Positions 1-64,000 of a stretch of DNA of 64,000 bases are shown here, in pieces. The stretch lies in NCBI RefSeq assembly GCF_025642115.1, contig NZ_CP106753.1, positions 2,255,501-2,319,500 on the forward strand, read 5' to 3'. Positions within the stretch are counted from its first letter, which is position 1. Every line of letters starts with the position of its first letter. This DNA is from Chitiniphilus purpureus (GTDB taxonomy: Bacteria; Pseudomonadota; Gammaproteobacteria; Burkholderiales; Chitinibacteraceae). Both the position numbers and the translations under genes were made by a program. The notes beneath the pieces were generated by a model. The model did not search any database. It saw only the letters and a list, made by a program, of their open reading frames with translations, and was not told the origin of the DNA.

Positions 1-84
1 TTCGTGGTGGTCCGGCGCTTCTTCCCGGACAAGGGTGCGTCGACGTATGGCGTCGATACGCAACCGGCCAACGATCATCGATGA
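1..84 (+). CDS. RND efflux pump inner-membrane subunit, C-terminal end (partial)
   Basis: The window opens inside a reading frame whose last 27 residues include FVVVRRFFPDKG, then TGA. The FVVVRRFF-type ending after the last membrane helix is characteristic of AcrB/MexB-family proton-driven efflux transporters. The outer-membrane factor follows 64 bp later on the same strand, the usual order for an RND operon (adaptor, pump, outer-membrane factor). Only the cytoplasmic tail is visible, so substrate range cannot be judged. Confidence 0.75.
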   Translation, partial: FVVVRRFFPDKGASTYGVDTQPANDHR

Positions 85-148
85 ATCCGGCGCGCCGGCT
101 GGGGCCGATATTGCGGCCCCGGCCGGCGGCGCACTAAAAGGAATAGCC

Positions 149-1546
149 ATGCAGCAACGCATTTTCATGTTATTGCCCATCGCCGCACTGCTCGGTGCAT
201 GCTCGATGGCCCCGAAGTATGAGCGCCCGCCGCTGCCGGTACCCGGGCAGGTCGGCAGCGGTGCCGAGGCGGCCGCGGCGAGCGTGCCGGGCTGGCAGGA
301 CTACTTTGCCGATCCGTCGCTCCGGACCTTGATTGAGCAGGCGCTCGAGAACAATCGCGACCTGCGCATCGCCGTGGCCCGCATCGAAGAGGCGCGGGCC
401 CTCTACGGCGTGACGCGGGCCGACCGGTTGCCCACGCTCGCCGCCGGCGCCGGCATGCAGGCCGGCCGCACCCCGGGCACGTTGACGCCGGATGGCACGG
501 CCCAGACCAGCCGCCGTTACGATGTCAACCTGGGCATCACCGCATTCGAAGTCGATTTCTGGGGGCGGGTGAAGAGCCTGTCCGATGCGGCACGCAACCA
601 GTATCTGGCGACTGAGGAGGCGCAGCGCGCGATGCGTGCCACGCTGATCGCCGACGTGGCCAACGCGTACTGGAACGCCCGGGCGTTCGACGAGCGCGCC
701 GAACTGGCGGGCAAGACCGCAAAAAGCCTGGAGGAAAGCGCCAAGGTGATCGACCGGCGCCTGGACGCGGGGCTGGCCAACCGGCTGGACGCCCTACAGG
801 CGGGCGTCGCGGTCGACGAGGCCCGTGTCAGCCAGGCCGACCTGGAGCGCCAGGCCCGCAATGCCCGTAATGCGCTGCAGGTGCTGACCGGTGCGCCGGC
901 GATGCTGCCGGCCGCCGCTGCCTCCCTGGTCACGACGCTGCCGCAGACGCGGGTGCCGGACGGATTGTCCTCGACGGTGCTGCTCGACCGGCCGGACGTG
1001 CGTCAGGCCGAGTATGCGCTCCAGGCCGCCAACGCCAACATCGGCGCCGCCCGCGCCGCGTTCTTCCCGCGGGTGACGCTGACCGGCAGCGCCGGCACGG
1101 CCGGCGCACAGCTGTCCGACCTGTTCGACGGCGGCAGCCGTGCCTGGAGCTTCGTGCCGCAGATCTCGCTGCCGATCTTCGACGCCGGGCGCAACCGCGC
1201 CAACCTTGATCTGGCCGAGGCACGCAAGGTGATCGCGGTGGCCGAATACGAGCGTGCCGTGCAGGTGGCGTTCCGCGAGGTGGCCAACGTGCTTTCGGAC
1301 CAGCAGGGCCTGCAGGAATACATGGTGGCCCAGGAGCGGGTGGTCGCCCGACAGGGCGAGCGACTGAAGGCGGCGCAGGCACGCTACGACGCCGGCCTGG
1401 TTGGCTATCTGGACGTGCTCGAAGCGCAGCGTGCGCAACTTGCGGCGCAGCAGAGCCTGATCGATGCGGCGCGGGCGCGGCTGGCGGTGACCGCCGAAGC
1501 GTTCAAGGCGCTCGGTGGCGACGAGCCGCCGCGTAACGACAACTGA
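149..1546 (+). CDS. RND efflux outer-membrane lipoprotein (NodT/OprM family)
   Basis: A 465-residue TolC-like outer-membrane channel that would form the exit duct of the RND pump just upstream. The chosen ATG follows AAAAGGAA and gives a lipoprotein signal peptide with the lipobox LLGAC (lipidated Cys18), as in OprM. An upstream in-frame ATG would bury this signal peptide and overlap the pump gene, so it is rejected. Two OEP repeats are visible, each with long Ala/Arg/Glu-rich helices (for example DLRIAVARIEEARALYG and RLKAAQARYDAGLVGYLDVLEAQ). The length is normal for the family. Probably an intrinsic drug or solvent efflux component; the substrate is unknown. Confidence 0.9.
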   Translation: MQQRIFMLLPIAALLGACSMAPKYERPPLPVPGQVGSGAEAAAASVPGWQDYFADPSLRTLIEQALENNRDLRIAVARIEEARALYGVTRADRLPTLAAGAGMQAGRTPGTLTPDGTAQTSRRYDVNLGITAFEVDFWGRVKSLSDAARNQYLATEEAQRAMRATLIADVANAYWNARAFDERAELAGKTAKSLEESAKVIDRRLDAGLANRLDALQAGVAVDEARVSQADLERQARNARNALQVLTGAPAMLPAAAASLVTTLPQTRVPDGLSSTVLLDRPDVRQAEYALQAANANIGAARAAFFPRVTLTGSAGTAGAQLSDLFDGGSRAWSFVPQISLPIFDAGRNRANLDLAEARKVIAVAEYERAVQVAFREVANVLSDQQGLQEYMVAQERVVARQGERLKAAQARYDAGLVGYLDVLEAQRAQLAAQQSLIDAARARLAVTAEAFKALGGDEPPRNDN

Positions 1547-1588
1547 CCCGCGACGGGCCCGGATCGCCTGCATCCGGCCCGAAGCACC

Positions 1589-1624
1589 ACGGCGCCCTGG
1601 CTTGCCGCCACGGCGCCGTTTCCG
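1589..1624 (+). terminator. Possible terminator after the efflux operon
   Basis: An 8-bp inverted repeat ACGGCGCC / GGCGCCGT with a 15-nt loop is followed by a short T-rich stretch (TTTCCGTTT). It lies between the efflux lipoprotein and the convergent MFS-acyltransferase gene, where a terminator is expected. The T-tract is interrupted, so this is only a candidate. Confidence 0.4.
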
Positions 1625-1728
1625 TTTGGTGCAGGCTGGGGCCGCTGCAACACGGTGTCACAGTGCCAGCCGGGGCCGGGATGCAGCGCGCGGCGGGCAG
1701 CTGTGGTCTTCCGGCCTTGGGCCTGCGC

Positions 1729-3612
1729 TTATCGCCAATCCCCGCGCAGCGCGCGTACCTGCGCTTCCAGTGCCTGCCGGTCGGCCGCCTCTGGCGGCAG
1801 CGGCGGGCCGATCACCAGTTCGATCCGCGACCAGAACCGGCGCGGCAGCTTCATCATCGCCGCACCGTCCTTGCGACTGAAGAAACTGCCCCACATGCCG
1901 CGCAATGCCATCGGCACCACCGGTACCGGCGTACGCGCGATGATCTGATCGATGCCGGGCCGGAACGCCTGCATCTGGCCATCGCGTGTGATCCCCCCTT
2001 CCGGGAAGATGCAGACCACCTCGCCGGCAGCCAGGTACTGCGCCACCCGCTCGAACGCCTGTGCCTTCAGCTGCGGGTCTTCCTTGGCCGGCGCGATGGG
2101 GATGGCGCCGGCGGTGCGGAAGATGAAGTTGAGCACCGGCACCTTGAAGATGCGGTGGTCCATCACGAAGCGCACCGGGCGGCGCACCATGCCGGCGATC
2201 ACCTGCGAATCCATGAAGCTGACGTGGTTGCACACCAGCACGCACGGTCCGTGCTCCGGGATATGCTCCAGGCCCTTGCAGCGCACGCGGTACAGGGTAT
2301 GTACGCCGATCCATACCAGGAAGCGCATCAGGAATTCCGGCAGCAGCGTGTAGATATACAGTGCCACCGCGATGTTCATCAGCGAGACTGTCAGCAGCAG
2401 CATCGGCACACTTAGCCCGGCCTGCAGCAGTACGATGCTCATGCCGGCGGCCACCACCATGAACAGCGCGTTGAGGATGTTGTTGGCGGCGATGGCGCGC
2501 GAGACGAATTCGCGTTCGGTGCGGGTCTGCACCAGTGCATACAGCGGCACGGTGAACAGTCCGCCGAAGGCGCCCATCAGCATGATATCCAGCATCACCC
2601 GCCAATGCCCCGGCTCGGCCACGAAGCTTGCCACGGTGTACGGCATCGCTGCGGGTGCGCCGGTGAGCGCGAAATACAGATCCGCGCCGAACACGCTCAT
2701 GCCGATGGAGCCGAACGGCACGAGGCCCAGCTCGACGCGGCGACCGGACAGCTTTTCGCACAGCGCCGAGCCGATGCCGATGCCGGCCGAGAACAGCGTC
2801 ACCAGCAGCGTATAGACACCCGGGTCGCCGCGCAGCGTGCGATGCGCCAGGTCGGGCAGCTGCGTGAGGTAGACCGAGCCGAAGAACCAGAACCACGAAA
2901 TGCCCATCAGGCTGTGGAACACGGTGCGGTTGCCGTGCACGTGCCGCAGGATGTGCCAGGTCTCGCCCAGGATGTTCCAGTTGATCGCAAGGCCGGGCGC
3001 CGGGGGCGGCGCCGCCGGCATGCTGCGGCTGAACAGCCAGCCCAGCACCGCGACGCCCACGCAGGCGTAGATGATGGGCGCGCTCGCGTGGGGGGCGTGC
3101 TGGACGATCAGCGTGCCGGCGATCTGGCCCAGCAGGATGGCGATGAAAGTGCCGGCTTCGATCAACCCGTTGCCGCCCAGTAGCTCCTCCTGCCTGAGGT
3201 ATTGCGGCAGCACCGAATACTTGAGCGGGCCGAACAGGGTGGAATGCACCCCCATCAGGAAGACACAGGCGAACAGGATGCTGGCGTTCCGTTGGAAGAA
3301 TCCGACCCCGGCCAGTGCCATGATCGCGATCTCCAGCAGTTTCACCCAGCGCGCCAGCTGCGCCTTGTCGTACTTCTCGGCCAACTGGCCGGCCAGCGCC
3401 GAGAACAGGAAGAACGGCAGGATGAATATCCCGGCCACCGCGTTGGCCAGCGTCTTGGCATCCAATCCCGCCGCCGACAGCCCATAGAAGGTGATCATCA
3501 CCAGAAAGGCGTTCTTGAACAGGTTGTCGTTGAAGGCGCCGAGGAACTGGGTGCCGAACAGCGGCAGGAAGCGGCGCGAACGGAGCAGGTCGAACTGGTT
3601 GGGATGGTGCAT
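1729..3612 (-). CDS. MFS transporter fused to a PlsC-type acyltransferase (LplT-Aas-like)
   Basis: A 627-residue membrane protein. Residues about 10-400 form a 12-helix major facilitator domain of the LplT type (starts FLPLFGTQFLGAFNDNLFK). The C-terminal ~190 residues are a glycerolipid acyltransferase with the catalytic NHVSFMD (about residue 462) and FPEG (about residue 536) motifs. Related proteins flip lysophospholipids across the inner membrane and re-acylate them. The acyl-ACP synthetase domain of classical Aas, which would follow, is absent and the protein stops soon after the acyltransferase. It must therefore rely on an acyl donor made elsewhere (inference). It stands alone, convergent with the efflux gene. 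Confidence 0.85.
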   Translation of the reverse strand: MHHPNQFDLLRSRRFLPLFGTQFLGAFNDNLFKNAFLVMITFYGLSAAGLDAKTLANAVAGIFILPFFLFSALAGQLAEKYDKAQLARWVKLLEIAIMALAGVGFFQRNASILFACVFLMGVHSTLFGPLKYSVLPQYLRQEELLGGNGLIEAGTFIAILLGQIAGTLIVQHAPHASAPIIYACVGVAVLGWLFSRSMPAAPPPAPGLAINWNILGETWHILRHVHGNRTVFHSLMGISWFWFFGSVYLTQLPDLAHRTLRGDPGVYTLLVTLFSAGIGIGSALCEKLSGRRVELGLVPFGSIGMSVFGADLYFALTGAPAAMPYTVASFVAEPGHWRVMLDIMLMGAFGGLFTVPLYALVQTRTEREFVSRAIAANNILNALFMVVAAGMSIVLLQAGLSVPMLLLTVSLMNIAVALYIYTLLPEFLMRFLVWIGVHTLYRVRCKGLEHIPEHGPCVLVCNHVSFMDSQVIAGMVRRPVRFVMDHRIFKVPVLNFIFRTAGAIPIAPAKEDPQLKAQAFERVAQYLAAGEVVCIFPEGGITRDGQMQAFRPGIDQIIARTPVPVVPMALRGMWGSFFSRKDGAAMMKLPRRFWSRIELVIGPPLPPEAADRQALEAQVRALRGDWR

Positions 3613-3796
3613 GGGCGCGCTTCGGCAATGAGGGCGCGGCTAGTCTAGCGGAATCCGTAGCCGGGCAGGGCGATGCCATGCATGACGTCGACATGGATCT
3701 GCAAGGGCGCCATCGGCGCTATGCCGGATGCGGCCACCGCATGTCGCGTCAGGCTGGCGATTGCCGTCGGCGACTGCCTGGCGCGGGTGCGTTTTG

Positions 3797-3825
3797 CTTG
3801 AAACCGCGTGGGGGAGCGCCATCTA
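3797..3825 (+). promoter_or_regulatory. Sigma-32 (heat-shock) type promoter for hsp20-lon
   Basis: CTTGAAA at the -35 position, a 13-nt spacer, then CGCCATCTA at -10. This matches the RpoH consensus (CTTGAAA, spacer 13-15, CCCCATNTA) with one mismatch in the -10 block. It lies about 30 bp before the Hsp20 start codon and ahead of two heat-shock genes, which supports the call. Found by eye, not by matrix scoring. Confidence 0.65.
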
Positions 3826-3853
3826 TACCGATGAATCCCGAGGGTGGAGCACC

Positions 3854-4255
3854 ATGAGATCACGCGATCTGTCGTCCTGGATGTGGGGAGATGCGCTGTC
3901 GCTGCTGGAGCAGGCCGAGCGGCTGCACCAGCGCTTTTGCCGTACCGAGCGCCACCCGACGTGGGAACCGCCGGTCGATGTGCTGGAGGACGAGCACACG
4001 CTGGTCGTCTACGTGGCGCTGCCCGGCGTGCCGGCCTCGGCCGTCCAGGTGCGTTTCCATCCGGCCGGCGTCACCGTCTCCGGTGTACGGCGCTTTCCGG
4101 GGGCGCCCTCGGCGCGCATCCATCGGATCGAGATCCCATACGGCCATTTCGAACGCCATATCCTGCTGCCGCTCGATGCCCTCGAACCCGCGCCGCCACA
4201 CCTGGCGGATGGCTGCCTGGTACTCAAATTCGACAAGCTCAAGGAGGCCGTATGA
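3854..4255 (+). CDS. Hsp20/alpha-crystallin small heat-shock protein
   Basis: A 133-residue ATP-independent holdase. The alpha-crystallin domain spans about residues 35-130, beginning WEPPVDVLEDEHTLVVYVALPGV, the typical sHSP opening, and ending in a beta-strand with LVLKFDKLKE. It lacks the usual C-terminal IXI extension, so oligomer assembly may differ from classical IbpA. The ATG is placed by its match to the domain length and by GGGTGGAG upstream. Its stop codon overlaps the start of lon (ATGA). A small chaperone that holds unfolded proteins directly coupled to a protease that degrades them suggests co-dosage during heat stress. Confidence 0.88.
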   Translation: MRSRDLSSWMWGDALSLLEQAERLHQRFCRTERHPTWEPPVDVLEDEHTLVVYVALPGVPASAVQVRFHPAGVTVSGVRRFPGAPSARIHRIEIPYGHFERHILLPLDALEPAPPHLADGCLVLKFDKLKEAV

Positions 4256-6669
4256 AGCAATGGCCGATGTTGCAGCAGACCTGGTCCGGCGAAGGCGTTC
4301 CGCATGACGGGGGCGATGCGCCGGCGCAGACGGCACTGATCCATGCGCTCAAGCCGCTGCCACCCGACGCGATGATCCTGATCCCGCTACGCCATGCGGT
4401 GCTGTTTCCCGGCGTGCTCTCGCCGGTGACCATCGGACGGGCAAGCTCGGTCGCTGCCGCGCAGCACGCGGTGCGCAACGAGCTCAATGTCGGTTTCCTG
4501 CTGCAGCGCGATCCGCAGCAGAGCAATGCCCAGCCGTCCGACCTGTACTGGGTCGGCACCGCCGGCCCCATCGTGCGCTACATCACCGGGCACGAAGGCG
4601 CGCATCACCTGGTGGTGCAGGGACAGGGGCGGTTCCAGGTGCAGGAATTCCTGGAAGGCTGGCCCTTTCTGGTGGCTCGGGTGGCGATGGTGGAACCGCC
4701 GCAGCTGGAAAGCCCGCAGATCGAGGCGCGCTTCCTGCAGCTCAAGGAACGCGCCATCGAAGCCATCGGGCTGCTGCCGCATGTGCCCGACGAGCTGGCC
4801 GACGTGGTGCGCGGCATCGAGGGCCCGGCGGCGCTGGCCGACATGGTGGCCAACCTGATCGACGTGAAGGTCGAGGAAAAGCAGGACATCCTGGAAACCT
4901 TCGATCTGATCCGGCGCCTGGACAAAGTGCTGGCGCTGCTCTCATCGCGCGTGGAAGTGCTCAAGCTGTCACGCGAGATCGGCGAGAAGACCCGTGCCCA
5001 GTTCGACGAGCGTCAGCGCGAGCATGTGCTGCGCGAGCAACTGCGCCAGATCCAGAAGGAACTGGGCGAAGGCGAGGACGATGCGGCCGAGCTGGCCGGG
5101 CTCAAGGAAGCCATCGAGCACGCAGGCCTGCCCGAGCAGACGCTCAAGCACGCACGCAAGGAGTTCAAGCGCTTGCAGCGCATGGGCGAGAATGGCGCCG
5201 AATACGCGATGCTGCGCACCTATCTGGAGTGGCTGACCGAATTGCCATGGCAGGCCGCGCCGCAGGAGCCCATCGATATCGCGCGGGCGCGGCAGGTGCT
5301 GGACGAGGACCATTTCGGGCTGGGCAGGATCAAGCGCCGCATTCTGGAATACCTGGCGGTGCGCAAGCTGAACCCGCAGGGTCGCAGCCCCATCCTGTGC
5401 TTCGTCGGCCCGCCCGGCGTCGGCAAGACCTCGCTTGGGCAGTCGATCGCCCGTGCCACCGGCCGTGCCTTCCAGCGCGTGGCGCTGGGCGGCGTGCACG
5501 ACGAGGCCGAGATCCGCGGGCACCGGCGCACCTACATTGGCGCGCTGCCGGGCGCTCTCATCCAGGCCATGCGCCGTGCCGAGACCACCCACGCGCTGAT
5601 CATGCTCGACGAGATCGACAAGCTGGGCGCGGGCGGCATGCATGGCGACCCGGCCAGTGCGCTGCTGGAGGTGCTCGACCCGGAGCAGAACAGCACGTTC
5701 CGCGACAACTACCTTGCGGTGGATTTCGATCTGTCGCGGGTGATGTTCGTCTGCACCGCCAACCAGCTCGACACCATTCCCGGCCCGCTGCGCGACCGGA
5801 TGGAGATCATCCAGCTTGCCGGCTACACCGAGGAGGAAAAGCAGCAGATCGCGCGCCGCTACCTGATCGAGCGTCAGCGCGAAGCCAACGGGCTGCAGCC
5901 CGGTCAGGCGCAATTGACCGATGCCGCCGTGACGCGGGTGGTACGGGACTACACACGCGAAGCCGGCGTGCGCAACCTGGAGCGCGAACTGGGCGCGTTG
6001 TTGCGCCATGCAGCGATGCAGATCGCCGAAGGCCAGGCCAGGCAGGTGACGGTGGACGCAGGCGATGTGCCCGCCATCCTCGGCGCACCTCGCTTCGAGA
6101 GCGAACTGGCACTGCGTGCCGGCCTGCCCGGGGTGGCCACCGGCCTTGCCTGGACGCCGGTAGGCGGCGACATCCTGTTCATCGAAGCGGGCAAGGTGCC
6201 GGGCAGCGGCCGGCTGATCCTCACCGGGCAACTGGGCGACGTGATGAAGGAGTCGGCACAGGCGGCGCTGACGCTGGCCAAGACCTGGACCGGCGAAGCG
6301 CTGGAGAAGGTGGACGTGCACGTGCACGTGCCGGCCGGTGCCACGCCCAAGGACGGGCCCAGTGCCGGAGTGGCGATGTTCCTGGCGCTGGTCTCGCTGT
6401 TGACCGACAGGCCGGTGCGGCCAGACGTGGCGATGACCGGCGAGGTGAGCCTGCGCGGGCTGGTGCTGCCGATCGGCGGCGTCAAGGAAAAGACATTGGC
6501 GGCGCTGCGCGCCGGCATCCATACCGTGATGCTGCCGCGTCGCAACGAAAAAGACCTGGAAGACGTGCCACCCGAGGCGCGCGCGCAGCTGGAATTCATC
6601 TGGCTGGAACGCGTCGAGGACGCCGTGCAGCATGCCATCGGCGATCTGGTGCCTGCGCTGCGGGCGTGA
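4252..6669 (+). CDS. lon: ATP-dependent protease Lon
   Basis: An 805-residue cytoplasmic AAA+ serine protease that degrades misfolded and regulatory proteins. Visible parts: N-terminal LON substrate domain (from about residue 40, [15 protein letters not shown]), a coiled region around residues 215-310, Walker A GPPGVGKT near residue 386, Walker [11 protein letters not shown], and the proteolytic domain with Ser704 in KDGPSAG and Lys745 in [10 protein letters not shown] forming the dyad. The start ATG overlaps the Hsp20 stop by four bases and is preceded by AAGGAGG. The Hsp20-coupled position and the sigma-32-like promoter argue for heat-shock control. The N-terminus is about 20 residues longer than in E. 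coli Lon. A second, housekeeping lon could exist elsewhere in the genome. Confidence 0.96.
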
Positions 6670-6818
6670 TTACCGGTACGCCGCCGGGTTGCTGAGGCTG
6701 GCCACCGGGCAGCGGCCATGATCCGGCCGCAACAACGGTGTCCGGGAGGTTGACAGCCTGATTGGAAGGGCCATGCTGTCGACATGGCCGCCTTCGCTGC
6801 CGCTCCTGGAGCCCTGCC

Positions 6819-7361
6819 GTGCCACATCGCCTGCTTTGGATCGTGCTGATGCTTTGCAGCTGGGTTGGCATCGCCGGCGCCGCCACTGCCGACACCCCGC
6901 TTGCGACACCAGCGGCTTCTGCCGCATCGGTGTCGCTGCCGCTTGCGGATGAGGCGGCCTATACCGCCGAGATCAATGCCTGGCTGGAACGGCAGCGCCG
7001 TGAGCAGGAGGCCTACCTGGTACGGCAGGCATGGATCGCGCGGGGCGTGCTGCTGGGGCTGACCGCCGGGTTCGCCGTGTTTGCGCTGGCGGTGTGGCGT
7101 ACCGGCAGGCCCCCGCTGTTCAAGGCCAGCCGCATCTTGCTCTGGACCCCATGCTTCCTGCTGGCTGCAACCTGGTTCTTCCCGATGCTGATCATCGCGG
7201 TGCTGGCGTTCGCGCCCGTCTTGCCCTGGCTATGGTGGAAAAGGGTGCTGCCCTGGCTGGAGCTTGCCGCCGCCTCGGTACTGTATCTCACCGCGCTGGG
7301 CGGCTTGTGGCTGGTGTTCTCGACGCTGGCCCAGTTGGCCAGCCAGGGAGCGGGGAGGTGA
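6819..7361 (+). CDS. Hypothetical membrane protein
   Basis: About 180 residues, family not recognised. Starting at GTG after GGAG gives an N-terminal signal-like hydrophobic segment (LLWIVLMLCSWVGIAGA), then an Ala-rich periplasmic stretch and a charged helix (INAWLERQRREQEAYLVRQ). Three or four further hydrophobic spans follow in the second half, one with the repeated aromatic pattern LPWLWWKRVLPWLE. An ATG start ten codons downstream is possible but would cut the signal segment. It is downstream of lon on the same strand but 150 bp away, so co-transcription is unclear. No catalytic motif is visible. Confidence 0.6.
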   Translation: MPHRLLWIVLMLCSWVGIAGAATADTPLATPAASAASVSLPLADEAAYTAEINAWLERQRREQEAYLVRQAWIARGVLLGLTAGFAVFALAVWRTGRPPLFKASRILLWTPCFLLAATWFFPMLIIAVLAFAPVLPWLWWKRVLPWLELAAASVLYLTALGGLWLVFSTLAQLASQGAGR

Positions 7362-7503
7362 GGTCAGATGCCGGCGCTCGTCCAGCCCAGTGCCCATGGT
7401 GGCGTGATGGGGATGGCCGCCGGGCTGGGGACCGGTGCACCGGCCCCACGCCCACCACTTCCCCGCCACATCCGCCACAGCGCGGTTGCCTGCGCTGCCG
7501 GAT

Positions 7504-7968
7504 TCAGCCCTGCCAGCGGCCGAAGCGCGGCGGCGTGGTATGGGGTTGGCGCCGCTGGAGTTCCAGGTACAGCATGCGTGTCTCCAGCAGGTTCCAGATC
7601 CGCAGCATGGCTTCGATGGCATCGAATGGCTTGGTCAGGAAGTCCCGTGCGCCGAGGGCCAGCGCGCGTCGTCGCGCTTCCTGGGTCACGTCCGCGGTCA
7701 GCACCAGGATGGGCAGGTACTGGTCCGGTGCGATCCGCCGCTGCAGCTGTTCCAGCACGGCGTAGCCATCCAGCTCGGGCATCAGCAGGTCGAGCAGCAC
7801 CAGGTCCGGCTCGAACGCGTTGAAGAGGTCGAGCGCAGCGCGTGGCTCGTTGGTGCCCAGCACCTGCTGGAATCCTTCCTGCGCCAGCAGCCGCTCCAGC
7901 AGCTCCACGTTGGCCGGTTGGTCATCCACGATCAGGATGCGGGCTTGTTGCAACACGTTGTCATTCAT
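7504..7968 (-). CDS. Stand-alone response-regulator receiver protein
   Basis: A 154-residue CheY-like receiver domain with no output domain. Acidic pocket DD at residues 15-16 (ILIVDDQPAN), phospho-acceptor Asp60 (LVLLDLLMPELDG), Thr near 88 (VLTADVT) and Lys in FLTKPFD. A roughly 25-residue basic, Pro-rich tail follows. The start is the ATG that overlaps the preceding kinase stop (ATGAATGA); an earlier in-frame ATG lies inside the kinase gene. It is last in the four-gene two-component cluster. It probably accepts or relays phosphate from the adjacent hybrid kinase. Confidence 0.88.
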   Translation of the reverse strand: MNDNVLQQARILIVDDQPANVELLERLLAQEGFQQVLGTNEPRAALDLFNAFEPDLVLLDLLMPELDGYAVLEQLQRRIAPDQYLPILVLTADVTQEARRRALALGARDFLTKPFDAIEAMLRIWNLLETRMLYLELQRRQPHTTPPRFGRWQG

Positions 7969-10321
7969 GAGGGCGCGCTCTCGGGGCATTCAGAAGGCGG
8001 TCGACCACGGCGAGGAACGCCACCACATCCAGCGGTTTGGTCAGATAATCGGCGACGCCGGCGGCGCGCAGCCGCGCTTCGGCGGCGGCAGTGGCATCGG
8101 CGCTGATCATCACCACCGGGGTGTGGCGGCTCTCCGGCATCGTCCGCAGTTGTGCCAGCACCGCGTCGCCCGGCAGGTCGGGCAGGTTCAGATCGAGCAG
8201 GATCAGGTCGGGGCGGTGCTCGCGTGCCAGCGCCAACCCCAGGCTGCCCTGCATCGCCGGCAGCATGCGTACACCCGGACGGCGCTTGAGGATGTGTTCG
8301 AGCAGGGCCAGGTTGGACAGGTTGTCCTCGATGCACAGGATGGTGGACAGCGGGCCGCCGGATGGGAGCGGCTGCGGCACGGCCAGATGTGTCGGTGGGG
8401 CGGCGTGCATGCCATCGGCCGCCAGCGGCAGCGTGACCCAGAAGGTGCTTTGCACCCCGGGCATGCTGTGTACGCCGATCCGGCCGTGCATCGCCTCGAT
8501 CAGCCGTTTGGAGAGCGCCAGCCCCAGCCCCGTGCCTTCGACCTGGCTGCGTTCGGCGCCCAGCCGTTCGAACGGCGTGAACAGCCGTGCCAGCAGTTCG
8601 GGCTCGATGCCCATGCCGGTGTCGACCACCTCGATGCGCAACCTGCCGTCCTCCAGCGCGCCCGATACCGTGACCACGCCGCCGGGCTGGCGGTTGTATT
8701 TCACCGCGTTGGACAACAGGTTGAGGATCACCTGGATCAGCCGCTGCCGATCGGCAAGGATGCGCCGCTCCAGCAATGGGCCGACTTCGCGCTGCAGCGC
8801 CACGCCGGCACTGGCGGCCAACGGCGCGGTCAGTTCGATGGCTTCGTCCAGTACCTCGGCCGCGGGCACGGCCTCCAGTGCCAGCTCCATCCGGCCTGCT
8901 TCGATCCGGGCGATGTCCAGCACTTCGTTGATCAGCCGCAGCAGGTGGCGCCCGCCCTTGACGATCTGTTCCACGCTGCGCCGCTGGTTGGGATCGGTGG
9001 CTTCCATTTCCATCAGCTGGGCAAAGCCGAGGATGGCGTTGAGCGGCGTACGCAGTTCGTGGCTGATCCGTGAGAGGAATTCGCTCTTGGCCTGACTGGC
9101 GCGCTCGGCTTCCTCGCGTGCCTGGCGCAGCGCCTCCTCGGCGGCGCGGCGCTCGGTGATATCGCGTGTGATCTTGGAAAAGCCCCGCAGCTGGCCAGCC
9201 TCGTCGCGCAGCGCGGTGATGACCACGTTGGCCCAGAAGCGCGAGCCGTCCTTGCGCAGCCGCCAGCCCTCGCTTTCCACCCAGCCGGTCCGCTCGGCCT
9301 GCGCCAGCGCCTCGGCCGGCAGCGTGCCGCGTTCCTCCTGCGGGTAGAACAACGAGAAGTGGCGGCCGACGATCTCCTCGGCGCGAAACCCCTTGATGCG
9401 CTCCGCGCCGGTGTTCCAGCTCACCACGTGGCCGGTGGGGTCCAGCGCGAAGATGCCGTAGTCACGTGCGCCCTCGATCACCAGCCGCAGCCGTTCCTCG
9501 CTCTCGCGCAGCGCGCGTTCGCGTTCGGCCAGCAGGTGTCCCGCCCGCTCCATGCCGGCCGCCAGGTGGCCGATCTCGTCGGTCTCCGAGCGCAGCGGGA
9601 CCAGCGCCTCCCCTTGTTCCAGCCGGCGTGCGTTGTCCGCCAGCAGGTGCACGCGGCGCACGATGCCGGTGAAGAACAGCCACACCGCCAGCACGCTGCC
9701 CAGAAGGCCCACCCCGGCGGCGGTGCCGGTGACCGCCAGGTAGCGCGAGCGCACCCGATTGGCTTCGGCCTGGCGTTCGGCAAGCAGGATGGCTTCGCGC
9801 GCCTGCATGGCGTCGATCTCATTGCGCAGCCGGTCGAACAGCGCCTTGCTGTCCACCAGCGATTGCAGCAGGTGCTGGGTGCGGCTTTCATGCGTATCCA
9901 GCCGCGCCTGGTGCAGCGCGGCAAGGCTGGTCAGTTTGTGGCGCACCAGCTGGGCGATCACGGCCAGCCGGAGCCGCTGTTCCGGGTCGCGTACGTCCTG
10001 CTCCAGCTGGGCGAGTGTCTGTGGCAGCCGTTGTTCGGCTTCGCGATAGCGGGTGAGGAAGTCATCGCGTCCGATCAGCAGGAAGCCCCGCACACCGGTG
10101 GCGGCCTCGGAAATCAGGCTGTGCACCCGGTGGATGTTGCTCTGGATCTTGAGTGTGCGCCTGACTTCGTCCTCGACCCGCAGCGTTTCGCGTTCGACCA
10201 GGTAGATCAGCCCGAGCGAGCCGAGCAGGATGGCCAGCGGCATGGCGATGACCACGAGGCCCTTGACCCGCAGCGGCTGGTCGGCCCAGGCATGCCAGAG
10301 GCGGTTGCGCCATGCGTTCAT
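7961..10321 (-). CDS. Hybrid sensor histidine kinase (CHASE3-HAMP-PAS-HisKA-HATPase-REC)
   Basis: A 786-residue inner-membrane kinase. Order: TM1 (about 20-42); periplasmic CHASE3-like sensor with the ATGVRGFLLIGRDDFL signature; TM2 (about 190-210, GVGLLGSVLAVWLFFTG); HAMP; PAS/PAC (GIFALDPTGHVVSWNTGAERIKGF); HisKA with His421 in ISHELRTPLN; HATPase with NLLSNAVKY, DTGMGIEP and GTGLGLALSK; and a C-terminal receiver with Asp710 (LILLDLNLPDLPG). The start codon overlaps the stop of the upstream LuxR-type regulator (ATGA), which rejects a much longer open frame. No Hpt domain is visible in the cluster, so the route from its receiver onward is unclear. The ligand is unknown. Confidence 0.93.
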   Translation of the reverse strand: MNAWRNRLWHAWADQPLRVKGLVVIAMPLAILLGSLGLIYLVERETLRVEDEVRRTLKIQSNIHRVHSLISEAATGVRGFLLIGRDDFLTRYREAEQRLPQTLAQLEQDVRDPEQRLRLAVIAQLVRHKLTSLAALHQARLDTHESRTQHLLQSLVDSKALFDRLRNEIDAMQAREAILLAERQAEANRVRSRYLAVTGTAAGVGLLGSVLAVWLFFTGIVRRVHLLADNARRLEQGEALVPLRSETDEIGHLAAGMERAGHLLAERERALRESEERLRLVIEGARDYGIFALDPTGHVVSWNTGAERIKGFRAEEIVGRHFSLFYPQEERGTLPAEALAQAERTGWVESEGWRLRKDGSRFWANVVITALRDEAGQLRGFSKITRDITERRAAEEALRQAREEAERASQAKSEFLSRISHELRTPLNAILGFAQLMEMEATDPNQRRSVEQIVKGGRHLLRLINEVLDIARIEAGRMELALEAVPAAEVLDEAIELTAPLAASAGVALQREVGPLLERRILADRQRLIQVILNLLSNAVKYNRQPGGVVTVSGALEDGRLRIEVVDTGMGIEPELLARLFTPFERLGAERSQVEGTGLGLALSKRLIEAMHGRIGVHSMPGVQSTFWVTLPLAADGMHAAPPTHLAVPQPLPSGGPLSTILCIEDNLSNLALLEHILKRRPGVRMLPAMQGSLGLALAREHRPDLILLDLNLPDLPGDAVLAQLRTMPESRHTPVVMISADATAAAEARLRAAGVADYLTKPLDVVAFLAVVDRLLNAPRARPHE

Positions 10322-10968
10322 GGTGGTGACTCCGGAGTGGGGACCAGGCCGAGTGCCAGCGCGCGTACCGCGGCCTGGGTGCGGTCGGTGACGGCAAGCT
10401 TGCCGAGGATGCGCTCGACATGCACCTTGGCGGTGCCGGCGGCGATGCCCAGCCGTTCGCCGATCTCGCGGTTGGACAGCCCGGCCACGATCAGCGCCAG
10501 CACTTCGCGCTCGCGGTCGGTGAGCGGTTCGATCTGCTGCCCGCCGCGTGTGCTCATCCGCCGCAGCAGTCGCAACGCCGTATTGCCGTTCAGGAACGGC
10601 TCGTCGTTGAGTGCGCGCCGCACTGTGCCGAGCACGTCGGCCCGGGTGGCATCCTTGAGCAGATAGCCCGCCGCACCGGCCGCCAGCGCGGCTTCGAGAT
10701 AGTCGGGGCTCTCGTACAGCGTGACGATCACCACGCGGATCCCCGGCCAGCGCCTGCGGATCTCGCCTGCGGCGGTCAGGCCGTCTAGCCCCGGCATGCG
10801 CACATCCAGCAGCGCCAGATCCGGTTGCAGGCGCTCGCACAGCGCCACTGCCTGACGCCCGTCGCCGGCCTCGGCGATCACCGCCAGATCCGGCTCGCCT
10901 TCGAGCAGCGCACGCAACCCGGCGCGGGTCAGCTCGTGGTCATCGGCGATCAACAGGCGGGCCGGCAC
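10318..10968 (-). CDS. NarL/LuxR-family response regulator
   Basis: A 216-residue DNA-binding regulator. Receiver domain at residues 1-120 with DD at 9-10, phospho-acceptor Asp55 (LALLDVRMPG) and Lys in YLLKDATRA. The C-terminal LuxR helix-turn-helix runs from LTDREREVLALIVAGLSNREIGERL through AAGTAKVHVERILGKL. It lies 3 bp after a NarX-like kinase, its likely cognate partner, and overlaps the hybrid kinase by four bases. Its targets are unknown. Confidence 0.93.
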   Translation of the reverse strand: MPARLLIADDHELTRAGLRALLEGEPDLAVIAEAGDGRQAVALCERLQPDLALLDVRMPGLDGLTAAGEIRRRWPGIRVVIVTLYESPDYLEAALAAGAAGYLLKDATRADVLGTVRRALNDEPFLNGNTALRLLRRMSTRGGQQIEPLTDREREVLALIVAGLSNREIGERLGIAAGTAKVHVERILGKLAVTDRTQAAVRALALGLVPTPESPP

Positions 10969-10971
10969 GGT

Positions 10972-12192
10972 TCATTGCTCCTTGAGCGGCAGCGAGGCCG
11001 AGAGGCGTGTGCCGCGGCCGGGCTGGCTTTCCAGCGTCAGCGCACCGCCCAGCAGCGCACAGCGCTCCTGCATCGCAGACAGTCCCACGCAGCTGTGCGC
11101 ACGCGCCGCCTGCGGATCGAAGCCGATGCCATTGTCCATGATCACCAGGTGCACACTGCCCGGCACACTCGCCAGACTGACCGCCACCTGGCAGGGCCCG
11201 GCGTGCTTGCGCACATTGGAGAGCGCCTCCTGGGCGATGCGGAACAGCGCGGTCTCCAGCACCGGCGGCAGCCGCGGCTGGGTCAGCCTTTCCTCGAAGC
11301 TGACCGGCCAGCCTTCGCTGAACAGCTGCTCCGCTTCGCCACGCAGCGCATGTGCCAGCCCGAAGTCATCCAGCACGGTCGGACGCAGTCCGCTGATCAG
11401 CGAGCGCGCCTCCTGCACCGCACGCTGTGTCAGCCCCAGCGTGATCTCAAGCGCACCGCGCGCATCCTTGTCACGCGGTGCGTGGCGTTCGGCGAAGGCC
11501 TGCAGGCGCTGGTGTGCCGCCGCGGCCACCTGCGCCAGCCCATCGTGCAGGTCATGTGCCACGCGCCGCCGTTCGGCCTCCTGGGCATCGATCAGTTGCT
11601 CCACCAGCTGCGCCAACTGCCGCTCGCGTTCGGCCAGCCGCTCCAGCAGCCGGTCGCGTTGCACGGTGGCGGCGATGCTGTCGGCCAACAGCCGCAATGC
11701 GGCCATGTCTTCCGTTTCCAGCCGGTGACGCGGTGTGCGGCTGAACAGCACCAATTGCCCGAGCGGCACCGATTCGGCGGTGGTGAGCGGCAACTGCAGC
11801 AGCACCGGCAGCATCGCGCCCGGGCCGTCGCCCAGCATGCCTGCCAGCACATCCTGGCTTTGCAGCGGTTGCGCCGCGGGCAGCAACGGGGCCAGCACCG
11901 GCAGGCTGACCGCCAGGCTGGCATTGCGTGTGGCGCCCACCTGCCACTCGCGTGCGCCCGGCGTGCCCAGCAGGACCAGCCCCCCGTCCAGGGCACTGAA
12001 CGCCAGCGCGTGATCCAGTGCCCGGCCCAGCAATTGCGGCAGATCGCCGGGCAGCCCCAGCGCATGGCCGGCCTCGACCAGCAGCCGCAGCCGCGCCGCG
12101 CGCGCTTCCGCCGCCCGATACAGGTTGCGCCAGGCATGGGCGGAGGCGCCAGGGTCAAGCGGGTCGGAAGGCGGTGTGAAAGGGGTCGGCAT
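10972..12192 (-). CDS. NarX/UhpB-type sensor histidine kinase
   Basis: About 406 residues, soluble, with no membrane span visible. Residues about 25-170 look GAF-like (ALAFSALDGGLVLLGTPGAREWQVG). A coiled helix follows (LLERLAERERQLAQLVEQLIDAQEAERRRVAHDLHDG). It carries the HisKA_3 His213, then a HATPase with NVRKHAG (N box), DNGIGFDP and GLSAMQERCALLGG. HisKA_3 kinases pair with NarL-type regulators, and one follows directly. I chose the ATG; a TTG seven codons upstream is an alternative. Being cytoplasmic, it probably reads an internal signal or another protein. First gene of the four-gene cluster. Confidence 0.88.
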   Translation of the reverse strand: MPTPFTPPSDPLDPGASAHAWRNLYRAAEARAARLRLLVEAGHALGLPGDLPQLLGRALDHALAFSALDGGLVLLGTPGAREWQVGATRNASLAVSLPVLAPLLPAAQPLQSQDVLAGMLGDGPGAMLPVLLQLPLTTAESVPLGQLVLFSRTPRHRLETEDMAALRLLADSIAATVQRDRLLERLAERERQLAQLVEQLIDAQEAERRRVAHDLHDGLAQVAAAAHQRLQAFAERHAPRDKDARGALEITLGLTQRAVQEARSLISGLRPTVLDDFGLAHALRGEAEQLFSEGWPVSFEERLTQPRLPPVLETALFRIAQEALSNVRKHAGPCQVAVSLASVPGSVHLVIMDNGIGFDPQAARAHSCVGLSAMQERCALLGGALTLESQPGRGTRLSASLPLKEQ

Positions 12193-12365
12193 CGTGGTCA
12201 CCGTCAGAAGCAATCCATGTTAATCCCCGCGCGGCGCGCGCACCTATGCCGGTTGGCATAGCTCGGGTCTGCCGTTCAGCTGATTTGCGCGGGGGGCATG
12301 CTTTTTACAGTAGGCCAGCCGTTCGCGACACGGCGGACGCGCTCAAGCCACTCAAGGAGGAGATT

Positions 12366-12893
12366 ATGAAAAAGCTGACCATCACCCTGCTGGGCGCCGC
12401 GTTGCTGGCTGCCGGCACCGCCCATGCCGACCGCGATGACCGCGACGAGCGCAACAACCAGGGAATCAACTACGCCAACCTGAACCTGGTCCAGCAGGAG
12501 ATCGCGCAGCTGTTCGATCGCTGGAACAGGGCGCTGCAGACCGGCAAGCCGGGCGAAGTGGCCAAACTGTATGCCAGGAAAGGCGGTACCCTGCTGCCCA
12601 CCGTATCCAACGTGGTGCGTACCAACCGTGCTGCCATCCAGGATTACTTCGAGCATTTCCTGGCGCTCAAGCCGTACGGCAGGATCGACCAAAGCAACAT
12701 CCGCGTGCTGGACGAAGATACCGCAATCGATTCCGGCGTCTATACCTTCGAGATCGTGCGCGACGGCAAGCCGGACAAGGTGCAGGCCCGCTATTCGTTC
12801 CTGTACGAGAAGATCGACGGCACGTGGTACATCATGGACCACCATTCGTCCGCCATGCCCGAGAAGGCGGCCCCGGCGGCGCCCAGCCACTGA
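12366..12893 (+). CDS. Secreted NTF2-like (SgcJ/DUF4440-type) protein
   Basis: 175 residues with a Sec signal peptide (MKKLTITLLGAALLAAGTAHA, cleavage after AHA) and a charged linker (DRDDRDERNN). An SnoaL/DUF4440-like fold follows (IAQLFDRWNRALQTGKPGEVAKLYA through SFLYEKIDGTWYIMDHHSS). Very strong ribosome site AAGGAGGAG. Members of this fold bind small hydrophobic ligands or act as association domains. The terminal HHSS motif is typical of the SgcJ/EcaC group, and no enzymatic activity is established for it. It diverges from the two-component cluster, which may control it (inference). Confidence 0.75.
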   Translation: MKKLTITLLGAALLAAGTAHADRDDRDERNNQGINYANLNLVQQEIAQLFDRWNRALQTGKPGEVAKLYARKGGTLLPTVSNVVRTNRAAIQDYFEHFLALKPYGRIDQSNIRVLDEDTAIDSGVYTFEIVRDGKPDKVQARYSFLYEKIDGTWYIMDHHSSAMPEKAAPAAPSH

Positions 12894-12899
12894 GGACGC

Positions 12900-13643
12900 T
12901 CATACCGTGACACCGGCGATGCGCTGCAGCTGCAGCGCGTTGCCGGTGGCCGCTCCTGCGGCGGTGTTGTCGAAGATGCACCAGACGGTCCGTCCCTGCT
13001 CGCATGCTGCAGTGGCGGCGCTGGCCAGCTGGCGCAACGCCGCATCGGCGTAATCCGAGTAGTACATCTGCGGGCTGCCGTGCCAGCGGTAGTACACCGG
13101 CTGTGCCACCGGGCCGGGCTGTGCCGCCGCCGGCACCGGCGCCGGATCGGCGGCGACCTGCGCAATGCCGAATGGCAGCAACTGGGCCAGTGCCTCGGGA
13201 TGGAACCAACTGGCGTGGCGAGCTTCGAGGGCGACCGGGCCCGGATAGCGCTGCCGCAACGCATCGAAGAAGGCATGGGCCAACGGTGCCTGCCAGCGCA
13301 GGCTGGGCGGCAACTGCACCAGCAGGCAACCCAGCCGGTCGCCCAATGCCGATACGGGTGGCAGGAAGGCATCGAGCAGCGCTTCGGGCTGATGCAGGCG
13401 TGCTTCGTGCGTGATGCTGCGCGCAAGCTTGACCGAAAAGCGGAACGACGCCGGCACGCTCTGCGCCCAGCGGCGGTAGGTATCGGCCAGGTGCGGCCGA
13501 TAGAAGCTGCTGTTGATCTCCACTGCATCAAAGACACTGCCGTAGCGCGCCAGTTGGCTGGGGCCGGGTGCAAAGCAATCACGGTGTGCGGCCGGCAGGC
13601 TCCAGCCGGCCGTGCCGATCAGAAGGCGGGGCGTGTCATGCAT
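12900..13643 (-). CDS. DUF72 family protein (YecE-like)
   Basis: 247 residues of the DUF72 family, a TIM-barrel-like fold of unknown function. Diagnostic segments: LIGTAGWSLP at the N-terminus, FDAVEINSSFYRPH, FRFSVKLARSITHEARL, LGCLLVQLPPSLRW, VALEARHASWF and YYRWHGSPQMYYSDYADA near the C-terminus. Length is normal. It converges with the NTF2-like gene, with only 6 bp between stops. Confidence 0.88.
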   Translation of the reverse strand: MHDTPRLLIGTAGWSLPAAHRDCFAPGPSQLARYGSVFDAVEINSSFYRPHLADTYRRWAQSVPASFRFSVKLARSITHEARLHQPEALLDAFLPPVSALGDRLGCLLVQLPPSLRWQAPLAHAFFDALRQRYPGPVALEARHASWFHPEALAQLLPFGIAQVAADPAPVPAAAQPGPVAQPVYYRWHGSPQMYYSDYADAALRQLASAATAACEQGRTVWCIFDNTAAGAATGNALQLQRIAGVTV

Positions 13644-13737
13644 TCGGGATGGGCCGGGCCGGCGGTCCTGGCCGTTGTGGCGTGAAGGGCGATAGGGTCA
13701 GTGTGGCCCTGGCGAGCGGGTGCGTCGGGGTGAAAAG

Positions 13738-14901
13738 TCACCGCTCCAACCAATACCACGCCGGCTCGTCGAGCGCGGCCAGCCCGTGCACACGCGTTTC
13801 GCTCCATTCCTTTTCCAGCACCCATGCCTGGCAGTCGGACTGCGCAGTCAGCGCAGCGACCAGTCGTGCGGCGTGCGAAACCACCAGTACCTGTGTCTGG
13901 TCGGCCGCCTGTGCGATCAGCCGCGCCAGCGCCGGCAGCAGGTCCGGATGCAGGCTGGTTTCCGGTTCGTTCAACACCAGCAGCCCTGGCGGGCGCGGCG
14001 AGAGGAGCGCCGCGAGCAGCAGCAGGTAGCGCAAGGTGCCGTCCGACAGCTCGGCCGCGCGCAATGGCCGCAATAGTCCGGGCTGGTGCAGGCCCAGCAT
14101 CAAACGCCCCTCATGCGCATCGATCTGCAGCTGTGTACCCGGAAAGGCATCGTGCAATGCCGCCTGCAACCGATCCGGATCACCGATTTCGCGGATGGTC
14201 TGCAGTGCCGCTGCCAGGTCGGCGCCGTCGTCGGCGAGCACCTGGGTATGGGTGCCGATCTGCGGTTGCCGCGCCGCTGCATCGCGATCGCTGCGCAACT
14301 GGTCGTAGAAGCGCCAGCCGCGGATGCGCTCGCGCATGCGCAGCACCTCCGGTGCCGCCTGTGGATCAGCGCAATGGGCGAACAGGCTGTCAAAACCCGG
14401 CAGGTGCTGGTGCACGACCTGCCAGGTCCGGCCCTGGCGCAGCCGCAATACATTGTTGCGCCGCTCGGCGAGCAGGCTGGCTGGGCGCAGCAATGGTCCC
14501 GCCCAGATGCATTCGCTCTTGATCTGTGGATCATGGCCGAACAGGGTGGGGGCGCCCGGAATCGGCAGGCCCAGATCGATGGCGTAGCCGAAGTCGTCGC
14601 CGGCAAAGCCCAGTCTGAGATTGACTGGCTCCTGGCGCACTGTGCCTTGGACAGGGACGTCGCCGCGCCGCATGGCCTTGGAGAGGTTTTCCGGGCCGGC
14701 CCACAATGTCGATTGCAAACCGCCCTCGCGTGCCAGCGCGGCGATCATTCCGCCGTGCGCGCATCCGGCAAGCAGGCGCAGCGCGCGGTAGACATTGGAT
14801 TTGCCGCTGCCGTTGGCGCCACTGACCACATTGAGCCGGCCAAGTGGCAACACCAGCCGCCGCAACGAGCGGTAGTTGGCGACGGCCAGTGTTTTCAGCA
14901 T
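13738..14901 (-). CDS. AAA-family ATPase (AAA_21 / RecF-SMC-like)
   Basis: 387 residues. Starts MLKTLAVANYRSLRRLVLPLGRLNVV, then Walker A GANGSGKSN (about 29-37). Late features are the ABC-type signature ELSDGTLRYL, Walker B LLVLNEPETSLHPDLLP and a switch-like VLVVSHAARLV. This is the layout of RecF/OLD-like ATPases, but no TOPRIM nuclease domain follows. The gene ends soon after the ATPase, so it is an ATPase-only member. Related proteins are annotated as putative ATP-binding proteins, and some act with nucleases in defence; no such partner is adjacent. It sits 49 bp downstream of nadB on the same strand and could be co-transcribed. Confidence 0.8.
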   Translation of the reverse strand: MLKTLAVANYRSLRRLVLPLGRLNVVSGANGSGKSNVYRALRLLAGCAHGGMIAALAREGGLQSTLWAGPENLSKAMRRGDVPVQGTVRQEPVNLRLGFAGDDFGYAIDLGLPIPGAPTLFGHDPQIKSECIWAGPLLRPASLLAERRNNVLRLRQGRTWQVVHQHLPGFDSLFAHCADPQAAPEVLRMRERIRGWRFYDQLRSDRDAAARQPQIGTHTQVLADDGADLAAALQTIREIGDPDRLQAALHDAFPGTQLQIDAHEGRLMLGLHQPGLLRPLRAAELSDGTLRYLLLLAALLSPRPPGLLVLNEPETSLHPDLLPALARLIAQAADQTQVLVVSHAARLVAALTAQSDCQAWVLEKEWSETRVHGLAALDEPAWYWLER

Positions 14902-14950
14902 GGCCGGGCTCCTTGCCCTGGCCGGCCGCCATGCGGCGTGCCCGGTGGTC

Positions 14951-16543
14951 TCACGATGGCGTCAGCACCGTCGGCACCGCCTGCGGCAGCATCCCCGGGT
15001 AGTCGCGGCTGTAGTGCAGGCCGCGGCTTTCCTTGCGCGCGAGCGCGCAGCGCACGATCAGCTCGGCCGTGCTGACCAGGTTGCGCAGCTCGATCAGGTC
15101 GTTGCCGACCCGGAAGTTGCTGTAGTACTCCTCGATCTCGCCCTGCAGCAGTGTGATGCGGTGCAAGGCGCGTTCCAGCCGCTTGTTGGTGCGCACGATG
15201 CCCACGTAATCCCACATGAAGCGACGCAGTTCGTCCCAGTTGTGCGAGATCACCACTTCCTCGTCGGTGTCGGTCACCTGGCTCTCGTCCCATTCGGGCA
15301 CCGCCGGCAGGGCAGGGCGCCCGGCGGCCAGGATGTCCTGCGCCGCAGCCTTGCCCAGCACCATGCATTCGAGCAGCGAGTTGGAGGCCAGCCGGTTGGC
15401 GCCATGCAAGCCGGTACACGCCACCTCGCCCACGCCGTACAGGCCCGGCAGATCGGTGCGGCCGGCCAGATCCACCACCAGGCCGCCGCAGGTGTAGTGC
15501 GCGGCGGGCACCACCGGGATCGGTTGCTTGGTGATATCGATGCCCAGCTCCAGGCAGCGCTGGTGGATGGTGGGGAAGTGTTCCTTGACGAAACGCGCCG
15601 GCTTGTAGCTGATGTCCAGGTAGACACAGTCGTAGCCACCTTTCTTCATCTCGAAGTCGATGGCGCGTGCCACCACATCACGGGGGGCCAGCTCGGCGCG
15701 CTCGTCGTGCGCCGGCATGAAGCGGGTACCGTCGGGCAGCCGCAGGATGCCGCCTTCGCCGCGCACCGCCTCGGTGATCAGGAACGACTTGGCCTCGGGG
15801 TGATACAGGCAGGTAGGGTGGAACTGGATGAACTCCATGTTCGCCACCCGGCAGCCGGCGCGCCAGCCCATCGCGATGCCGTCGCCGGTGGCCACATCCG
15901 GATTGCTGGTGTAGAGGTAGACCTTGCCCGCGCCGCCGGTGGCAAGCACGGTATGGGCGGCAAGCATGGTCTGTACCCGGTCGGCCTTGATGTCGTAGAC
16001 GTAGGCACCCCAGGCCCGGTTGCCGTCGTCGCTACCGCGCCCAAGCTTGCGTTCGGTGATCAGGTCGAGCGCGATGTGCTGTTCCAGCACGGTGATGTTC
16101 GGGTGCGCGGCCACCTTCATCGCCAGGGTCTCGATCACCGCGCTGCCGGTGGCATCGGCGGCATGGATGATGCGCCGGTGGCTGTGCCCGCCCTCGCGCG
16201 TCAGGTGGAAGCCCTGATAGCTGTTCTCGCCGCTGGCATCCCGGGTGAACGGCACGCCCAGCGCGATCAGCCAGTCGATGGCGTCGCGTGAATGCTCGAC
16301 GATGAAGCGGGTGGCATCCGGGTCGCACAGGCCGGCGCCGGCCACATGGGTGTCGCGGATATGCGATTCGATGCTGTCCTGCCCGTCCAGCACCGCCGCG
16401 ATGCCGCCCTGGGCCCAGCCACTGCCGCCCTCCTGCAAGGCCCGCTTGGTCACGAGTCCCACTTTGAGATGGTCGGCCAAGTGCAGGGCGATGGTCATGC
16501 CGCCAAGGCCACTGCCCACGATCAGGACGTCGAATTGCTGCAT
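14951..16543 (-). CDS. nadB: L-aspartate oxidase
   Basis: A 530-residue flavoprotein that oxidises L-aspartate to iminoaspartate, the first step of de novo NAD synthesis. Visible: Rossmann FAD motif [18 protein letters not shown], the [14 protein letters not shown] loop, the active-site region [52 protein letters not shown], and a C-terminal helical domain. Length matches E. coli NadB. The ATG giving [12 protein letters not shown] is chosen because it starts right at the FAD motif. The partners nadA and nadC are not in the window. It diverges from rpoE across a 184-bp gap. Confidence 0.95.
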
Positions 16544-16643
16544 GGCGTGTTCATATTTACTGGTGGATTTCAGGATCACAGAATATAACAGAGCGGCCCC
16601 GCGCCGAGCGTTACGTCCGGCAAGGGTGGCAAGGTGGCGCCAT

Positions 16644-16662
16644 GACGGCTTGCAAAGCCGTC
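16644..16662. repeat. 8-bp inverted repeat in the nadB-rpoE intergenic region
   Basis: GACGGCTT, three bases, AAGCCGTC: a perfect short hairpin or operator-like palindrome 66 bp before the rpoE start. There is no T-tract, so it is unlikely to be a terminator. I see no convincing -35/-10 pair around it, and no canonical sigma-E promoter (GGAACTT spacer TCTGA) in this gap. Confidence 0.35.
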
Positions 16663-16727
16663 CGTCTGCCCCCATCTACCGGGGATGCGGTAAAGAGGAA
16701 AGGCCCGCGACGGGCAATGAACGGAGC

Positions 16728-17345
16728 ATGCTTTTGGAGAAACGCACTGAACGGGAGGTCGATCACGAGCTTGTCACCCGTGCTCAAGCCGGAGACAAGC
16801 GCGCCTTCGAGCTGCTGGTGGCCAAGTATCAGCGGCGCATCGCCCGGCTCCTGTCACGGCTGATCCGCGATCCGGCCGAAATCGAGGATGTGACGCAGGA
16901 AGCCTTTATCAAGGCCTACCGCGCCTTGCCGTCCTTTCGCGGGGAGTCGGCGTTCTACACCTGGCTCTACCGCATCGCCATCAACACCGCCAAGAACTAC
17001 CTCGCATCGCTGGGGCGCCGTCCGCAGTTGTCCGCCGACTACGAGGACGAGGACGGCGAGACGCTCGATGCCGCGGCACAAATACCCGATTTCCACACCC
17101 CCGAGTCTGAACTTGCCAACCGGGAGATTGTCCGAACGGTCAATGAAGTCGTCGAAGCGCTGCCCGACGAGTTGCGCACCGCGATCACCCTGCGCGAGAT
17201 GGAAGGTCTCTCGTACGAAGATATCGCCGGCGTGATGAATTGCCCGATTGGTACAGTGCGTTCACGAATCTTTCGCGCTCGCGAAGCGATTTCGGCAAAA
17301 TTGAAGCCGTTGCTCGATGTGGTCGGCAAGGACCGTCGTTGGTAG
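16728..17345 (+). CDS. rpoE: RNA polymerase sigma factor RpoE (ECF sigma-E/AlgU)
   Basis: A 205-residue extracytoplasmic-function sigma factor. Sigma-70 region 2: AFELLVAKYQRRIARLLSRLIRDPAEIEDVTQEAFIKAYRALPSFRGESAFYTWLYRIAINTAKN. Region 4: LPDELRTAITLREMEGLSYEDIAGVMNCPIGTVRSRIFRAREAI. The sequence is close to E. coli RpoE/AlgU throughout. The start is set by homology and the upstream GGAG; the longer open frame continues into nadB antisense. It heads an operon with its anti-sigma and regulator genes (rseA, rseB, rseC) and the periplasmic protease mucD, a standard envelope-stress arrangement. Confidence 0.96.
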   Translation: MLLEKRTEREVDHELVTRAQAGDKRAFELLVAKYQRRIARLLSRLIRDPAEIEDVTQEAFIKAYRALPSFRGESAFYTWLYRIAINTAKNYLASLGRRPQLSADYEDEDGETLDAAAQIPDFHTPESELANREIVRTVNEVVEALPDELRTAITLREMEGLSYEDIAGVMNCPIGTVRSRIFRAREAISAKLKPLLDVVGKDRRW

Positions 17346-17368
17346 GCAAAGCAAGAGGGTTTTCCATC

Positions 17369-17866
17369 ATGAAAGAGCAGTTGTCCGCATTGATCGATAG
17401 CGAACTGGGACGCGCCGAGCGGGATCGCCTTGTCGGTCAGCTTGGTGTCGACGAGAGCCTGCGACGCGATTGGCAGGACTGGCATCTGGTGGGCGACGTG
17501 ATGCAGGAGCATCCGCTGCTCTCTCCCGATTTCATGAAGCGCTTTTCCGAACGCCTTGCCGCCGAGCCCATCGTGATGGCGCCGGTGCGGCGTCGTTCGT
17601 TGTTGCGCCGCGCATTGATGCCCCTGTCGGCTGCTGCTTCGGTGGCCTTTGTCAGCGTGGTCGGCTGGCAGGCGTACTATGGCGCTTCCCGGGCCAGCGG
17701 GGGGACGCCAGGGGCCGCGACCACGCTTGCCTCGACCCAGCAGCACAACCCCCTCGACACGGCCCGGATGCAAGGCTATCTCGCTGCGCATCGCCATGAC
17801 GGCGGCAATCCGTTCGCCGGACGTGAGTTCATGCAGGCTTCCTTCGAACCCTCGCAAGCAAAGTAA
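17369..17866 (+). CDS. rseA: Anti-sigma-E factor RseA
   Basis: 165 residues. The N-terminal cytoplasmic anti-sigma domain (MKEQLSALIDSELGRAERDRLVGQLGVDESLRRDWQDWHLVGDVM) is typical of RseA/MucA. One transmembrane helix lies at about 82-103 (ALMPLSAAASVAFVSVVGW), followed by a periplasmic tail. It should hold RpoE at the membrane until DegS/RseP-type proteolysis releases it. It starts 23 bp after rpoE, and its stop overlaps rseB (TAATG). Confidence 0.9.
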   Translation: MKEQLSALIDSELGRAERDRLVGQLGVDESLRRDWQDWHLVGDVMQEHPLLSPDFMKRFSERLAAEPIVMAPVRRRSLLRRALMPLSAAASVAFVSVVGWQAYYGASRASGGTPGAATTLASTQQHNPLDTARMQGYLAAHRHDGGNPFAGREFMQASFEPSQAK

Positions 17867-18870
17867 TGAGAATTCCAAGCGCGTGGTTGCTGGCCGGCGG
17901 CATGTGGCTGTCCAGTGTTTCCCTGCTGGCCGGCGGACCGGCCTCTTCCGCACCGCTGTCAAACGCCGAGGCTGGCCAGTTGGTGCAACGTGTGGCCGAT
18001 GCCGCGCGTCTGAACTCCTATCACGGCATCTACGTACACCAGTACGGTGACCGGTTCGAAACGGTGCGCGTGGTGCATCTAGCGGACGGTGCACGTGACA
18101 TCGAACGGCGCGAGACGCTGGACGGCCCGCCCCTGGAAATGCTGCGCGAAGGCGACAAGGTCGGCCTGTATCTGCCCGAGGATGCCTATCCGGCGTCGGT
18201 CGACCGCCGTTTGATGTCCAAACTGTTTCCGCGGCAATGGCCCGAGCAGGCCCAGCAGCTCCTGGCGGGCTACCAGATCCGCCGGGCGGGGCATGCCCGG
18301 GTGGCGGGTGTGCCGGCCGACATCTATGAATTCGAGCCGCGCGATCGCTTCCGTTATCCGCACCGCTATTGGGTCCATCCCGAAAGCGGGTTGATGCTCA
18401 AGTCGATGATGATCGGACCGCGTAACGAACCCATCGAACTCTTCACCTTTTCCCAGATCCAGATCGGCGGCACCATCGACCGCAAGCTGCTCAAGCCCAA
18501 CCGGCCGTTGCGGACGCTGCCGCTGGAAAGCGGCGAGGGCGAGGCGATCCGACCGCAGGACCCGGAGTGGGAAGTACGTTCGTTGCCGCCGGGTTTTCGC
18601 TTGGTGAAGACCAAGCGCAGTGCCTGGGCCAAGGGCCGGCTGGTGACGCATCACCTGTACAGCGACGGTCTCGTCACTGTCTCGGCATTCATCGAGCCGC
18701 TGCCACGGGCCAATGCGGCGCCGAGCCTTGCGCAGCAGGGCGGCATCAGCTTCTTCAGTCGCCAGTTGGGCACCTATCTGCTGACCGTGGTCGGCGAGGT
18801 GCCGACCGAGACCGTACAGTTGCTGAGCAACGCCTATACCTTGCGCGAGCCTGCGGCTGCGGAGCAGTGA
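17866..18870 (+). CDS. rseB: Sigma-E regulatory protein RseB (MucB)
   Basis: A 334-residue periplasmic protein with a signal peptide (about residues 1-29). The MucB/RseB N-terminal lipoprotein-like beta domain (LNSYHGIYVHQYGDRFETVRVVH through FRYPHRYWVHPESGLMLKS) is followed by a C-terminal domain (WEVRSLPPGFRLVKTKRS through GEVPTETVQLLSNAY). RseB binds the RseA periplasmic part and shields it from cleavage; lipid or LPS signals release it. One-base start/stop overlaps on both sides suggest translational coupling. Confidence 0.93.
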   Translation: MRIPSAWLLAGGMWLSSVSLLAGGPASSAPLSNAEAGQLVQRVADAARLNSYHGIYVHQYGDRFETVRVVHLADGARDIERRETLDGPPLEMLREGDKVGLYLPEDAYPASVDRRLMSKLFPRQWPEQAQQLLAGYQIRRAGHARVAGVPADIYEFEPRDRFRYPHRYWVHPESGLMLKSMMIGPRNEPIELFTFSQIQIGGTIDRKLLKPNRPLRTLPLESGEGEAIRPQDPEWEVRSLPPGFRLVKTKRSAWAKGRLVTHHLYSDGLVTVSAFIEPLPRANAAPSLAQQGGISFFSRQLGTYLLTVVGEVPTETVQLLSNAYTLREPAAAEQ

Positions 18871-19364
18871 TGTCCGGCTGGGTCGCCGTCGATGTGCGGA
18901 TCGTGCGGGTTGAAGGACCCTACGCCTGGGTCCGTCCGCTGCGCCAGGGCAGTTGTCCGCAGTGTGAACGGCAGGGAGGATGCCACGCCGTCGCATTGAC
19001 CCGTCTGTTTGGCGTGGCCCGTGAAGTGCGGGTGGACAATGCCTTGTCGGCCCAGCCGGGCGAATCGGTGCGCATTGGCCTCGCTGCCCGCAATGTGCTC
19101 GCCGCAGCGTGCATCGCCTACGGCCTGCCACTGGCGATGCTGCTGGCAGGGGCGCTGGCCGGCGCCGCGGTGTTGCCGACGCGGGCCGACGCCGGGGCGG
19201 TGTCAGGCGCCGGGCTGGGGTTGTTGCTTGCGTTTGCGTTGTTGCGCCTGGGTTCTCCACGTTGGCGCCACATGCCGCGAATGCTGGGGCGAGCAGGGCA
19301 GTGCGGAACTGTCGCCCCGATTGCGGATTCGAAGTGTTCCCGTTTCATTCACCACAAGCCATGA
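18870..19364 (+). CDS. rseC: SoxR-reducing / sigma-E regulator RseC (MucC)
   Basis: A 164-residue inner-membrane protein. The N-terminal soluble part carries the cluster CPQCERQGGC (about residues 29-38), the RseC Cys motif thought to hold an Fe-S centre. Two transmembrane helices follow (VLAAACIAYGLPLAMLLAGALAGAAVL and GAGLGLLLAFALL). RseC positively affects RpoE and is linked to SoxR reduction in E. coli. The start overlaps the rseB stop (TGATG) and the end overlaps the mucD start (ATGA). Confidence 0.88.
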   Translation: MSGWVAVDVRIVRVEGPYAWVRPLRQGSCPQCERQGGCHAVALTRLFGVAREVRVDNALSAQPGESVRIGLAARNVLAAACIAYGLPLAMLLAGALAGAAVLPTRADAGAVSGAGLGLLLAFALLRLGSPRWRHMPRMLGRAGQCGTVAPIADSKCSRFIHHKP

Positions 19365-20782
19365 AAACTATGTCCAAACAAACTTGGTTGTTTGCTGGCG
19401 TCGTGGCCCTTGCGGCTGTCGGCACCCACGCTGCTACGGCAGTATCCCTGCCCGATTTCACCCAACTGGTCGAAAAGGAGGGACGCGCCGTGGTCAATGT
19501 CTCGACCACTGCAACCCTGCGCGATCCAGGCCAGGGGATCGAAGGTTTGGATGAGGATACCCTCAACCTCTTCCGCCGTTTCGGGTTCCCGTTGCCGCCG
19601 ATGGCGCCGCAAGGGCCGCGCGAGCGCCATGCGCAGTCGCTGGGCTCCGGGTTCATCATCGATGCGGCGGGCTACATCCTGACCAATGCGCACGTGATCG
19701 CCGAAGCGGACGAGATCAAGGTCAAGCTCGAGGACAAGCGCGAGTTCAAGGCCACGGTGGTCGGGTCCGATGCGCGCACCGACGTGGCGCTGCTCAAGAT
19801 CGAGGCGACCAACCTGCCCAAGGTGGATCTGGGCAATCCGGCGCAGCTCAAGGTCGGCGAATGGGTCGCTGCCATCGGCTCGCCGTTCGGCCTGGAGAAC
19901 ACCGTCACCGCCGGCATCGTTTCTGCCAAGGGACGCAGCCTGCCCGACGAAACCTATGTGCCGTTCATTCAGACCGATGTCGCCATCAATCCGGGCAACT
20001 CGGGCGGTCCGCTCTTCAACCTGAAGGGTGAGGTGATCGGCATCAATTCGCAGATCTACAGCCGCTCGGGCGGCTACATGGGCCTGTCGTTCGCCATTCC
20101 GATCGATGTGGCGATGAAGGTGGCCGAGCAGCTCAAGACCAATGGCAAGGTGTCGCGCGGCAAGATCGGCGTGAGCATCCAGGAAGTGAACGAGGAGCTG
20201 GCCAAGAGCTTCGGCCTGCCCAAGGCGTCGGGCGCGCTGGTGTCGTCGGTCGAAAAGGACGGTCCGGCCGACAAGGCAGGGCTCAAGCCAGGCGATATCG
20301 TGCTGCGATTCAACGGGCAGGAGGTCAGCGTGACTTCCGACCTGCCCCGGCTGGTGACCGAGGCCAAGCCCGGCAGCACCGCCAGGTTGCAGGTCTGGCG
20401 CGACCGCGCTGCGCGCGAATTGAACGTCACCGTCGGCGAGATGGACCAGCCCGACCGTGCCTCGGCCGGGCGGGAATACCGTGGCGGCAAGAAGGAGGAG
20501 AGCAACCGTTTCGGGCTGACATTGCGTGAGTTCAACAATCCACGCCATCTCAAGGAACTGGGGATCAAGTACGGCCTTGTGGTGCAGGGCGCGAGCGGCG
20601 CGGCGGCCCGGGCTGGGCTGCAGCAGGGCGATGTGATCGTCGGCATCGGCGGGCAGGAGCTTTCAAGCTCGGCACAGCTCAAGAAGGCGCTGGACGAGCT
20701 CAAGCCCGGCCAGACGCTGCCGTTGCGCGTGCTGCGCAGCGGTGCCTCGCTGTTCATCTCGCTCAAGGCGCCGGAGAAGTGA
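19361..20782 (+). CDS. mucD: Periplasmic serine protease MucD/DegP (Do family)
   Basis: 473 residues with a Sec signal peptide ending THA (about residue 24). Trypsin-like domain with the triad His111 (NAHV), Asp141 (RTDVALL) and Ser214 (GNSGGPL). Two PDZ domains follow (IGVSIQEVNEELAKSFGL and a second ending in VGIGGQELSSSAQLKKALDELKPGQ). It degrades or refolds misfolded envelope proteins and feeds back on sigma-E. Start is the ATG overlapping the rseC stop; a second ATG three codons later is possible. Located in the rpoE operon as in Pseudomonas and betaproteobacteria. Confidence 0.95.
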   Translation: MKTMSKQTWLFAGVVALAAVGTHAATAVSLPDFTQLVEKEGRAVVNVSTTATLRDPGQGIEGLDEDTLNLFRRFGFPLPPMAPQGPRERHAQSLGSGFIIDAAGYILTNAHVIAEADEIKVKLEDKREFKATVVGSDARTDVALLKIEATNLPKVDLGNPAQLKVGEWVAAIGSPFGLENTVTAGIVSAKGRSLPDETYVPFIQTDVAINPGNSGGPLFNLKGEVIGINSQIYSRSGGYMGLSFAIPIDVAMKVAEQLKTNGKVSRGKIGVSIQEVNEELAKSFGLPKASGALVSSVEKDGPADKAGLKPGDIVLRFNGQEVSVTSDLPRLVTEAKPGSTARLQVWRDRAARELNVTVGEMDQPDRASAGREYRGGKKEESNRFGLTLREFNNPRHLKELGIKYGLVVQGASGAAARAGLQQGDVIVGIGGQELSSSAQLKKALDELKPGQTLPLRVLRSGASLFISLKAPEK

Positions 20783-21024
20783 TCGCCCTGACGCTGTACG
20801 GGCGCGAGTATTGCGGGCTGTGCACCACGATGCGCGAGCAACTGGCGCAGCTCGCGCCCACACGGGGCTTTTCGGTGCAGTGGGTGGATATCGACGACGA
20901 TGAGGTGCTGGAGGCGCGCCACGGCGAATGGGTGCCGGTGCTTGCGGACGCCGACGGCACGGAGATCTGCCACTATCACCTCGATCTTGCGGCGCTGGAT
21001 GATCGTCTGGCGAAATTCCGATAG
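20779..21024 (+). CDS. Glutaredoxin-like protein (DUF836 family)
   Basis: An 81-residue thioredoxin-fold protein with a CGLC redox motif (YGREYCGLCTTMREQL) and the cis-Pro segment WVPVLADADGTEI. It starts at GTG overlapping the mucD stop (GTGA), so it is probably co-translated with mucD. The family is widespread in betaproteobacteria next to mucD/lepA, but its target is not established. A periplasmic role is unlikely because no signal peptide is present. Confidence 0.85.
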   Translation: MIALTLYGREYCGLCTTMREQLAQLAPTRGFSVQWVDIDDDEVLEARHGEWVPVLADADGTEICHYHLDLAALDDRLAKFR

Positions 21025-21051
21025 AATCCCGGGCTACTCGAACCGCCGCAG

Positions 21052-21075
21052 GGGCACGCGTTGCGTGCCCTTTTT
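21052..21075 (+). terminator. Rho-independent terminator closing the rpoE operon
   Basis: Perfect 8-bp stem GGGCACGC / GCGTGCCC with a 3-nt loop (GTT), followed immediately by TTTTT. It lies 27 bp after the glutaredoxin stop and 21 bp before lepA. It separates the stress operon from the lepA-lepB-rnc block, or attenuates read-through into it. Confidence 0.85.
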
Positions 21076-21096
21076 ACTGGACTTTCAACGCCGTAC

Positions 21097-22890
21097 ATGA
21101 AGCATATCCGCAATTTCTCGATCATCGCCCATATCGACCACGGTAAATCCACGCTGGCGGACCGGTTCATCCAATTCTGCGGTGGGCTGGAGCTGCGTGA
21201 AATGAGTGAGCAGGTGCTCGACTCGATGGATATCGAGAAGGAGCGCGGCATCACTATCAAGGCGCAGACCGCTGCGCTGCACTACAAGGCGCGCGACGGC
21301 CAGATCTACAACCTCAACCTCATCGACACCCCCGGACACGTCGATTTCAGCTATGAAGTCAGCCGCTCGCTATCGGCCTGCGAAGGCGCATTGCTGGTGG
21401 TCGACGCCTCGCAAGGGGTCGAGGCGCAGACGGTAGCCAACTGCTATACGGCAATCGAGCTGGGCGTGGAAGTGCGCCCCGTGCTCAACAAGATCGACCT
21501 GCCCGCTGCCGAGCCCGAGCGCGTGGCACAGGAAATCGAGGACATCATCGGCATCGAGGCTGTCGACGCGGTACGCGCCTCGGCCAAGGCCGGTATCGGC
21601 ATCGAGGACATCCTCGAAGAGGTCGTCAGCCGCATCCCGTCGCCCAAGGGTGATCCGCAGGGGCCGCTCAAGGCGTTGATCATCGACTCGTGGTTCGACA
21701 ACTATGTCGGCGTGGTGATGCTGGTGCGCGTGGTCGATGGCGAGATCCGCCCCAAGGACAAACTGCTGTTCATGGCCACCGCTGCCCAGCACCTGTGCGA
21801 GCAGGTCGGCGTGTTCACGCCCAAATCGCTCCAGCGCGAGGCGCTCAAGGCCGGCGAGGTCGGGTTCGTGATCGCCGGCATCAAGGAGTTGGCGTCGGCC
21901 AAGGTCGGCGACACCATCACCCATGTCAAGCCGGCCGCCGACGCAGCGCTGCCTGGCTTCAAGGATGTGAAGTCCCAGGTGTTCGCCGGCCTGTATCCGG
22001 TGGAGTCGCACGACTACGAGGCGCTGCGTGATTCGCTGACCAAGCTCAAGCTCAACGACGCTTCGCTGCATTTCGAGCCCGAGGTGTCGCAGGCGCTGGG
22101 CTTTGGTTTCCGCTGCGGCTTCCTCGGCCTGCTGCACCTGGAGATCGTGCAGGAGCGGCTGGAGCGCGAGTTCGACATGGACCTCATCACCACTGCGCCC
22201 ACCGTGGTGTACGAACTGGTGATGAAGGGTGGCGAGGTGGTGCAGATCGAGAATCCCTCCAAGCTGCCCGATCCGTCCAAGTACCAGGAGATCCGCGAGC
22301 CCATCATCACCGCGACCATCCTCGTGCCGCAGGACTACGTCGGCCCGGTGATGACGCTGTGCAACGTCAAGCGGGGCGTGCAGCGCAACATGCAGTACCT
22401 GGGGCGCCAGGTGATGTTGACCTACGAACTGCCGATGGCCGAAGTGGTGATGGACTTCTTCGACAAGCTCAAGTCGGTCTCACGCGGTTATGCATCGCTG
22501 GACTACGAGTTCAAGGAGTTCCAGACGGCCGACCTCGTCAAGCTGGATGTGCTCGTCAACGGCGAACGCGTCGACGCGCTCAGCCTGATCGTGCATCGCG
22601 CCAACAGCGTCTACCGCGGTCGCGAGCTGGTGAGCAAGATGCGCGAGTTGATTCCCCGTCAGATGTACGACGTGGCGGTGCAGGCGGCGATCGGCGGGCA
22701 GATCATTGCCCGCGAGACGGTCAAGGCGATGCGCAAGGACGTGCTGGCCAAGTGCTACGGCGGTGACATCACCCGCAAGAAGAAGCTCCTGGAAAAGCAA
22801 AAGGCCGGCAAGAAGCGCATGAAGCAGGTGGGCAATGTCGAAATTCCGCAGGAGGCGTTCCTCGCCATCTTGCAAGTCTCGGACAAATAA
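21097..22890 (+). CDS. lepA: Elongation factor 4 (LepA)
   Basis: A 597-residue translational GTPase, exactly the usual length. Starts [24 protein letters not shown] (G1), with the switch II motif [19 protein letters not shown] (G4), and the LepA-specific C-terminal domain ([64 protein letters not shown]). It acts on stalled or mistranslocated ribosomes. An upstream TTG would start inside the terminator stem, so the conserved ATG is used. It is first in lepA-lepB-DUF4845-rnc-era-recO. Confidence 0.97.
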
Positions 22891-22902
22891 CAAGGAAACC
22901 GC

Positions 22903-23859
22903 ATGAACTGGCAAGTGATCGGGGTCGTACTGACCATTGTTGGCGTGCTCCTTTCCGTGATCGGCGCACGGCACGAGCGCAAAGGCGACGAGCCGCCGCA
23001 ACTGGTGCAGTATGGTTATCTCGGCGTGATCGTCGGGGTGTTCATCCTGCTGGTGAATTTCTTCTCGATCGCCGCCGCCATGCTGATCTTCGTGCTGGTG
23101 ACCGGCACGATCTGGTTCGTCGACAAGCTGGTGCTTGCCAAGCGGCGCCGGGGTGCACGGCCGAGCGATTGGGTCGAGTACGGACGCGGCTTCTTTCCGG
23201 TGATCCTGGTGGTGTTCCTGCTGCGCTCGTTCCTGGTCGAGCCGTATCAGATCCCGTCGTCGTCGATGCGGCCGGGTCTCGTGGTCGGGGATTTCATCCT
23301 GGTGAACAAGTACGTCTACGGTATCAGGCTGCCGATCCTGAACAGTGTGCTGGTGCCGGTGGATTCGCCGCAGCACGGCGACGTGATGGTGTTCAACTAT
23401 CCCAAGAATCCTTCGATCAACTACATCAAACGGGTGATCGGCCTGCCCGGCGACACGGTCGAGTACCGTGACAAGCGGCTGACCGTCAATGGCCAGGCAG
23501 TGACGGCGGATGTGCTGGGGCCGGATGAATATGCCGAGGGCATCTACATGAACCCGGTACTGCGGGTCCAGGAAAAATACGATGCCAAACAGTACGATAC
23601 CTTCGTCGTGCCGGATCAACCCTGGATCAAGGAAGACCAGGTCGACAACTTCCCGTATCGCGAAAACTGCCGTTATGATGACAGCGGCTTTGTCTGCAAG
23701 GTGCCCGAAGGCCACTACTTCATGATGGGTGACAACCGTGACCACAGTGCCGACAGCCGCTATTGGGGGTTCGTCCCGGACAAGTATGTGGTGGGCCGGG
23801 CCTTCTTCGTCTGGTTCAACTACAAGCAACTGAGCCGCATCGGCACAATGATCCGGTGA
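22903..23859 (+). CDS. lepB: Signal peptidase I (LepB)
   Basis: A 318-residue inner-membrane serine protease that removes Sec/Tat signal peptides. Hydrophobic N-terminal spans (about 1-20, 38-70, 88-105). Catalytic Ser121 in PSSSMRPG and general-base Lys176 in NYIKRVIGLPGD, with the usual 55-residue spacing. C-terminal GHYFMMGDNRDHSADSRYWGFVP is the box E signature. The ribosome site AAGGAAA is 12 bp after lepA. Confidence 0.96.
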   Translation: MNWQVIGVVLTIVGVLLSVIGARHERKGDEPPQLVQYGYLGVIVGVFILLVNFFSIAAAMLIFVLVTGTIWFVDKLVLAKRRRGARPSDWVEYGRGFFPVILVVFLLRSFLVEPYQIPSSSMRPGLVVGDFILVNKYVYGIRLPILNSVLVPVDSPQHGDVMVFNYPKNPSINYIKRVIGLPGDTVEYRDKRLTVNGQAVTADVLGPDEYAEGIYMNPVLRVQEKYDAKQYDTFVVPDQPWIKEDQVDNFPYRENCRYDDSGFVCKVPEGHYFMMGDNRDHSADSRYWGFVPDKYVVGRAFFVWFNYKQLSRIGTMIR

Positions 23860-23882
23860 TGGCCGGCAAAAGGGGCAGCACA

Positions 23883-24245
23883 ATGCGCAGACAGCAGGGG
23901 TTATCGTTCTTCGGGTTCGTGATCATCGCCATCCTGGTGGCGCTGGCCGCGATCACCTTCTTCAAGGTGGTGCCGACCTACGTCGAGTACTTCAGCGTCA
24001 AGAAGACGCTCAAGACCCTGGTCAAGGAACACGGCTCGGCACCGGCTGCAACCATCCGCGAGGGGTTCGGGCGGCATGCCGTCATCAGCACGATCGAGGC
24101 GGTGAAGGCGGACGATCTCATCATCACCCAGTCCGACGGCAAGACCACCATCAGCGTTTCCTATGAAAAGGTCGTGCCGCTCGTGGCCAATATCAGCCTG
24201 CTGTTCGATTTCGAGGCCAGCGAATCGAGCTCGCCGATCCAGTGA
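23883..24245 (+). CDS. DUF4845 inner-membrane protein
   Basis: 120 residues. A short basic N-terminus and one membrane helix (GLSFFGFVIIAILVALAAITFFKVVPTYVEYFSVKK) resemble a pseudopilin-like start. The soluble remainder (IREGFGRHAVISTIEAVKADDLIIT) is of unknown function. DUF4845 proteins regularly sit between lepB and rnc in beta/gammaproteobacteria, which supports the call. I use the ATG after AAGGGG. An alternative ATG eight codons earlier overlaps the lepB stop. Confidence 0.8.
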   Translation: MRRQQGLSFFGFVIIAILVALAAITFFKVVPTYVEYFSVKKTLKTLVKEHGSAPAATIREGFGRHAVISTIEAVKADDLIITQSDGKTTISVSYEKVVPLVANISLLFDFEASESSSPIQ

Positions 24246-24949
24246 GTGTCGTTCTGCCTGCCGAGCGTCTGGCCCAGGCGCTCGGCCATACCTTCGCCGA
24301 CCCGCGCTGGCTGAGGCAGGCGCTGACGCATCGCAGCTTTTCCGGCACGCACAACGAGCGGCTGGAGTTCGTCGGGGACGGCATCCTCAACGCCGTGGTG
24401 GCCCGCGCCTTGTTTGTGGCGTTTCCACAGCTAAGCGAAGGCGAGCTTTCGCGGCTGCGTGCCAGCCTCGTCTGCCAGGATTCGCTGGCCGTGATCGCCG
24501 CTGGCCTCAGACTGGGCGACTATCTTTACCTGGGTGAAGGTGAACTCAAGAGCGGTGGCCATCGGCGTCCTTCGATCCTGGCGGACGCGCTTGAAGCGTT
24601 GTTCGGCGCAGTATGGTTCGATAGCGGTTTCGAGGCGGCGAGCCGGGTGATCGACGCCTTGTTCGCACCGAGGATTACGGCCATCGACCCTTCACGCGCG
24701 CTCAAAGATGCCAAGACCGCATTGCAGGAATGGTTGCAGGCGAGACGCGTATCGCTGCCGCAGTATCTGCTGATCAGGCAGGAGGGCGAATCGCCGCACC
24801 AGATCTTCGGGATCTGCTGCCGCATCGAACAACTGCAGATCGAAACCCAGGCGGAGGGGCCGAGCCGGCGCGCTGCCGAGCAGGCCGCTGCGGCTGCGGC
24901 GCTTGCGGAACTCAAAGAACGCTATCCGGGCAAGGCCAAGCGCTGCTAG
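24242..24949 (+). CDS. rnc: Ribonuclease III
   Basis: A 235-residue double-strand-specific endoribonuclease that processes rRNA precursors and structured mRNAs. RNase III signature [12 protein letters not shown] (residues 38-49) and the second acidic site [10 protein letters not shown], then a C-terminal dsRNA-binding domain ([27 protein letters not shown] through [25 protein letters not shown] ending). It starts at GTG overlapping the DUF4845 stop (GTGA). The era gene follows after 23 bp. Confidence 0.96.
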
Positions 24950-24972
24950 CGGCCCACCCGACAAGGAATGTC

Positions 24973-25899
24973 ATGTCCGAATCCTTAGCACAGGATGCCG
25001 CCGACGGCCATCGCTGCGGCTTCATCGCCATCGTCGGTCGGCCCAATGTGGGCAAGTCCACGCTGCTCAACCACCTGATCGGGTTGAAGCTGAGCATCAC
25101 CTCACGCAAGGCGCAGACAACCCGTCATCGCATCACCGGCGTGCTGACGCAGCAGGAGGCGCAGTTCATCTTTGTCGACACGCCCGGTTTCCAGACGCGC
25201 CACCGCAATGCGCTGAACCAGGCGATGAACCGCAACGTGACCACGACGCTGGCGGATGTGGACGTGATCCTGCTGGTGGTCGAGGCCGGCCGCTGGAGTG
25301 CCGAGGACGAAGCCGTGCTCAAGCTGATCCCGCCTGACCGTCCCGTCCTGCTGGTGATCAACAAGATCGACCTGCTAGCGGACCGCAGCGCGTTGCTGCC
25401 CTTTATCGAACGGGTTGCCGCATTGCGCGATTTCGCCGCCGTGGTGCCGGTGTCGGCGCAGAAGGGGCAGCAGCTCGATGGCTTGTTGAAGGCGGTGAGG
25501 CCCTTGTTGCCCGCCTCGGTGCCACTGTACGAGGAAGACCAGATCACCGATCGCAACGAGCGCTTTCTCGCCGCCGAGATCGTCCGCGAAAAGATCTTCC
25601 GGCTGATGGGCGACGAACTGCCCTATGCCATGACGGTGGAGATCGAGAAATTCGAGGAGGAGCAGACCAAGGATGGCCGTGAGCTGCGCCGTATCTTCGC
25701 CGCCGTGCTGGTCGACCGTGACAGCCAGAAGGCGATCCTGATCGGCCGCAATGGTGAAAAGCTCAAGCGTATCGCCACCGAGGCGCGTCAGGACATGGAA
25801 AAGCTGTTCGACGCCAAGGTCTACCTGGAGGTGTGGGTCAAGGTCAAGAGTGGCTGGGCCGACGATACCCGGGTATTGCGGCAGCAGGGTTTCGAATAG
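24973..25899 (+). CDS. era: GTPase Era
   Basis: A 308-residue GTPase that binds 16S rRNA and assists 30S maturation. G motifs: GRPNVGKST (G1), TTRHRITG (G2 area), DTPGF (G3), NKIDLL (G4) and SAQKG (G5). A C-terminal KH domain carries [26 protein letters not shown] and ends in [10 protein letters not shown]. The ATG follows ACAAGGAATG. Placed between rnc and recO as in most proteobacteria. Confidence 0.97.
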
Positions 25900-25910
25900 G
25901 CGCGTGACCC

Positions 25911-26666
25911 ATGCCGGCGCCACGCAAGCCTCGGGTGAAGGGCAAGGCTGATGCGCCGCGTGTCGATGCGCAACCGGCCCTGGTACTGCACCAATACCCG
26001 TACCGCGAGACTAGTCGCCTGCTGGAGGTGTTCACCCGCGATCACGGGCGCGTGGCCATCGTGGCGCGCGGTGCGCAGCGCCACGGTTCGCAGGCGCGTG
26101 CGGTGCTGCTCAATTTCCAGCCGCTGCTGCTGTCCTGGTTCGGCGCGGGCGAGGTGAAGACCCTGCACGCTGCCGAATGGCAAGGGGGGGTGCCGCAACT
26201 GACCGGCCAGCCCTTGTTGTGCGGTTTCTATCTCAACGAGTTGCTGCTCAGGCTGCTGCCGCGCGAATCGCCCCAGCCTGCGCTGTTTGCCGCCTATTTC
26301 GATGCGGTACGCGCATTGTGCGTCTTGCCACGCACCGCTTCGGGCGAGCTCGAACCCATCCTGCGCAGCTTCGAATTGTCGCTGCTGGCGTGCCTGGGCT
26401 ATGCCCCCGACTGGCGGTTCACTGCGGATGGACAGCCGGTCATGCCCAATCGTCACTATGGTTTCGTACCCGGTCTGGGTCTGATGCCAAGCACAGCGCC
26501 GAGCGGGGCCTGTCCGGGCGAGACGCTGCTGGCGCTGGCGCAGGGCCACCCCACCGGTCATGCGCTGGCCCAGGTCAAACCGTTGACACGGCAGATGATC
26601 GGTTCGCTGATCGGCGATGGGCCGCTTCATACCCGGCAATTGTTGATCGATTTACAACGCCTCTGA
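25911..26666 (+). CDS. recO: DNA repair protein RecO
   Basis: A 251-residue RecFOR-pathway protein that loads RecA onto SSB-coated gaps. N-terminal OB fold (ALVLHQYPYRETSRLLEVFTRDHGRVAIVARGAQR) and helical C-terminal part (LRSFELSLLACLGYAPDW). The Cys-based zinc motif of some RecO proteins is not visible. It is the last of the lepA-era block. pdxJ and acpS, which often follow recO in betaproteobacteria, are absent here. Confidence 0.92.
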   Translation: MPAPRKPRVKGKADAPRVDAQPALVLHQYPYRETSRLLEVFTRDHGRVAIVARGAQRHGSQARAVLLNFQPLLLSWFGAGEVKTLHAAEWQGGVPQLTGQPLLCGFYLNELLLRLLPRESPQPALFAAYFDAVRALCVLPRTASGELEPILRSFELSLLACLGYAPDWRFTADGQPVMPNRHYGFVPGLGLMPSTAPSGACPGETLLALAQGHPTGHALAQVKPLTRQMIGSLIGDGPLHTRQLLIDLQRL

Positions 26667-26755
26667 CACCACGCGCCGTGGCAAGCTGCCTTCCTGCCGC
26701 CCAAAGGGCTATGCTGACAGGGTAGCGCGAGCGCGCCTGCACAGGAGAACCGGTC

Positions 26756-27127
26756 ATGATCACCATCAGCCATGAGCAGAACTACATTCATGTAGCGGTG
26801 TTGGGCGAGTTCACGTTGAAGGATTTCCGTGAATTCGAGGAAAACGTGCTCTACGAGCTGCGCTTTCACGGCCGGGCCAACTTGTTGTTCGATCTGACGG
26901 AAATGATAAGCTATACGCTGGATATGGCGATCGAGGAAATCCGTTTCGCCCGTGCCCACCGCCGCGATTTCGACAAGGTCGCGGTGCTGTCCAATGATCA
27001 GTGGGTTGCATGGTCGGCGTGGCTCAATCAACTGCTTTCCGAAGCCCGGATCGAGCTGTTCCAGGAGACCGACGCGGCACGTGCATGGCTGGCGCCGCCC
27101 TCGGAGACCGGGCAGGCGCCGGCATAG
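26756..27127 (+). CDS. SpoIIAA-like (STAS-fold) protein
   Basis: A 123-residue protein resembling the SpoIIAA-like family (PF11964 type). A beta-strand start MITISHEQNYIHVAVLGEFTLKDFREFEENV leads to LLFDLTEMISYTLDMAIEEIRFARAHRRDFDKVAVLSNDQWVAW. No phospho-acceptor Ser typical of anti-anti-sigma factors is evident. Family members are poorly characterised; a membrane-association or regulatory role is a guess. Good ribosome site AGGAGA. It lies 18 bp upstream of the PilZ-like gene on the same strand. Confidence 0.7.
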   Translation: MITISHEQNYIHVAVLGEFTLKDFREFEENVLYELRFHGRANLLFDLTEMISYTLDMAIEEIRFARAHRRDFDKVAVLSNDQWVAWSAWLNQLLSEARIELFQETDAARAWLAPPSETGQAPA

Positions 27128-27145
27128 CTACGAAAAGAACATACG

Positions 27146-28852
27146 ATGCGCGAATTCCTCAGCAGTCTGCTATCCCGCGACAAGTCGCCGCTTGCCAGCT
27201 CCAAGGCCGCGCTCGCCTGGTACAGACGGATCGAGATGCTCGATCCGCAAACCCAGCTTGGCAAGGTGATCGAAGTCCTCGGCCGCTACCTGGAGCTGGC
27301 CCCTCGGCCCGATTTCGAGTCGCTGCAGGCGCTAGTGCTGCTCGATGGCGCGGTGCAGACCCCGCTGGAGGCGATCTGCTACCAGTACGTCTCCAATCCG
27401 CGCATGGCCAAGGATATGGAACAGCGGCTGTGGCACGACATCGTTGCCTTCTCGCAGCGGATGGCCGATTGCTACCAGCGCTTCATCGAGCACGAAGGCG
27501 ATGAGCTCTACCGCACCGCCGGCTATACCGAGCAGATGCCGCTGGTGCTGGCGCGCAGCCTGCATTACATCGCCATCCAGGCCAAATGGCACTACTTCCG
27601 CTTCGAAAAGGCACCGGGCAAGCTGTGGACGCTTGCCCACCGGTTTTACCGGCTCTCTGAAGTGGAAGGGTTCGACTGCAACCCATTTCCGCTTTATCCG
27701 GGGCGCGATCGTGGCGTGAGTTCGTGCGCCGACGAGTATATCCAGCTCTTGATGCTGGCCACCCTGTCGGCCAACAACCTGTCGGTACGGCAACTGGATT
27801 GGGTCGATCAGTGGCTCGACAACTGGTCCAAGCTGATCCAGCTGAACCGCCGCCATCAGGAAGAGCGCGATCATTTCTGCGTCAACCTACAGGAGGCACA
27901 AGGTCCGCAGAAGATCCAGGCGGATTCGACCGGCGAGCCGTTCCGTTACTGGGGGCTCTTTGATCTGCTGCATCAAGTGCAGGAGACAGCCAAACGGCTC
28001 GAGGCCGGTGTCGCGCCGGCCGAGCTGGGCCTGGGCGCGGATTGCCGGGCGCCTTCGTGCCTGGAGCTGCTCAAGCACCTGGACATGTTCTGGAGCATGT
28101 CCATCCGCAATGCGCAGATCCAGCGCAGCCAGCGCCGCGACGTGCGTAAGGCGGCCCAGGTGCTGCACGGTCTGGATGTGATCTGCCAGCAGGTGAGGGC
28201 GGACAACGAGAAGTTCAGCAGGCAGCCGGTCGAGACCCGCACCCAGGTCGACTATGACGAGCTGATGGACATGCGCTTGTACGGCTTCGTCTCGTCCCGT
28301 ACCCGTTCCAAGCTGCAGCAGGTGCCGCCAAGCACCCATTCACGCGCACCCGAATACCCGACGTGGCTGATCGAGAACGAATCCGAAGGCGGCTTCGGCG
28401 CCTTGCTGCGTTATTCGGAGAACGAATGGATCCGTCCCGGCGTGCTCTTGGGCATGCGGCTGGGCGATGCGCAGAACTGGCACGTGGGCGTGGTGCGCCG
28501 ACTGGTGCGGCGTGGGGCGGACGAGGTGGCGGCTGGCATCCAAGTGCTGTCGAGCACCCCGGTCGCAGTCCATATCCAGCAGGTGCAGGAAAGCGCGCGG
28601 ACCAAGGTGCCGCTTGCCGAATTCCTGGATGGTGGCAGCGCCGAGCTGCCCAGCCCCAAGCTGGCGTTGTATCTGCCATACAAGGGGCAGGGCGGCGCCA
28701 ATCTCAATACCCTGATCCTGTATGGCGCCGACTATGCCAGCGATCGCCTTTACCGGGTGCAGGCACGCGAGCGTGGTTTCACCGTCGGCCTTGAGTCGGT
28801 ACTGGAAAAGGGCGTGGACTGGACCTGGGTGACCCTGCAAGTCGTGAAATGA
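27146..28852 (+). CDS. Large conserved hypothetical protein with possible C-terminal PilZ domain
   Basis: 568 residues, no signal peptide or clear membrane span. The N-terminal ~400 residues are helical with many aromatic and charged residues (for example DMEQRLWHDIVAFSQRMADCYQRFIEHEG). After about residue 375 comes SSRTRSKLQQVPP and then WLIENESEGGFGALL. The second segment fits the PilZ signature D/N-x-S-x-x-G, and the Arg-rich stretch before it could be the RxxxR half. PilZ domains bind cyclic di-GMP. The match is partial, so c-di-GMP binding is an inference. It is adjacent to a SpoIIAA-like gene. Confidence 0.55.
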   Translation: MREFLSSLLSRDKSPLASSKAALAWYRRIEMLDPQTQLGKVIEVLGRYLELAPRPDFESLQALVLLDGAVQTPLEAICYQYVSNPRMAKDMEQRLWHDIVAFSQRMADCYQRFIEHEGDELYRTAGYTEQMPLVLARSLHYIAIQAKWHYFRFEKAPGKLWTLAHRFYRLSEVEGFDCNPFPLYPGRDRGVSSCADEYIQLLMLATLSANNLSVRQLDWVDQWLDNWSKLIQLNRRHQEERDHFCVNLQEAQGPQKIQADSTGEPFRYWGLFDLLHQVQETAKRLEAGVAPAELGLGADCRAPSCLELLKHLDMFWSMSIRNAQIQRSQRRDVRKAAQVLHGLDVICQQVRADNEKFSRQPVETRTQVDYDELMDMRLYGFVSSRTRSKLQQVPPSTHSRAPEYPTWLIENESEGGFGALLRYSENEWIRPGVLLGMRLGDAQNWHVGVVRRLVRRGADEVAAGIQVLSSTPVAVHIQQVQESARTKVPLAEFLDGGSAELPSPKLALYLPYKGQGGANLNTLILYGADYASDRLYRVQARERGFTVGLESVLEKGVDWTWVTLQVVK

Positions 28853-28895
28853 CGGCAATGCCGCACCAAGCGGCACGCCGTATCCCTGCCGGTGC

Positions 28896-29570
28896 TCAGC
28901 CGAGCACGTCGGCGAGGAACCTGCCGATGAGCAGCAGTTCCGGTGGACAGACTGAATGCTGCATCGGATAGCGATGCCACTGCACCGGATTGCCGAATCC
29001 GGCCACGCGCTGCTGTGCCTGCTCGCCCAACTGGATCGGTACGACCGGGTCCATGCTGCCGTGGGCGGCAAGGACAGGTGTCGTGGCATTGGCCGACGTC
29101 CGCTCTTCGAGCAGCGCCGGTACCGGCAGGTAGGTGGACAGTGCGACGATGCCGGCCAGCCGTTCCGGATGCAGCAGGCCGGCGGTGTAGGCGATGGCCC
29201 CGCCTTGCGAAAAACCGGCCAGTACAATGCGTGAGCACGGCACGCCCCGATCGTTTTCCCGGGCGATCAGCTGGCGGATCAAGGCGACCGCGTTGCGCAC
29301 CCCCTGTTCGTCGGCGTGCCGTTCTATCCTGTCGAAGTACGCGATGTCGTACCAGGCGCGCATCACGTAGCCGTTGTTGCAGGTGACCGGGATCATCGGC
29401 GCGTGGGGGAATACAAAGCGTACCGCCAGCGCATCGGGCAACGTCAGCGCAGGTACGGCCGGTGCGAAATCGTGGCCGTCGGCGCCCAGGCCATGCAGCC
29501 AGATCACGCTGGCCGTGGGCGCCGGCGCCGTTTCGATTTCCACGCAAGGCAGCAGCGGAAGATCAGCCAT
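28896..29570 (-). CDS. Alpha/beta-hydrolase carboxylesterase (phospholipase/carboxylesterase family)
   Basis: A 224-residue cytosolic serine esterase of the EstB/acyl-protein-thioesterase-like family. Oxyanion/lid start VIWLHGLGADGHDF, nucleophile Ser121 in GFSQGG, acid Asp174 in HGSMDPVVP, and His205 in YPMQHSV. The length is typical. The physiological substrate is unknown; short acyl esters are usual. It lies upstream of the HAD gene's convergent side and is downstream of that gene on the same strand, with a 66-bp gap. Confidence 0.9.
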   Translation of the reverse strand: MADLPLLPCVEIETAPAPTASVIWLHGLGADGHDFAPAVPALTLPDALAVRFVFPHAPMIPVTCNNGYVMRAWYDIAYFDRIERHADEQGVRNAVALIRQLIARENDRGVPCSRIVLAGFSQGGAIAYTAGLLHPERLAGIVALSTYLPVPALLEERTSANATTPVLAAHGSMDPVVPIQLGEQAQQRVAGFGNPVQWHRYPMQHSVCPPELLLIGRFLADVLG

Positions 29571-29636
29571 GTGGTCGGTTACTCCTTGAAAGAGGATCGT
29601 GGTGTGGTGGATGGCGTGCGCCGCCGCGGCATGGCC

Positions 29637-30299
29637 TCATGGCGCACGGGCCACGGTGATGCCGCCACCCACGCCCGGGGCGAAACGCAGTGCCTGCCAG
29701 TCGGCAATGTGCAGGTCTGCTTCGCACAGCGCTGTTCCGGCATGCGAGGTGGTCAGTGCAATGACCGGCATGCTGGCTGCGCGGGCTGCCCGTACACCGC
29801 TCGGTGCATCTTCGAATGCAAGGCAAGCGGCGGGCGCAACGCCCAACTGCGCCGCGGCATGCAGATAGGGATCTGGGGCGGGCTTGCCGCGTGCGACGTC
29901 CTCGGCGCAGACCATCACCGTCGGCGCAGTGACGCCGCAATGGGCAAGCTTCACCTTTGCCAGGGCCCGTGGTGCGGAGGTGACGATGGCGATGGGCAGT
30001 CCGGACAACTCGTGCATTCTTTCGACGACACCGGCAATGGGCCGGGTGCCTTCCAGGTCGGTCAATTCCCGCTGCAGCAGCTGCTGGTATGCCTGCTCCT
30101 GATCCAGATGCGGTGCGAACCGTCGTAGGACGTCACGGCCACGCACACCGTGCAGATGCGCCAGCAGCGTATCGGCGTCGACCCCGGCTTCCTGCGCCCA
30201 GGTGCGCCAGATGCGTTCCACGCATGCGGTGGAGTCGATCAGGGTGCCGTCCATGTCGAACAGCAAGGCGGCAAAGTTGCAGGGCAGGGCGAGCGGCAC
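29637..30299 (-). CDS. HAD-superfamily IA phosphatase (phosphoglycolate/sugar-phosphatase-like)
   Basis: About 220 residues. Nucleophile motif FDMDGTLIDS (Asp15), motif II IAIVTSAPR, Lys in RGKPAPDPYLHAAAQLGV and motif IV AFEDAPSGVRAARAA, with a helical cap between. The group dephosphorylates sugar phosphates or phosphoglycolate; the exact substrate cannot be read. The start is the GTG preceded by GGAAC, 13 bp after darP; upstream in-frame codons overlap darP. Co-transcription with darP is likely. Confidence 0.85.
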   Translation of the reverse strand: MPLALPCNFAALLFDMDGTLIDSTACVERIWRTWAQEAGVDADTLLAHLHGVRGRDVLRRFAPHLDQEQAYQQLLQRELTDLEGTRPIAGVVERMHELSGLPIAIVTSAPRALAKVKLAHCGVTAPTVMVCAEDVARGKPAPDPYLHAAAQLGVAPAACLAFEDAPSGVRAARAASMPVIALTTSHAGTALCEADLHIADWQALRFAPGVGGGITVARAP

Positions 30300-30312
30300 G
30301 GCGGTGTTCCGA

Positions 30313-30852
30313 TCAGTTGGCGGGTGGTTCGGCGATCCGGTCCTTGAGCAGTTGGAACAGCTCACGGAAGGCCTTGGGCGGTGCCATCTTGCCGGCGGCC
30401 GCGTCGGCGCGTTCCTTTTGCGCATTGCGGATCAGCTGCCGCAGGCGCTGGATGTCCACATCGGGATGTTCACCGATGAAGTCCTCCACCGCCTTGGGCT
30501 CGGCCAACAGCCTTTCGCGCAGCCGTTCCAACTGATGCAGCCATGCGGTATGGCGGTCCGACACGCCAGCAAGCTTGTCCAGCAGTGCCTGGATCGGCGC
30601 GGGGTCGACATCGCGCATCAGCTTGCCTATGTATTGTCTTTGTCGGGCGATCGCACCGTGGGCCTTGAGCCGCTTGGCTTCAATCAGCGCATCGAACAGC
30701 TTGTCCGGCAGCGCGAGGCTTTCCAGGTATTTGCGATCAAGCGGTACCAGGGCTTCGCCCAGGGCTTGCAGCGCGTGCATGTCGCGCTTCATCTGCGATT
30801 TGCTGACAGGTTCGATTCCGTCTTCGTCGCGCTCGGCGTCTTGCTGATTCAT
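30313..30852 (-). CDS. darP: Ribosome biogenesis factor DarP (YjgA)
   Basis: A 179-residue, highly charged helical protein that helps late 50S assembly. Characteristic features: VSKSQMKRDMHALQALGEALVPL, LPDKLFDALIEAKRLKAHGAIARQRQYIGKLMRDVD and the Arg/Lys-rich C-terminal helix LRQLIRNAQKERA. The length matches the family. It is divergent from pmbA, the classical yjgA-pmbA pairing in proteobacteria, which supports both calls. Confidence 0.93.
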   Translation of the reverse strand: MNQQDAERDEDGIEPVSKSQMKRDMHALQALGEALVPLDRKYLESLALPDKLFDALIEAKRLKAHGAIARQRQYIGKLMRDVDPAPIQALLDKLAGVSDRHTAWLHQLERLRERLLAEPKAVEDFIGEHPDVDIQRLRQLIRNAQKERADAAAGKMAPPKAFRELFQLLKDRIAEPPAN

Positions 30853-30855
30853 CGT

Positions 30856-30884
30856 TTGGGCGGCTTTTGCAAAAACGTTATGAT
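30856..30884 (+). promoter_or_regulatory. Candidate sigma-70 promoter of pmbA in the darP-pmbA gap
   Basis: TTGGGC, 17 bp, TATGAT. The -10 block is good and the -35 poor. A 7-bp inverted repeat CGTTTGG / CCAAACG flanks the -10 region (30853-30859 and 30886-30892), which could be an operator or chance. Confidence 0.35.
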
Positions 30885-30931
30885 ACCAAACGGTCCAGGC
30901 GGCACCGCCGCCAGTAGAACAAGGAAATCAC

Positions 30932-32263
30932 GTGTCGGCTTTCTCCTTCAGCGAACAGCAATTGCAGCAACTTGCCGCCCAGGTGCTAGACCAGGCGCGC
31001 AGCCAGGGCGCCAGCGCCGCCGACGTCGAAATCTCCGAGTCGGTGGGGCAGAACGTCAACGTGCGCTTGTCCGAAGTGGAGACCATCGAATACAACCGCG
31101 ACAAGGCGGTCGGCGTGACCGTCTACCTGGGCCAGCGCAAGGGGCACGCCAGCAGCTCCGATTTCTCGGCGCAGGCGCTGGCCGATACCGTCGCGGCAGC
31201 GGTGGCGATCGCCCGCTACACCGCAGAGGACCCTCATGCCGGCCTGCCGGATGCGGCCGAACTGGCCACTGCGTTTCCGGATCTGGCGCTCCATCATGCA
31301 TGGGCGCTGCCGGTCGAAGGGGCGATCGATCTTGCGCGCGATTGCGAGGCGGCAGCACGCGCGGTCGATCCGCGGATCACCAATTCGGATGGCGGCAGCC
31401 TGTCCACCCATGCCTCGCAATGGGTCTACGCCAATTCGCTCGGCTTCAGCGGCAGCGGTCGCGGCACGCGCTATTCGCTGTCGGCGGCGGTGATCGCCGA
31501 AGAGGACGGCGCCATGCAGCGCGACTACTGGTACAGCGCGGCGCGCGATCCGGCCGATCTGCTGTCGCCGCAGACAGTGGGTCACCGGGCCGGCGAACGC
31601 GCTGTGCGACGGCTGGGCGCGCGGCGTATCAAGACCGGCGAATACCCGGTGCTTTTCGAGGCCCCGGTCGCCAGCTCGCTGCTGTCGCACTGGGTTTCGG
31701 CGGTGAGTGGTTCGAGCCTGTACCGCAAGTCGTCGTTCCTGCTCGATAGCCTCGGCACCCAGGTGTTCGCCCCGTGCGTCAACATCGTGGAAGAGCCGTT
31801 CCTTGCCAAGGGCCTGGCCAGTAGCGCGTTCGATGCTGAGGGCGTTGCCACCCGGCGTCGCGAACTGGTGCAGGATGGGGTGCTCGACGGCTACTTCCTG
31901 TCGAGTTATTCGGCGCGCAAGCTGGGATTGCGCACCACCGGCAATGCAGGCGGCCCCCACAACCTGCTGGTCTCGCCGACCGGCACCTTCGACGGTCTGC
32001 TGGCGCAGCTGGGGACCGGGCTTCTGGTGACCGAACTGCTCGGGCATGGCATCAACCTCGTCACCGGGGACTATTCGCGGGGCGCGGCCGGGTTCTGGGT
32101 CGAAAACGGCGTGATCCGGTATCCGGTGGAGGAAATCACCGTGGCCGGCAATCTGCGCGACATGTTCCGTCGGATCGGCGGCATCGGCGATGACGTGCTC
32201 ACCTCCAGCAGCCGCCGTGTCGGCTCCATCCTGATCGAGCGGATGACTGTGGCGGGATTGTGA
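30932..32263 (+). CDS. pmbA: PmbA/TldE-type metalloprotease subunit
   Basis: 443 residues of the TldD/PmbA family. PmbA (TldE) pairs with TldD to cleave small peptides such as microcin B17 leader and CcdA. The HExxH zinc site belongs to TldD and is absent here, as expected for PmbA. Seen: VEISESVGQNVNVRLSEVETIEYNRDKAVGVTVYLGQRKGHASSSDFS and the C-terminal GHGINLVTGDYSRGAAGFWVENGVI. GTG start after AAGGAAATCAC. tldD is not in the window. Confidence 0.93.
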   Translation: MSAFSFSEQQLQQLAAQVLDQARSQGASAADVEISESVGQNVNVRLSEVETIEYNRDKAVGVTVYLGQRKGHASSSDFSAQALADTVAAAVAIARYTAEDPHAGLPDAAELATAFPDLALHHAWALPVEGAIDLARDCEAAARAVDPRITNSDGGSLSTHASQWVYANSLGFSGSGRGTRYSLSAAVIAEEDGAMQRDYWYSAARDPADLLSPQTVGHRAGERAVRRLGARRIKTGEYPVLFEAPVASSLLSHWVSAVSGSSLYRKSSFLLDSLGTQVFAPCVNIVEEPFLAKGLASSAFDAEGVATRRRELVQDGVLDGYFLSSYSARKLGLRTTGNAGGPHNLLVSPTGTFDGLLAQLGTGLLVTELLGHGINLVTGDYSRGAAGFWVENGVIRYPVEEITVAGNLRDMFRRIGGIGDDVLTSSSRRVGSILIERMTVAGL

Positions 32264-32886
32264 TGCTGGGCAAGCCACCATACTGGGATGACGCCTGCGC
32301 GCAGCTGGGCGGGCGCGATCCGGTGCTGGCACGGCTCATTGCCAGCTATCCGGGCATCAGCCTGCAAGGCCGGGGGGATGTGTTCCTGACGCTGGCGCGC
32401 TCTATCGTCGGCCAGCAGATCTCGGTCAAGGCCGCCGATTCGGTGTGGAACCGGCTGCAAAGCGCGCTGCCCGATGTCAGCAGCGCTGCAGTACTGGCGT
32501 CGGACACCGCTGCGCTGCGTGCCTGCGGGCTGTCGCAGCGCAAGGTGGAATACCTGGCTGATCTGGCGCGGCATCATGCCGAAGGGCGCCTCGCATCCGA
32601 GCGGCTGGCGCTGATGGACGACGAGGCGGTGATTGCCGAACTGGTGGCGATCCGTGGCATAGGGCGCTGGACCGCCGAGATGTTCCTGATGTTCCATCTG
32701 ATGCGCCCCGACGTACTGCCGCTGGACGATATCGGCCTGATCAAGGCCGTGGCGCTGCATTATCACGACGGAGAGCGCCGGCCGCGTCAGCAGCTCAGGC
32801 TGCTGGCAGAGGCATGGCAACCCTACCGTTCCGTTGCCACCTGGTACCTGTGGCGCAGCCTGGAGCCGGTACCGGTATCGTACTAG
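32263..32886 (+). CDS. DNA-3-methyladenine glycosylase II (AlkA-like, HhH-GPD)
   Basis: About 207 residues, the compact AlkA form without the N-terminal TBP-like domain. HhH-GPD fold: LARSIVGQQISVKAADSVW, hairpin IRGIGRWTAEMFLMFHLM, and catalytic Asp in LPLDDIGLIKAV. It excises alkylated purines in base-excision repair. The ATG overlaps the pmbA stop (TGATG); a GTG one codon earlier is also possible. The pairing with pmbA appears positional rather than functional. Confidence 0.88.
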   Translation: MLGKPPYWDDACAQLGGRDPVLARLIASYPGISLQGRGDVFLTLARSIVGQQISVKAADSVWNRLQSALPDVSSAAVLASDTAALRACGLSQRKVEYLADLARHHAEGRLASERLALMDDEAVIAELVAIRGIGRWTAEMFLMFHLMRPDVLPLDDIGLIKAVALHYHDGERRPRQQLRLLAEAWQPYRSVATWYLWRSLEPVPVSY

Positions 32887-33160
32887 CGCGAAGCGGCAGT
32901 CAGATACAGGTCGAGGAGGAAGGCCGCGCAGTGCAACGCACGGCAATGGCAGACCGCATCCGCCGGCGCCGCGCAACGCGGCGCTGTACCCGGCCTGCGG
33001 CCGGGGCTGGGGGCCGGCCAGCGCTGCCAAACCGCTTGCAGAGATGGCCATCCGCTGCCCCGCGCTTCGCGCAGCCGTCCTGCCCGCAGATCAATGCCGC
33101 CCACGCCTGGATAGCGAGGCGCCCCGGTGCCTGGACTGGCTGCCCCTGCCGGCCAAGGTG
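32887..33160. other. Intergenic stretch without an identified gene
   Basis: About 270 bp of GC-rich sequence between the glycosylase and the convergent dihydroorotate dehydrogenase. The small open frames on both strands show no family resemblance and lack good ribosome sites. I see no clear terminator, repeat array or RNA gene. Confidence 0.5.
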
Positions 33161-34108
33161 CTACAGCGTCTTGAGCCGGCCACGGAATTCATCGATACGC
33201 CGGTAGCCCTTGTGCGCCATCAGTTCGGCCAGCTCGCGCGCCAGCCGCTGGAAGATGCCCGGCCCTTCCTCATACAGCGCCGTGCCCACCTGGACCAGCG
33301 TGGCGCCGGCCAACAGATGCTGGAACACATGCTCCCCGGTGCGCACGCCACCGCAACCAATGATGGTCTTGGTGGGGCAGCGTCGGTGGAAAGCATTCAC
33401 ATTGGCCAGTGCGGTCGGCAGCACATAGTCGCCGCCCAGGCCGCCGAAGCCATCCTTGGGCCGGATCACCGCACTTTCCTGCCCGGTATCGATGATCAGC
33501 GCGTTGCCTACCGAGTTGATGCAGGTGATGAACGCCAGATGTTCATAGCGGTTGAGGATCTGCGCCACCGTATCGAAGTGCGCGAAATCAAAGTAGGGCG
33601 GCAGCTTGACGCCGAACGGGCGGCGATAGGCGGTGGCCACTTCGGCAAGCAACTCGTCCATCGCTTCGAAGTCGTAGCCCGGCTGGGCCTTGCCCGGCAC
33701 GTTGGGGCAGGACAGGTTGATTTCCAGCAGCGCCGGCAGTACCACGTCGCGCAATGCCGCGACGATGGTCAGGTTGTCATCCAGCGACAGGCCGGACACC
33801 GACACGAACAGCGGCTTGTGGTCGTAGTCGTGATGGGCGGCATAGTCGAGGTAATACAGATAGCCTTCGTTGGGCAGGCCCATCGAGTTGATGCTGCCCA
33901 GCGGCAAGGCACGGTAGCGCGGCTCGGGATTGCCGTCGCGGCGGACCAGGGTGCAGCTCTTGGTGACGATGGCGGCCGCTTCGCTGTCAGCCAGCGCGTC
34001 CAGCTGCGCGGCCAGCGTGCACCACACGCCGGCGGCATTCATCAGGGGATTGGCCAGTGGCCGCTCCAGGAATTCGGTGCCCAGGTCAGGGGTTGCAGAG
34101 GTTGGCAT
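33161..34108 (-). CDS. pyrD: Dihydroorotate dehydrogenase, class 1A (fumarate-type)
   Basis: A 315-residue cytosolic FMN enzyme oxidising dihydroorotate to orotate in pyrimidine synthesis. Segments: NPLMNAAGVWC, VTKSCTLVRRDGNPEPRYRALPLGSINSMGLPNEG, and catalytic-loop Cys in EINLSCPNVPGKAQPGYD, where class 1 uses Cys and class 2 Ser. GCGGVRTGEHVFQHLLAGATLVQVGTALYEEG follows. There is no N-terminal membrane helix, unlike the class 2 enzyme normal in proteobacteria. By similarity class 1A uses fumarate as acceptor. No other pyrimidine gene is adjacent. Confidence 0.88.
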   Translation of the reverse strand: MPTSATPDLGTEFLERPLANPLMNAAGVWCTLAAQLDALADSEAAAIVTKSCTLVRRDGNPEPRYRALPLGSINSMGLPNEGYLYYLDYAAHHDYDHKPLFVSVSGLSLDDNLTIVAALRDVVLPALLEINLSCPNVPGKAQPGYDFEAMDELLAEVATAYRRPFGVKLPPYFDFAHFDTVAQILNRYEHLAFITCINSVGNALIIDTGQESAVIRPKDGFGGLGGDYVLPTALANVNAFHRRCPTKTIIGCGGVRTGEHVFQHLLAGATLVQVGTALYEEGPGIFQRLARELAELMAHKGYRRIDEFRGRLKTL

Positions 34109-34254
34109 GGGGCTCTCCGTTGTGCCGAATCGTCATCAGCTTAGGAGCGGCCCCGGCATTGCGCCGTGCGCACGATCAAGAAACCGTCATTTCGTAGCGT
34201 TGCGGCAATGCGGTGAAGGCTGGGTCCCCACCAGGTTGAACGTGCAAGGCACCG

Positions 34255-34716
34255 TCATGCCTCGCGCGGGTCGGCACTGCCATCCGCGCTGGCCAGCGCT
34301 GCCATCACCGCACGCCATCCCTGTTCGGCCGGAGCGCCATGCGCGTCGAACACCCGGGCCAGCAATGCGCGCTGAGCGCCGGACAATTCCGCTTCCAGCG
34401 CGGCGCCTGCCGCGGACAGCGCCAGCCGGCGCATGCGCCGGTCGTGCTCGGCGACTGTGGCGACGATCAGACCCGCTTCCTGCAACTCGCGCAACGGACC
34501 GTGCAATGCCTGTTTGGTGACACCGAGCCGGGCGATCAGGGTATTGACCGACAAACCCGCTTCACGCCCGACGAAATACAGCACCCGATGATGCACGCGC
34601 CCCCAGCCCCGGGTCGCGAGCAGCGCATCGGGCTGCGCGGTGAAGGCGCGGTAGGCGTAATAGAAGAGTTCCATCGCGGCATGCAGCCGCTCATCCTGGG
34701 TTTTATGGTCAATCAT
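34255..34716 (-). CDS. MarR-family transcriptional regulator
   Basis: A 153-residue winged helix-turn-helix protein. Core: RVHHRVLYFVGREAGLSVNTLIARLGVTKQALHGPLRELQEAGLIVATVAEHDRRMRRLALSAAG, matching the MarR recognition helix and wing. It is divergent from an aminotransferase gene, and two palindromic sites lie in the shared gap, one covering its own start codon. Autoregulation and control of the aminotransferase are likely (inference). The ligand is unknown. Confidence 0.88.
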   Translation of the reverse strand: MIDHKTQDERLHAAMELFYYAYRAFTAQPDALLATRGWGRVHHRVLYFVGREAGLSVNTLIARLGVTKQALHGPLRELQEAGLIVATVAEHDRRMRRLALSAAGAALEAELSGAQRALLARVFDAHGAPAEQGWRAVMAALASADGSADPREA

Positions 34717-34721
34717 ATTGA
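34709..34721. promoter_or_regulatory. Palindromic operator candidate 1 (TCAATCATATTGA)
   Basis: Inverted repeat TCAAT-CAT-ATTGA overlapping the marR start codon. MarR proteins bind short AT-rich palindromes of this kind. Binding here would block marR translation initiation or transcription start. Confidence 0.5.
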
Positions 34722-34750
34722 CTTATAAGAGTGGGGTGGCGATGATATGG

Positions 34751-34761
34751 CAATAATATTG
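34751..34761. promoter_or_regulatory. Palindromic operator candidate 2 (CAATAATATTG)
   Basis: Inverted arms CAAT / ATTG around AAT. Its right side ATATTGACTT repeats exactly the ten bases found in site 1, 41 bp away, about four helical turns. This spacing suits two MarR dimers bound on the same face. Confidence 0.5.
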
Positions 34762-34935
34762 ACTTTCATGTCACTCACCCGCCGCGGCCATCGTGTACCC
34801 GCGTGCCTCGCGGCGGCAGGGCGAACCGTACCAGTTCCATGCCTTGAGGTGAACCGCAGCGCCTACCCGCGCTGCCTGCCATCGCAGCCCGGCTGCCGTT
34901 CCGGCCGTTCCCACCCGTCATCCTGGAGCACCACG

Positions 34936-36072
34936 ATGTTCGCCCGCCGTATCGATCGCCTGACCTCATCGTTGGTCCGTGATCTGCTGGCATTGACCCA
35001 GCACCCCGACATGATCTCGTTCGCAGGGGGCCTGCCTGCGGACGCCGCCTTGTTCCGCCCCGATCTGCAGCCGCTGTCGGCTGCCGACGTCTGGCAGTAC
35101 GGCCCCAGCGAGGGCGAGCCCGGTTTGCGTGAGCTGGTTGCCCGGCGCGCCGGCGCCTTCGGCCTGGCGTGCACGCCAGAACAGGTGCTGATCCTGAACG
35201 GCTCGCAGCAGGGGATCGATCTGGTCGCCAAGTTGCTGGTGGACGAGGGCGTGCCGGTGCTGGTCGAGGCACCGGCCTATCTTGCGGCGTTGCAGGCATT
35301 CCGGTTGTTTGGCGCGCGTACTCTGCCGGTGCCGGTGGATGCGACCGGCGGCGTCGATTTTGCAGCGCTGCAGGACGGCCTGCAGCGGGCGCGGCTTGCC
35401 TATCTGACGCCCACATTCCAGAACCCCAGTGGCTACTGCTACAGCGAGACGGAACGCGAACGTGTCGCAGCAGGCATCGACGACGCCGCGACGGTGCTGT
35501 TCGAGGATGATCCGTACCGCGATCTCTGCTACGACGGTACCGCGCCGGCACCGATCGCCGGCCGGTTGCGCCGCGCGCATTGGGTCTACCAGGGTTCCTT
35601 TTCCAAGACACTGGCGCCGGGCCTGCGGCTCGGATATCTGATCGCCCATCCGGCGCTGATGGCACCCCTGGTGCGCCTGAAGCAGGCGGCCGACCTGCAC
35701 AGCAACCGCCTTTCGCAGCATCTGGTCAGCCAGGTGCTGCGCGACGGTACGCTGGAACGCCACGTGGCGGGGGTCCTGCCGCTGTATCGCGAGCGGCGCG
35801 ATGCCATGCATGCGGCGTTGACGCGCCATCTGGCAGGCCGGGCACACTGGCGTTGTCCTGTGGGCGGCCTGTTCTTCTGGATCACATTGCCGGCCGGCAC
35901 CGATACGATGGCGCTGATGCACCGGGCGTTGGCGCAGAACGTGGCGGTGATGCCCGGCGATGCCTTCTTCGATGAGGCAGGCGCCACACCTTGCCTAAGG
36001 CTCAACTTCAGCCACGCCGACCCGACGCGGATCGAGCTGGGCGTGGCGCGGCTGGCGGCGCTGCTGCCTTAA
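34936..36072 (+). CDS. PLP-dependent aminotransferase (MocR/2-aminoadipate transaminase-like, class I/II)
   Basis: 378 residues. Fold-type I aminotransferase with ISFAGGLPADAALF (substrate segment), YGPSEGEPGLRELVARRAGAFG, ILNGSQQGIDLVAKLL, YLTPTFQNPSGY, FEDDPYRDLCYD and Schiff-base Lys224 in SFSKTLAPGLRLGYL. The closest named type is 2-aminoadipate/valine-pyruvate-like transaminase; the amino donor is not known. The ATG after TGGAG fits the family N-terminus. Upstream in-frame codons run through operator DNA and are unlikely to be used. It is divergent from marR. Confidence 0.88.
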   Translation: MFARRIDRLTSSLVRDLLALTQHPDMISFAGGLPADAALFRPDLQPLSAADVWQYGPSEGEPGLRELVARRAGAFGLACTPEQVLILNGSQQGIDLVAKLLVDEGVPVLVEAPAYLAALQAFRLFGARTLPVPVDATGGVDFAALQDGLQRARLAYLTPTFQNPSGYCYSETERERVAAGIDDAATVLFEDDPYRDLCYDGTAPAPIAGRLRRAHWVYQGSFSKTLAPGLRLGYLIAHPALMAPLVRLKQAADLHSNRLSQHLVSQVLRDGTLERHVAGVLPLYRERRDAMHAALTRHLAGRAHWRCPVGGLFFWITLPAGTDTMALMHRALAQNVAVMPGDAFFDEAGATPCLRLNFSHADPTRIELGVARLAALLP

Positions 36073-36092
36073 ACCGGACGACAGCGCGGCGC

Positions 36093-37271
36093 TCAGTGCA
36101 GGTGGCGCGCTTGCTCCGACGCCTCTTCCTCGGGCAATTCGGCGTGCAGCAGGTCGCCCTCGGGGTTGGGATAGAACGGCGCGCCGCAGTCGTCGCAATA
36201 GTCGAGCGGGAAATCGTGCTCGTGCACCCGGATGTCGGTCACGCCCAGGTTCTTGAGTACCGCCTCGATCTCGCCCACCACGTCGGTGTGCTCGTCCTCG
36301 CCGTCCAAGAGCGGCCAGACCACGCCGTGCAGCACCTGGTCGTGGCCACGCTGTACGAAGCCCACGCGATATTCTTCCAACTGCCGCCCGACGAAGGGGG
36401 CGATCGCGGCCTGCAGCTGGCCGGCTTCGATATTGAGCGTCACCGCCAGGAAGGTGACCGTGGCCTGCAACGAATAGGCGCGCGATGTGCGGTCAGCCTC
36501 ACGCCATGCAGCGTGGTAGGCGCCCGGCATGCAGGGCTCCATGGCGCACCCGGCCAGCAAGGGTTGCAGCGCGGCACCGCCTTGCCTGGTCCATTGTTTG
36601 AGCGCTTCCTCGCGTTCGCCGTCGTCCTCCTGCCAGCGGAAGATCGCGTCGCCGGCCGGCACCAGCGCGGCGCCGATCAGGTAACGGGTATCGGACAGAA
36701 ACTGCTTGGTTTCGGGCAGCTCACGTTGCGGCACCTGCAGCGTGCCATTGCCGAACGCCGCCTGCGCCAATGCCTGGGTCAGGTCGGCGGTTGCCACGAA
36801 GCCGCGCGGCAGCTGGTCCGGGCTGAACAACACATCGGCAAGCGCGATCTTCACGCCGCGTGCCATCACATGCGCGCCCAGCTGCACCCGCAGCGCCTGC
36901 AGTGCACTGGCGCTGAGCGTTTCGGACGGGATCTGCCAGCGCGACCAGGCCAGCACCGGTGCCGTGAACAACAATACGTCCCAGCTGGTGCCGTCGTGCT
37001 CGATCCGCAGCGATTCGCACGCAGCCTCGACGGCATCGGCCAGCGCGTTGTAGGCGTCCACGTCGTGCTGGCTCAGTTGTTCAAGCGCGGTATTGAGCGT
37101 TTCTTCGTCACGGTCCGCAAGCAGGCGCGCCACTGTCGCCGAGAGACGGGCAATCCAGAATGTGTCCTCGACCCGGCTGGACGAGTCGGCCATGCCCCTG
37201 GCCAGCCGCACCAGATCGACCTCGTCGGCCGTGCTCCGTCCCCGGCGGGAAGGGCGATTGCGCTTGATCAT
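36093..37271 (-). CDS. DUF2863 family protein
   Basis: A 392-residue conserved betaproteobacterial protein of unknown function. It begins MIKRNRPSRRGRSTADEVDLVRLARGMADSSSRVED and ends with a CDDCGAPFYPN segment, a lone CxxC pair like half of a zinc ribbon. No signal peptide. It converges with the aminotransferase, with 20 bp between stops. The larger open frame upstream is rejected because homology starts at MIKRNRP. Confidence 0.8.
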   Translation of the reverse strand: MIKRNRPSRRGRSTADEVDLVRLARGMADSSSRVEDTFWIARLSATVARLLADRDEETLNTALEQLSQHDVDAYNALADAVEAACESLRIEHDGTSWDVLLFTAPVLAWSRWQIPSETLSASALQALRVQLGAHVMARGVKIALADVLFSPDQLPRGFVATADLTQALAQAAFGNGTLQVPQRELPETKQFLSDTRYLIGAALVPAGDAIFRWQEDDGEREEALKQWTRQGGAALQPLLAGCAMEPCMPGAYHAAWREADRTSRAYSLQATVTFLAVTLNIEAGQLQAAIAPFVGRQLEEYRVGFVQRGHDQVLHGVVWPLLDGEDEHTDVVGEIEAVLKNLGVTDIRVHEHDFPLDYCDDCGAPFYPNPEGDLLHAELPEEEASEQARHLH

Positions 37272-37324
37272 GGCTGCTCCGTCATGGTTGTCGATATCAA
37301 ACCGGGCATTGTACCTGCCCCCGT

Positions 37325-37702
37325 TCAGCCGTGCGTCACGGCCAGGACCTTGAGCTGCATGGCATGCCCGCCCGGTGCAGGCCAGGCGATGGATTGCCCC
37401 ACCGACAGCCCCAGCAGGGCGCTGCCCGCCGGCGCCAGCACCGAAATCCGGCCGGCCGCGATATCGGCCTGATGTGGATAGACCAGCGTGTACGCGTATT
37501 CCTGGCCGGTGGCCTCGTCCAGAAAACGGGCGCGGCTGCCCATGGCGACCACGTCGGCGGGCAGTGCGTCGTCGTCGACGATCTCGGCGCGCGAGAGCTC
37601 GGCTTCTAGCGCCGCCAACCCGGCGGTGCCGGCGCTCTGGCGCTCGATCAGGGCTTCCAGGCGTTCCAGGTCGGATTGAGACAATATGATCTTGGTATCC
37701 AT
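37325..37702 (-). CDS. rnk: Nucleoside diphosphate kinase regulator Rnk (GreA/GreB C-terminal domain)
   Basis: A 125-residue protein. N-terminal short helix (ILSQSDLERLEALIER) and C-terminal GreA/GreB FKBP-like domain (AEIVDDDALPADVVAMGSRARFLDEATGQEYAYTLVYPHQADIAAGRISVLAPAGSALLGLSVGQSIAW). The long Gre coiled coil is missing, which fits Rnk. It binds RNA polymerase and affects NTP pools in E. coli/Pseudomonas. The ATG follows GGAGTCACATCG. It sits 53 bp upstream of DUF2863 on the same strand. Confidence 0.88.
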   Translation of the reverse strand: MDTKIILSQSDLERLEALIERQSAGTAGLAALEAELSRAEIVDDDALPADVVAMGSRARFLDEATGQEYAYTLVYPHQADIAAGRISVLAPAGSALLGLSVGQSIAWPAPGGHAMQLKVLAVTHG

Positions 37703-37719
37703 TCGATGTGACTCCATGC

Positions 37720-37751
37720 AAAAAGAAGGGCCGGCGATGTAGGCCGGCCCT
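37720..37751 (-). terminator. Rho-independent terminator after the GNAT gene
   Basis: On the minus strand AGGGCCGGC / GCCGGCCCT, a 9-bp stem with a 7-nt loop, followed by TCTTTTT. It lies 24 bp past the GNAT stop and just before rnk. Confidence 0.8.
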
Positions 37752-37774
37752 GTCGTGGTTGAGACGATGGTCGG

Positions 37775-38269
37775 CTAGACGGGAACCAAGGGGCGGCCCA
37801 TGATGCGGGCCGCCTTGCCATAGGCGGCCGGCTGCGCTCCGATGGTGCGCAGCGGCGCGAAACCCAGGCCCTGCCAGAAGCGCTCGGCGCCCAGCACCGC
37901 GACAAGGCGTGCTTCACGCAGGCCCTGCGCCGCTCCCCATGCCAGCGCATGTTCCACCAGACGTGCCGCGATGCCGCGGCCGCGCGCCTGCGGATGGATG
38001 GCAAGGTCGTGCAGGAAATGCCGGTCCGCCCCCTGCGGCAGCGCGGGCAGCCCGGTGTCCAGTGCCGGCGGCGTCCGGTCGTGCCATGGATGGGTGAACA
38101 GGTATCCCAACGCGACGTCGCCCTCGTGCGCGAGCCAGTTGGACTGCGGTGACAGCGCAAGCTTGCGCGCGAACGTCGCCCGGCTTTCCTGCCAGGCAGC
38201 CGGGTAGCACTCGCGCTGGATCGCCAGCACGGCATCAAGATCGGATTCGGTCAGCACGCGTAGTTGCAT
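37775..38269 (-). CDS. GNAT-family N-acetyltransferase
   Basis: A 164-residue acetyl-CoA transferase. Acetyl-CoA loop HPQARGRGIAARLVEHALAWG, preceded by HFLHDLAIHP and followed by ARLVAVLGAERFWQGLGFAPL, the typical motif B region. The substrate is unknown. The ATG giving MQLRVLTESDLDAVLAIQRECY is chosen by family N-terminus. Confidence 0.85.
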   Translation of the reverse strand: MQLRVLTESDLDAVLAIQRECYPAAWQESRATFARKLALSPQSNWLAHEGDVALGYLFTHPWHDRTPPALDTGLPALPQGADRHFLHDLAIHPQARGRGIAARLVEHALAWGAAQGLREARLVAVLGAERFWQGLGFAPLRTIGAQPAAYGKAARIMGRPLVPV

Positions 38270-38384
38270 GGCAGAACATGGGTTGCACCGATGGACAGGG
38301 TAGCCCGGATGCGCCGGGCACGGCAATCCTGGCTGGCGCCCTGTGCCGGCGGTAGCATGGCGTTTTTGCGGATGGTCGCCTGCA

Positions 38385-38720
38385 ATGTCATCGTCACCTT
38401 GCCTGAGCTGCGGCGCCTGTTGCGCCGCGTTTCGTGTCACCTTCGATGCATCCGAGCTGCAAAGCGAAGGTGGTTGCGTTCCCGATGGCCTCGCTGACCG
38501 CGAAGCCGCGCACTTGGCTCGACTCAAGGGCACCGATCATGCCCGTCCCCGCTGCCTTGCCCTGACCGGTCAGATCGGTGTGCAAGTGCGGTGCGGCATC
38601 TATCAGGAGCGGCCCAATCCCTGCCGCGAGTTTGCACCATTGGCAGAGCTGGGCGACTTCTCGCCCGCATGCAACCGGGCGCGGGCGCGGCATGGGCTGC
38701 CGCCGTTGCCGGTGGACTGA
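38385..38720 (+). CDS. YkgJ-family cysteine-cluster protein
   Basis: 111 residues with the cluster CLSCGACC at the N-terminus and later Cys residues in RCLAL, RCGIYQERPNPCREF. This is the YkgJ/UPF0153 pattern, presumed to bind a metal or Fe-S centre. Function is unknown. It converges with the RhlE gene and shares a hairpin with it. Confidence 0.82.
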   Translation: MSSSPCLSCGACCAAFRVTFDASELQSEGGCVPDGLADREAAHLARLKGTDHARPRCLALTGQIGVQVRCGIYQERPNPCREFAPLAELGDFSPACNRARARHGLPPLPVD

Positions 38721-38731
38721 GGCACGAAAGC

Positions 38732-38759
38732 ACAAACGGCGCGTTGCCGCGCCGTTTGT
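38732..38759. terminator. Bidirectional hairpin between ykgJ-like gene and rhlE
   Basis: Perfect 12-bp stem ACAAACGGCGCG / CGCGCCGTTTGT with a 4-nt loop (TTGC), between two convergent stop codons. T-runs are short on both sides, but position and stem suggest termination for both genes. Confidence 0.65.
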
Positions 38760-38789
38760 CATGCCGTCCGGTATGACCGGATGGGACGG

Positions 38790-40367
38790 CTACTGCTGGT
38801 AGCGGCTGCCCGGGGCACGTTGGCCGGCGCTGCGCGGCTCGCGCCGTTGTCCGTCCTTGCCGTCGCGGGCATAGCTGGGACGCTCGCTGTTACCGCTGTA
38901 GCGTTCCTCGCGTGCCGGACGGGCGAACTCGCGTTCGCCATCGCGACGCTGGCCTTCATACGGCTTGCGGGCGTAGCCGTCCTGCGAGCGCGCGGCATAG
39001 CCGTCGCGATGCTCGCCCCGAGGCGCCGTTGCGTGTTCGCGCGGCGCATCGCCATAGATGCGGCCGGTCGGTTCGCTGCGCGGTGCACGGCTCTGGCCCT
39101 CGCCTTGCCAACGGCCACCCTGGCCATGGCGCGGCTTGTTGCCACCGTAGCCACCCGGCCGCTTGCCGCCCCGATCGCCAGCAGCGCGGCCCTGGCCGGG
39201 CCGGAAGCGTGCTTCCAGCCCTTCCAGCTCCATCTGCTCGAACTGCACTTCATAGCGCCGGCTGATCTTGGTGTAGGCACCGAAATCGTTCTTGGTGACC
39301 AGCGAGACGGCGTTGCCTTTACGGCCGGCGCGACCGGTACGGCCGATCCGGTGGATATAGTCCTCGGCGAACTTGGGCAGGTCGAAATTGATCACCTGGC
39401 CGATGCCGGCGACGTCGATGCCGCGTGCGGCGACGTCGGTCGCCACCAGCACGTCGATCTCGCTGCGGCGCAGCCGGTCCAGCACCTTGCGGCGTACCCG
39501 CTGCTGCAGATCGCCATGCATCGCATCGGCGCGGATGCCGGCCAGACGCAGCCAGTCGGCGATGCTGTCGGCGTCGGCCTTGGTGGCGACGAACACGATG
39601 GATTGCGTTTCCGGGCTGGCCTGCAGCAGCGCCGCAGTCAGCTTCTGCTTGTGCTCGTAGCCGTCGGCCCAGTGCACGGATTGCTGCACATTGGCGGTCG
39701 GCAGTCCTTGCGGCGCCAGTTCCACCTTGAGCGGATTGTTGAGCATCGGCGCGGCGAAGCGCTGCACCGCGTCCGACAGCGTGGCGGAGAACAGTGCCGT
39801 CTGCCGCTGCTGCGGCAATTGCGCCACGATGGCTTCCACTTCGTCGATGAAGCCCATGTCCAGCATGCGGTCGGCTTCGTCCAGCACCAGCAGTTCCAGG
39901 CGCCTGAAGTCGATGCGTCCGCTGCGCATCAGGTCGGTGAGGCGGCCGGGGGTGGCGACCAGCACTTCCAGCGGCAACGCCAGTTCACGGTGCTGGATCG
40001 GGTAGGGCACGCCGCCGGTGACGGTGACCACCTTGCAGCGCTGCAGGCTGCGGGCGAACGAGATGGCGACCTTGGAGACCTGTTCGGCCAGTTCGCGGGT
40101 CGGGGTGAGCACCAGGATGCGCGGGCCCTTGCCGTGATGGGTGGCCGGGCGGGAAAGGCGGTTCAGCGCCGGCAGCAGGAAGGCGGCGGTCTTGCCGGTT
40201 CCGGTCTGGGCCGAGGCCATGAGGTCGTGCCCTTCCTGCAGTACAGGGATGGCCTGCGCCTGGATCGGCGTGGGTTCCGTGATCCCCTGCTTGGTCAGTT
40301 CGCGGACGAGTTCGTTGGAAAGGCCGAGCGCGACAAAGCCGCTCGTGCCCTGTTCGGGATGAGTCAT
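38790..40367 (-). CDS. rhlE: DEAD-box ATP-dependent RNA helicase RhlE
   Basis: A 525-residue helicase. Q motif GITEPTPIQAQAIP, motif I AQTGTGKT, Ia PTRELAEQV, II DEAD, III SAT, then the second RecA lobe with VLVATDVAARGIDV and HRIGRTGRAG. A 130-residue Gly/Arg/Tyr-rich basic tail (GGKRPGGYGGNKPRHGQGG) is typical of RhlE-type RNA-binding extensions. It would remodel structured mRNA and rRNA, often at low temperature. The gene has a long structured leader. Confidence 0.93.
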   Translation of the reverse strand: MTHPEQGTSGFVALGLSNELVRELTKQGITEPTPIQAQAIPVLQEGHDLMASAQTGTGKTAAFLLPALNRLSRPATHHGKGPRILVLTPTRELAEQVSKVAISFARSLQRCKVVTVTGGVPYPIQHRELALPLEVLVATPGRLTDLMRSGRIDFRRLELLVLDEADRMLDMGFIDEVEAIVAQLPQQRQTALFSATLSDAVQRFAAPMLNNPLKVELAPQGLPTANVQQSVHWADGYEHKQKLTAALLQASPETQSIVFVATKADADSIADWLRLAGIRADAMHGDLQQRVRRKVLDRLRRSEIDVLVATDVAARGIDVAGIGQVINFDLPKFAEDYIHRIGRTGRAGRKGNAVSLVTKNDFGAYTKISRRYEVQFEQMELEGLEARFRPGQGRAAGDRGGKRPGGYGGNKPRHGQGGRWQGEGQSRAPRSEPTGRIYGDAPREHATAPRGEHRDGYAARSQDGYARKPYEGQRRDGEREFARPAREERYSGNSERPSYARDGKDGQRREPRSAGQRAPGSRYQQ

Positions 40368-40373
40368 GCAGTA

Positions 40374-40417
40374 TTTCCTAGGTTAGGCGCATTACAGCGC
40401 AGGACATCGACCTAACC
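40374..40417 (-). promoter_or_regulatory. Structured 5' leader before rhlE start
   Basis: On the rhlE strand GGTTAGG ... CCTAACC form a 7-bp outer stem enclosing a second GCGC / GCGC stem. The fold ends at the ribosome site AGGAAA, seven bases before the ATG. It could control translation by temperature or by the helicase itself. Pairing was found by eye. Confidence 0.45.
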
Positions 40418-40519
40418 GGAACAACCGCAAACTCCCTGTATGGACAGGCTTGAAAAGCGGAACAAGGCTAGAGGCGATGAGTCGTTTGCCGGTCAAGGAG
40501 TTGATCGGCGAAGGGGCGG

Positions 40520-40548
40520 ATTATCCATACATCGGCCCGGGGGTGCAA
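40520..40548 (-). promoter_or_regulatory. Sigma-70 promoter candidate for rhlE
   Basis: TTGCAC, 17 bp, GATAAT on the minus strand. Both hexamers are close to consensus and the spacer is ideal. Transcription would begin near 40512, giving a leader of about 145 nt. Confidence 0.55.
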
Positions 40549-40601
40549 CAAGTTTCTGATTTTTCGCAATAATCACTATCGCGGTGCATCTGATGAGCGG
40601 T

Positions 40602-41288
40602 TCACGCCTCATCCGGATGCAGCCGGCCATCCTGCAGGTGCACGGTGCGCTGGCAGCGCGCGGCCAGCTCGGGATCATGCGTGACCAGCACAAAGGCTGT
40701 CCTGAGCGCGGTGTTGAGCTCCATCATCAGCGCGAACACCGAATCGGCGGTGGCGCGGTCAAGGTTGCCGGTCGGCTCGTCGGCCAGCACGCAGGCCGGA
40801 CGGCTCACCAGCGCGCGTGCAATGGCGGCGCGCTGCCGCTCGCCCCCGGACAATTCGCCGGGTTTGTGGGCCAGCCGGTGTGCCAACCCGACATGGGCAA
40901 GCATCTCGCGTGCACGCTCAAGGGCGGCGTCGCGTTGTTCGCGCCGGATCAACAGCGGCATGGCGACGTTTTCCAGTGCGGTGAACTCGGGCAGCAGGTG
41001 ATGGAACTGGTAGACGAAGCCGAGGTGACGGTTGCGCAGCGCACCGCGGCGCGCTTCGTTCAGGGCGAACGGGTTTTCGCCGAGCAGGCTGACCGACCCG
41101 CTGGTTGGCGTATCCAGCGCGCCCAGGCAATGCAGCAATGTGGATTTGCCCGAGCCCGACGCCCCGACGATGGCCACGGTCTCGCCGGCCAGCAGCGTGA
41201 AGTCGATGTCCGTAAGCACCGGCGTTTCCAGCCTGCCGCTGCGATAGACCTTGCCCAGGCTGCGGGCGGTGATGACGGTCTCACTCAT
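40602..41288 (-). CDS. lolD: Lipoprotein-releasing ABC transporter ATPase LolD
   Basis: A 228-residue ATPase. Walker [11 protein letters not shown]-loop [16 protein letters not shown], signature LSGGERQR, Walker [13 protein letters not shown], switch VLVTHD. The [17 protein letters not shown] segment is characteristic of LolD. It energises release of outer-membrane lipoproteins from the inner membrane to LolA. It overlaps the permease gene (ATGAGTGA), so the two are translated together. Confidence 0.94.
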
Positions 41289-42516
41289 AGCGCAGCGCCT
41301 CCACGGGGTTGACCTTGGCGGCGCGCCAGCTTGGGTAGAGCGTGGCCAGCAGCGCCAGCACCAGCGAGATGCCGGCGATGCTGGTCACGTCGGTCCATTC
41401 GACACGCGAGGGCAGCTCGGTGATCAGATATACCTCCGGCGACAGGATGTGGGTGCCGAGCAATTGCTCGATGCCGGGCACGATCACGTCCAGATTGAGC
41501 GCGACCAGCACGCCGCCGAGCGCGCCGGCAAGCGTGCCCACGCAGCCGGAGATCGCGCCCTGGATGACGAAGATCTTCATGATCGAGCCTGGCGCGGCGC
41601 CCAGCGTACGCAGGATCGCGATATCGGCCTGCTTGTCGGTCACCACCATCACCAATGTGGAGACGAGATTGAAGGCCGCTACGGCGACGATCAGCGTCAG
41701 GATGATGAACATCATGCGTTTTTCGATTTCCACCGCGCGAAAGTAGGTCGGGTTCTCCTGCGTCCAGTCGGTCGCCATCACCTGCGGCCATTGCTGGGTG
41801 AGCGAGCGTGCCACGGTGCGGGCGTTGAAAAGATCGTCCAGCTTCAGGCGCAGGCCGGTGACCGCGTCGCCGGTACGGAACAGCTTCTGGGCATCGGACA
41901 ATGCGATCAGGCCAAGACCGGCGTCGTACGGGTAGTAGTCGGCACGGAACAGCCCGGCGACGGTGAACTGGCGAAAGCGCGGGATCAGCCCGGCCGGGGT
42001 CACCTGTCCCTGCGGCGTGATCAGCGTGACCTTGTCGCCCGGCTGCACGCCCAGTTCCGCCGCGAGTTGCCAGCCCAGGATGATGTTGAACTGCCCGGGT
42101 TGCAGCTGGGCGAGGTGGCCGCCGATGATCTTCTGGGTGACCGCGGAAACACCCGGCTCCAGTTGTGGGTCGATGCCACGCACCAGCGCACCGCGTACCT
42201 GCCCGGCGTAGTTGAGCAGGCCCTGGCCGGTCACGAACGGCGCAGCGGCCTGGACATGCGGGGTGTCGAGCACCGGCTCGCGCAGCCGCTGCCAGTGTGG
42301 CAGCGTGCCGTCTGGGCCGGTCAGCTGCACATGCGCGGCCATGCCCAGGATGCGGTTGCGGACTTCTTCCTGAAAGCCGTTCATCACGGACAGCACGATG
42401 ATCAATGCCGCCACGCCAAGCGCGATGCCGAGGATGGAAACCAGGGAGATGAAGGAGATAAAGCCGTTGCGGCGCTTGGCCCGCGTATAGCGCAGGCCGA
42501 TCAGCAGTTCGTACAT
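41281..42516 (-). CDS. lolC: Lipoprotein-releasing ABC transporter permease (LolC/LolE family)
   Basis: 411 residues. TM1 ([30 protein letters not shown]), a large periplasmic domain, then three C-terminal membrane spans ([60 protein letters not shown]). ITTPQGQ-like and [12 protein letters not shown] segments fit LolC/E. Only one permease gene is present, so it may act as a homodimer (LolF style), or a second permease lies elsewhere. Start [19 protein letters not shown] chosen by homology. Confidence 0.92.
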
Positions 42517-42657
42517 GGATTCCCGACGAAGCACGGAAGGCGCCGCGAGTGTATCACGCCCCTTGCCTGGCGCACGCCCGGGCCCGGTTCCCGGCGGCGC
42601 ATGGCACTGGCCGGCGTTGCGGCCGGACCATGCAGTGTCCGGCCGGCACCGTTGCGG

Positions 42658-43110
42658 CTAGTTGCAGCGCAGCCAGGTGCTTTCGCCCTCATCGATCCGG
42701 GCCACCTGCCGCTCGGGCCCGCAGAAATACTGCACCTCGGCTTGCTTGCGGTCGCCCGGCGAGGGGTCGCCGCACAGCCGGTTGCTGGCATCGAGCAGGT
42801 ATTCGCGCCGTCCGTTTGCCCGGGAGGACAGCCAACGGGTGAAGTCGCACTTGCGCTTGCCCGACACATAGCGCGCCGATTCGATGCGCAGGGCAGGGCG
42901 GCGCCCACGGTAGCCGTCGTCGTCCCAGCGGTCTTCCCACCGATCGTCCCAGCGGTCCGGGCCGCGCTCCTGCGCGGCGCGCCAGCCGTCACGGAAGCCT
43001 TGCTGATATTCCGGGCTGCGGCCGCGGGCTCGTTCCTCGGGAAAGGAATCCGCGACGACCTGGGCCGAAAGTAGCGCGGCAAGGGGCAGTAAAAGCAGGT
43101 GTTTGAACAT
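42658..43110 (-). CDS. Small secreted protein with DRW-rich repeat
   Basis: 150 residues, family not recognised. Sec signal peptide (MFKHLLLLPLAALLSAQVVA). The mature part begins with a charged helix (YQQGFRDGWRAAQERG), followed by a short acidic-aromatic repeat DRWDDRWEDRWDDD. The C-terminal part has three Cys residues (RKCDF, RLCGD, YFCGP) and ends STWLRCN, with a fourth Cys. Two disulfides in the periplasm are plausible. It is upstream of lolC on the same strand, with 141 bp between. Confidence 0.65.
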   Translation of the reverse strand: MFKHLLLLPLAALLSAQVVADSFPEERARGRSPEYQQGFRDGWRAAQERGPDRWDDRWEDRWDDDGYRGRRPALRIESARYVSGKRKCDFTRWLSSRANGRREYLLDASNRLCGDPSPGDRKQAEVQYFCGPERQVARIDEGESTWLRCN

Positions 43111-43255
43111 CGCTTGGACTCCATGGCGGTTTCGGTGCGGCGTGATTATAAGCGGCATTCGCCACCACCTCAGGTGCGCCGCATGGAACACAGGTGGCAT
43201 TCCCGGCAACGCAGTGGCCCCGGCAATGGTTGCCAGCGATGCTGTGACGTGGCTC

Positions 43256-44134
43256 TCAACTGTCGTTGGTGGCCTCGCGCAGGAATGCGACGAAGCGCGC
43301 CACGGCGGGGTTGTCGCTGTCCTTCGACCAGGCCAGCGCCACGGGCCAGTGGCTGTGCGGCCCGTCGAGCAGACGGACCTGTGTGCCGCCGTGCAGCGTG
43401 GCGATTCCCCGGAACGGCAGCAAGGCGACGCCCAGACCGGCGGCCACTGCCGCATGCACGGTCAAAAGGTCGGCCGCGTATTGCGTGATCCTGGGTGAGA
43501 ACCCCTGCGCTGCGCTCCATTGCCGGATCTGCGCATCCAGCCCGGGCCCCCGTGCCGGGCTCAGGGCGACGAAGCCAAGCCGGTTGAGTGTGCCGAAGTC
43601 GTCCGGCCGCACCGGGTCGGCCAAGTTGGCGGGCAAGACCAGTGCCAGTTGTTCCTCGAACAGCGCTTGTGCGGCCAGGGCCGGATGCTCGGGCAGGCGC
43701 ATGAAGCCGATGTCCAGTTGCTGTGCCAGCAACCGCTGCTGCTGCTCGGCCGACGAGAAGTCGTCCAGTGTCACCGCGATACCTGGGTGTCGTTCACGAA
43801 AGCGCGCGACCAGCGTCGGTGCCCGGGTCAACGTCGACAAGCCGAAACCGATCCGCAACCGCCCGGACAGGCCCTGGCTGCCCTGCCGCGCGCGTTCCAG
43901 CAGCGCGGCGCTGTCGGCAAGCAGGCGGCGGGCATCGGGCAGCAGCAGCTCCCCCAGCACGGTCAACGCCGCGCCGTGCCGCCCGCGTTGGAACAGCGGG
44001 CCGCCAACGAGCTGTTCCAGTGCCTGCAACTGCTTGCTCAATGTCGGTTGGGTGATATGCAGCGCGCTGGCCGCGCGGCCGAAATGACCGAGGTCAGCCA
44101 ATGTGACAAAGGCGCGCCAGAGTCGGGTATCCAT
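43256..44134 (-). CDS. LysR-family transcriptional regulator
   Basis: 292 residues. N-terminal helix-turn-helix RAFVTLADLGHFGRAASALHITQPTLSKQLQALEQLVGGPLF, then a periplasmic-binding-like effector domain (LRIGFGLSTLTRAPTLVARFRERHPGIAVTL). It is divergent from the nitrilase gene, its probable target, with a LysR-type palindrome over its own start codon. The effector is unknown. Confidence 0.93.
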   Translation of the reverse strand: MDTRLWRAFVTLADLGHFGRAASALHITQPTLSKQLQALEQLVGGPLFQRGRHGAALTVLGELLLPDARRLLADSAALLERARQGSQGLSGRLRIGFGLSTLTRAPTLVARFRERHPGIAVTLDDFSSAEQQQRLLAQQLDIGFMRLPEHPALAAQALFEEQLALVLPANLADPVRPDDFGTLNRLGFVALSPARGPGLDAQIRQWSAAQGFSPRITQYAADLLTVHAAVAAGLGVALLPFRGIATLHGGTQVRLLDGPHSHWPVALAWSKDSDNPAVARFVAFLREATNDS

Positions 44135-44147
44135 TCCGATATGGAAT
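44133..44147. promoter_or_regulatory. LysR-type operator candidate ATTCC-N5-GGAAT
   Basis: Perfect inverted repeat ATTCCGATATGGAAT covering the lysR start codon and lying 103 bp before the nitrilase ATG. It contains the T-N11-A pattern of LysR boxes. Confidence 0.5.
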
Positions 44148-44250
44148 CAAAGCGTGGTATCGATTTCATTTTACGCATGGCTTTGTCGAAGGTTCAATGC
44201 AAGGCATATCACCCTCTTTTTGCAAATAGCTGCGTTTTTGGAGTATCGCC

Positions 44251-45267
44251 ATGACCTTGCGTGTTTCCTCGGTCCAATTTCAGCATCGGGCCGGCGACAA
44301 GACCTACAACCTCTCGCGTGTTGCGCATTTCAGTGCCGCCGCCGCCGCCGCCGGCAGTCAACTGGTGGTGTTCCCCGAGATGTGTCTGTGTGGCTACTGG
44401 CATGTGCCCAGGCTCGATCGGGCCGGGCTTGATGCGCTGGCCGAGCCGATCGATGGGGAGACGATATCCGGGGTGCAGGTGCTGGCGCGGCAGCACGGTA
44501 TCGCGATCGGCGTGGGCTGGCTGGAGCGCGCGCGCGATGGCCGGCTGTTCAACAGCTATGTGGTCTGCATGCCCGACGGCGCGCGGCACTGCCATCGCAA
44601 GCTGCATGCGTTCGAACACGAGCACATCCACAGCGGCGATCGCTACACGGTGTTCGACACGCCGTGGGGCGTACGCGTCGGCATTCTCATCTGCTGGGAC
44701 AACAATCTGGTGGAGAACGTCCGCGCCACGGCGCTGCTGGGTGCCACGCTGCTGATTGCGCCACACCAGACCGGCGGCACGCATTCGCGCAGTCCGCATG
44801 CGATGCAGCCCATCCCGGTCGCGCTATGGCAGCGCCGGCACCTGGACCCGGCTGCGATCGAAGCACAGCTGCGTGGTCCCAACGGCCGGGAATGGTTGTT
44901 GCGCTGGCTGCCGGCGCGCGCCCATGACAACGGTCTCTTCCTGATCTTCAGCAACGGTGTCGGGCAGGACGAAGACGAGGTGCGTACCGGGAACGCCATG
45001 ATCCTGGACCCGTATGGCCGCATCCTGAGCGAGACCTGGGTGGCCGACGATGCGCTGGTGACTGCCGATCTCGATCTGACGCTGCTGCCCCACTGCACCG
45101 GCCAGCGCTGGTTGCGCGGACGTCGCCCGGAGTTGTACGGCATCCTGGCGCAGCCACGCGGCGACGAGCTCGATCCGCGGGCGGCGCGCTTTTCGACGAC
45201 GCCCGCCGCCGTACCCGGCGGCGTGGCGGCGGATCAGTGCGGTCCGGACACCCTCAGCAGACGGTGA
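44251..45267 (+). CDS. Nitrilase/carbon-nitrogen hydrolase family enzyme
   Basis: 338 residues. Catalytic triad Glu43 (VVFPEMCLCGYW), Lys117 (CHRKLHAFEHEH) and Cys148 (ILICWDNN). It would hydrolyse an amide or nitrile. The segment between about residues 170 and 225 (GTHSRSPHAMQPIPVALWQRRHLDPAAIEAQLRGPNGREWL) is longer than in simple amidases and probably shapes the substrate pocket or oligomer. Substrate unknown. It is controlled presumably by the divergent LysR. It converges with pflA, and their 3' ends overlap by 14 bp. Confidence 0.88.
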   Translation: MTLRVSSVQFQHRAGDKTYNLSRVAHFSAAAAAAGSQLVVFPEMCLCGYWHVPRLDRAGLDALAEPIDGETISGVQVLARQHGIAIGVGWLERARDGRLFNSYVVCMPDGARHCHRKLHAFEHEHIHSGDRYTVFDTPWGVRVGILICWDNNLVENVRATALLGATLLIAPHQTGGTHSRSPHAMQPIPVALWQRRHLDPAAIEAQLRGPNGREWLLRWLPARAHDNGLFLIFSNGVGQDEDEVRTGNAMILDPYGRILSETWVADDALVTADLDLTLLPHCTGQRWLRGRRPELYGILAQPRGDELDPRAARFSTTPAAVPGGVAADQCGPDTLSRR

Positions 45268-46057
45268 GTCCGCGCTGCCGGTATTGCTCGCGCACGCGTT
45301 CGGTCAATGCCGGCGTCGGGACCGGCGTCTCATCCAGCGCGTACTCCAGGTTCAGCGCGCGCCATTTGGGTTCGCCCATCTTGTGGAACGGCAGCACCTC
45401 CACCCGTTCGATGCAGCCCGGGGCCTGGTCCGACAGGGCCTTGATGTAGTCGGCATGGCGTTCGACGTCATCCCACGCGTCGCTCCAGCCGGGCACCAGC
45501 ACGTAGCGGATCCAGGTCTTCTTCTTCATCGCCATCAGCCGCTCGGCGAAATCGAGCGTGGGCTGCAGCGGCTTGGAGGTGAGCGCCTCGTACTTGGCAG
45601 GGTCGATATGTTTGATGTCCAGCAGCACCAGATCCACCGGGTCGAACCAGTCGTCCGGCAGGTGGGCGGCCAGAAAGCCCTGGGTGTCCAGCGCCGTGTG
45701 CAGGCCGTATTGCTGCTTGACGCGATAGCACACTTCGCGGACGAAATGCGCCTGCATCAAGGGCTCGCCGCCCGAGATGGTGAGCCCGCCGGCGAGCCTG
45801 AGAAACCCCGCGTACTTGCCGATCTGGGCGACCACGTCGTCCACGGTGCGCAAGACGCCGTTATGCAGTTTCCAGGTGTCGGGATTGTGGCAGTACAGGC
45901 AACGGAACTGGCATCCCGAGACGAACAGTGCGAAGCGCACGCCCGGGCCGTCGACCGCGGCGCCGGTTTCGACCGAATGCACAAAGCCGCACAGCCGGCC
46001 TTGCTCGTCCACGACGGCGGGCGGGATCTCGCCCGGTGGTTTGGCGGTGTCGTTCAT
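45254..46057 (-). CDS. pflA: Pyruvate formate-lyase activating enzyme
   Basis: A 267-residue radical-SAM enzyme. The cluster motif CQFRCLYC (CxxxCxxC) is followed by HNPDTWKLHNG and the SAM-binding GGEPLMQ. It makes the glycyl radical on PflB. The N-terminal extension before VDEQGRLCGFVHSVETGAAVDGPGVRF is about 20 residues longer than in E. coli. Start ATG is 112 bp after pflB, with a hairpin between. Confidence 0.93.
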   Translation of the reverse strand: MNDTAKPPGEIPPAVVDEQGRLCGFVHSVETGAAVDGPGVRFALFVSGCQFRCLYCHNPDTWKLHNGVLRTVDDVVAQIGKYAGFLRLAGGLTISGGEPLMQAHFVREVCYRVKQQYGLHTALDTQGFLAAHLPDDWFDPVDLVLLDIKHIDPAKYEALTSKPLQPTLDFAERLMAMKKKTWIRYVLVPGWSDAWDDVERHADYIKALSDQAPGCIERVEVLPFHKMGEPKWRALNLEYALDETPVPTPALTERVREQYRQRGLTVC

Positions 46058-46078
46058 CTGCGTGCTCCAGCAACAGGA

Positions 46079-46096
46079 AGGGCGGCTGCGCCGCCC
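46079..46096 (-). terminator. Hairpin between pflB and pflA
   Basis: Stem GGGCGGC / GCCGCCC with a 3-nt loop, followed on the pflB strand by TTCCTGTT. It may partially terminate transcription so that PflB is made in excess of its activase, or just protect the pflB 3' end. Confidence 0.45.
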
Positions 46097-46169
46097 TTGG
46101 ATCATGACGTCGGCTGTGGTGACTAGGCGGGCCCGGCCACCCTTCAGCCTAGTCGCTTTGGCGATCCGC

Positions 46170-48440
46170 CTAGGCGTGGACGTGGAAGGTCCGGTTGATC
46201 ACATCCAGCTGCTGCTCGCGGGTCAGCTTGATGAAGTTGACCGCATAGCCCGAGACGCGGATGGTCAGCTGCGGATACTTCTCCGGGTGATCCATCGCGT
46301 CGAGCAACGTGTCGCGGTTCAGCACGTTCACGTTGACATGGAACCCTGACGCGCTGCAGAAGCCATCCAGGCAGTTGGTCAGGTTGTTCACCCGATCGGC
46401 AAGCGTATGGCCCAGCGCATCCGGTGTGGCCGATGCGGTCCAGCTGATGCCGTCCAGCGCGGCCGCATAGGGCAGCTTGGCCACTGACGCCCCGGCGGCG
46501 ACAAAGCCGGAGGTATCGCGCCCGTTCATTGGATTGGCACCCGGCGCGAACGGCTCGCCCGAGCGGCGCCCGTCCGGTGTGTTGCCGGTCTTCTTGCCGT
46601 AGACCACGTTGGAGGTGATGGTCAGGATGGACTGGGTCGGCAACGCGTTGCGGTAGGTCTTGTTCGCCTTGACCTTGTTCATGAACGATTCGGCCAGCCA
46701 CACAGCAATGCCGTCGACCCGGTCGTCGTTGTTGCCAAAGGCCGGGTAGTCGCCTTCGATCGCGAAATCGACGGCCACACCTGCCTCGTTGCGGATGACC
46801 TTGACCTTGGCGTGCCTGATCGCGGAGAGCGAGTCGGCGGCCACCGACAGCCCGGCGATGCCGCAGGCCATAGTACGAAGGATGTCGCGGTCGTGCAGCG
46901 CCATCTCGATGCGCTCGTACGAATACTTGTCGTGCATGTAGTGGATGGCGTTGAGCGCCTTCACATAGGTGTTGGCCAGCCAATCCATCATCTTGTCGAA
47001 CTTGGCGACGACCTCGTCGTAGTCCAGGTAGTCGGAGGTGATCGCGTCGAAGCCGGGCACCACGCGCTTGCCGCTCTTTTCATCGACGCCGCCGTTGATC
47101 GCGTACAGCAGTGCCTTGGCCAGGTTGCAGCGGGCGCCGAAGAACTGCATCTGCTTGCCGATCTCCATCGCCGAGACGCAGCAGGCGATGCCATAGTCGT
47201 CGCCCCAGTGCGGGCGCATCGCATCGTCCGATTCATACTGGATCGAGCTGGTTTCGATCGATACCTTGGAGCAGAAGTCCTTGAAGCCACGCGGCAGGTC
47301 CACCGACCACAACACGGTCAGGTTGGGCTCGGGTGCCGGGCCCAGGTTGAACAGGGTGTTGAGGAAACGGAAGCTTGACTTGGTCACCAGTGTGCGGCCG
47401 TCGCTGCCCATGCCGCCGATCGATTCGGTCACCCAGGTCGGGTCGCCCGAATAGAGGCTGTTGTATTCCTCGGTACGCAGAAAGCGCACGATGCGCAGCT
47501 TGATGACCAGATCATCGATCAGCTCCTGCGCCGCTTCCTCGGTGAGCCGGCCGGCCTGCAGGTCGCGTTCGATGTAGATATCCAGGAAGGTCGAGATGCG
47601 GCCGATCGACATCGCCGCGCCGTTCTGTTCCTTCACCGCGGCAAGGTAGCCGAAGTAGGTCCACTGGATCGCTTCCTGCGCGGTGATGGCCGGGCGGCCG
47701 ATGTCGAAGCCGTAGCCCGCAGCCATCTCCTTGAGTTCGCCGAGCGCGCGGATCTGCTCGGAGAGTTCCTCGCGCAGCCGGATCACGTCCTCGGTGAAGT
47801 CAAGATCGTCGGTCTCGGCCTTTTCGGCCTGCTTGAACTCGACGAGCCGGTCGATGCCGTAGAGCGCCACACGCCGATAGTCGCCGATGATGCGCCCACG
47901 GCCGTAGGCGTCGGGCAGGCCGGTGATCACACCGGAAGAGCGGCAGGCGCGGATCAGCGGGTTGTAGATATCGAATACGCCGCTGTTGTGATCCTTGCGA
48001 TAGTGCTGGTAGATGTTCTCGATCTGCGGATCGAGCTTGCGGCCGATCTCTTCGAGCGAGGCCTCGACCATGCGCAGGCCGGTATTGGGAAAGATCGCGC
48101 GCTTGAGCGGCGCATCGGTCTGCACGCCGACGATCTTTTCCAGTGACTGATCGATATAGCCCGGGCCGAAGGCATTGATCCGGGTGCCGCGGTCGGCCGC
48201 CACATCGAGCACCTGGCCCGGGGACTGGCGTTCGCGCTGCAGCAGCACGCTCAACTTGTCCCAGAGCTGTTCGGTACGCGCGGTGGGGCCGGCCAGGAAG
48301 CAATCGTCGCCGACATAGGGAGTGTAGTTGCGCTGGATGAAATCGCGCACGGCAACCTTGTCCTGCCACGGGCCGGCGACGAAGCCTTGCCAGGCCTCCT
48401 GCTGCGCGGGGTTGCCGATGAGGGTGTCCGGTGCGTTCAT
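46170..48440 (-). CDS. pflB: Formate C-acetyltransferase (pyruvate formate-lyase)
   Basis: A 756-residue glycyl-radical enzyme converting pyruvate and CoA to acetyl-CoA and formate without oxygen. Active-site pair Cys420-Cys421 in IACCVSAM and radical Gly731 in RVSGYAVNF, very near E. coli positions 418/419/734. The N-terminal [28 protein letters not shown] is the PFL domain start. The gene is preceded by an FNR-type promoter, as expected for anaerobic induction. Confidence 0.97.
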
Positions 48441-48608
48441 GGTGATGCTCCTTGTGGGATGTCTGTGTGACCGATCGGGTGGGGCCCGGCGGGTAGCCTG
48501 GCCTCAAAACCTGTCTGCGCAGCCTGGGTACGGGCCCGGGAAAAGCGCTGGGATCGACTTAAGACTAACAGCGGGTCTTGCGTCGGGTCCGCCCAAATTT
48601 CTACGCAG

Positions 48609-48650
48609 ATCATAGGGCTGCGCATACGCAGCGGTGTTGCGCCAGATCAA
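48609..48650 (-). promoter_or_regulatory. FNR/ANR-dependent class II promoter of pflBA
   Basis: On the pflB strand TTGAT-CTGG-CGCAA matches the FNR box TTGAT-N4-ATCAA at 8 of 10 positions. A TATGAT -10 hexamer lies downstream. Counting from it, the FNR box centre falls at -41.5, the classical position for activation. The leader would be about 160 nt. Confidence 0.6.
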
Positions 48651-48708
48651 CCGCACCAAGGATGCGGGACCGATAAACTCGCAGGTTGCATGCCGATGTC
48701 GCGGCAAC

Positions 48709-48739
48709 AAAAAAGCCACGAGGTCCTCGTGGCTTTTTT
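48709..48739 (-). terminator. Strong terminator downstream of mdh
   Basis: Perfect 15-bp inverted repeat AAAAAAGCCACGAGG / CCTCGTGGCTTTTTT with one central base, 33 bp past the mdh stop. T-runs occur on both strands, so it can stop transcription in either direction. It insulates mdh from the pflB promoter. Confidence 0.92.
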
Positions 48740-48771
48740 GTCGTCCGGCAGGGGGTGCCGGTGGCGAAGGA

Positions 48772-49749
48772 TCAGAGCAGATGCTTGATCGCGTCACGCT
48801 CGTCGGACAGTTCCTTGGCGGTGGCATCCATCCGGGCACGGCTGAATTCGCTGACCGCAAGACCTTCGACGATGGTGTACTTGCCGTCCTTGCAGGTCAC
48901 CGGGTAGCCGTAGATCAGGTCGCTGTAGCCGTATTCGCCGTTGGCCGGCACGCCCATCGTGACCCAGTCGCCTTCCGACGTACCCAGCACCCAGTTGCGG
49001 ATGTGGTCGATGGCGGCGTTGGCTGCCGATGCGGCCGACGACAGACCGCGTGCCTTGATGATGGCGGCGCCGCGCTGCTGCACGGTCGGGATGAACTCGG
49101 TTTCCAGCCACTTCTGGTCGTTGATGAGCTGGGCGGCGTTCTGGCCCTTCACCTCGGCATTGAAGATGTCCGGGTACTGGGTCGAGCTGTGGTTGCCCCA
49201 GATCGTCATCTTCTTCACGTCAGTCACGGCCACGCCGGTCTTCTGGGCGACCTGGGTCAGCGCACGGTTGTGATCCAGGCGCATCATGGCCGTGAAGTTG
49301 GCCGGATTCAGATCGGGCGCGTTCTTCATTGCGATATAGGCATTGGTGTTGGCCGGATTGCCGACCACCAGCACCTTCACATCACGGCTGGCCACATCGT
49401 TGAGCGCCTTGCCCTGTGCGGTGAAGATGGCGCCGTTGGCTTCGAGCAGATCCTTGCGCTCCATGCCCGGGCCGCGCGGGCGGGCACCGACCAGCAGGGC
49501 GATGTCCGCATCCTTGAACGCCACTTTCGGGTCGTCGGTCTGCACGATGCCGGCCAGCAGCGGGAACGCGCAATCATCCAGTTCCATCACCACGCCGTTC
49601 AGCGCCGGCAGGCTGGGCGTGATGTCCAGCAATTGCAGGATCACCGGCTGGTCCGGGCCGAGCATGGCGCCGGAGGCGATGCGGAACAGGAGGCTGTAGC
49701 CGATCTGGCCGGCTGCGCCGGTGACGGCGACGCGAACAGGTTTCTTCAT
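48772..49749 (-). CDS. mdh: Malate dehydrogenase (NAD-dependent, LDH-like type)
   Basis: A 325-residue enzyme oxidising malate to oxaloacetate. NAD motif [21 protein letters not shown], substrate loop [38 protein letters not shown] and catalytic His in [11 protein letters not shown]. This is the betaproteobacterial type 2 MDH length. Start is the ATG after GGAGTTACACAAG. It faces away from the gntR-sdh genes, sharing a 250-bp regulatory gap with gntR. Confidence 0.96.
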
Positions 49750-49942
49750 CTTGTGTAACTCCGAGTTTTGGGCGTATGGGCGGCTGTAGGCGCCCGCAAC
49801 GACAGCGGCGAGGCCACCGTGCGTCTGTGCTTCAGCGCGCATGGGATCCGGTTTGGTGCAGCGCGGGGGCGAGTCTATCACGCCGGTTTCCCGCTGTGAG
49901 CGGACTTGCCGTTCGTCGGTGCCGTGCTTTGCTATCTCTTTT

Positions 49943-49956
49943 GTCTTATATAAGAC
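49943..49956. promoter_or_regulatory. Perfect 14-bp palindrome, GntR operator candidate
   Basis: GTCTTATATAAGAC is fully self-complementary and has the GT...AC ends of GntR-family sites. It lies 43 bp before gntR, in the gap shared with mdh. Its TATATA core could also overlap a -10 element. Confidence 0.55.
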
Positions 49957-49999
49957 CGTGGTGGACGCCTTACTGGCAACATGCTCTAATGGCCGCCAC

Positions 50000-50725
50000 A
50001 TGGCCAAGCTCTCCCAATTGCCACTGTATCGACAGGTGATGCGCGAGGTGCTCGCGCAGATCCAGGCGGGTACGTGGCGCGAAGACGAGACGCTGCCGAG
50101 TGAATTTGACCTCGGGGCACGCTTTGGCGTGAGTCAGGGCACCGTGCGCAAGGCGCTCGATGCGCTAGTGGCCGAAGGGGTGCTGATGCGGCGCCAGGGG
50201 GTCGGGACCTTCGTCACCGGCGTGAGCGACTACCTGGCCGAGGCGTCGTTTTCCGCGCTGAACGGGGAAGGGGCGATGCGGCCGAGCTTCGAGCTGCTCG
50301 GTTGCGTCAAGATCCACGCCGGTGAAACGCTGGCCGAGATGCTCGGTCTGCGGCGCGGTGCGGCGTTGTGGCAGGTACGGCGGTTGATCCGGTTGCAAAG
50401 CAGGTTGGTGGGCCTTGAGGAGATGCTGCTGCCCGAAGCCCAGTTCCCAGGGCTGGATGTGCGGCGTATCCGCGAGCTGAAGTGCAATCTGCGCGCCTTA
50501 TGCTGGCTGGACTTCGGCATACGGCTCAAGGACGGCGATCTGCGGCTGCGGGCGGTGCGGGCCAATGCCACCGAGGCGCGTCTGCTGCAGTCCGACCTGA
50601 ACGAGCCCTTGTTGCAGCTGGTGCGGCTGGCGCGTGATTTCGATGGCAGGCCGCAGATGTGGAGTGTGGCGTGGATCCGCACCGAACAGGTGGCATTCGA
50701 GCCGCCTGCGCCTGACAGGCTGTGA
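50000..50725 (+). CDS. GntR/HutC-family transcriptional regulator
   Basis: 241 residues. N-terminal winged helix [64 protein letters not shown], then a UTRA effector domain ([47 protein letters not shown]). It lies between mdh and sdhC, 136 bp ahead of sdhC and co-directional. Control of the citric-acid-cycle genes by a metabolite is a reasonable inference. The ATG is chosen by homology; its ribosome site is weak. Confidence 0.9.
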
Positions 50726-50861
50726 AGGCGGGGCGATGGGATGCGGCAGTGCAGCGTAGTTTGGTAGATTACAGAATTTGGTCCGGCGCGTTGCGGCGGA
50801 CGGAAGACGGGCCGGGCGGCCGGCGACAAGTAACTGGACTGTAGGTGATAAGGATGCGCGT

Positions 50862-51236
50862 ATGAGCAAGACTCGCCCCAAGCACCTCGCGCTATGGCAG
50901 ATTCGTTTGCCGCTGCCGGGGATCGTTTCCTTCCTGCATCGCGTGAGCGGTGCGCTGTTGTTCGTGGCGGTGCCTTTCATGCTGTACGCGCTGCAGGGCT
51001 CGCTGTCCTCGGCGGACGCCTTCGCCGCCTTCAGGTCCTGTATCTCCCATCCGGTCGTCAAGCTGGGTCTGCTGGCGGTGCTGTGGGCGTTTCTGCACCA
51101 CGCCTGTGCCGGCATCCGTTTCCTGCTGATGGATATCCACAAGGGCGTCGATCTGCCGACCGCGCGTCTTTCCGCCAAGCTGGTGCTGGCCATCAGCATT
51201 GCGCTGACCGTCCTGATCGGGGTGCTCACATGGTAA
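50862..51236 (+). CDS. sdhC: Succinate dehydrogenase cytochrome b556 subunit
   Basis: 124 residues with three membrane helices. Quinone-site segment SFLHRVSGALLF and heme ligand region FLHHACAGIRFLLMD. It anchors SdhAB in the inner membrane. Starts after AAGGATGCGCGT. Its last seven bases overlap sdhD. Confidence 0.93.
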   Translation: MSKTRPKHLALWQIRLPLPGIVSFLHRVSGALLFVAVPFMLYALQGSLSSADAFAAFRSCISHPVVKLGLLAVLWAFLHHACAGIRFLLMDIHKGVDLPTARLSAKLVLAISIALTVLIGVLTW

Positions 51237-51577
51237 ATCGTCACGTCGTCGGCGCGCACTACGGGCTGCGCGATTGGTTGGTGCAACGCGTCACCGCGGT
51301 GGTGATGCTGGTCTATACGGTGGGCATCCTTGCCTTCCTGCTGCTGGCCGCGGATGCCTCGTTCGAATCCTGGCAGGCGCTGTTTGCCCACACCTGGGTC
51401 AAGGTGCTCACCACGGTCAGCGTGGGCGCGCTGTTGTGGCATGCCTGGGTCGGCGTGCGCGACATCTGGATGGACTATGTGCAGCACCTGGGCGTGCGGC
51501 TGACGCTGCATGTGCTCACCATCCTGTGGCTGCTTGGCAGCTTCATCTACTCGATTCACGTTGTGTGGGGTGCCTGA
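51230..51577 (+). CDS. sdhD: Succinate dehydrogenase membrane anchor subunit
   Basis: 115 residues with three membrane helices. Seen: HYGLRDWLVQRVTAVVMLVYTVGILAF, and LLWHAWVGVRDIWMDYVQHLGVRL, which carries the second heme/quinone region. It overlaps both sdhC (7 bp) and sdhA (TGATG). Confidence 0.93.
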   Translation: MVNRHVVGAHYGLRDWLVQRVTAVVMLVYTVGILAFLLLAADASFESWQALFAHTWVKVLTTVSVGALLWHAWVGVRDIWMDYVQHLGVRLTLHVLTILWLLGSFIYSIHVVWGA

Positions 51578-53349
51578 TGTCCGTTCCTGTTCGTAAATTC
51601 GATGCGGTGATCGTCGGTGCGGGCGGTGCGGGTCTGCGCGCCGCGCTGCAGCTTTCCGAGGCCGGCCTCAAGACGGCCGTGCTGTCCAAGGTGTTCCCGA
51701 CCCGCTCGCACACCGTGGCGGCGCAGGGCGGCGTGTCCGCCTCGCTCGGCAATTCCGAGCCGGACCACTGGCACTGGCACATGTACGACACCGTCAAGGG
51801 CTCGGACTGGCTGGGCGACCAGGATGCGATCGAGTTCATGTGCCGCGAGGCGCCGAACGTGGTGGTCGAGCTTGAGCACTTCGGCATGCCGTTCGACCGC
51901 AATGCCGACGGCACCATCTACCAGCGTCCGTTCGGCGGCCACATGTCCAACTTCGGCGAGAAGCCGGTGCGCCGCGCCTGTGCCGCGGCCGACCGGACCG
52001 GCCATGCGATGCTGCACGCGCTGTACCAGCGCAACGTGCGCGCCAACACCCAGTTCTTCGTCGAATGGATGGCGCTGGATCTGGTGCGCGACGCCGACGG
52101 CAACGTGCAGGGTGTTGTCGCGATGGAAATGGAAACGTCGGACATCTACGTGTTCCAGGCCAAGGCCACGCTGTTCGCCACCGGTGGCGCCGGCCGCATC
52201 TATGCCTCGTCCACCAACGCCTTCATCAATACCGGCGACGGCCTGGGCATGGCGGCACGCGCCGGCATCCCGCTGGAAGACATGGAATTCTGGCAGTTCC
52301 ACCCGACCGGGGTGGCCGGCGCCGGTGTACTGATCACCGAAGGCGTGCGTGGCGAGGGCGGCATCCTGCGCAACGACAGCGGCGAGCGCTTCATGGAGCG
52401 CTACGCACCCAACGCCAAGGACCTGGCCAGCCGCGACGTGGTGTCGCGCGCCATGGTCACCGAGATCAACGAAGGCCGCGGCTGTGGGCCGAACAAGGAT
52501 CACGTGCTGCTCGACATCACCCACCTTGACCCCGAGGTGATCAAGTCCAAGCTGCCGGGCATCCGCGAGATCTCGATCAAGTTCGCCGGTGTCGACCCGA
52601 TCAAGGCACCGATCCCGGTGGTGCCGACCTGCCACTACCAGATGGGCGGCATCCCGACCAACTACAAGGGCGAAGTCGTGGTCGACGGCCAGGTGGTGCA
52701 GGGTTTCTACGCCGCCGGCGAAGTGGCCTGCGCCTCGGTGCATGGCGCCAACCGCCTCGGCACCAATTCGCTGCTCGACCTGTTGGTGTTCGGCAAGAGC
52801 TCGGGCAATTCGATGATCGACTACATCAGGTCTGCGCCCAAGGATCTGCCGGTGCTGGCGTTGAACGACGTCGAGCGCTCGCTGGCGCGCGTCGCGGCGC
52901 TGAACAACCGCGCAGGCGGCGTGGAGGTCAACGCTGCGCGCAGCGCGATGCAGGCCACCATGCAGAAGCACTGCGGCGTGTTCCGTTTCAAGGACATGCT
53001 CGCCGAGGGCGTGGCGAGGATCCTGGAAGTCGAGAAGATGGTCCAGAACATGGTCATCGCCGACAAGTCCAGGACCTTCAACACCGCCCGCCTCGAAGCG
53101 CTGGAAGTCGAGAACCTGATCGAGGTGGCCAAGGCCACCATGATCTCGGCCAACGCCCGCACCGAGTCGCGCGGCGCCCACGTGCGCGACGATGCGCCTG
53201 ATACGCCGGCGCAGCCGAACGGTCGCGACGACGCCAACTGGCTCAAGCACACGCTGTGGTACCGCGACAGCAACCGCCTCGAATACAAGCCGGTGAACCT
53301 CACACCGCTGACGGTCGAGACCATCGCCCTGAAGACTCGCTCCTACTGA
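51577..53349 (+). CDS. sdhA: Succinate dehydrogenase flavoprotein subunit
   Basis: A 590-residue FAD enzyme oxidising succinate to fumarate. FAD motif AVIVGAGGAGLRAALQLSEAGL, covalent-FAD His in SHTVAAQGGVSASLG, active-site [30 protein letters not shown] and GEVACASVHGANRLGTNSLLD. Normal length. Confidence 0.98.
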   Translation: MSVPVRKFDAVIVGAGGAGLRAALQLSEAGLKTAVLSKVFPTRSHTVAAQGGVSASLGNSEPDHWHWHMYDTVKGSDWLGDQDAIEFMCREAPNVVVELEHFGMPFDRNADGTIYQRPFGGHMSNFGEKPVRRACAAADRTGHAMLHALYQRNVRANTQFFVEWMALDLVRDADGNVQGVVAMEMETSDIYVFQAKATLFATGGAGRIYASSTNAFINTGDGLGMAARAGIPLEDMEFWQFHPTGVAGAGVLITEGVRGEGGILRNDSGERFMERYAPNAKDLASRDVVSRAMVTEINEGRGCGPNKDHVLLDITHLDPEVIKSKLPGIREISIKFAGVDPIKAPIPVVPTCHYQMGGIPTNYKGEVVVDGQVVQGFYAAGEVACASVHGANRLGTNSLLDLLVFGKSSGNSMIDYIRSAPKDLPVLALNDVERSLARVAALNNRAGGVEVNAARSAMQATMQKHCGVFRFKDMLAEGVARILEVEKMVQNMVIADKSRTFNTARLEALEVENLIEVAKATMISANARTESRGAHVRDDAPDTPAQPNGRDDANWLKHTLWYRDSNRLEYKPVNLTPLTVETIALKTRSY

Positions 53350-53362
53350 GGGGAATGCACCA

Positions 53363-54073
53363 ATGACTACCCGTACCGTTCGTTTCAGCATCTACCGCTT
53401 CGATCCGGAAAAGGATGCAAAGCCGTACATGAAGGAGTACACCGTCGAGCTCGACGGCACCGAGCGCAAGCTGCTCGATGCGCTGGTCAAGCTCAAGGTG
53501 CAGGACGACACGCTGTCGTTCCGCCGCTCGTGCCGCGAAGGCGTGTGCGGTTCGGACGCGATGAACATCAACGGCAAGAACGGCCTGGCGTGCATCACCG
53601 ATGTGGACGACCTGAAGCAGCCGATCCAGATCCGCCCGCTGCCCGGCCTGCCGGTGGTGCGCGACCTGATCGTCGATATGACCCAGTTTTTCAAGCAATA
53701 CCACTCGATCAAGCCGTACGTGGTCAACGATACGCCGCCACCGGACCGCGAGCGCCTGCAGAGCCCCGAGGACCGGGACGAGCTCAACGGCCTGTACGAA
53801 TGCATCCTGTGTGCATGCTGCTCCACCTCCTGTCCGTCGTTCTGGTGGAACCCGGACAAGTTCGTCGGCCCGGCCGGCCTGTTGGCGGCATACCGCTTCA
53901 TCGCCGACACGCGCGACACCGCCACCAATGAGCGGCTGGACAACCTGGAGGACCCGTACCGTCTGTTCCGCTGCCACTCGATCATGAACTGCGTCGACGT
54001 CTGCCCGAAGGAGCTGAACCCGACCAAGGCGATCGGCAAGATCAAGGACCTGATGGTCAAGCGCGTCGCCTGA
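53363..54073 (+). CDS. sdhB: Succinate dehydrogenase iron-sulfur subunit
   Basis: 236 residues. [2Fe-2S] ligands in SCREGVCGSDAMNI and GLAC, [4Fe-4S] in CILCACCSTSCPS, [3Fe-4S] in CHSIMNCVDVCPKELNP. It passes electrons from SdhA to the quinone site. Confidence 0.98.
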   Translation: MTTRTVRFSIYRFDPEKDAKPYMKEYTVELDGTERKLLDALVKLKVQDDTLSFRRSCREGVCGSDAMNINGKNGLACITDVDDLKQPIQIRPLPGLPVVRDLIVDMTQFFKQYHSIKPYVVNDTPPPDRERLQSPEDRDELNGLYECILCACCSTSCPSFWWNPDKFVGPAGLLAAYRFIADTRDTATNERLDNLEDPYRLFRCHSIMNCVDVCPKELNPTKAIGKIKDLMVKRVA

Positions 54074-54079
54074 TCGCAT

Positions 54080-54325
54080 ATGGACCAAGTCGAACTCAAG
54101 CGCATCGTCTGGCGCTCGCGCCGTGGGTTGTTGGAGCTCGACCTCCAGTTGGAGCGCTTCGTGCGCGAAGCGCTCCCCACGCTCACCGATGCGGAGCTGC
54201 TGTTGTATCGGGAGCTGTTGCAATTGCCGGACAACGACCTGCTCGACTACCTGAACGGCAGATCCCCGTGCCCCAACCCGCGGTTGTTGCCAACGATAGA
54301 GCGGATTCGCGCCATACAACGATAA
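54080..54325 (+). CDS. sdhE: FAD assembly factor SdhE
   Basis: An 81-residue helical protein with the RGxxE motif (RRGLLELD) required for covalent flavinylation of SdhA. It begins 6 bp after sdhB, inside the sdh operon it serves. Confidence 0.93.
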   Translation: MDQVELKRIVWRSRRGLLELDLQLERFVREALPTLTDAELLLYRELLQLPDNDLLDYLNGRSPCPNPRLLPTIERIRAIQR

Positions 54326-54364
54326 CTCGGCTTCGGCCGGCGTTTTTACCCAGGAGCCCTACAG

Positions 54365-55648
54365 ATGGAAAACAAAGTCACCCTGACCTACAACGGCGGT
54401 CAAGTCATCGATCTGCCGGTCCTGCCAGGTACGCTCGGCCCGTCCGTGGTCGATATCCGTGCTTTCTCCAAGACCGGCATGTTTACCTTCGACCCGGGTT
54501 TCCTGGCAACGTCGTCCTGCGAATCCAAGATCACCTTCATCGATGGTGACGAGGGCCAGCTCTACTACCGTGGCTATCCGATCGAGCAACTGGCCGAACA
54601 CAGCGACTATCTGGAAGTGTGCTACCTGCTGGTGTATGGCGAGCTGCCGACCGCCACGCAGAAGGCCGAGTTCGAACGCACCGTGATGAAGCACACCATG
54701 GTCCACGACCAGTTGACCCGCTTCTTCAACGGCTTCCGCCGCGATGCCCACCCGATGGCGATGATGGTTGGCGTCACCGGCGCGCTGTCGGCGTTCTACC
54801 AGGACAGCCTTGACATCGCCGAGCCCGAGCACCGCAAGGTCGCGATCTACCGCCTGATCTCCAAGATCCCGACCATCGCGGCGATGTGTTACCGCTACAA
54901 CCAGGGTCTGCCGTTCAACTACCCGAAGAACGACCTGGGCTACACCGCCAACTTCCTGCACATGATGTTTGCCACGCCGTGCGAGGAATACACGCCGAAC
55001 CCGGTGCTGGTGCGTGCGCTCGACCGCATCTTCACGCTGCATGCCGACCACGAGCAGAACGCCTCGACTTCGACGGTGCGTCTGGCCGGCTCGTCGGGCG
55101 CCAACCCGTTCGCCTGCATCGCTGCCGGCATCGCCTGCCTGTGGGGCCCGTCGCACGGTGGCGCCAATGAAGCCGTGCTGAAGATGCTTGACGAGATCGG
55201 CTCGGTCGACAACGTGCCGGCCTTCATGGAAGGCGTGAAGAACAAGACCCACAAGCTGATGGGCTTCGGTCACCGCGTGTACAAGAACTTCGACCCGCGC
55301 GCCAAGATCATGAAGCAGACCTGCGACGAGGTGCTGAACGAGCTGGGCCTGCGTGACGACCCGCAGTTCCAGCTGGCGATGAAGCTCGAAGAGATCGCGC
55401 TGAACGACCCGTATTTCATCGAGCGCAAGCTCTACCCGAACGTCGACTTCTATTCGGGCATCGTGCTCACGGCGCTGGGTATCCCGGTGTCGATGTTCAC
55501 CGTGATCTTCGCGCTGGCCCGCACCGTGGGCTGGATCAGCCACTGGAACGAGATGATCTCCGATCCGGGCATGAAGATCGGCCGCCCGCGCCAGCTGTAT
55601 ACCGGCGCCGCCCGCCGCGACTACGTGCAGGTGGCCCAGCGCGGCTGA
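54365..55648 (+). CDS. gltA: Citrate synthase
   Basis: A 427-residue type II (hexameric) citrate synthase. Active-site His in [12 protein letters not shown] and [15 protein letters not shown], Asp in [29 protein letters not shown]. The N-terminal domain ([19 protein letters not shown]) is that of the NADH-sensitive proteobacterial form. It is 39 bp after sdhE. Confidence 0.98.
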
Positions 55649-55761
55649 GCCCGGTTCGACAACAGCGCCGTTGCCATGTACAGCGGCGCAGCACCATCAC
55701 GGATTTGCCCAAGAACAGGTTGCAGCCGCGCCACGCGCCGGCTGAAGGATAGCCCCGTATC

Positions 55762-58581
55762 ATGATGAAAGAACTGGAACTCAATTCCCATCTCTTTGGT
55801 GGGAATGCCCCGTTCGTCGAGGATCTGTACGAACAATACCTTGCCGATCCGGCAGCCATCGATCCCAAGTGGCGCGACTACTTCGACAAGCTGCAGCAGA
55901 CCGATGGCGGCAACGAGCGCGACATCGCACGCGGGCCGATCGAGGAGTCGTTCGTGCGGCTGGCGCGCCAGCCGCGTCTTGGGGCCGTGCGCGACGTGGC
56001 CGCCGAGCGTGAGGCCAGCCGCAAGCAGGTGGCAGTGCTGCGCCTGATCGATGCGCACCGGCTGCTGGGCAGCCGCGCCGCCGATCTCGATCCGCTCAAG
56101 CGCATGGATGTGGCACCGGTTCCCGAGCTTGATCCTGGCCACTACCAGCTTTCCAGCGCCGACATGGCAGTGCAGTTCAATTGCGGCAATCTGGCCGGCC
56201 CGGAGAGCGCACCGCTGTCGGACATCCTGTCGCGGCTGCGCCAGACCTACTGCAGCCACATCGGCATCGAATCGATGCACATCACCAGCACCCGCGAACG
56301 CATGTGGGTGCAGGCCTACTTCGAAGAGCGGCTGTCGACGCCCCAGTTCGGCGTCGAGCAGAAAAAGCGCATGCTCAAGCAGGTGACCGCCGCTGAGACC
56401 ATGGAGCAGTACCTGCACCGCAAGTACGTCGGCCAGAAGCGTTTCTCGCTCGAAGGTGGCGAGAGCTTCATCGCCGCGATGGATCATCTGGTGCAGGGCG
56501 CCGGGCGCGAGGGCGTGCAGGAAATGGTGATCGGCATGGCCCACCGTGGCCGCCTGAACGTGCTGGTCAACACGCTGGGCAAGCTGCCGCGCGACCTCTT
56601 CAGCGAGTTCGAAGGCCGCCCCACCACCGATCTGCCGTCGGGCGACGTGAAGTACCACAACGGCTTCTCCGCCGATATCCCGACGCCGGCCGGCCCCATC
56701 CACTTGAGCCTCGCGTTCAACCCGTCGCACCTGGAGATCGTCAATCCGGTGGTGGTGGGCTCGGTGCGCGCGCGCCAGCAGCGCCGCGGCGACAAGCATG
56801 GTGAGCAGGTGCTGCCGGTGCTGGTGCATGGCGATTCGGCCTTCATCGGGCTTGGCACCAACCAGGGCACCTTCAACCTGTCGCAGACCCGTGGCTACGG
56901 CACCGGCGGCACGGTGCATATCGTGATCAACAACCAGGTGGGCTTCACCACCTCCGACCCGCGCGACAACCGCTCGACGCTGTACTGCACCGACATCGCC
57001 AAGATGGTCGAAGCGCCGGTGATCCATGTGAACGGCGACAATCCGGAGGCGGTGTGTTTCGCCGTGGAAGCGGCGCTGGCCTATCGCAAGGAATTCCAGA
57101 AGGACGTGGTGATCGACCTCGTGTGCTTCCGCAAGCACGGCCACAACGAGGCGGATGATCCCTATGTGACGCAGCCGATGATGTACCGCAAGATCGCGGC
57201 GCATCCGGGCGTACGCAAGAAGTACGCCGACCGGCTGATCGCCGAGGGCGTGGTCAGCGTCGAAGAGGCCGACGGCTTCATCCAGGCCTATCGCGAGGCG
57301 CTCGATCGTGGCGAGCACGTCGAGCAGACCACGCTCACCGACTACAAGCGCAACTTCGCGATCGATTTCTCCAAGTACATGGGCAACCACTGGCGCACGC
57401 CGGTGGCAACCGCGGTACCGCAGGCCGACCTCGTGCGCCTGACCGAGAAGTTCACCAGCGTGCCCGAAGGCTTCAAGCTGAGGAACACAGTCGAGAAGAT
57501 CGTCAACGAGCGCCGCGAGATGGTGGCCGGCAACGTCGGCGTCGATTTCGGCATGGCCGAGCACCTGGCCTACGCCACGCTGTTGACCGAAGGCTACGCC
57601 GTACGCATCTCGGGCGAGGACTCAGGCCGCGGCACCTTCAACCATCGCCATGCCGTGCTGCACGACCAGAACCGCGAGAAATGGAACGAGGGCGTCTACA
57701 CCCCGCTGCAGCATCTGTCGGACAACCAGGCGCACTTCCTCGTCATCGACTCCATCCTCAACGAGGAAGCGGTGCTGGCCTTCGAATACGGCTACGCCAG
57801 CTCCGCGCCGGAAGAGCTCACCATCTGGGAAGCGCAGTTCGGCGACTTTGCCAACGGCGCGCAGGTGGTGATCGACCAGTTCATCACCTCGGGCGAGACC
57901 AAGTGGGGCCGGCTGTGCGGGCTGACCATGATGCTGCCGCATGGCTACGACGGCCAGGGCCCCGAGCACAGCTCGGCCCGCGTCGAGCGCTATCTGCAGC
58001 TCTGTGCCGAGCACAACATCCAGGTGGTGCAGCCGACCGAGGCCGCGCAGATCTTCCATGTGCTGCGCCGGCAGATGCTGCGCCCGGTCAGGAAGCCGCT
58101 CGTCATCATCATGAGCAAGCGCCTGCTGAAGGCCAAGATCGCGGCCAGCCCGATCGAGCAATTTACCAGCGGCGAATTCCGCAACGTGATCGGCGATGCA
58201 GCCCAGCTTGATGCCAAGAAGGTCAAACGCGTGATCGTCTGCGCCGGTCAGGTCTATTACGACCTGGACAACGCCCGCAAGGAGCGCGAGGTCAAGGATA
58301 TCGCCGTGGTGCGCATCGAGCAGCTCTATCCGTTCCCCACCGAGGAGCTGCAGGCGGAGATCGCCAAGTATCCGAACGCCCGCGAGTTGGTGTGGGTGCA
58401 GGAGGAGCCGCGCAACCAGGGTGCCTGGCACCAGATCCGCCACCGCCTCGAAGGCGTGATGAATCCCAAGCAGGTGCTCAAGTACGCCGGCCGGCAATCC
58501 TCGGCCTCACCTGCAGTGGGTTACATGAGCAAGCACACCGCCCAGCTCAAGGCCTTCCTCGACGAGGCGATGACGCTGTAG
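55762..58581 (+). CDS. sucA: 2-oxoglutarate dehydrogenase E1 component
   Basis: A 939-residue thiamine-diphosphate enzyme. N-terminal FGGNAPFVEDLYEQYLADPAAIDPKWRDYF, TPP-binding region MVIGMAHRGRLNVLVN and HGDSAFIGLGTNQGTFNLS, GGTVHIVINNQVGFTT, then transketolase-like C-terminus. It decarboxylates 2-oxoglutarate and passes the succinyl group to SucB. A 113-bp spacer separates it from gltA. Confidence 0.98.
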   Translation: MMKELELNSHLFGGNAPFVEDLYEQYLADPAAIDPKWRDYFDKLQQTDGGNERDIARGPIEESFVRLARQPRLGAVRDVAAEREASRKQVAVLRLIDAHRLLGSRAADLDPLKRMDVAPVPELDPGHYQLSSADMAVQFNCGNLAGPESAPLSDILSRLRQTYCSHIGIESMHITSTRERMWVQAYFEERLSTPQFGVEQKKRMLKQVTAAETMEQYLHRKYVGQKRFSLEGGESFIAAMDHLVQGAGREGVQEMVIGMAHRGRLNVLVNTLGKLPRDLFSEFEGRPTTDLPSGDVKYHNGFSADIPTPAGPIHLSLAFNPSHLEIVNPVVVGSVRARQQRRGDKHGEQVLPVLVHGDSAFIGLGTNQGTFNLSQTRGYGTGGTVHIVINNQVGFTTSDPRDNRSTLYCTDIAKMVEAPVIHVNGDNPEAVCFAVEAALAYRKEFQKDVVIDLVCFRKHGHNEADDPYVTQPMMYRKIAAHPGVRKKYADRLIAEGVVSVEEADGFIQAYREALDRGEHVEQTTLTDYKRNFAIDFSKYMGNHWRTPVATAVPQADLVRLTEKFTSVPEGFKLRNTVEKIVNERREMVAGNVGVDFGMAEHLAYATLLTEGYAVRISGEDSGRGTFNHRHAVLHDQNREKWNEGVYTPLQHLSDNQAHFLVIDSILNEEAVLAFEYGYASSAPEELTIWEAQFGDFANGAQVVIDQFITSGETKWGRLCGLTMMLPHGYDGQGPEHSSARVERYLQLCAEHNIQVVQPTEAAQIFHVLRRQMLRPVRKPLVIIMSKRLLKAKIAASPIEQFTSGEFRNVIGDAAQLDAKKVKRVIVCAGQVYYDLDNARKEREVKDIAVVRIEQLYPFPTEELQAEIAKYPNARELVWVQEEPRNQGAWHQIRHRLEGVMNPKQVLKYAGRQSSASPAVGYMSKHTAQLKAFLDEAMTL

Positions 58582-58587
58582 ATCCAA

Positions 58588-58609
58588 CGCGGCGGCAGGG
58601 GCCGCCGCG
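58588..58609 (+). repeat. Hairpin between sucA and sucB
   Basis: Perfect 9-bp stem CGCGGCGGC / GCCGCCGCG with a 4-nt loop, followed by TCTTG. Without a T-run it is more likely a processing or stability element than a terminator. Confidence 0.5.
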
Positions 58610-58646
58610 TCTTGTCACAAGCAAGAGCCATTTGGAGATTTGAAAG

Positions 58647-59882
58647 ATGATCGTAGAAATCAAGGTGCCGCAACTGCCCGAATCGGTATCGGAAGCGACG
58701 CTGCTGCAGTGGAAGAAGAAGGAAGGCGAAGCGGTCGCGCGCGACGAGAACCTGATCGATATCGAGACCGACAAGGTCGTGCTCGAAATCCCCGCGCCGC
58801 AGGCCGGGGTGCTGGTGTCCATCGTCAAGAAGGACGGTGACACCGTCACCAGCAACGAAGTGATCGCCACCATCGATACCGAGGCCAAGGCCGGTGCTGC
58901 CGCGCCGGCTCCGGCTGCGCCGGCCCCGTCGCAGGAGCAAAAGCGCGTCGAGGCAGCCGCCAAGGCCGCCGGCGTCGAGGCCTCGGCTGTCGGCTTCGGC
59001 ACCGCGGTGATGCCCGCCGCCAAGAAGCTTGCCGCCGACAACAATGTCGACCTTTCCAAGGTGGAAGGCTCGGGCCGCGGCGGCCGCGTGCTCAAGGAAG
59101 ACGTGCAGAACGCCGTCGCCGGCGGCAGCAAGCCCGCCGCACCGGCACCGGCCGCAGCGCCGGTGGCGGTGGCCCAGGGCGAACGCCCCGAACAGCGCGT
59201 GCCGATGAGCCGCCTGCGCCAGCGGGTTGCCGAGCGTCTGCTGCAGTCGCAGCAGACCAACGCCATCCTCACCACCTTCAATGAAGTGAACATGAAGCCG
59301 GTGATGGACCTGCGCAACAAGTACAAGGACCGCTTCGAGAAGGAACACGGCGTGAAGCTCGGCTTCATGGGTTTCTTCGTCAAGGCCGTGGTCGCCGCGC
59401 TGAAGAAGTACCCGATCGTCAACGCCTCGGTCGACGGCAACGACATTGTCTACCATGGCTACTTCGACATCGGCGTGGCGGTCGGCTCGCCGCGTGGCCT
59501 CGTGGTGCCGATCATCCGCAATGCGGATCAGCTCTCCCTTGCCGACATCGAGAAGACCATCGCCGACTTCGGCAAGCGCGCCCAGGAAGGCAAGCTCACG
59601 GTCGAGGAACTCACCGGCGGCACCTACACCATCTCCAACGGCGGCACCTTCGGTTCGATGATGTCCACCCCCATCATCAACCCGCCGCAATCGGCCATCC
59701 TCGGCATGCATGCCACCAAGGAGCGTGCCGTGGTCGAGAACGGCGAGATCGTGGTGCGTCCGATGATGTACCTGGCGCAGTCGTACGACCACCGCATCAT
59801 CGACGGCCGCGAAGCCGTGCTGTCGCTGGTCGCGATCAAGGAAGCGATCGAAGACCCGGCACGTTTGCTTTTGGATCTGTAA
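58647..59882 (+). CDS. sucB: Dihydrolipoyllysine succinyltransferase (2-oxoglutarate dehydrogenase E2)
   Basis: 411 residues. One lipoyl domain with [11 protein letters not shown] (lipoyl Lys), an Ala/Pro linker, a subunit-binding domain ([34 protein letters not shown]) and the catalytic domain ending [13 protein letters not shown] (HxxxDG). It forms the core of the complex. Confidence 0.98.
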
Positions 59883-59883
59883 T

Positions 59884-60004
59884 TGAGTGAGGGGTGAGGA
59901 GTGAGGAGGGAGGTGTCAAAGCCGCTCTTTGCTCCAGCCCCTGTGATCAATCCGGATGGTGTGAGTGCAGCAATACCCCTCACACCTAACCCCTCACACC
60001 TCAC
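59884..60004. repeat. Inverted heptamer repeat array, sucB-lpd spacer
   Basis: Directly after sucB come purine-rich units of 7 bp (GAGTGAG, GGGTGAG, GAGTGAG). About 60 bp later come pyrimidine-rich complementary units CCCCTCA, CACCTAA, CCCCTCA, CACCTCA, ending just before the lpd ribosome site. The arms can pair as a long imperfect stem. Confidence 0.85.
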
Positions 60005-60015
60005 AGGTTTTTACC

Positions 60016-61446
60016 ATGTCCCAACAATTCGATGTCGTTGTCATCGGCGCCGGGCCCGGCGGCTATGTGGCGGCGATCCGTGCCGCGCAGCTCGGGTTCA
60101 AGACCGCCTGCATCGACGAGTTCAAGAACAAGGAAGGCAAGCAGAGCCTGGGTGGCACCTGCCTCAATGTCGGCTGCATCCCGTCCAAGGCGCTGCTCGA
60201 ATCGTCCGAGAACTGGGAGCGTATCGAGCACAAGTTCGAAGCGCATGGCATCTCGGTGACCGGCGCCCAGTTCGATGTGAAGAAGATGCTGGAGCGCAAG
60301 GACGGCATCGTCGCCAAGCTCACGCAGGGTGTTGCCTATCTGTTGAAGAAGAACAAGGTGACCGCGCTGTTCGGCCACGGCAAGCTCTTGGCGCACAAGG
60401 ATGGCGCGTGGCAGATCGAGGTCGCCGGCGAGGCGACCGAGACCGTGACCGCCACCCACGTGATCATCGCCACCGGCTCGGTGCCGCGCCAACTGCCGGG
60501 CACCCCGACCGACAACAAGCTGATCCTCGACAACGAGGGTGCACTGGCGATTCCCGAGGTGCCGAAGAAGCTTGGCGTGATCGGCGCCGGCGTGATCGGC
60601 CTGGAAATGGGCTCGGTGTGGAAGCGGCTCGGTGCCGACGTCACCATCCTCGAAGCCGCGCCGGGTTTCCTGCTCGCCGCTGACGAGGCGGTAGCCAAGG
60701 AAGCGCAGAAGATCTTCACCAAGGACCTGGGCCTCAGGATCAGCACCTCGGTGAAGATCGGCGAAGTGAAGCCGGGCAAGAACAATGTCACGGTCAGCTA
60801 CGCCGACAGCGAGGGCAAGGAATACAGCGAGACCTTCGACAAGCTGATCGTCGCCATCGGCCGGGTGCCCAATACCTGGAACCTGGCCGCCGACGCGGTG
60901 CAGCTGCCGCTCGACGAGCGTGGCTTCGTCGTGGTCGATGATGCGTGCCGTACCAGCCTGCCCAACCTGTGGGCGATCGGTGACGTGGTGCGCGGCCCGA
61001 TGCTGGCGCACAAGGCCTCCGAGGAAGGTGTGGCGGTGGCCGAGCGTCTGGCCGGCCAGCATCCGCATATCGATTTCAACACCGTGCCGTGGGTGATCTA
61101 TACCAGTCCCGAGATGGCCTGGGTCGGCAAGACCGAGCAGCAGCTGAAGAAGGAAGGCGTCGACTACCGCAAGGGCCAGTTCCCGTTCAGCCCGAACGGC
61201 CGTGCACTGGGTCTTGGTGAGACTGCCGGCTTCGTCAAGATGCTGGCCGATGCCAAGACCGACCGTATCCTCGGCGTACACATCATCGGCCCCTATGCCT
61301 CGGAGCTGATCACCGAAGCCGTGGTGGCGATGGAGTTCAACGCCAGCTCGGAAGACATCGCCCGCATCGTCCACGCCCACCCGTCGCTCTCGGAAGCCTT
61401 GCATGAGGCGGCCCTTGGCGTCGACAAGCGCGGCCTGCACAGCTAA
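60016..61446 (+). CDS. lpd: Dihydrolipoyl dehydrogenase (E3)
   Basis: A 476-residue FAD disulfide reductase reoxidising lipoamide. FAD motif [21 protein letters not shown], redox disulfide [16 protein letters not shown] domain [21 protein letters not shown] and C-terminal [14 protein letters not shown]. The conserved ATG is used; an earlier in-frame ATG lies in the repeat array. Confidence 0.97.
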
Positions 61447-61452
61447 ATCCCC

Positions 61453-61585
61453 GAGAAGAGGGAAGAGGAAGGACACGACGGGAAGAGAGAAGAGGGAAGA
61501 GGGAAGGGTAACAACCCTTCTCCCTTCTCCCTTCTCCCTTCCCCGACAACTTCCCCTTCTCCCTTCCCTGTTACCACTTCTCTCA
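61453..61585. repeat. Inverted heptamer repeat array, lpd-sucC spacer
   Basis: Polypurine units of the AGAGGGA type (61453-61509) face CCCTTCT units (three perfect copies from 61515). The tip loop is AACAA. A second pyrimidine block (TTCCCCTTCTCCCTTCCC) follows before the sucC ribosome site. Different unit from the neighbouring arrays, same period and layout. Confidence 0.85.
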
Positions 61586-61597
61586 TAGGGAACGAAG

Positions 61598-62767
61598 ATG
61601 AACTTGCATGAATACCAAGCCAAGGAACTGCTGGCCAAATACGGCCTGCCGGTCCAGAAGGGCATCCTGGCCACCTCGGCCGAAGAAGCGGCCGCGGCCT
61701 ACGATCAACTCGGCGGCAAGTTCGCCGTCGTCAAGGCCCAGGTGCATGCCGGCGGCCGCGGCAAGGCCGGTGGTGTCAAGGTGGTGAAGAGCCGCGAAGA
61801 AGCCGCTGCCGAAGCCCAGCGCCTGATCGGCACCAATCTGGTGACCTACCAGACCGACGCGGCCGGCCAGCCGGTGAACTCGGTGCTGGTGTGTGAAGAC
61901 ATGTACCCGGTGCAGCGCGAGCTTTACCTGGGCGCCGTGGTCGATCGCGGCTCGCAGCGCGTGGTGTTCATGGTGTCGACCGAAGGTGGCGTCGAGATCG
62001 AGAAGGTCGCCGAGGAAACCCCGGAAAAGATCATCAAGATCGAAGTCGATCCGCTGGTCGGCATGCAGCCGTTCCAGAGTCGCGACGCTGCGTTTGCGCT
62101 GGGCCTTGCCGGTGACCAGGTCGCCGCGTTTTCCAAGCTGATGCTGGGTGCCTACAAGGCCTTCGTCGAGAATGACTTCGCGCTGTTCGAAGTGAACCCG
62201 CTGGCACTGCGTGAAAACGGCCAGCTCGCCTGCGTCGACGGCAAGATCAACCTCGACTCCAACGCCCTCTATCGCCACCCGGCCCTCTTGGCCCAGCGCG
62301 ACAAGAGCCAGGAGAACGAGCGCGAGGTGAAGGCCTCCGAGTTCGATCTGAACTACGTGGCACTGGAAGGCAACATCGGCTGCATGGTGAACGGCGCCGG
62401 CCTCGCGATGGCCACCATGGACATCATCAAGCTCAAGGGCGGCCAGCCGGCCAACTTCCTGGACGTGGGCGGCGGCGCCACCAAGGAGCGCGTGATCGAA
62501 GCCTTCAAGCTGATCCTGGCCGATACCTCGGTCAAGGGCGTGCTGATCAACATCTTCGGCGGCATCGTCCGTTGCGACATGATCGCCGAGGCCATCATCG
62601 CCGCAGTGAAGGAAGTGAACGTGACCGTGCCGGTGGTGGTGCGTCTGGAGGGCAACAACGCTGAACTTGGCGCCAAGATCCTCGACGAATCCGGCCTCAA
62701 GCTGACCTCGGCCCAGGGCCTGAACGATGCGGCCGAGAAGATCGTTGCTGCCGTTGCCGCCCTGTAG
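61598..62767 (+). CDS. sucC: Succinyl-CoA synthetase beta subunit
   Basis: A 389-residue ATP-grasp subunit. Starts [38 protein letters not shown] (nucleotide loop), [22 protein letters not shown] and [11 protein letters not shown]. With SucD it makes ATP/GTP from succinyl-CoA. Confidence 0.98.
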
Positions 62768-62770
62768 ATC

Positions 62771-62901
62771 TGTGAGGAGTGAGGCGTTAGGAGTGAGGTG
62801 CAACCCCGCTGCTAATTCCTTTCCCGGCACTATTTGAGATGAACAGGTCGTGATGGTGATGTGTGAGGTTTTACCCCTCACCCCTCACCCCTCACACCTC
62901 A
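62771..62901. repeat. Inverted heptamer repeat array, sucC-sucD spacer
   Basis: Right after sucC come units TGTGAGG, AGTGAGG, CGTTAGG, AGTGAGG. Before sucD come CCCCTCA (three tandem copies) and CACCTCA, ending two bases before the AAGGA ribosome site. Same unit as in the sucB-lpd array. Confidence 0.85.
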
Positions 62902-62913
62902 CAAGGAAAAATC

Positions 62914-63801
62914 ATGAGCGTTCTCGTCAACAAAGACACGAAAGTGCTGGTGCAAGGTTTCACCGGCAAGAACGGCACCTTCCACGCCGAACAGGCGCTG
63001 AAGGTCGGTACCAAGGTGGTCGGCGGCGTGACCCCGGGCAAGGGTGGCAGCGAGCACCTGGGCCTGCCGGTGTTCAACACCATGAAGGACGCGGTGCGCG
63101 CCACACAAGCCGATGCCTCGGTGATCTACGTGCCCGCGGCCTTCGCCAAGGATTCCATCCTCGAAGCCATCGATTCGGGTGTGAAGCTGATCGTCTGCAT
63201 CACCGAAGGCGTGCCGACCCTGGACATGCTGTACGTGAAGAAGGCCGTGGACGAAGCCGGCATCCGACTGATCGGCCCGAACTGCCCCGGCGTGATCACC
63301 CCGGGCGAGTGCAAGATCGGCATCATGCCGTGGCACATCCATAACCCGGGCCGCATCGGTATCGTCTCGCGCTCCGGCACGCTGACCTATGAAGCCGTGG
63401 CGCAGACCACCGCGCTGGGCCTGGGCCAGTCGACCTGCATCGGCATCGGTGGCGATCCGATCCCGGGCACCAGCCATATCGATGCGCTGAAGCTGTTCCA
63501 GGACGATCCGGATACCGACGCCATCGTGATGATCGGCGAGATCGGCGGCACCGCCGAGGAAGAAGCGGCCGAATTCGCCAAGAGCTACGTCAAGAAGCCG
63601 GTGGTCGGCTACATCGCTGGTGTGACCGCGCCCAAGGGCAAGCGCATGGGCCATGCCGGTGCCATCATCTCCGGCGGCAAGGGCACGGCCGAGGAGAAGT
63701 TCAAGGCATTCGAGCGCGCCGGCATCGCGTATACCCGCAGCCCGGCCGAGATCGGCAAGACCATGTTCGAACTGCTCAAGAGCAAGGGTCTCGTGAAGTA
63801 A
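62914..63801 (+). CDS. sucD: Succinyl-CoA synthetase alpha subunit
   Basis: 295 residues. CoA-binding [48 protein letters not shown], and phospho-His in [18 protein letters not shown]. Last gene of the cycle cluster. Confidence 0.98.
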
Positions 63802-63820
63802 CCTCAGCCTGTATTGCTGG

Positions 63821-63854
63821 ATGCAAAACGCCACCCTCGGGTGGCGTTTTGCAT
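63821..63854. terminator. Strong terminator after sucD
   Basis: Perfect 16-bp stem ATGCAAAACGCCACCC / GGGTGGCGTTTTGCAT with a 2-base centre. The CGTTTTGC end gives a T-run, and AAAA on the other arm makes it work for the convergent gene too. Confidence 0.88.
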
Positions 63855-63900
63855 GGCGCGCCGCCCCCCGTATGGGTGGCGCCGCAGCATTGCTGCCGCG

Positions 63901-63999
63901 TCAGTCCGGACAGTACTGATAGGCGTAGATGCAGACCTGATTGGTCGAGCCCTGTTCGCACACATTGCGCTTGATTTCGCACCACAGCGACTCGGCCGA
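63901..63999 (-). CDS. Cys-rich protein C-terminus (partial)
   Basis: An open frame enters from the right edge and ends at TGA. Its last 32 residues contain four evenly spaced Cys (LWCEI, NVCEQ, QVCIY, YCPD). It converges with sucD across a two-way terminator, which supports a real gene. The spacing suggests disulfides in a secreted protein or a metal site; no family is recognised. Confidence 0.45.
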   Translation of the reverse strand, partial: SAESLWCEIKRNVCEQGSTNQVCIYAYQYCPD

Positions 64000-64000
64000 A

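Follow-up and report, generated by a model that had tools for sequence, protein, structure and literature searches.

Inverted heptamer arrays in suc operon spacers of Chitiniphilus purpureus and their likeness to the arms of 23S rRNA intervening-sequence protein loci

Intervening sequences and heptamer repeats described so far

REP/BIME and MITE elements are short dispersed inverted repeats in spacers, and the elements considered here differ from both in having arms built of heptamers and not a fixed palindrome. Intervening sequences (IVSs) of 23S rRNA have been known since about 1990, and their origin and the role of their protein are still without a settled account; in the IVSs of Leptospira and Coxiella, complementary ends make a stem whose loop holds an ORF of the S23p/IVP family, and in Coxiella, tandem GACAGAT heptamers lie ahead of the ORF (accessible parts of PMC4990558). 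The elements described below differ from the rRNA IVSs, as their sites are spacers of protein operons and many copies have no ORF; heptamer arms are general here, and their unit varies between lineages.

The GGGAATC repeats of Xanthomonas, described in 2015, are heptamers as well. Convergent pairs of them number 70 in one genome and 75 in another, and the repeats lie near stop codons on the coding strand and near start codons on the non-coding strand. In the accessible parts of that paper (PMC4692102) they are treated as G-quadruplex repeats that are generally not found with mobile elements, and its main text does not contain "intervening", "S23" or "four helix". Four Xanthomonas IVP loci in our set have arms of the GGGAATC type. 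The TAACTGA repeats of Beggiatoaceae, for which a mobile element or a repeat-binding protein has been speculated, are intergenic heptamers inside operons, as here, but almost all are direct, whereas ours are inverted, and the accessible text (PMC4679880) likewise lacks "S23", "intervening" and "four helix". Heptanucleotide elements of Geobacter metallireducens, tandem runs of four or five units that recur at dozens of places, also lie within genes, and the accessible part of PMC2700814 does not tie them to IVP. Beyond the Coxiella GACAGAT case, no published link between IVP and heptamer arms was found in a literature search covering mostly papers open without subscription. In this study, heptamer hairpin arms are found to flank IVP genes across many phyla, which ties together two unexplained genome features.

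The suc spacers and the arrays of the C. purpureus genome

The window, i.e., the whole stretch of 64,000 nucleotides that was analysed (2255501-2319500 of the single 4186520-base contig), was inspected directly and with Tandem Repeats Finder (TRF), and both confirmed the original prediction that the sucB-lpd, lpd-sucC and sucC-sucD gaps share a heptamer design (Table 1). In each of the three spacers, a G-rich 7-bp array begins a few bases past the stop codon and a complementary array lies ahead of the next start, the unit being GTGAGGN in sucB-lpd and sucC-sucD, and GGGAAGA/GAAGAGG-like in lpd-sucC. The sucB-lpd arms begin 2 bases past the sucB stop codon (59880-59882) and end 10 bases upstream of the lpd ATG (60016); the outer lpd-sucC arms lie downstream of the lpd stop (61444-61446) and upstream of the sucC start (61598), and the sucC-sucD arms downstream of the sucC stop (62765-62767) and upstream of the sucD ATG (62914). 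The lpd-sucC spacer holds two nested hairpins (TRF rows 61455-61506 and 61515-61566), while only one is present there in the relative G013 (Lpd 97% identical).

Table 1. Coordinates (window numbering) of the arms and associated features of the three suc spacers.
Feature	Position	Strand	Basis or remark
G-rich (GTGAGGN) left arm, sucB-lpd	59885..59917	+	TRF row 59885-59913; sequence; fold
C-rich right arm (NCCTCAC units), sucB-lpd	59975..60005	-	TRF (two rows, periods 14 and 7); sequence
lpd, host gene between two hairpins	60016..61446	+	served to locate equivalent spacers in relatives
Outer left arm (GAAGAGG/GGGAAGA units), lpd-sucC	61453..61474	+	sequence; relative G013 (L092) has counterpart
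CGAC, left copy of possible 4-bp direct repeat, inner lpd-sucC hairpin	61476..61479	+	sequence
Inner left arm (GGGAAGA units), nested hairpin, lpd-sucC	61480..61509	+	TRF; fold
Inner right arm (CCCTTCT units), nested hairpin, lpd-sucC	61513..61543	-	TRF; fold
Outer right arm (CTTCCCCTTCTCCCTTCCCT), lpd-sucC	61550..61569	-	sequence; TRF
G-rich (GTGAGGN) left arm, sucC-sucD	62772..62800	+	TRF row 62772-62798; sequence
C-rich right arm (ACCCCTC units), sucC-sucD	62873..62903	-	TRF row 62873-62902; sequence

Other window gaps have no arrays at the TRF threshold, in keeping with the expectation, judged here over the window as a whole, that the sdh, gltA and sucA gaps lack them; TRF gave a single further row of period 7, a weak one at 11038-11065 (72% matches). 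The pattern GTGAGGNGTGAGG has 16 window matches at up to 2 mismatches against 7.2 expected, a number reached in 0/100 shuffles. In a sample of 464 kb, made up of the window and 20 stretches of 20 kb at even spacing, there are 5 strong period-7 arrays, 4 of them in these spacers, and Markov-resampled sequence gave 0; the same test gave 5 and 4 arrays for periods 12 and 15, which are codon multiples. As tandem 7-bp units that are mainly intergenic, the arrays are heptameric simple-sequence repeats. A known RNA family was ruled out, since Rfam had no match at gathering score in the window and 6 loci.

The suggestion that the arrays form long mRNA stems is backed by the arm orientation and by the predicted RNA folds, whose energies are -52.1, -67.1 and -54.5 kcal/mol for sucB-lpd, lpd-sucC and sucC-sucD (z = -2.8, -3.6 and -3.7; equally stable shuffles 1, 0 and 1 of 200). 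In the predicted lpd-sucC stem, runs of six pairs are followed by one mismatch. The spacers therefore share with the 23S rRNA IVSs the complementary ends that make a stem, and the window copies are placed in operon spacers and not in a hairpin loop of 23S rRNA. The rnc gene is indeed within the window, near 24352 on the + strand, as identified by its NERLEF motif alone, and processing of the suc stems by RNase III is plausible by analogy with the excision of IVSs from 23S rRNA by this enzyme (PMC4990558, accessible parts). We find it barely credible that the stems are bidirectional intrinsic terminators: they are GC-rich, and a T5 run stands shortly past the sucB-lpd stem, but by eye no T-run directly follows the lpd-sucC and sucC-sucD stems, and the hairpins are inside an operon whose downstream genes need transcription.

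The placement had been thought specific to gaps of one operon, and this proved wrong, as a search of the genome and its relatives for the heptamer units found arrays scattered across both; a design peculiar to one operon is thereby rejected. In the C. purpureus genome, GTGAGGNGTGAGG matches 25 times in forward and 25 times in reverse orientation (reversed control 0); the matches group into 18 loci, two of them inside the window. Inverted pairs with the G-rich arm first are present at 13/18 and with the C-rich arm first at 0/18, the partner being searched with a relaxed pattern (at most 5 mismatches over 18 specified bases) that has 19 matches in 400 kb of evenly spaced stretches. Read by eye, the flanking genes are presumably sucB/lpd, sucC/sucD, dnaK/dnaJ, infB/rbfA, aceE/aceF, iscS/iscU, cysD/cysN and purM/purN. 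A further 12 matches belong to GGGAAGNGGGAAG.

IVP genes and their heptamer arms

The dnaK-dnaJ spacer of C. purpureus has GTGAGG arms about 370 bp apart that enclose a 117-aa ORF, scoring 107.4 bits against Pfam 23S_rRNA_IVP (PF05635, cut-off 33.8) and 108.4 bits against TIGR02436 (cut-off 24). This is the only 23S rRNA intervening-sequence protein (IVP) gene found in this genome, and its frame is readable from a GTG inside the array. The three window hairpins have no IVP ORF, and these arms, whose GTGAGGN dialect is also that of the two outer suc spacers, enclose one. Among 23 family loci, IVP is present between dnaK and dnaJ in 4; in 12 of the 19 IVP-less loci, the parsed spacer is 68-82 nt long and contains a short hairpin, often GGCAC...GTGCC; no remnant of it was seen beside the IVP elements of these 23 loci. 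The IVP element seems to replace the spacer, so no junction or duplication is readable, and none of the 23 loci offers a clean precise empty site. The rRNA IVSs similarly replace a tetraloop (PMC4990558, accessible parts). In G002, from the genus of the window, the same spacer holds an IVP about 54-55% identical to that of C. purpureus, with GGGAAGG arms.

We compared 158 IVP loci: 22 from 61 genomes (C. purpureus, its family and its order), 56 of the 81 found in 299 evenly drawn genomes of the phylum, and the best 80 of at least 582 matches listed for named loci of a species-wide collection (Proteobacteria, Bacteroidota, Planctomycetes, Acidobacteria, Clostridia, Nitrospirae, Chloroflexi, candidate phyla and one archaeal MAG). 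The 25 omitted from the 81 were mainly fragments and weak matches, together with one contig-edge copy, one further 23S IVS copy and the gene of the window genome itself, which had been counted already. After dropping L082 (weak match, no arms seen) and L161, L174 and L176 (ORF not located by motif), 154 loci were usable. Some are not independent: one genome contributes six copies (L075, L084, L086 and L088-L090), one gene is represented by two pieces (L081 and L085), and L138 and L139 are near-identical. IVP is present in 14 of the 61 genomes (13 exceed the cut-off), and heptamers flank nearly all of those 22 loci except L082, with a unit that varies by lineage.

The mean tandem score at lag 7 is 14.8 for 154 up-flanks and 15.5 for 153 down-flanks, with sharp peaks at lags 7, 14, 21 and 28, while it is 3.3-5.3 at lags other than multiples of 7 and 3.3-4.6 at all lags in far controls. 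One of these four lags is the best, at a score of at least 10, in 93/154 up-flanks and 100/153 down-flanks, against 4/148 and 4/140 in controls 700-900 bp away; lag 8 is best in 9 and 5. Arrays with a score of at least 9 occupy 100/153 up-flanks and 105/153 down-flanks (the up-flank of L242, which holds an N run, excluded) versus 6/69 gaps that separate other ORFs at these loci. At least one heptamer arm is present in 127/152 loci (without L242), and 25/152 have none at score 9, including six copies of one true 23S rRNA IVS that has weak NNNTCAG-like periodicity only. Among the loci read by eye, only those of G034 and L169 of G277 resemble 23S rRNA.

Arm length has its mode at 30 nt, and 97/206 arms have four whole units. 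The up-arm units are of 65 different kinds. At the 78 two-armed loci (77 without L242), the units of the two arms agree (6-7 of 7 positions) when read as inverted at 57 and when read as direct at 3, the between-locus agreement being 6.5%; some Flavobacterium-type loci (L193, L212 and L214) have their arrays in direct orientation. Arm complementarity in the 57 matching loci is 88%, with 9 perfect, and of the 33 with at least three mismatches, 21 have at least 60% of these in one heptamer phase. By crude ORF calls, both neighbours are co-oriented with IVP at 39 of the 77 loci and both opposed at 2 (p = 8e-10); 17 are mixed, 18 are edges and 1 is inside an ORF call. Measured from the upstream stop, the left arm most often starts at -4 (8/50), which means that the stop codon forms part of the array. 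Stop codons occur on the sense strand in 43/65 up-arm units against 29.0 in shuffles (maximum 40), but we do not build on this excess, since the antisense count is also above expectation (20 vs. 11.6) and in down-arm units the excess is on the strand other than sense (39/70 vs. 19).

The dN/dS of IVP between C. purpureus and G004, G030 and G035 is about 0.03-0.05 (88 codons) and higher with G027 (about 0.14), values that are rough because most dS values exceed 1; the frameshifted IVP of G001 and the dnaK column of G004 (wrong frame) were excluded. The low dN/dS means that IVP is under purifying selection in this family, unlike S23p of Coxiella, which seems not to be made (PMC4990558, accessible parts).

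The arm heptamer of an IVP is usually the heptamer dispersed in that genome. The pattern GGGAATNGGGAAT has 50-380 matches in 7/7 genomes with a GGGAAT-armed IVP and 0-6 in 16 others, although the rich genomes, four Xanthomonas species among them, are close kin (xanthomonads, Rhodanobacter-like genera and Solimonas) and not independent. It has 137 and 10 matches in the GGGATTC-armed genomes of L203 and L230, and a Luteimonas with a GGTGATT IVP arm (L207) has 112. For GTGAGGNGTGAGG, 9-334 matches are found in 6/6 family genomes with a GTGAGG-armed IVP. The sole GGGAAGG-armed genome, G002, has 149 matches to GGGAAGNGGGAAG, and also 160 to GTGAGG; none of the other 36 exceeds 26 for GGGAAGNGGGAAG, its sisters having 26 and 12. 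Genomes with GGCAGTNGGCAGT arms have 7 (G080), 23 (G111), 44 (G115), 27 (G131), 65 (G229) and 18 (G331) matches, yet G311 has 0, and of 40 genomes without such arms only G252 (29) exceeds 6. In genus g11, G032 with GGGAGTN arms has 41 GGGAGT and 1 GTGAGG matches, and G035 with GTGAGG arms has 1 and 101. The reversed-pattern control is unclean for GGGAGT and GGGAAG, as the reversed patterns resemble other heptamer dialects.

The tie between IVP and arrays is real but far from strict, as at least 8 GTGAGG matches occur in 9/14 IVP genomes versus 8/47 without IVP (Fisher p = 0.0013). A resident IVP is therefore not needed, the eight being G022 (278), G007 (114), G049 (55), G015 (54), G003 and G014 (10 each), and G019 and G056 (8 each). 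Similarly, GGGAGT arrays without a GGGAGT-armed IVP are found in G031 (20), G008 (16), G034 (13), G028 (12), G017 (11) and G025 (7), and G033 has such an IVP but 1 match.

Origin of the hairpins

Twenty loci were fetched from Solimonas (G360), of which L294 is the IVP locus. Many have AAAGAC outside the arms and CGTnnAAG-like ends inside. At L292, L305 and L308, the arms enclose coding sequence (120-262 bp) whose frame is open and which by eye we take to be dehydrogenase, murB and aceF. The arms thus seem able to appear on either side of host DNA, and a simple inserted hairpin is insufficient as an explanation where they bracket host coding sequence in frame. It is improbable that the arms are ends of a MITE-like DNA transposon moved by a transposase encoded elsewhere. 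They are terminal inverted repeats of fixed polarity, as in a MITE, many Solimonas hairpins have similar outer and inner flanks, and the inner lpd-sucC hairpin may be bounded by a 4-bp CGAC duplication (second copy 61544-61547); however, this is the only duplication candidate, at a spacer where G013 has one hairpin, 65 different units are unlike the binding sites of one transposase, and no transposase came to notice next to the arms. Polymerase slippage that makes heptamer microsatellites, with template switching that makes pairs, seems more improbable still. Heptamer over-representation has been reported and slippage proposed for it (PMC4692102 and PMC4679880, accessible parts), and some long arrays are one-sided (L062, about 10 units), but this would leave unaccounted for the IVP association, the 30-nt arm peak, the fixed G-rich-first order (13/18 vs. 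0/18) and a C,G,C pattern of seventh bases that the IVP left arm at L196 shares with left arms of 6/20 Solimonas loci.

The equivalent suc spacers of relatives bear on a further possibility, that these are host regulatory hairpins whose stems were selected for mRNA processing or stability, with IVP genes settled in some. The sucB-lpd loops are common to G000, G002 and G007 (0/200 shuffles as good), which suggests that this hairpin is old and kept; the loop aligns marginally with the hairpin-free G013 (4/200 shuffles). In this comparison, 17/23 spacers were parsed, G002 and G004 were entered by hand as loops, and G016, G001, G010 and G011 were left out. The position between conserved operon genes and the stable predicted folds also favour host regulation, and two Xanthomonas species have 90% of their repeats between the same ORFs (PMC4692102, accessible parts). 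On the other hand, the lpd-sucC dialect varies by eye (GGGAAG in G000 and G013, GTGAAA in G003, GTGAGG-like in G001, G002, G004 and G022), about 15/23 family genomes have no heptamer hairpin there, some arms are inside coding genes, and IVP enrichment across phyla would not be expected. We therefore consider host regulation unlikely as the origin, while it is the strongest of the competing explanations.

We favour, with a probability of about 0.68, the reading that the three suc spacers are IVP-less members of a hairpin family related to the 23S rRNA IVSs, tolerated in operon gaps because RNA cutting there, probably by RNase III, does no damage. The element would consist of two inverted arms, most often of about four heptamers each (about 30 nt), and a transcript through it would form a long stem whose loop is an IVP gene or a short spacer. 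In rRNA, such an element would be the known IVS, which RNase III cuts out; here, the elements occupy gaps between operon genes, reaching from one stop codon almost to the next start, where cutting would leave coding RNA undamaged. The gene-bearing copy in C. purpureus is that of the dnaK-dnaJ spacer, with its GTGAGGN dialect. The IVP-less hairpins probably descend from IVP elements, and the family is presumably mobile; RNase III may cut these mRNAs, by the rRNA analogy, and the suc mRNA would thereby be split into separately decaying parts, which may in turn affect the ratios of the enzymes, in line with the suggestion that the stems set relative expression.

To hypothesize further, heptamer hairpins may be one bacteria-wide class of mobile or domesticated RNA hairpins, with the rRNA IVS as a special case, in which IVP recognises or propagates its own dialect and its replacement rewrites the repeats of the genome, as G002 compared with G000 and G001, or G032 compared with G035, would illustrate; we give this a little less than an even chance. 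If true, it would account for the excess of heptamer repeats that has long been noted in bacteria. Joining the IVSs with this excess gives both a testable frame, in which IVP is tied to heptamer stems, operon spacers are a main home of the family and the dialect switches with the protein. If RNase III cuts the stems, many operons in such genomes would be processed at element-derived sites.

Solved relatives of IVP are 2gsc and 2rld, the former being Xcc0516, which the title of a reference describes as five four-helix bundles. The accessible parts of three papers report PF05635 as homologous to the DGR accessory protein Avd (PMC10053308) and record the IVP family in cas loci, with 18 genes (PMC3936711), and in insertions within the rRNA of candidate phyla (PMC11270868). 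In our set, IVP similarity predicts the arm dialect, clearly above 70% identity and weakly below 60% (r = 0.16; 0/500 permutations as high).

Cross-genus similarity of Lpd and the spacers of relatives

The Lpd protein (window 60016-61443) is 97% identical to its counterpart in G013, a species of another genus (locus L092), whereas identity to the two genomes of the same genus reaches only 87-89%, and because of this difference, the sequence comparison suggests cross-genus recombination around lpd. In two relatives that lack heptamers there (L112 and L113, from G017 and G008, respectively), the sucB-lpd and lpd-sucC spacers hold a different kind of inverted repeat, on the pattern GGCGGGTTAG...TAACCCGCC. 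In the genome G003 (L261), dnaK and dnaJ are split by an insertion of approx. 1.1 kb, with an open reading frame which, by its look, resembles a fatty-acid desaturase.

Unit composition and periodicity of the arms

Stop codons are in excess over shuffled units on both strands of the heptamers from arms flanking intervening-sequence protein (IVP) genes, with 43 of the 65 units on the sense strand (29.0 in shuffled units) and 20 on the antisense strand (11.6). The best lag is 8 bp instead of 7 bp in a minority of IVP flanks (9/154 upstream, 5/153 downstream).

One-sided arrays, multiple copies and arms within genes

Slippage could alter the length of the two one-sided arrays of the own genome.

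One-sided GTGAGG arrays and 23S rRNA-type intervening sequence (IVS) copies (C1, own contig)
Feature	Locus	Position	Description
Array	L061	near C1:1925373, own genome	long, ~7 GTGAGG units, no partner arm
Array	L062	near C1:2507642, own genome	long, ~10 GTGAGG units, no partner arm
IVS copies	L075, L084, L086, L088, L089, L090		six in one genome (G034), all with the same IVP open reading frame

At L292, L305 and L308 of a Solimonas sp. MAG (G360), paired heptamer arms enclose 120-262 bp of host coding sequence; the open frames in which these pairs sit resemble, by their look, a dehydrogenase gene, murB and aceF.
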